A DNA stretch of 12,054 nt from a bacterium (lineage in GTDB: Bacteria > SZUA-182 > DTGQ01): NCBI GenBank assembly GCA_023512255.1, contig JAILZY010000101.1, forward strand, positions 1 through 12,054, read 5' to 3'. Under the pieces are notes generated by a model. It did not search any database. It was not told where the DNA came from and saw only the letters and a program-made list of their open reading frames with translations. Positions 1-12,054 of the stretch are shown here, piece after piece. The position numbers and the translations under genes are program-made. Position 1 is the first letter of the stretch. Each line of letters starts with the position of its first letter.

Positions 1-98
1 TTTGCCGCCTGAGCCATCGGTGATGAAATCAAAACCAATCCCATAAGGATCACTAAACCCAAGAGAGCAGACCTTAACCAATTTTTTCTTAAAACCAT
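1..98 (-). CDS. Exported protein, N-terminus only (runs off window)
   Basis: Only the first 32 codons are present; the gene continues past position 1. The start ATG at 98-96 is preceded by a strong Shine-Dalgarno AAGGAG (113-108, spacing 9). The peptide is a textbook Sec signal: basic n-region (MVLRKNWLR), hydrophobic core rich in Leu/Val/Ile/Met (about residues 11-25), and a type I signal peptidase site after A-Q-A at residues 29-31. There is no Cys, so it is not a lipoprotein. The mature part is not visible and the function cannot be inferred. The gene lies downstream of the sulfatase-like gene on the same strand but is separated from it by more than 600 bp of AT-rich DNA, so it probably has its own promoter. 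An exact TATAAT (minus strand, 186-181) lies in that spacer, but I found no convincing -35 for it. Confidence 0.8.
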   Translation of the reverse strand, partial: MVLRKNWLRSALLGLVILMGLVLISSPMAQAA

Positions 99-415
99 AG
101 TTAAAATCTCCTTCACACTAGAACCTTATTTAAGTTAAACTAAGCTTGGGAAATAATCTAAGTAATTAAATAATCTATAAATTATAAATACAAAATAAAA
201 ATACAAAACTATCCCGCCCATACTATTAAAATAGAATTAGGAGCTTTTCAATTTCAAAAACCTGAGATCAGCTCTTAAAGATATTTTTTTTCGGGACACT
301 CTCATCAAGATGTTTTTATAGTATCTCCCTCAATCCTTTCCTTTCATGGTTAGTAATTTCTACGAGTTGACTAAAATATAGATACTTAAACATTTCTTGC
401 CTTTTTTATTCTCCC

Positions 416-444
416 CCCTTCCAAGTTTTCACCTCCCTTCCAAG
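416..444. repeat. Direct repeat CCCTTCCAAG x2, 19-bp period
   Basis: The decamer CCCTTCCAAG occurs at 416-425 and 435-444. The sequence is pyrimidine-rich and sits just before the GGTCATA cluster. It has no known role. It belongs to the pattern of short local duplications seen in the other spacers of this window. Confidence 0.5.
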
Positions 445-457
445 ATTGGGAATTACT

Positions 458-519
458 GGTCATAAATTTTATGGTCATATTTTATGGTCATAGATCCTAT
501 GGTCATAAAATTTATGACC
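458..519. repeat. GGTCATA repeat cluster bounded by a 13-bp inverted repeat
   Basis: GGTCATA occurs four times in direct orientation, starting at 458, 473, 486 and 501 (steps 15, 13, 15), and once inverted (TATGACC, 513-519). Three copies are the decamer TATGGTCATA (470-479, 483-492, 498-507), itself an imperfect palindrome. The outermost ends, 458-470 and 507-519, are perfect 13-bp inverted repeats, and 501-519 alone is a perfect palindrome with 9-bp arms around one base. This layout fits a multi-site operator or a cruciform-forming element. It lies about 360-420 bp upstream of the minus-strand exported-protein gene. Its function is inferred only from arrangement. Confidence 0.6.
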
Positions 520-715
520 TTCTGGCATAGTAATATCCCTATTAGTATTTTTTGCTATGCATTAAATATGCCAATATACATTAAAAATGTAAATTTAATA
601 AGCAATTGATTTATTTATCTTTATAGATATCCTCCCTAAAATCCAAAATGACTCATCCTCTAGATTATAGGAAAAAGATTACACATTATGAACAAAATTA
701 ACCAGATAGAGTCAG

Positions 716-3694
716 CTATTGATTTTCAGTTCCCAGCGCAGATTGAATCTGATCCAAAAGGTCCCGCGCTGGCTGATAATCTGGCTTGACCCGCAGAGCC
801 TGCTGCAAATACTCTATACTTCGAGCCAGGTCTTGCTTCCAGAGGTAACAGTTAGCTAGGTGAAAGTAAGTTACTGGATTGTTTGGGTTTTTCTGAATCG
901 CCTGGCTATATTCAGTAATAGCCAGATCAAATTTCTGCTGTTTGAAAAAGGTGAAACCTAAATTTATATGGGCAGCTTCATGAGTCGGGTCGATAGCCAG
1001 AATCCGTTTGCATTCCTCTACTCCCAGCTCAGTTTCTCCAATGGCAAAGTAGAGCAGACTAAGTTTAAGCCGAGCATTAAGGTGATTAGCATCTTTGGCC
1101 AGAATATGTTTAAAGATGCTAATCGCCTGGCTGCTGTTTCCCTGATCCTGATAGGCGACTGCCAACTGAAATAGGGTATCGATATTGTCCGGATCAAGTT
1201 TTAGGGCAGACTGATAGGCTTCAATGGCCTGACTTAATTTCTGTTGATTATGGAAGGCAAGCCCTAGGCTGAAATAGGCCTTATGATTTCGGGGATCAAG
1301 CTCAAGGCATCTTTGGAATGATTGAATCGCCTGGTCTGAATCGTTAAGCTGAGAGTAGACCAGGCCAAGATTGTAGAAAATCTCAGATGACCCAGGCTCT
1401 AATTGCCGGGCTTTCTGAAACTGCTCAAGCGCCTGCTGGTAGTCTTCCTCTTTGAGGGAGATTATGCCCAGGGAATTGTACACCTTGGCCATGTTCGGGT
1501 CAATTTCCTGAACCCGACCGATTTCCTGCCTGGCCAGATCATATTCTCCCTTTTGAATGTGAATATCTACCAGGCTCAGCAGGGTATCGGCTCGCCGCGA
1601 ATCGAGTTTTAAAGCCTGGCAAATCCTTTTTTCCGCCTCATCAATCGCCCCTTGAGCAAGATAAATGGCCCCTAGGGTATTATAGACATTCACGTTCTGG
1701 GGATCTAGCTCAAGCGCTTTCTCCGCATACTGAAGGGCGGTCGCGTAGTCCTTTTTAGCCAGATATACATTAGCCAGACCCCCCAGAGCCTCAATATGCT
1801 TGGGCTCTCTCTTGAGCGCCTGGCCGAAGGCCTCAATAGCCCGGTCATACTCGCCGCTGTAGCTATAGAGAACGCCCAGGTTCTGATAGATTTCTACAGA
1901 CTCAGGGTCAAGTTTCAGGGCTTTTTCAACCTGCTCGAAGGCCTTCTCTTTCTGGCCAAGTTTCAGATACACTCCTCCCAGGTTTACGTAGCCATTCAGA
2001 TAAGCCGGATCAAGACGAATACATTCTAAAAATTCATCCCGCGCCTTTTCAAACCGTCCAATTTTATTATAGATAAATCCCACCATAAAGTGGGCAAAGA
2101 CATCTTGGGGATCAACCTCAAGGCTTTTTTGAAAATAGCCGATGGCCTGCTCGTATTCATGGCGTAGGTAATGATAGGCAGCCACATTGAAGTAGTTTAG
2201 AACCATAACCATATCCTTGGGATCTGGATAGTTTCCGCTTTCTCCACCGGCCTCTTCCTTCACCGTTGCTGTCCACAGGTATCCTAGCCGCTCAAGCCTC
2301 TGCCGGGTATCATCGTCCATGACCATTAGGTTGGCTTTTTTTCGGACGTTTCCTGCTGAATAGCGGTTTTTCATTTCGGCCAGGAGTTTTTCCATAACCG
2401 CCACCTGATCCTGTCGGTAGGGGAAAAGGTTAGTGAGTTCCCGAGGATCATCCGTAAGATGATAGAGCTCGGGTTTGGGGGCTTTGATGTACTTCCACTC
2501 TGAGGTTCTCACTCCCAGCAGAGGGCTCCAGCGATGGTTGTAAAAAGGAAAATAGGTTTCACAGTAGATCGCCTCACTATCTGCCCCTACTAAATAGTCT
2601 CCCGAAGAAGAAGAGGCCTGAGCTATAGAGGCAGGTGGTCTAATCAGTGGACAGAGAGATCTACCCTGCATTTTCGAATCCATGAGGCGAATTCCGGCCA
2701 GATCAAGAATGGTGGGAGCAATGTCCGCGCTGCTAACCTGACTACTAAGGCTTGCGGCAGCCGGAATCTTTCCCGGATAGCGGATAATAAGAGGAACATG
2801 AATGGTGCTATCATAAATAAAAACCGAATGACTCGGCTCGCCGTGCTCTCCGAGGCTTTCGCCATGATCGGCTGTAAAGCAGATTATGGTCTGATCGAAA
2901 AGGCCAAGCTCTTTTATCCTCTGAAATAGTCTGCCCAGACAGTCATCGGTATAGACGATTTCCCGATCATAGCAGAAGGCCAGATTAGCCGGATCATCGC
3001 AGACAGACTGCATTCCTCCAAGGTAAGACTCAGGGGGCCGATAGGGTGCATGGGGATCAAAGCAGTGAATGAACAGGAAAAATGGGCCAGGCTGTTTATT
3101 ATTCAGCCATTTGGTGGCCGCTTCAATAACCTCCTCGGCTCGCCGCTCTTCGAACAATAGATCTGATTTTTCTCCATTTGAGGCCATCTGGTCATCATAG
3201 AGATCAAACCCCTGATCCAGGCCAAAGCGAGAGTCAAGCACAAAGGCCCCTACAAAAGCTGCGGTCTGATAGCCGTTTTTTTTCAAAATCTCGGCCAGAG
3301 TCAAGCTTTCTTCACCGAGCCGAAAGGTCCCATTGTCCCGCACCCCATGGCCGAGAGGGTATTGTCCGGTCATTATGGTAGCGTGACTAGGCAGGGTGAT
3401 CGGAACCGGCGTATAACATGAGGCAAAGCGCACACCTTCTTTGGCCAGCTGATCGATATGAGGGGTCGAAATTCCCTGATATCCATAGCAGCCAAGATGA
3501 TCGGCTCGCAGGGTATCAATTGAGATCAAAAGAATATTGGGAAGTATCCGAGGCCTGCTTTCTCCACCACTTTTTAGCATATTCCTGCCAACCGCTGGCT
3601 TCTTTGGCCAGCAGCCGGCGCTCAAGGCGGCAATGAATATCAAGATAACAGCCAAAATGCTAGTTGCTTGTTTGGTAGACCGAGCCACGTGCAT
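716..3694 (-). CDS. Sulfatase-like (alkaline phosphatase superfamily) lipoprotein fused to 14 TPR repeats
   Basis: A 992-aa protein. Start ATG at 3694 has AAGGAG (3706-3701) 6 bp upstream. Residues 12-28 form a lipoprotein-type signal ending in LSAGC, with C28 the likely lipidated residue. Residues 51-480 are a sulfatase/alkaline-phosphatase-superfamily hydrolase: NILLISIDTLRADHLG with metal-binding-type D60, TLPSHATIMTG around residue 100, DPHAPY (213-218), TADHGESLGEHG (274-285; D276, H277), and the C-terminal ELYHLTDDPRELTNL and RLERLGYL motifs of the family. Residue T100 replaces the Cys/Ser that becomes formylglycine in true sulfatases, so a Thr-nucleophile phospho- or alkyl-ester hydrolase/transferase is more likely than a sulfatase (inference). 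Residues 499-974 are 14 uninterrupted 34-residue TPRs, a protein-binding scaffold, with an 18-residue cap. Substrate unknown. The gene is monocistronic and divergent from the 4368 gene. Confidence 0.9.
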   Translation of the reverse strand: MHVARSTKQATSILAVILIFIAALSAGCWPKKPAVGRNMLKSGGESRPRILPNILLISIDTLRADHLGCYGYQGISTPHIDQLAKEGVRFASCYTPVPITLPSHATIMTGQYPLGHGVRDNGTFRLGEESLTLAEILKKNGYQTAAFVGAFVLDSRFGLDQGFDLYDDQMASNGEKSDLLFEERRAEEVIEAATKWLNNKQPGPFFLFIHCFDPHAPYRPPESYLGGMQSVCDDPANLAFCYDREIVYTDDCLGRLFQRIKELGLFDQTIICFTADHGESLGEHGEPSHSVFIYDSTIHVPLIIRYPGKIPAAASLSSQVSSADIAPTILDLAGIRLMDSKMQGRSLCPLIRPPASIAQASSSSGDYLVGADSEAIYCETYFPFYNHRWSPLLGVRTSEWKYIKAPKPELYHLTDDPRELTNLFPYRQDQVAVMEKLLAEMKNRYSAGNVRKKANLMVMDDDTRQRLERLGYLWTATVKEEAGGESGNYPDPKDMVMVLNYFNVAAYHYLRHEYEQAIGYFQKSLEVDPQDVFAHFMVGFIYNKIGRFEKARDEFLECIRLDPAYLNGYVNLGGVYLKLGQKEKAFEQVEKALKLDPESVEIYQNLGVLYSYSGEYDRAIEAFGQALKREPKHIEALGGLANVYLAKKDYATALQYAEKALELDPQNVNVYNTLGAIYLAQGAIDEAEKRICQALKLDSRRADTLLSLVDIHIQKGEYDLARQEIGRVQEIDPNMAKVYNSLGIISLKEEDYQQALEQFQKARQLEPGSSEIFYNLGLVYSQLNDSDQAIQSFQRCLELDPRNHKAYFSLGLAFHNQQKLSQAIEAYQSALKLDPDNIDTLFQLAVAYQDQGNSSQAISIFKHILAKDANHLNARLKLSLLYFAIGETELGVEECKRILAIDPTHEAAHINLGFTFFKQQKFDLAITEYSQAIQKNPNNPVTYFHLANCYLWKQDLARSIEYLQQALRVKPDYQPARDLLDQIQSALGTENQ

Positions 3695-3764
3695 AGAAAT
3701 CTCCTTTTTTTAAAGATTCCATAATCTACACTTTTGCAGAACTCTCCCCATGCCTTGAACTTCT

Positions 3765-3780
3765 TGAAAGTTATCTTTCA
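3765..3780 (-). promoter_or_regulatory. Inverted repeat in leader of the sulfatase-like gene
   Basis: TGAAAG and CTTTCA (6-bp arms, 4-base loop) lie about 70-85 bp upstream of the ATG, inside the predicted untranslated leader. It could be an operator half-site pair or a small hairpin. The arms do not extend, so support is limited. Confidence 0.3.
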
Positions 3781-3823
3781 TACCAAACCCACTAAAATCA
3801 AGGGCTTAGAGAAAAAGAGCAAA

Positions 3824-3832
3824 AGTATAGCA
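3824..3832 (-). promoter_or_regulatory. Candidate extended -10 promoter of the sulfatase-like gene
   Basis: The minus strand reads TGC-TATACT, an extended -10 (TGn) followed by a hexamer one base off TATAAT. The region 17 bp upstream is only a T-rich run, so there is no good -35, as is tolerated in extended -10 promoters. Transcription would start near 3817 and give a leader of about 120 nt. A TTGACC (3846-3841) lies too close to act as its -35. Confidence 0.35.
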
Positions 3833-3940
3833 TAATGAGAGGTCAAAAAAATTTTTGCAATCTTCATACCCTGCTTATCTCCTGCTCTGCTTTCACTTCT
3901 TAATCTAATCCTGCTTCTTTGTAGCCATATTTTAACTTTT

Positions 3941-4016
3941 TGATATATCTTGATATATCAGATATCAGGACTAGCATCAGTACGAGTCAGATATCAGTAC
4001 GAGCATCAGGATGAGC
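3941..4016. repeat. 10-bp and 29-bp tandem repeats in the divergent spacer
   Basis: TGATATATC(T/A) is repeated in tandem at 3941-3950 and 3951-3960. It is followed by a 29-bp unit at 3959-3987 and 3988-4016 that matches at 24 of 29 positions; both units begin with CAGATATCAG. The word ATCAGTACGAG also recurs with a 17-bp shift (3976-3986, 3993-4003). This suggests more than one round of slippage or duplication. A regulatory role is possible because it lies between two divergent promoters, but nothing shows it directly. Confidence 0.6.
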
Positions 4017-4207
4017 CGCACCTGCTTTCCGAATAAGCGTACTTCATGATATTTCCAAAATATAAGGGATAGCTTTCAGAAGGCAGACTGACCAATAAAA
4101 CTGTCCAATAATTGATCTGTCCATGATTCTATCAACATCATTTCCTTATCGAACAAAAGAAAATGGCAGCCGCTATCTATTTTAACTATCTGCTCTTGCT
4201 GGCTATT

Positions 4208-4250
4208 ATTGTAACCAAAATATATGGCTATTGTAGCCAAAATATATGGC
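4208..4250. repeat. 22-bp-period direct repeat upstream of the 4368 gene
   Basis: Two 21-bp copies (4208-4228, 4230-4250) differ at one base and share the core CCAAAATATATGGC at 4215-4228 and 4237-4250. A 22-bp step places the two cores about two helical turns apart on the same face, as for paired regulator sites. It lies 118-160 bp before the start codon of the 4368 gene. Confidence 0.55.
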
Positions 4251-4367
4251 ACAGTTATTGCTCTTCCTGTGAGCTAAGGGAGAAACAGATGTAATAGCTC
4301 TCCTGTTCATAAATGATTTATCATCCCGGCAGCAGTCTGGTAACATCCTCAAAAGAAAGATAGTGCG

Positions 4368-7364
4368 ATGAGAAAGTTTAATAGGGCTATTCTCCTGAGA
4401 CTAAAAGAACTCTATTTTACCACGTGGTTACTCTTTGTGGTAGTAGCCATCTTTCTCTCAGGTCCGCTTTTTTGCTTTACCCTTCCACGGCCTGCTTACG
4501 GCTGGGTATGGAACGACGTTCTTGTCAGCGGCGGGGCTCTTGATCAGATTCATCCTCAGGTTGCCTATGCTGGAGGGGGAAATCTGATGATTGTCTGGGA
4601 GAATCGTGACAGCGGATCAGGCGATATCTATGGTCTTATCCAGGCTGGTGGCCAGTCAGGCTCCCCTTTTCCCATCTGCACTGCTCAAGGAGATCAAAGA
4701 TATCCGCAAGTGGTGTGGAACGGGAGCAATTATTTTGTCGTCTGGGAAGATACCCGCGGCGGCAATGCTGATATTTATGGCAGCAGGGTAAGTGTTACAG
4801 GCACTATGGGCACAGTCTTAGACAATCTCCCCTCGTCGTCAGGGGGAGGGGTAGGCGGTGTTCCCCTTTGCTCGGCCAGTGGAGATCAGCTACAGCCCTC
4901 CTTGGTCTGGAACAGCCGGGATCGGCAATATCTGATTGTTTGGCAGGATCATCGAATCGAGCCAGCTAAAATTTATGGCCTGAGGCTAACCGAGGGGATG
5001 CAGTCTCTCGATGGTCCGGCTTCAAGTGGCGGTCTGCTCATTGCTCGAAGCGGTGGAACAAATCCTTCTGTGGCCTGGAATGGAGCCAACTATCTGGTGG
5101 TTTGGGAATACCAGACCAGCGCATCTTCCTGCGATATCTACGGTGGTCGGGTATCAAGCTCTGGACAGGTGATAGATGATGCGCCTCTCCTTATTTCAGG
5201 CGGTGAGGGGCTGCGATACAATCCAGCGGTTGCTTCTGATGGCCGGGATTTTTTGGTCATCTGGGACATTCACCCACAGAATGAATATTCTGATGTAGCT
5301 GGTATTCTGGTTTCGGCCGATGGACTTCCTGACTCACGGGGTGAGTTTCCAATCGCTGAGTATCAGTGGAACCAGTTGAATCCTTCAGTTATCTGGTGTG
5401 AAAATCACTACCTAGTAGCCTGGAAGGATACCAGGAACGGGAAGGTTGATATTTACTTTGTGCGGCTCAGCAGCGCCGGCAGTTTCCTAGATAGTCAGAC
5501 CAAATTTTCTGCTATTAATGCCTGCATCGTAGGCTCATCACTCTTGGATTCTCCTGTGGCCATAGCCCGAAGAACCGATTCTGGAGAATATGTAATCATC
5601 TGGGAGGAGGTCGGCTCTCCTCCTACCCGCTCGAATACCTTTGACATCTATTCCCAGCGCTATCAGGCCACAGCTCCTCCGGTTCTCTCCTGGACAGGAG
5701 AAGCTAACTACCAAAACAGCGGGGTCAATCCAGCCATTGGGCCAGCCGGGACCTCCTTTGAATTTCGGGTAAAATACTCTAGTCTCGGCAATCTCCCACC
5801 CCAAAAGGCTCAAGTTTGGATCGATCAGGATGATGACGGCGTATATTCCATTAATCCGGCCAATTCGCTCATGGATAAAATCATCAACCTGACTCCTGGG
5901 CCAGGAAATAACTACATCCAGGGAGTTATCTACAAGGCCACAACCACGCTGGAGTTTGCCGGAGATGGCAAACTGAACTACCGCTTTGTATTCAGCGACG
6001 GAACGAATGAAGCCACGGGAGAGCCAGCCAAAAGTCACCAGATTCTGGTAGGAAATAGCCCTGCCTCTCTTGAGTGGATGGGCACCGATGGTTATGAATC
6101 AGACGGAGTAAACCCAAACAGCGCTCAGGGGGGTACAACCTTTACCTTTATGGTCCGCTACCGAGACCTAGAGAATGATCCGCCCTCGGTGGCTGAGGTA
6201 TGGGTTGATTTAAACCGCAACAATAACTACGATCAGGACGAAAAATTTCCCATGCAGGCTGTAAATACCCAAAGTTTTTCCGCTGGCCGGGGATATCAAA
6301 AGTCGATCTCCTGCCTCTACCTGCCTGATTCAACCACCAGTGCCGGAGCCATCAATATCAAGTATCGGTTCAATTTCACTAGTGGCCATACGCCGATTGG
6401 GGGAGAGCCCTCATCGGATCACTTTTTCTCTTTGACCCCGTATCGGTCAGTGCCTGTTCTCTCCTGGGTCAGTGAGGCTGGATTTGTTCAGGGGGTTCGC
6501 CTAAAAGGGAGCGAAGCAGGGGGGGGAAGTTATGAGTTTCAAGTCTGCTATCAAGATCAGGACAATGATCCTGCGCTCATCCGAGAGGTCTGGATTGACG
6601 AGAACGCGGACGGCACTTTCAGCCAGGAAGAAAAACATATCATGGAGGAGCTCATCCCGTCTGATACAGTCGTCTCCGATGGCAAGATCTATCGTCTTCT
6701 GATTGATCTTTCCTCTTCAGCAGTCGGAGATGAGATCCGTTATCGGTTCGTCTTCTCGGACGGTAAAAATATCGCTACCGGCGAGCCGTTTCTTACCCTG
6801 GCCCAGCTACCAGCCTCATTGAGCGTATACCTGACCTGGACCGGACAGCCGGGATATACCCAGGATGGGGTGAACCCGGATAGTGGGCCAGCCCAATCCT
6901 TGTTTCAGTTTCAAGTAAGGTATGTCAATGAGCATGATTTTCCTCCAAGGATTAAAAAACTCTGGATAGACCTAAACAATGACGGTCAATACCAGGGGGG
7001 CGAACTCTATGACCTGGAAGAGCTTGATCCACTCGATATGGATTATGGTGATGGCAAAATCTATACAAAATCAGTATCCATAACGCCTCAGATCACGCTG
7101 CCGGCCAATTTGAACTACCGATTTATTTTCCAAGACATTTATTCTGAAGAGGCGGCCGGTGAGCCAGCCCAAGGGTTTCGAACTGTCTTGATCCTAGCCC
7201 CAACAGATGCGCAGCCCGATCCCAACACCACAAACCAGCAACCGCAGGATCCTAATCGCCCCACCAACGCAGGGGATGTCCCTCCACCCTCTTCCTCTAA
7301 TGATGTTCCCCGTGAGCTTAAATCCACTCAGGGAGGATGCTTCATCCGGTCTCTTCTTTTTTAA
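4368..7364 (+). CDS. Exported protein: seven propeller-type repeats, four Ig-like modules, GGCFI C-terminus
   Basis: A 998-aa exported protein of unknown function. Residues 1-45 form a long signal with hydrophobic core 19-37 and a possible cut after AYG (43-45). The upstream Shine-Dalgarno is weak (AGAAAGA region), so the start rests on the signal peptide. Residues 62-432 hold seven repeats of the type PxVxWNGxxYLVVWxDxR...DIYGxRVS (near 62, 112, 176, 232, 285, 338, 395), consistent with a seven-bladed beta-propeller. Residues 438-940 hold four modules of about 125 residues, each opening with LxWxGxxGY.xxGVNP and closing with NYRFxFxD...GEPA. Each carries an acidic DxNxDG-type loop (486, 614, 744, 868) resembling EF-hand/dockerin calcium loops. 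A Pro/Asn-rich linker (944-980) precedes GGCFI (989-993), after which the protein ends within five residues. It is likely a surface or secreted binding protein; ligand unknown. Confidence 0.88.
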   Translation: MRKFNRAILLRLKELYFTTWLLFVVVAIFLSGPLFCFTLPRPAYGWVWNDVLVSGGALDQIHPQVAYAGGGNLMIVWENRDSGSGDIYGLIQAGGQSGSPFPICTAQGDQRYPQVVWNGSNYFVVWEDTRGGNADIYGSRVSVTGTMGTVLDNLPSSSGGGVGGVPLCSASGDQLQPSLVWNSRDRQYLIVWQDHRIEPAKIYGLRLTEGMQSLDGPASSGGLLIARSGGTNPSVAWNGANYLVVWEYQTSASSCDIYGGRVSSSGQVIDDAPLLISGGEGLRYNPAVASDGRDFLVIWDIHPQNEYSDVAGILVSADGLPDSRGEFPIAEYQWNQLNPSVIWCENHYLVAWKDTRNGKVDIYFVRLSSAGSFLDSQTKFSAINACIVGSSLLDSPVAIARRTDSGEYVIIWEEVGSPPTRSNTFDIYSQRYQATAPPVLSWTGEANYQNSGVNPAIGPAGTSFEFRVKYSSLGNLPPQKAQVWIDQDDDGVYSINPANSLMDKIINLTPGPGNNYIQGVIYKATTTLEFAGDGKLNYRFVFSDGTNEATGEPAKSHQILVGNSPASLEWMGTDGYESDGVNPNSAQGGTTFTFMVRYRDLENDPPSVAEVWVDLNRNNNYDQDEKFPMQAVNTQSFSAGRGYQKSISCLYLPDSTTSAGAINIKYRFNFTSGHTPIGGEPSSDHFFSLTPYRSVPVLSWVSEAGFVQGVRLKGSEAGGGSYEFQVCYQDQDNDPALIREVWIDENADGTFSQEEKHIMEELIPSDTVVSDGKIYRLLIDLSSSAVGDEIRYRFVFSDGKNIATGEPFLTLAQLPASLSVYLTWTGQPGYTQDGVNPDSGPAQSLFQFQVRYVNEHDFPPRIKKLWIDLNNDGQYQGGELYDLEELDPLDMDYGDGKIYTKSVSITPQITLPANLNYRFIFQDIYSEEAAGEPAQGFRTVLILAPTDAQPDPNTTNQQPQDPNRPTNAGDVPPPSSSNDVPRELKSTQGGCFIRSLLF

Positions 7365-7544
7365 GCTTCACATACTAGAAACTCATCCTAGAAGCTTATA
7401 AGCTCTTATTTTGCAGCTTTTATGGCCAAGAAAGCTCATCCAGCCAAGCAAAAATTCCACAAAAGTCATAAAGAGTGTAAATTATACCCTTGAAGTCATA
7501 GATATTTCTACCTTCTGGCGGTTTCTATCCCCCTGGGCGGCTAG

Positions 7545-7594
7545 CTCAAGGAGAGCTCCCCTTGAGTATTTGCCTGCAAAGGCAAGCGCTTTGC
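7545..7594 (+). terminator. Hairpin cluster downstream of the 4368 gene (possible terminator)
   Basis: CTCAAGG (7545-7551) pairs with CCTTGAG (7560-7566) around an 8-base loop. Next, TTGCC/GGCAA (7570-7574/7581-7585) and GCAAAG/CTTTGC (7576-7581/7589-7594) form two mutually exclusive hairpins. None is followed by a real T-run, so intrinsic termination is doubtful. The cluster lies about 180 bp after the stop codon. The competing stems could instead be attenuator-like. Confidence 0.3.
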
Positions 7595-7607
7595 TTAAAT
7601 GGAATTG

Positions 7608-7634
7608 ATTATGCAAAGTAAAGAATTATGCAAA
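7608..7634. repeat. Direct repeat ATTATGCAAA x2, 17-bp period
   Basis: ATTATGCAAA occurs at 7608-7617 and 7625-7634. It is one of the short-period duplications found in every spacer over 150 bp in this window. The GCAAAG part of the first copy could also compete for the CTTTGC arm of the hairpin just upstream. Confidence 0.45.
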
Positions 7635-7740
7635 CAAGGCTGAGGAAACCACTTAGCTTATGTAGTTTGAAGTATTTTTAGGATTAGGGCGAGTTATTAA
7701 TATCTTAAATAGTTACGAAAAAAATAAATTAGGGCATTCT

Positions 7741-7920
7741 TTAGGAGGGTGAAAAAGAGGAAAAGGGCTTTTCGCCAAAGACCAAGATCCGGTTTGGAAG
7801 CGATCACACGGAAGAGTGGTTCTGAAAGTTTGGGTTGAGGAAAGTCAGGGTTAGGTAAGTTTATATTAGTAATGCTTTTTCGGTGCTAAAGATAACGACT
7901 GCCATAAGCTTATGAATTTT
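7741..7920 (+). promoter_or_regulatory. Structured-looking 5' leader of the Tyr-rich protein gene
   Basis: This is a purine-rich stretch, less AT-rich than the surrounding spacer, ending at the ribosome binding site. Visible stems are GGC/GCC (7766-7768/7774-7776), and a good 7-bp stem CCAAA-(GA)-CC with GGTTTGG (7775-7783/7791-7797, loop AAGATCC) that overlaps it. A small CAC/GTG hairpin follows around 7806-7819. I do not recognise a known riboswitch: the conserved cores of c-di-GMP (GEMM), cobalamin, SAM, fluoride and glycine classes are absent. Regulation is inferred from length and composition only. Confidence 0.3.
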
Positions 7921-7936
7921 GGAGGAAGTATAAATT

Positions 7937-9109
7937 ATGCTTCAAAAACCTTATCTTTCAGGAAAGCCGCAGAAAATAAAAAAAAGCTGGCTCTTTCTTC
8001 TCTTACTTACCTTGGTGCTCGGCCCAATAACCCGAATCGAGTATGCTCATGGTTATTATTCTGCATCTGTCAATTCATATTATTATCAACCAGGAACTTC
8101 TGGATATTATAATCCTACCCCTGCTTACTCAACGGGCTACAACGGCTATTCTTATCTCTACAACAGCAGCTCCTTGGCTCCATCATCTTATTATTACTCC
8201 TCGAACACCTCTGGTTATGCCTCTAGCCCGAGTACGGCCTCAACAAATTCTTCTTATTATTACCGGAGCAATACCAGCCCATTGACTACGATCGGAGCAG
8301 GTAGCTATACCGCTCAGTCTTCCTTTTACTATCCAAGCTCTCAAGCTCAAAGCTCGTATTATTCTCCTTCCTATACGTCCGGTGCTGCCCAGGGGGGGTA
8401 TTACTCCGCCGGTGGATCATTAGGCTACAGCACCTCGGCTAATTCTTTCTATGCTGGTGGCTCTTATTCTGCTCCTGGAGCAGCTAATACCGCCTACTAT
8501 TATCCAGCAAGCTCATATACAGCCAACTCGACTTATCCTGCAAGCACTTACTATTATCGGGGCCCATACTCTGCTGCTAGCTCAAGCACCTATTACCCTG
8601 CGGCTCAAACCTATTATCCGGCGGCCACCACTTATACTACTGCGGCCACCTCTGATATTAGTGGCTCATACCAGGGCAGATGGGTAAGAAACTATAGTGC
8701 CACCGGAGCGCCAACCTCAGGCCGGACCACGAATTCTTCAATGAGATCAAGCAACAGTACCTCCACCAGCGGCATGGCCAGCACCTGCGGCGGTGGCGGC
8801 GGTGGCGGCGGAGCGAGCTTTCAGCCAATCACCCTAGAATTGAGCCAGATTGCAGCCACAGTCAACGGTATCGTAACCTTCTTTTCCGACAACACGGCTG
8901 TAAAAACGATTCCCGTAAACGGGACGATTGAGAATGGCAATATTCTCAACCTGAGCGGCACAACCGCAGGCAGCCTCTCTGATCCTATTCTCTATGGCAT
9001 AAAGATTACGGCTACGGTTCAGGGTGGCTCTCTACAGGGGGCCTATACCCTGACTAACACAGCCACTAACACTACGATCGAATTAGGCACCTTTACAGCC
9101 AGCAAGTAA
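7937..9109 (+). CDS. Exported tyrosine-rich low-complexity protein with C-terminal beta-rich domain
   Basis: A 390-aa protein I do not recognise. The ATG is preceded by a strong GGAGGA (7921-7926, spacing 10). The signal peptide has a basic n-region (KPQKIKK), a Leu-rich core (residues 18-29) and a likely cut after AHG (37-39). Residues 40-235 are low complexity, built of Tyr, Ser, Ala, Gly, Thr, Pro and Asn with frequent YY and YYY clusters. About 45 tyrosines lie in residues 36-233, and this part is almost without charge. A G-x-Y-x-G-x-W strand (243-249) is followed by a Ser/Thr-rich insert, one Cys (284) and eight glycines (285-292). Beta-strand-like sequence (295-388) then ends in GxYTLT...LGTFTASK. 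The pattern recalls small lipocalin-like or beta-barrel domains of secreted proteins. Inference: surface, sheath or adhesive protein; tyrosine cross-linking is speculative. It forms a single-gene unit with its own leader. Confidence 0.85.
   Translation: MLQKPYLSGKPQKIKKSWLFLLLLTLVLGPITRIEYAHGYYSASVNSYYYQPGTSGYYNPTPAYSTGYNGYSYLYNSSSLAPSSYYYSSNTSGYASSPSTASTNSSYYYRSNTSPLTTIGAGSYTAQSSFYYPSSQAQSSYYSPSYTSGAAQGGYYSAGGSLGYSTSANSFYAGGSYSAPGAANTAYYYPASSYTANSTYPASTYYYRGPYSAASSSTYYPAAQTYYPAATTYTTAATSDISGSYQGRWVRNYSATGAPTSGRTTNSSMRSSNSTSTSGMASTCGGGGGGGGASFQPITLELSQIAATVNGIVTFFSDNTAVKTIPVNGTIENGNILNLSGTTAGSLSDPILYGIKITATVQGGSLQGAYTLTNTATNTTIELGTFTASK
8789..8812 (+). repeat. GGN triplet tract encoding eight glycines
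   Basis: Eight consecutive Gly codons in a GGC-GGT-GGC rhythm form a 9-bp-period tandem tract inside the Tyr-rich protein gene, directly after the codon of its only Cys. Length changes by whole codons would keep the frame. It probably acts as a flexible linker. Confidence 0.6.
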
Positions 9110-9132
9110 GAGAAGTAGAGAAGAGTTCAAAA

Positions 9133-9170
9133 CCAGGCAATGTGCCGCCTCAAAACGACATATTGCCTGG
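9133..9170. terminator. Convergent terminator-type hairpin
   Basis: CCAGGCAAT (9133-9141) and ATTGCCTGG (9162-9170) are perfect 9-bp inverted repeats with a 20-base loop, placed between the convergent 7937 and recN genes. On the minus strand the stem is followed by TTTT (9132-9129), as expected for recN termination. The plus-strand side lacks a T-run. It is 23 bp after the stop of the Tyr-rich gene and about 100 bp after the recN stop. Confidence 0.55.
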
Positions 9171-9228
9171 ATATCTAAGAGTCCCATAAAAACCCATACA
9201 TAAAAGATGGATAGAATATCTGAAAAAT

Positions 9229-9262
9229 TTAATAACGGGGAGAAAGGCGTTAATAATGGGGA
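9229..9262. repeat. Direct repeat TTAATAA(C/T)GGGGA x2, 21-bp period
   Basis: Two 13-bp copies (9229-9241, 9250-9262) differ at one base. They lie in the convergent spacer just after the recN stop, where promoters are not expected. This favours a replication-slippage origin over a regulator site. Confidence 0.5.
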
Positions 9263-9272
9263 AAAAATGTGG

Positions 9273-11009
9273 CTACGGTTCTCTAGCTTCGATCAACTCC
9301 CTGGCATGGGTAAAGGTAATCTCCGAGGCAACTCCCCCGCCTAGCATTCTAGCCAATTCCCCGATCCGCTGTCCATCATCTCGAAGCTGCTCCACCATTG
9401 TGCTGGTCCGATGATCAGTCATCACCTTTTTGACCACGTAGTGGTGATCAGCCAATGAGGCTATCTGCGGAGAATGGGTAATGCAGAGCACCTGTTTTGA
9501 AGCTGAAAGCTCCTTGAGCTTTCGGCCAACAATTCTGGAGATATCACCGCCGATGCCTACATCCACCTCGTCAAACACCAAAACAGGCACCTCATCGGCA
9601 CCCCTTAGACAGCACTTTAGGGCTAGGAGGATTCTCGAGACCTCTCCGCCGGAGGCAATGCGGGCAAGTGGCTTTAACTCCTCACCCTGATTGGCGGAAA
9701 AAAGAAATTCGATCAGATCGGCGCCTTTTGCGGTCAGCCGAAAAGGGAATCTGGGCAGCCGCTCTCTATCGGGAAAAGAGCCGCCTTCGGCAGATTCAGC
9801 CTTCTCTCTTTGCTGACTTACCTGGAAACGAGCCCTGGGCAGGGCAAGATCAGCCAGCTCTTTTTTGATTCGCTGCTCAAGATCGCAAGCCACTCGCTGC
9901 CTCTCCGCTGAGAGCTTTTCAGCCAGCTCCAGAACTTGGCCAGAAAGCAGCCCGATCTCTTTTTGAATCCCTTCAAGATCATCCTCAGTCTGCTGAATCG
10001 CTTGCCATTTTTCTTCCATTCTGGCCCTTGTTTTCAGAATGTCGGCCACTGTTGGTCCATATTTGCGCTTCAGCCGCTGGATTTGCGCGGCTGTGGCTTC
10101 AAGCTCATCCAGAAGATGCGGGTCAAACTCTATCCCCTGAAGATACTCCGTGCACTGGGACGAGATTTCCTCTACCTGGTAAGAGATATTCTCGAGGGAG
10201 TCGGCCAGGGAGGAAAATAAATCATCGATTTTGGCAAGCTGCCGTAAAGTAGCGCACACTTTCCCCAGCCGATCGTGCAAAGACCCCTCGCCCTCGTAGA
10301 GCTCCTGAGTAACCAGTCCAAGCTCCTGAGACAAACGCTCGGCATTTTGAAGCTGTCGTCTCTTAAGATCGAGCCTCTCCTCCTCCTTTTGACTTAAATT
10401 GGCCTGGTCGATCTCCTGCATCTGAAACCGCAAAAGCTCCATCTCCTGCTGATTGAGCTGTTTAGTTCTGAGGAGAGAGAGAAGCTGTTTGCCTCTTTCC
10501 TCATATTGGCGATAGAGGGCAGCAAAGCGGGCTCTAAGCTCCTTTAGATTGCCGAAAGCATCCAGGATATCAATCTGCCGCTCAGAGGATAAAATAAGCT
10601 GATGCTCATGCTGTCCGTGAATATCAACCAGCCATCTTCCTACCTCTGCCAGGAGCGATAAGGGGCAGGGCTGGTGGTTTATATAGCAGCGGTTGCTCTT
10701 CTCAGCCTGGTAGATTTTTCGCTTGATCCAAATCTCCCCATCATCCAAAAGATCAATGCCTCTATCCTTCAAGTGGCGCAAGGCAGGAGAGTTTTCCGCC
10801 ACCTTGAATACCCCCTCGACTGTAGCACTTTCTTTCCCTGAGCGGATGTAGTCCGTATAGGCTCGCTCTCCCAGGAGAAGGTTCAAGGCTGTGATCAGAA
10901 TGGATTTTCCAGCTCCGGTCTCTCCTGAGAACACCGAAAACCCACTCCTTAGCTCGATAAGGAGGTGATCAATAATGGCAAAGTTTTCTATCCTAAGGCT
11001 GACAATCAT
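9273..11009 (-). CDS. recN: DNA repair protein RecN (SMC-like ATPase)
   Basis: RecN is a cytoplasmic SMC-like ATPase that acts early in recombinational repair of double-strand breaks. The ATG at 11009 is chosen over an ATG 12 bp upstream. It overlaps the nadK stop as ATGA (translational coupling), has GGGGAG just before it, and gives the family N-terminus [14 protein letters not shown]. The 578-aa product is close to the usual 550-580. Visible motifs are Walker A GETGAGKS (29-36), a long Glu/Gln/Leu-rich coiled-coil region (about 150-360), ABC signature SGGEVSR (453-459), Walker [14 protein letters not shown] (about 476-488) and the switch-type [13 protein letters not shown]. All expected ATPase elements are intact. 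It is the second gene of the nadK-recN operon, a common bacterial pairing. No LexA-type box was recognised upstream. Confidence 0.96.
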
Positions 11010-11881
11010 CGCTCTCCCCATTTGAGCTTGGTTCGAAGCACCTGATAATAATCCTTATTCGGAGCCTTGATCAGACGAATCTTACTGCTCCCCTTTTTGA
11101 CGCGGACCTCCTCATCGCAGGACAGCTCCTTGATGAATTCACCATCAACGGTCAGGAGGACATTTTTCTTTGATTTTGAGATCACCGTAATCACCTGGGT
11201 GTCTGGGACAACGATGGGTCTGTTGGTCAGGATATGGGGGCAGATGGGAGTGATCAGAATGGCATGCATCGAAGGATGGAGAATTGGGCCTCCGGCAGAC
11301 AGAGAGTAGGCTGTTGAGCCAGTAGGGGTACTGATGATCAGTCCGTCGGCCAAGAATTTGTTGATCCAGGTACCATCAACCTGGATAGACAATTCGATTA
11401 GCTGGCTTTCGTGTATTCCTTTGGAAAAAACAACGTCATTGAGGGCACAGGCTTTTTGGGTGTGCTGGGAATTATCCGAAGAGGAAAACAGGGCAGTGAG
11501 GGTCATCCGCTCATCCACAGCATAAGAGCCTTTTTCGATGATGGCCGAAAGAGTTGGTATCAGCTCAGGGACCGTGATTTCAGTTAAAAACCCAAGACCT
11601 CCCAAATTAACTCCCAGGATCGGGATGTTGTTTCCGTCGATCAGATGAGCGGCTCGAAGCAGCGTTCCATCTCCTCCTAGGATGACCAGAAGGTCTATTT
11701 TGGAAACAAGTTCTGCCAGCGGCAGTATGTGGCTCTGGTCATGGAAAGAGACCAATTCGGCGGCTGTACATTCAAGGTAGGGTATAAGCTTTCGGCTTTG
11801 GATCCAGGCCAGAAGCTCGGCTAATACCCGAGGGGCCCGCTGCTGGTCAGGCTTAGAAAAGATACCGATAGTCTTGATCAT
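11006..11881 (-). CDS. nadK: NAD kinase (ATP/polyphosphate-dependent NADP synthesis)
   Basis: This enzyme phosphorylates NAD to NADP in the cytoplasm and is usually essential. The 291-aa product matches bacterial NadK length. The start ATG at 11881 has AAGGTGA (11895-11889) with 7-bp spacing, and the N-terminus ([10 protein letters not shown]) fits the family's first strand. Signature motifs are all present: GGDGT (69-73, with catalytic D71), [10 protein letters not shown] (92-101), ND (148-149), and the nucleotide-binding [16 protein letters not shown] (174-189), followed by [12 protein letters not shown] in the beta-sandwich C-terminal domain. It is the first gene of the nadK-recN operon, and its TGA overlaps the recN ATG by 4 bases. 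A sigma-70-like promoter lies 65-92 bp upstream. Confidence 0.97.
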
Positions 11882-11945
11882 ATTTTTGTCACCTTATCAC
11901 CCGCTTATCAAGGCTGCCTTCTGTAGTCTATTGGATACTCCTCTC

Positions 11946-11973
11946 ATTTTAACCTCTATGACAGAAATGTCAA
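11946..11973 (-). promoter_or_regulatory. Sigma-70-type promoter of nadK-recN
   Basis: On the minus strand a perfect -35 TTGACA (11973-11968) is followed after 16 bp by TAAAAT (11951-11946), one mismatch from TATAAT. Transcription would start near 11939, giving a leader of about 58 nt before nadK. An inverted repeat TGACA-GAAA-TGTCA (11959-11972) covers the -35 and spacer edge and could be an operator; this is weak. Confidence 0.55.
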
Positions 11974-11992
11974 GGATATCCAGATGTTCCCC

Positions 11993-12016
11993 ATGTTGAA
12001 AAAATAATGTTGAAAA
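11993..12016. repeat. Direct repeat ATGTTGAAAA x2, 14-bp period
   Basis: ATGTTGAAAA occurs at 11993-12002 and 12007-12016, upstream of the nadK promoter. The remaining bases to the window end are purine-rich (GGGGAGGAGAG). They could be a plus-strand ribosome binding site, but no start codon follows inside the window. Confidence 0.45.
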
Positions 12017-12054
12017 TATAAAGGGGAGGAGAGAAAATAAAGAGAGAAGAAAGT

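Follow-up and report, generated by a model that had tools for sequence, protein, structure and literature searches.

A tyrosine-rich exported protein with a predicted C-terminal β-barrel belongs to a lineage-specific paralogous family and is probably structural

The window, that is the whole stretch of 12,054 nucleotides analysed here, carries a gene encoding a Tyr-rich exported protein of 390 residues, the features of which are collected in Table 1. The first-pass annotation of this DNA had given the gene as 7937–8635; its start was right, but this interval covers residues 1–233 only, and the open reading frame continues to 9109. The sequence TGGAGGAAGTA at the Shine-Dalgarno-like site is also kept in G001, a genome of the same genus as the window genome (G000). 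Upstream lie the gene of a GEVED protein and that of a sulfatase-TPR protein pointing away, and this gene trio is common to the window, to G001 and to G002, a genome of the same family. The GEVED protein ends in QGGCFIRSLLF and its G001 and G002 counterparts in SQGGCFIRSLL and PQCGCFISSLL, an end that resembles a Cys-containing C-terminal tail for sorting or anchoring. The gap between the GEVED and Tyr-rich genes (572 bp) contains a 30-bp block, TAAATTATACCCTTGAAGTCATAGATATTT (7478–7507), near-identical in G001; it was not found when searched for upstream of the paralogues described below. Just 3' of the Tyr-rich gene, between convergent genes, a 9-bp perfect inverted repeat without a T run, CCAGGCAAT...ATTGCCTGG, occupies positions 9133–9170. 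In G001 the gene following the Tyr-rich orthologue encodes a barrel-less SSLYGG/GAGLYGG repeat protein (L005, 9398–10249); the corresponding position in the window is empty and the RecN gene comes next. Elsewhere in the window, at positions 457–516, an AT-rich unit of 15 bp is repeated in tandem about four times. Rfam searches of the gene, its leader and 17 family neighbourhoods returned tRNAs only, and no riboswitch.

Table 1. Coordinates of the Tyr-rich gene, its parts and conserved neighbours, and of the sigma54-type sites of related genes (window positions unless another locus is named).
Feature	Position	Strand	Basis
Whole gene, Tyr-rich exported protein with predicted C-terminal β-barrel, 390 aa	7937..9109	+	ORF, orthologues, dN/dS
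Shine-Dalgarno-like GGAGG, 11 nt 5' of ATG	7921..7925	+	Sequence reading
Signal peptide, residues 1–39, predicted cleavage YAHG/YYS	7937..8053	+	Sequence, paralogue pattern, model helix
Tyr-rich low-complexity region, residues 40–236, predicted disordered	8054..8644	+	Composition, shuffles, pLDDT
Predicted C-terminal 8-stranded antiparallel β-barrel, residues 237–390, first strand GSYQGRW (GxWxGxW-type)	8645..9106	+	AlphaFold2, structure matches, family profile
Ser/Gly-rich disordered loop, strands 1–2, residues 255–291	8699..8809	+	pLDDT <50; gap in other paralogues
Exported β-propeller-like/GEVED-domain protein, 998 aa, conserved neighbour	4368..7364	+	Pfam GEVED 1.8e-12; adjoins in G001, G002
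Sulfatase + TPR protein, 992 aa, divergent conserved neighbour	716..3694	-	Pfam Sulfatase 2e-54, TPR; same position in G001, G002
CTGGTATCNNNNTTGCT site upstream of GLYGG gene	L104 9335-9351	-	
CTGGTATCNNNNTTGCT site upstream of GLYGG gene	L104 13149-13165	-	
CTGGTATCNNNNTTGCT site upstream of GLYGG gene	L106 8526-8542	-	
CTGGTATCNNNNTTGCT site upstream of GLYGG gene	L108 6504-6520	+	

The N-terminus of the protein consists of a Lys-rich start, the segment WLFLLLLTLVLG and a predicted cleavage site that falls directly before an aromatic pair, and residues 15–28 form a helix in the AlphaFold2 model. A small-x-small site ahead of YY recurs in most family members, as judged by inspection. The export assigned at first reading is supported by this signal peptide, the pattern of which is repeated in the paralogues. 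A Pfam match to T_cell_tran_alt (residues 16–71, around the signal peptide; E 5e-5, below the cut-off) was set aside as a composition match.

The following 197 residues (40–236) comprise 44 Tyr, 47 Ser, 27 Ala, 22 Thr, 17 Gly, 14 Pro and 10 Asn, and only two charged residues, both Arg. When judged against composition-preserving shuffles, the tyrosines are clustered: there are 12 runs of two or more Tyr (shuffle mean 7.5, p=0.013), 29 Tyr lie inside such runs (compare with 17.1, p=0.0017), and YYY occurs five times (compare with 1.6, p=0.010). Counts and shuffles therefore agree with the Tyr clusters and the near-uncharged Y/S/A/G/T/P/N make-up first noticed in this protein. In the AlphaFold2 model of the whole protein the pLDDT of this stretch is mostly 25–35, meaning that it is predicted to be disordered. 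FUS-type low-complexity domains are likewise long, near-uncharged, Ser/Gly/Tyr-rich and disordered, with spaced tyrosines; the window protein differs from them in being exported, bacterial and not RNA-binding, with Tyr pairs and triplets and little Gln.

For the C-terminal part, an AlphaFold2 run with a four-row alignment predicted eight antiparallel strands, the strand blocks being mostly at pLDDT 83–92 and the Ser/Gly loop disordered; this loop is specific to the orthologue group of the window protein. The model supports the β-domain mentioned in the first-pass annotation. Foldseek and VIA-align placed the shape of the predicted domain among the small up-and-down barrels (structure matches at Z 11–15), the best being a designed barrel (8ah9, Z 15.0), a quinohemoprotein amine dehydrogenase domain (14.7) and streptavidin (4jnj, 12.4). 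As regards a possible outer-membrane barrel, the best structural matches were soluble calycin-like or designed barrels. With the avidins (Z of about 11–12) the predicted domain has in common an eight-stranded up-and-down barrel of about 110 residues with a GxW-type first strand, but the identity is about 14–18% and no sequence family matches: the Pfam avidin profile gave nothing up to E=1 for the window protein or up to E=0.1 for 28 barrels of its family. A sequence search of the PDB gave no match below E 0.3, and the matches of single barrels to TamB, Bactofilin and DUF profiles, being weak and inconsistent, were rejected. Since no Foldseek E-value for the barrel lies below 0.0026 and sequence family matches are lacking, the likeness of the modelled barrel to known barrels is one of shape only and is not proof of kinship.

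We looked at the conservation of the protein in the two related genomes. Its orthologues in G001 and G002 are 71% and 46% identical, respectively, and the succession of signal peptide, Tyr-rich part and β-domain, together with the neighbouring genes, is kept in these three genomes of two genera. The comparison of G000 with G001 gives a dN/dS of about 0.25 for the Tyr-rich part and about 0.04 for the barrel; both are rough values because synonymous sites are near saturation. In the Tyr-rich part, 36 of the 40 aligned Tyr positions are identical, compared with 80 of 141 other residues. Because the orthologues keep layout and neighbours, dN/dS is low and Tyr is retained, the open reading frame is a real translated gene under purifying selection, in which Tyr is preferentially retained.

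The protein had been described as belonging to no recognised family. This stands as far as Pfam and NCBIfam are concerned, as neither gave anything above the cut-off for the window protein; however, it is not an orphan, and its barrel defines a large paralogous family. A profile of five barrels (the window protein and four relatives) found further paralogues in the same genome that were not part of it. In the resulting set the G-x-[WY]-x-G-x-W strand is present in all 28 paralogue barrels, and in nearly all complete paralogues a signal peptide is combined with an aromatic middle of low complexity. The 28-row profile detected at least 22 loci in the window genome, of which the window protein, itself one of the 28 rows, is the weakest at E 1.4e-18. 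The barrels diverge down to about 20% identity. The middle regions mostly contain 10–25% Tyr and about 6% or fewer charged residues, and the window protein has the same low-charge Tyr-rich middle; 16 of the 22 members have a middle built from G-x-Y-G repeats, e.g. GLYGGLYGLYGG. The tree separates a YY/YP-type clade, which includes the window protein, from a larger GLYGG clade, with the placement of this main split unsure as long branches meet there. The GLYGG repeats and PVI-type C-terminus of the larger clade are absent from the window protein, which has no G-x-Y-G repeat and ends in TASK. Several one-to-one orthologue pairs link G000 and G001, meaning that many duplications predate the separation of the two species.

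Among the sampled genomes the family is confined to this lineage. G001, G002, G003 and G004 contain 26, 9, 4 and 7 family loci, respectively, and the 28-row profile found none in four other genomes of the class; outside the class, 7 of 377 genomes gave weak and mostly partial matches (E 1e-8 to 6e-4). These include GTWxGxW barrel-like domains of other phyla (L067–L073, L078) that have a similar strand pattern but are carried by lipoproteins with repeat domains or by transglutaminase-like proteins, and have no Tyr-rich or GLYGG part. The class is sampled by nine genomes, and because the next relatives among the sampled genomes share only the domain with it, the source bacterium seems to represent an uncultured lineage of phylum rank. 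Genes of the family lie dispersed between housekeeping genes, and we did not find a secretion or assembly partner shared by them.

A DNA pattern for GLYGGLYG gave 115, 98, 12, 2 and 20 sites in G000 to G004, but no site in the other genomes of the class; of 377 genomes outside it, one had the pattern. The octapeptide GLYGGYGL occurs in eight copies in six paralogues of the window genome (shuffle mean 0.09). It is GL8, the Leu member of the GX8 series derived from squid suckerin-19, in which Tyr stacking and β-sheet make GV8 a stiff gel, GL8 gives large stiff beads and not gels, and other variants do not gel (PMC6839752). The GX8 peptides are a physical precedent for the paralogues. Suckerins and the family thus share exported, structural-type proteins with Gly/Leu/Tyr repeats, GLYGGYGL being identical letter for letter; in contrast, suckerins are animal proteins with Ala/His-rich modules and without such a barrel, and Ala/His-rich modules alternating with Gly-rich ones were absent from the family sequences examined. 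We infer that the likeness is due to convergence and not ancestry. GLYGGYGX modules are absent from the window protein, where the spacing is YY/Ser/Ala/Thr.

The GLYGG repeat is a module used in several contexts, since it is found in barrel-less proteins of the window genome (C157, C22 and two in C146) and in the tail of a HYR-repeat protein. The C157 protein (L132, 1384–2130) has a CTQCH heme-c motif in its C-terminal part and contains a segment, SPFGLQNMYY...QVPFLQIAPLLGIAGLYNSLFP, common to several barrel members. The long HYR-like-repeat protein (C122; L144, 1–1782) has a GFYGGLYGGIFGGLYG tail (GGLYGG) and an aromatic/Trp-rich end.

Part of the GLYGG clade carries a sigma54-type motif (GG-N10-GC). 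The sequence CTGGTATCNNNNTTGCT occurs five times in the window genome, which has RpoN, and four of the five sites precede GLYGG family genes in the matching orientation (Table 1), although these genes are closely related and the sites are not independent; both sites in G001 are also upstream of family genes. The window gene lacks the motif: the best sigma54-like site 5' of it, AAGGCAAGCGCTTTGCT (about 7579), lacks conservation in G001 and was left out of the count.

Taken together, these results make it probable that the window protein is an exported self-assembling structural protein of a sheath, coat or matrix, and a member of a lineage-specific paralogous family. A sheath, filament or matrix protein had been proposed at first reading; export, Tyr-richness, predicted disorder and the kept layout agree with this, while the material role itself is still a matter of inference. 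Three Omp85 proteins are encoded in the genome, so the cell is probably diderm. The protein would be exported by Sec and its signal peptide removed, leaving a mature chain that begins with YY. In the roughly 200 disordered residues, the Tyr pairs and triplets may act as multivalent stickers, by ring stacking and local β-sheet, with the Ser/Ala/Thr/Gly/Pro stretches as spacers between them. The stickers would make the protein assemble with itself, and probably with sister proteins of the GLYGG-repeat type, so that a coat, sheath or matrix forms outside the cell. The eight-stranded barrel could prevent the chain from becoming insoluble during export, and could serve to cap, dock or anchor it. 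Several points weigh against this reading: the suckerin match sits in the paralogues and not in the window protein, which has no GLYGG repeats; gelling is a property of GV8 only and not of GL8; the family genes are dispersed, and a shared secretion or assembly partner was not found among their neighbours; and the window gene lacks the sigma54-type motif.

Four other explanations were weighed. If the barrel were the working part, a calycin/avidin-like binder of a small ligand or surface glycan for which the Tyr stretch is a linker or stalk, its better conservation and its likeness in fold to ligand-binding barrels such as streptavidin would be accounted for. We consider this unlikely, since Tyr is kept far better than its neighbours, the divergent barrels have no conserved polar pocket set beyond Gly/Trp/Tyr/Asn, the aromatic low-charge middle recurs in the paralogues, and GLYGG proteins without a barrel occur. 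The low-charge, aromatic-rich and sticky sequence, and the large exported repeat protein encoded next door, would also fit a non-polymerising surface adhesin or coat protein, the chains of which are each anchored on their own and adhere by their Tyr tails. We give this reading a small probability, because so many GLYGG paralogues co-exist and because the suckerin-type repeats speak for assembly in bulk. Improbable too is a sheath or adhesive covalently cross-linked by dityrosine or DOPA. Dityrosine materials are Tyr-rich with Tyr clusters, as is this protein with its many YY and YYY, but such links require an oxidase or peroxidase, no oxidase was recognised by eye beside the family genes, and of two relatives with known origin one belongs to a cold-seep-type MAG set and the other to the Zodletone spring, which is anoxic and sulfidic. 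The dityrosine cross-linking evoked at first reading thus gained no support; a tyrosinase search of the genome gave no match, although this search, having no positive control, is uninformative. Finally, an aromatic filament or matrix in which electrons pass outside the cell by way of stacked Tyr and a heme-bearing relative would suit the anoxic habitats of relatives and the CxxCH motif ending the C157 paralogue, but is very improbable, as this motif is in only one of about 26 proteins, the window protein has a single Cys and no heme motif, and no multiheme or pilin gene was recognised beside its gene.

Beyond the structural role that we favour for the window protein, a wider proposal, to which we give somewhat less than an even chance, is that a suckerin-like multi-protein material evolved independently in this lineage. 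In it, exported proteins of the Gly-Leu-Tyr and Tyr-cluster types, about 25 in number, most of them barrel-tagged and some sigma54-switched, would self-assemble non-covalently and so form a coat or matrix of the cell in anoxic water.

Self-assembling Gly/Tyr-rich proteins are known from animal materials (squid teeth, silks, eggshells). We found no described bacterial family of such make, and the open-access literature yielded no bacterial precedent for GLYGG, for Tyr-rich bacterial matrices or for suckerin-like proteins. With 22 or more versions in one genome, many of them in one-to-one cross-species orthologue pairs, the family is a natural library of material-type proteins, short and expressible, that overlaps letter for letter with an already tested peptide, GL8, and suggests an unusual cell surface built by an uncultured phylum-level lineage. 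Elsewhere in the window genome (C131; L113, 480–6689), four small signal-peptide proteins rich in Pro, Phe and Tyr are clustered with a member of the barrel family and another sulfatase-TPR protein, of 1007 aa.
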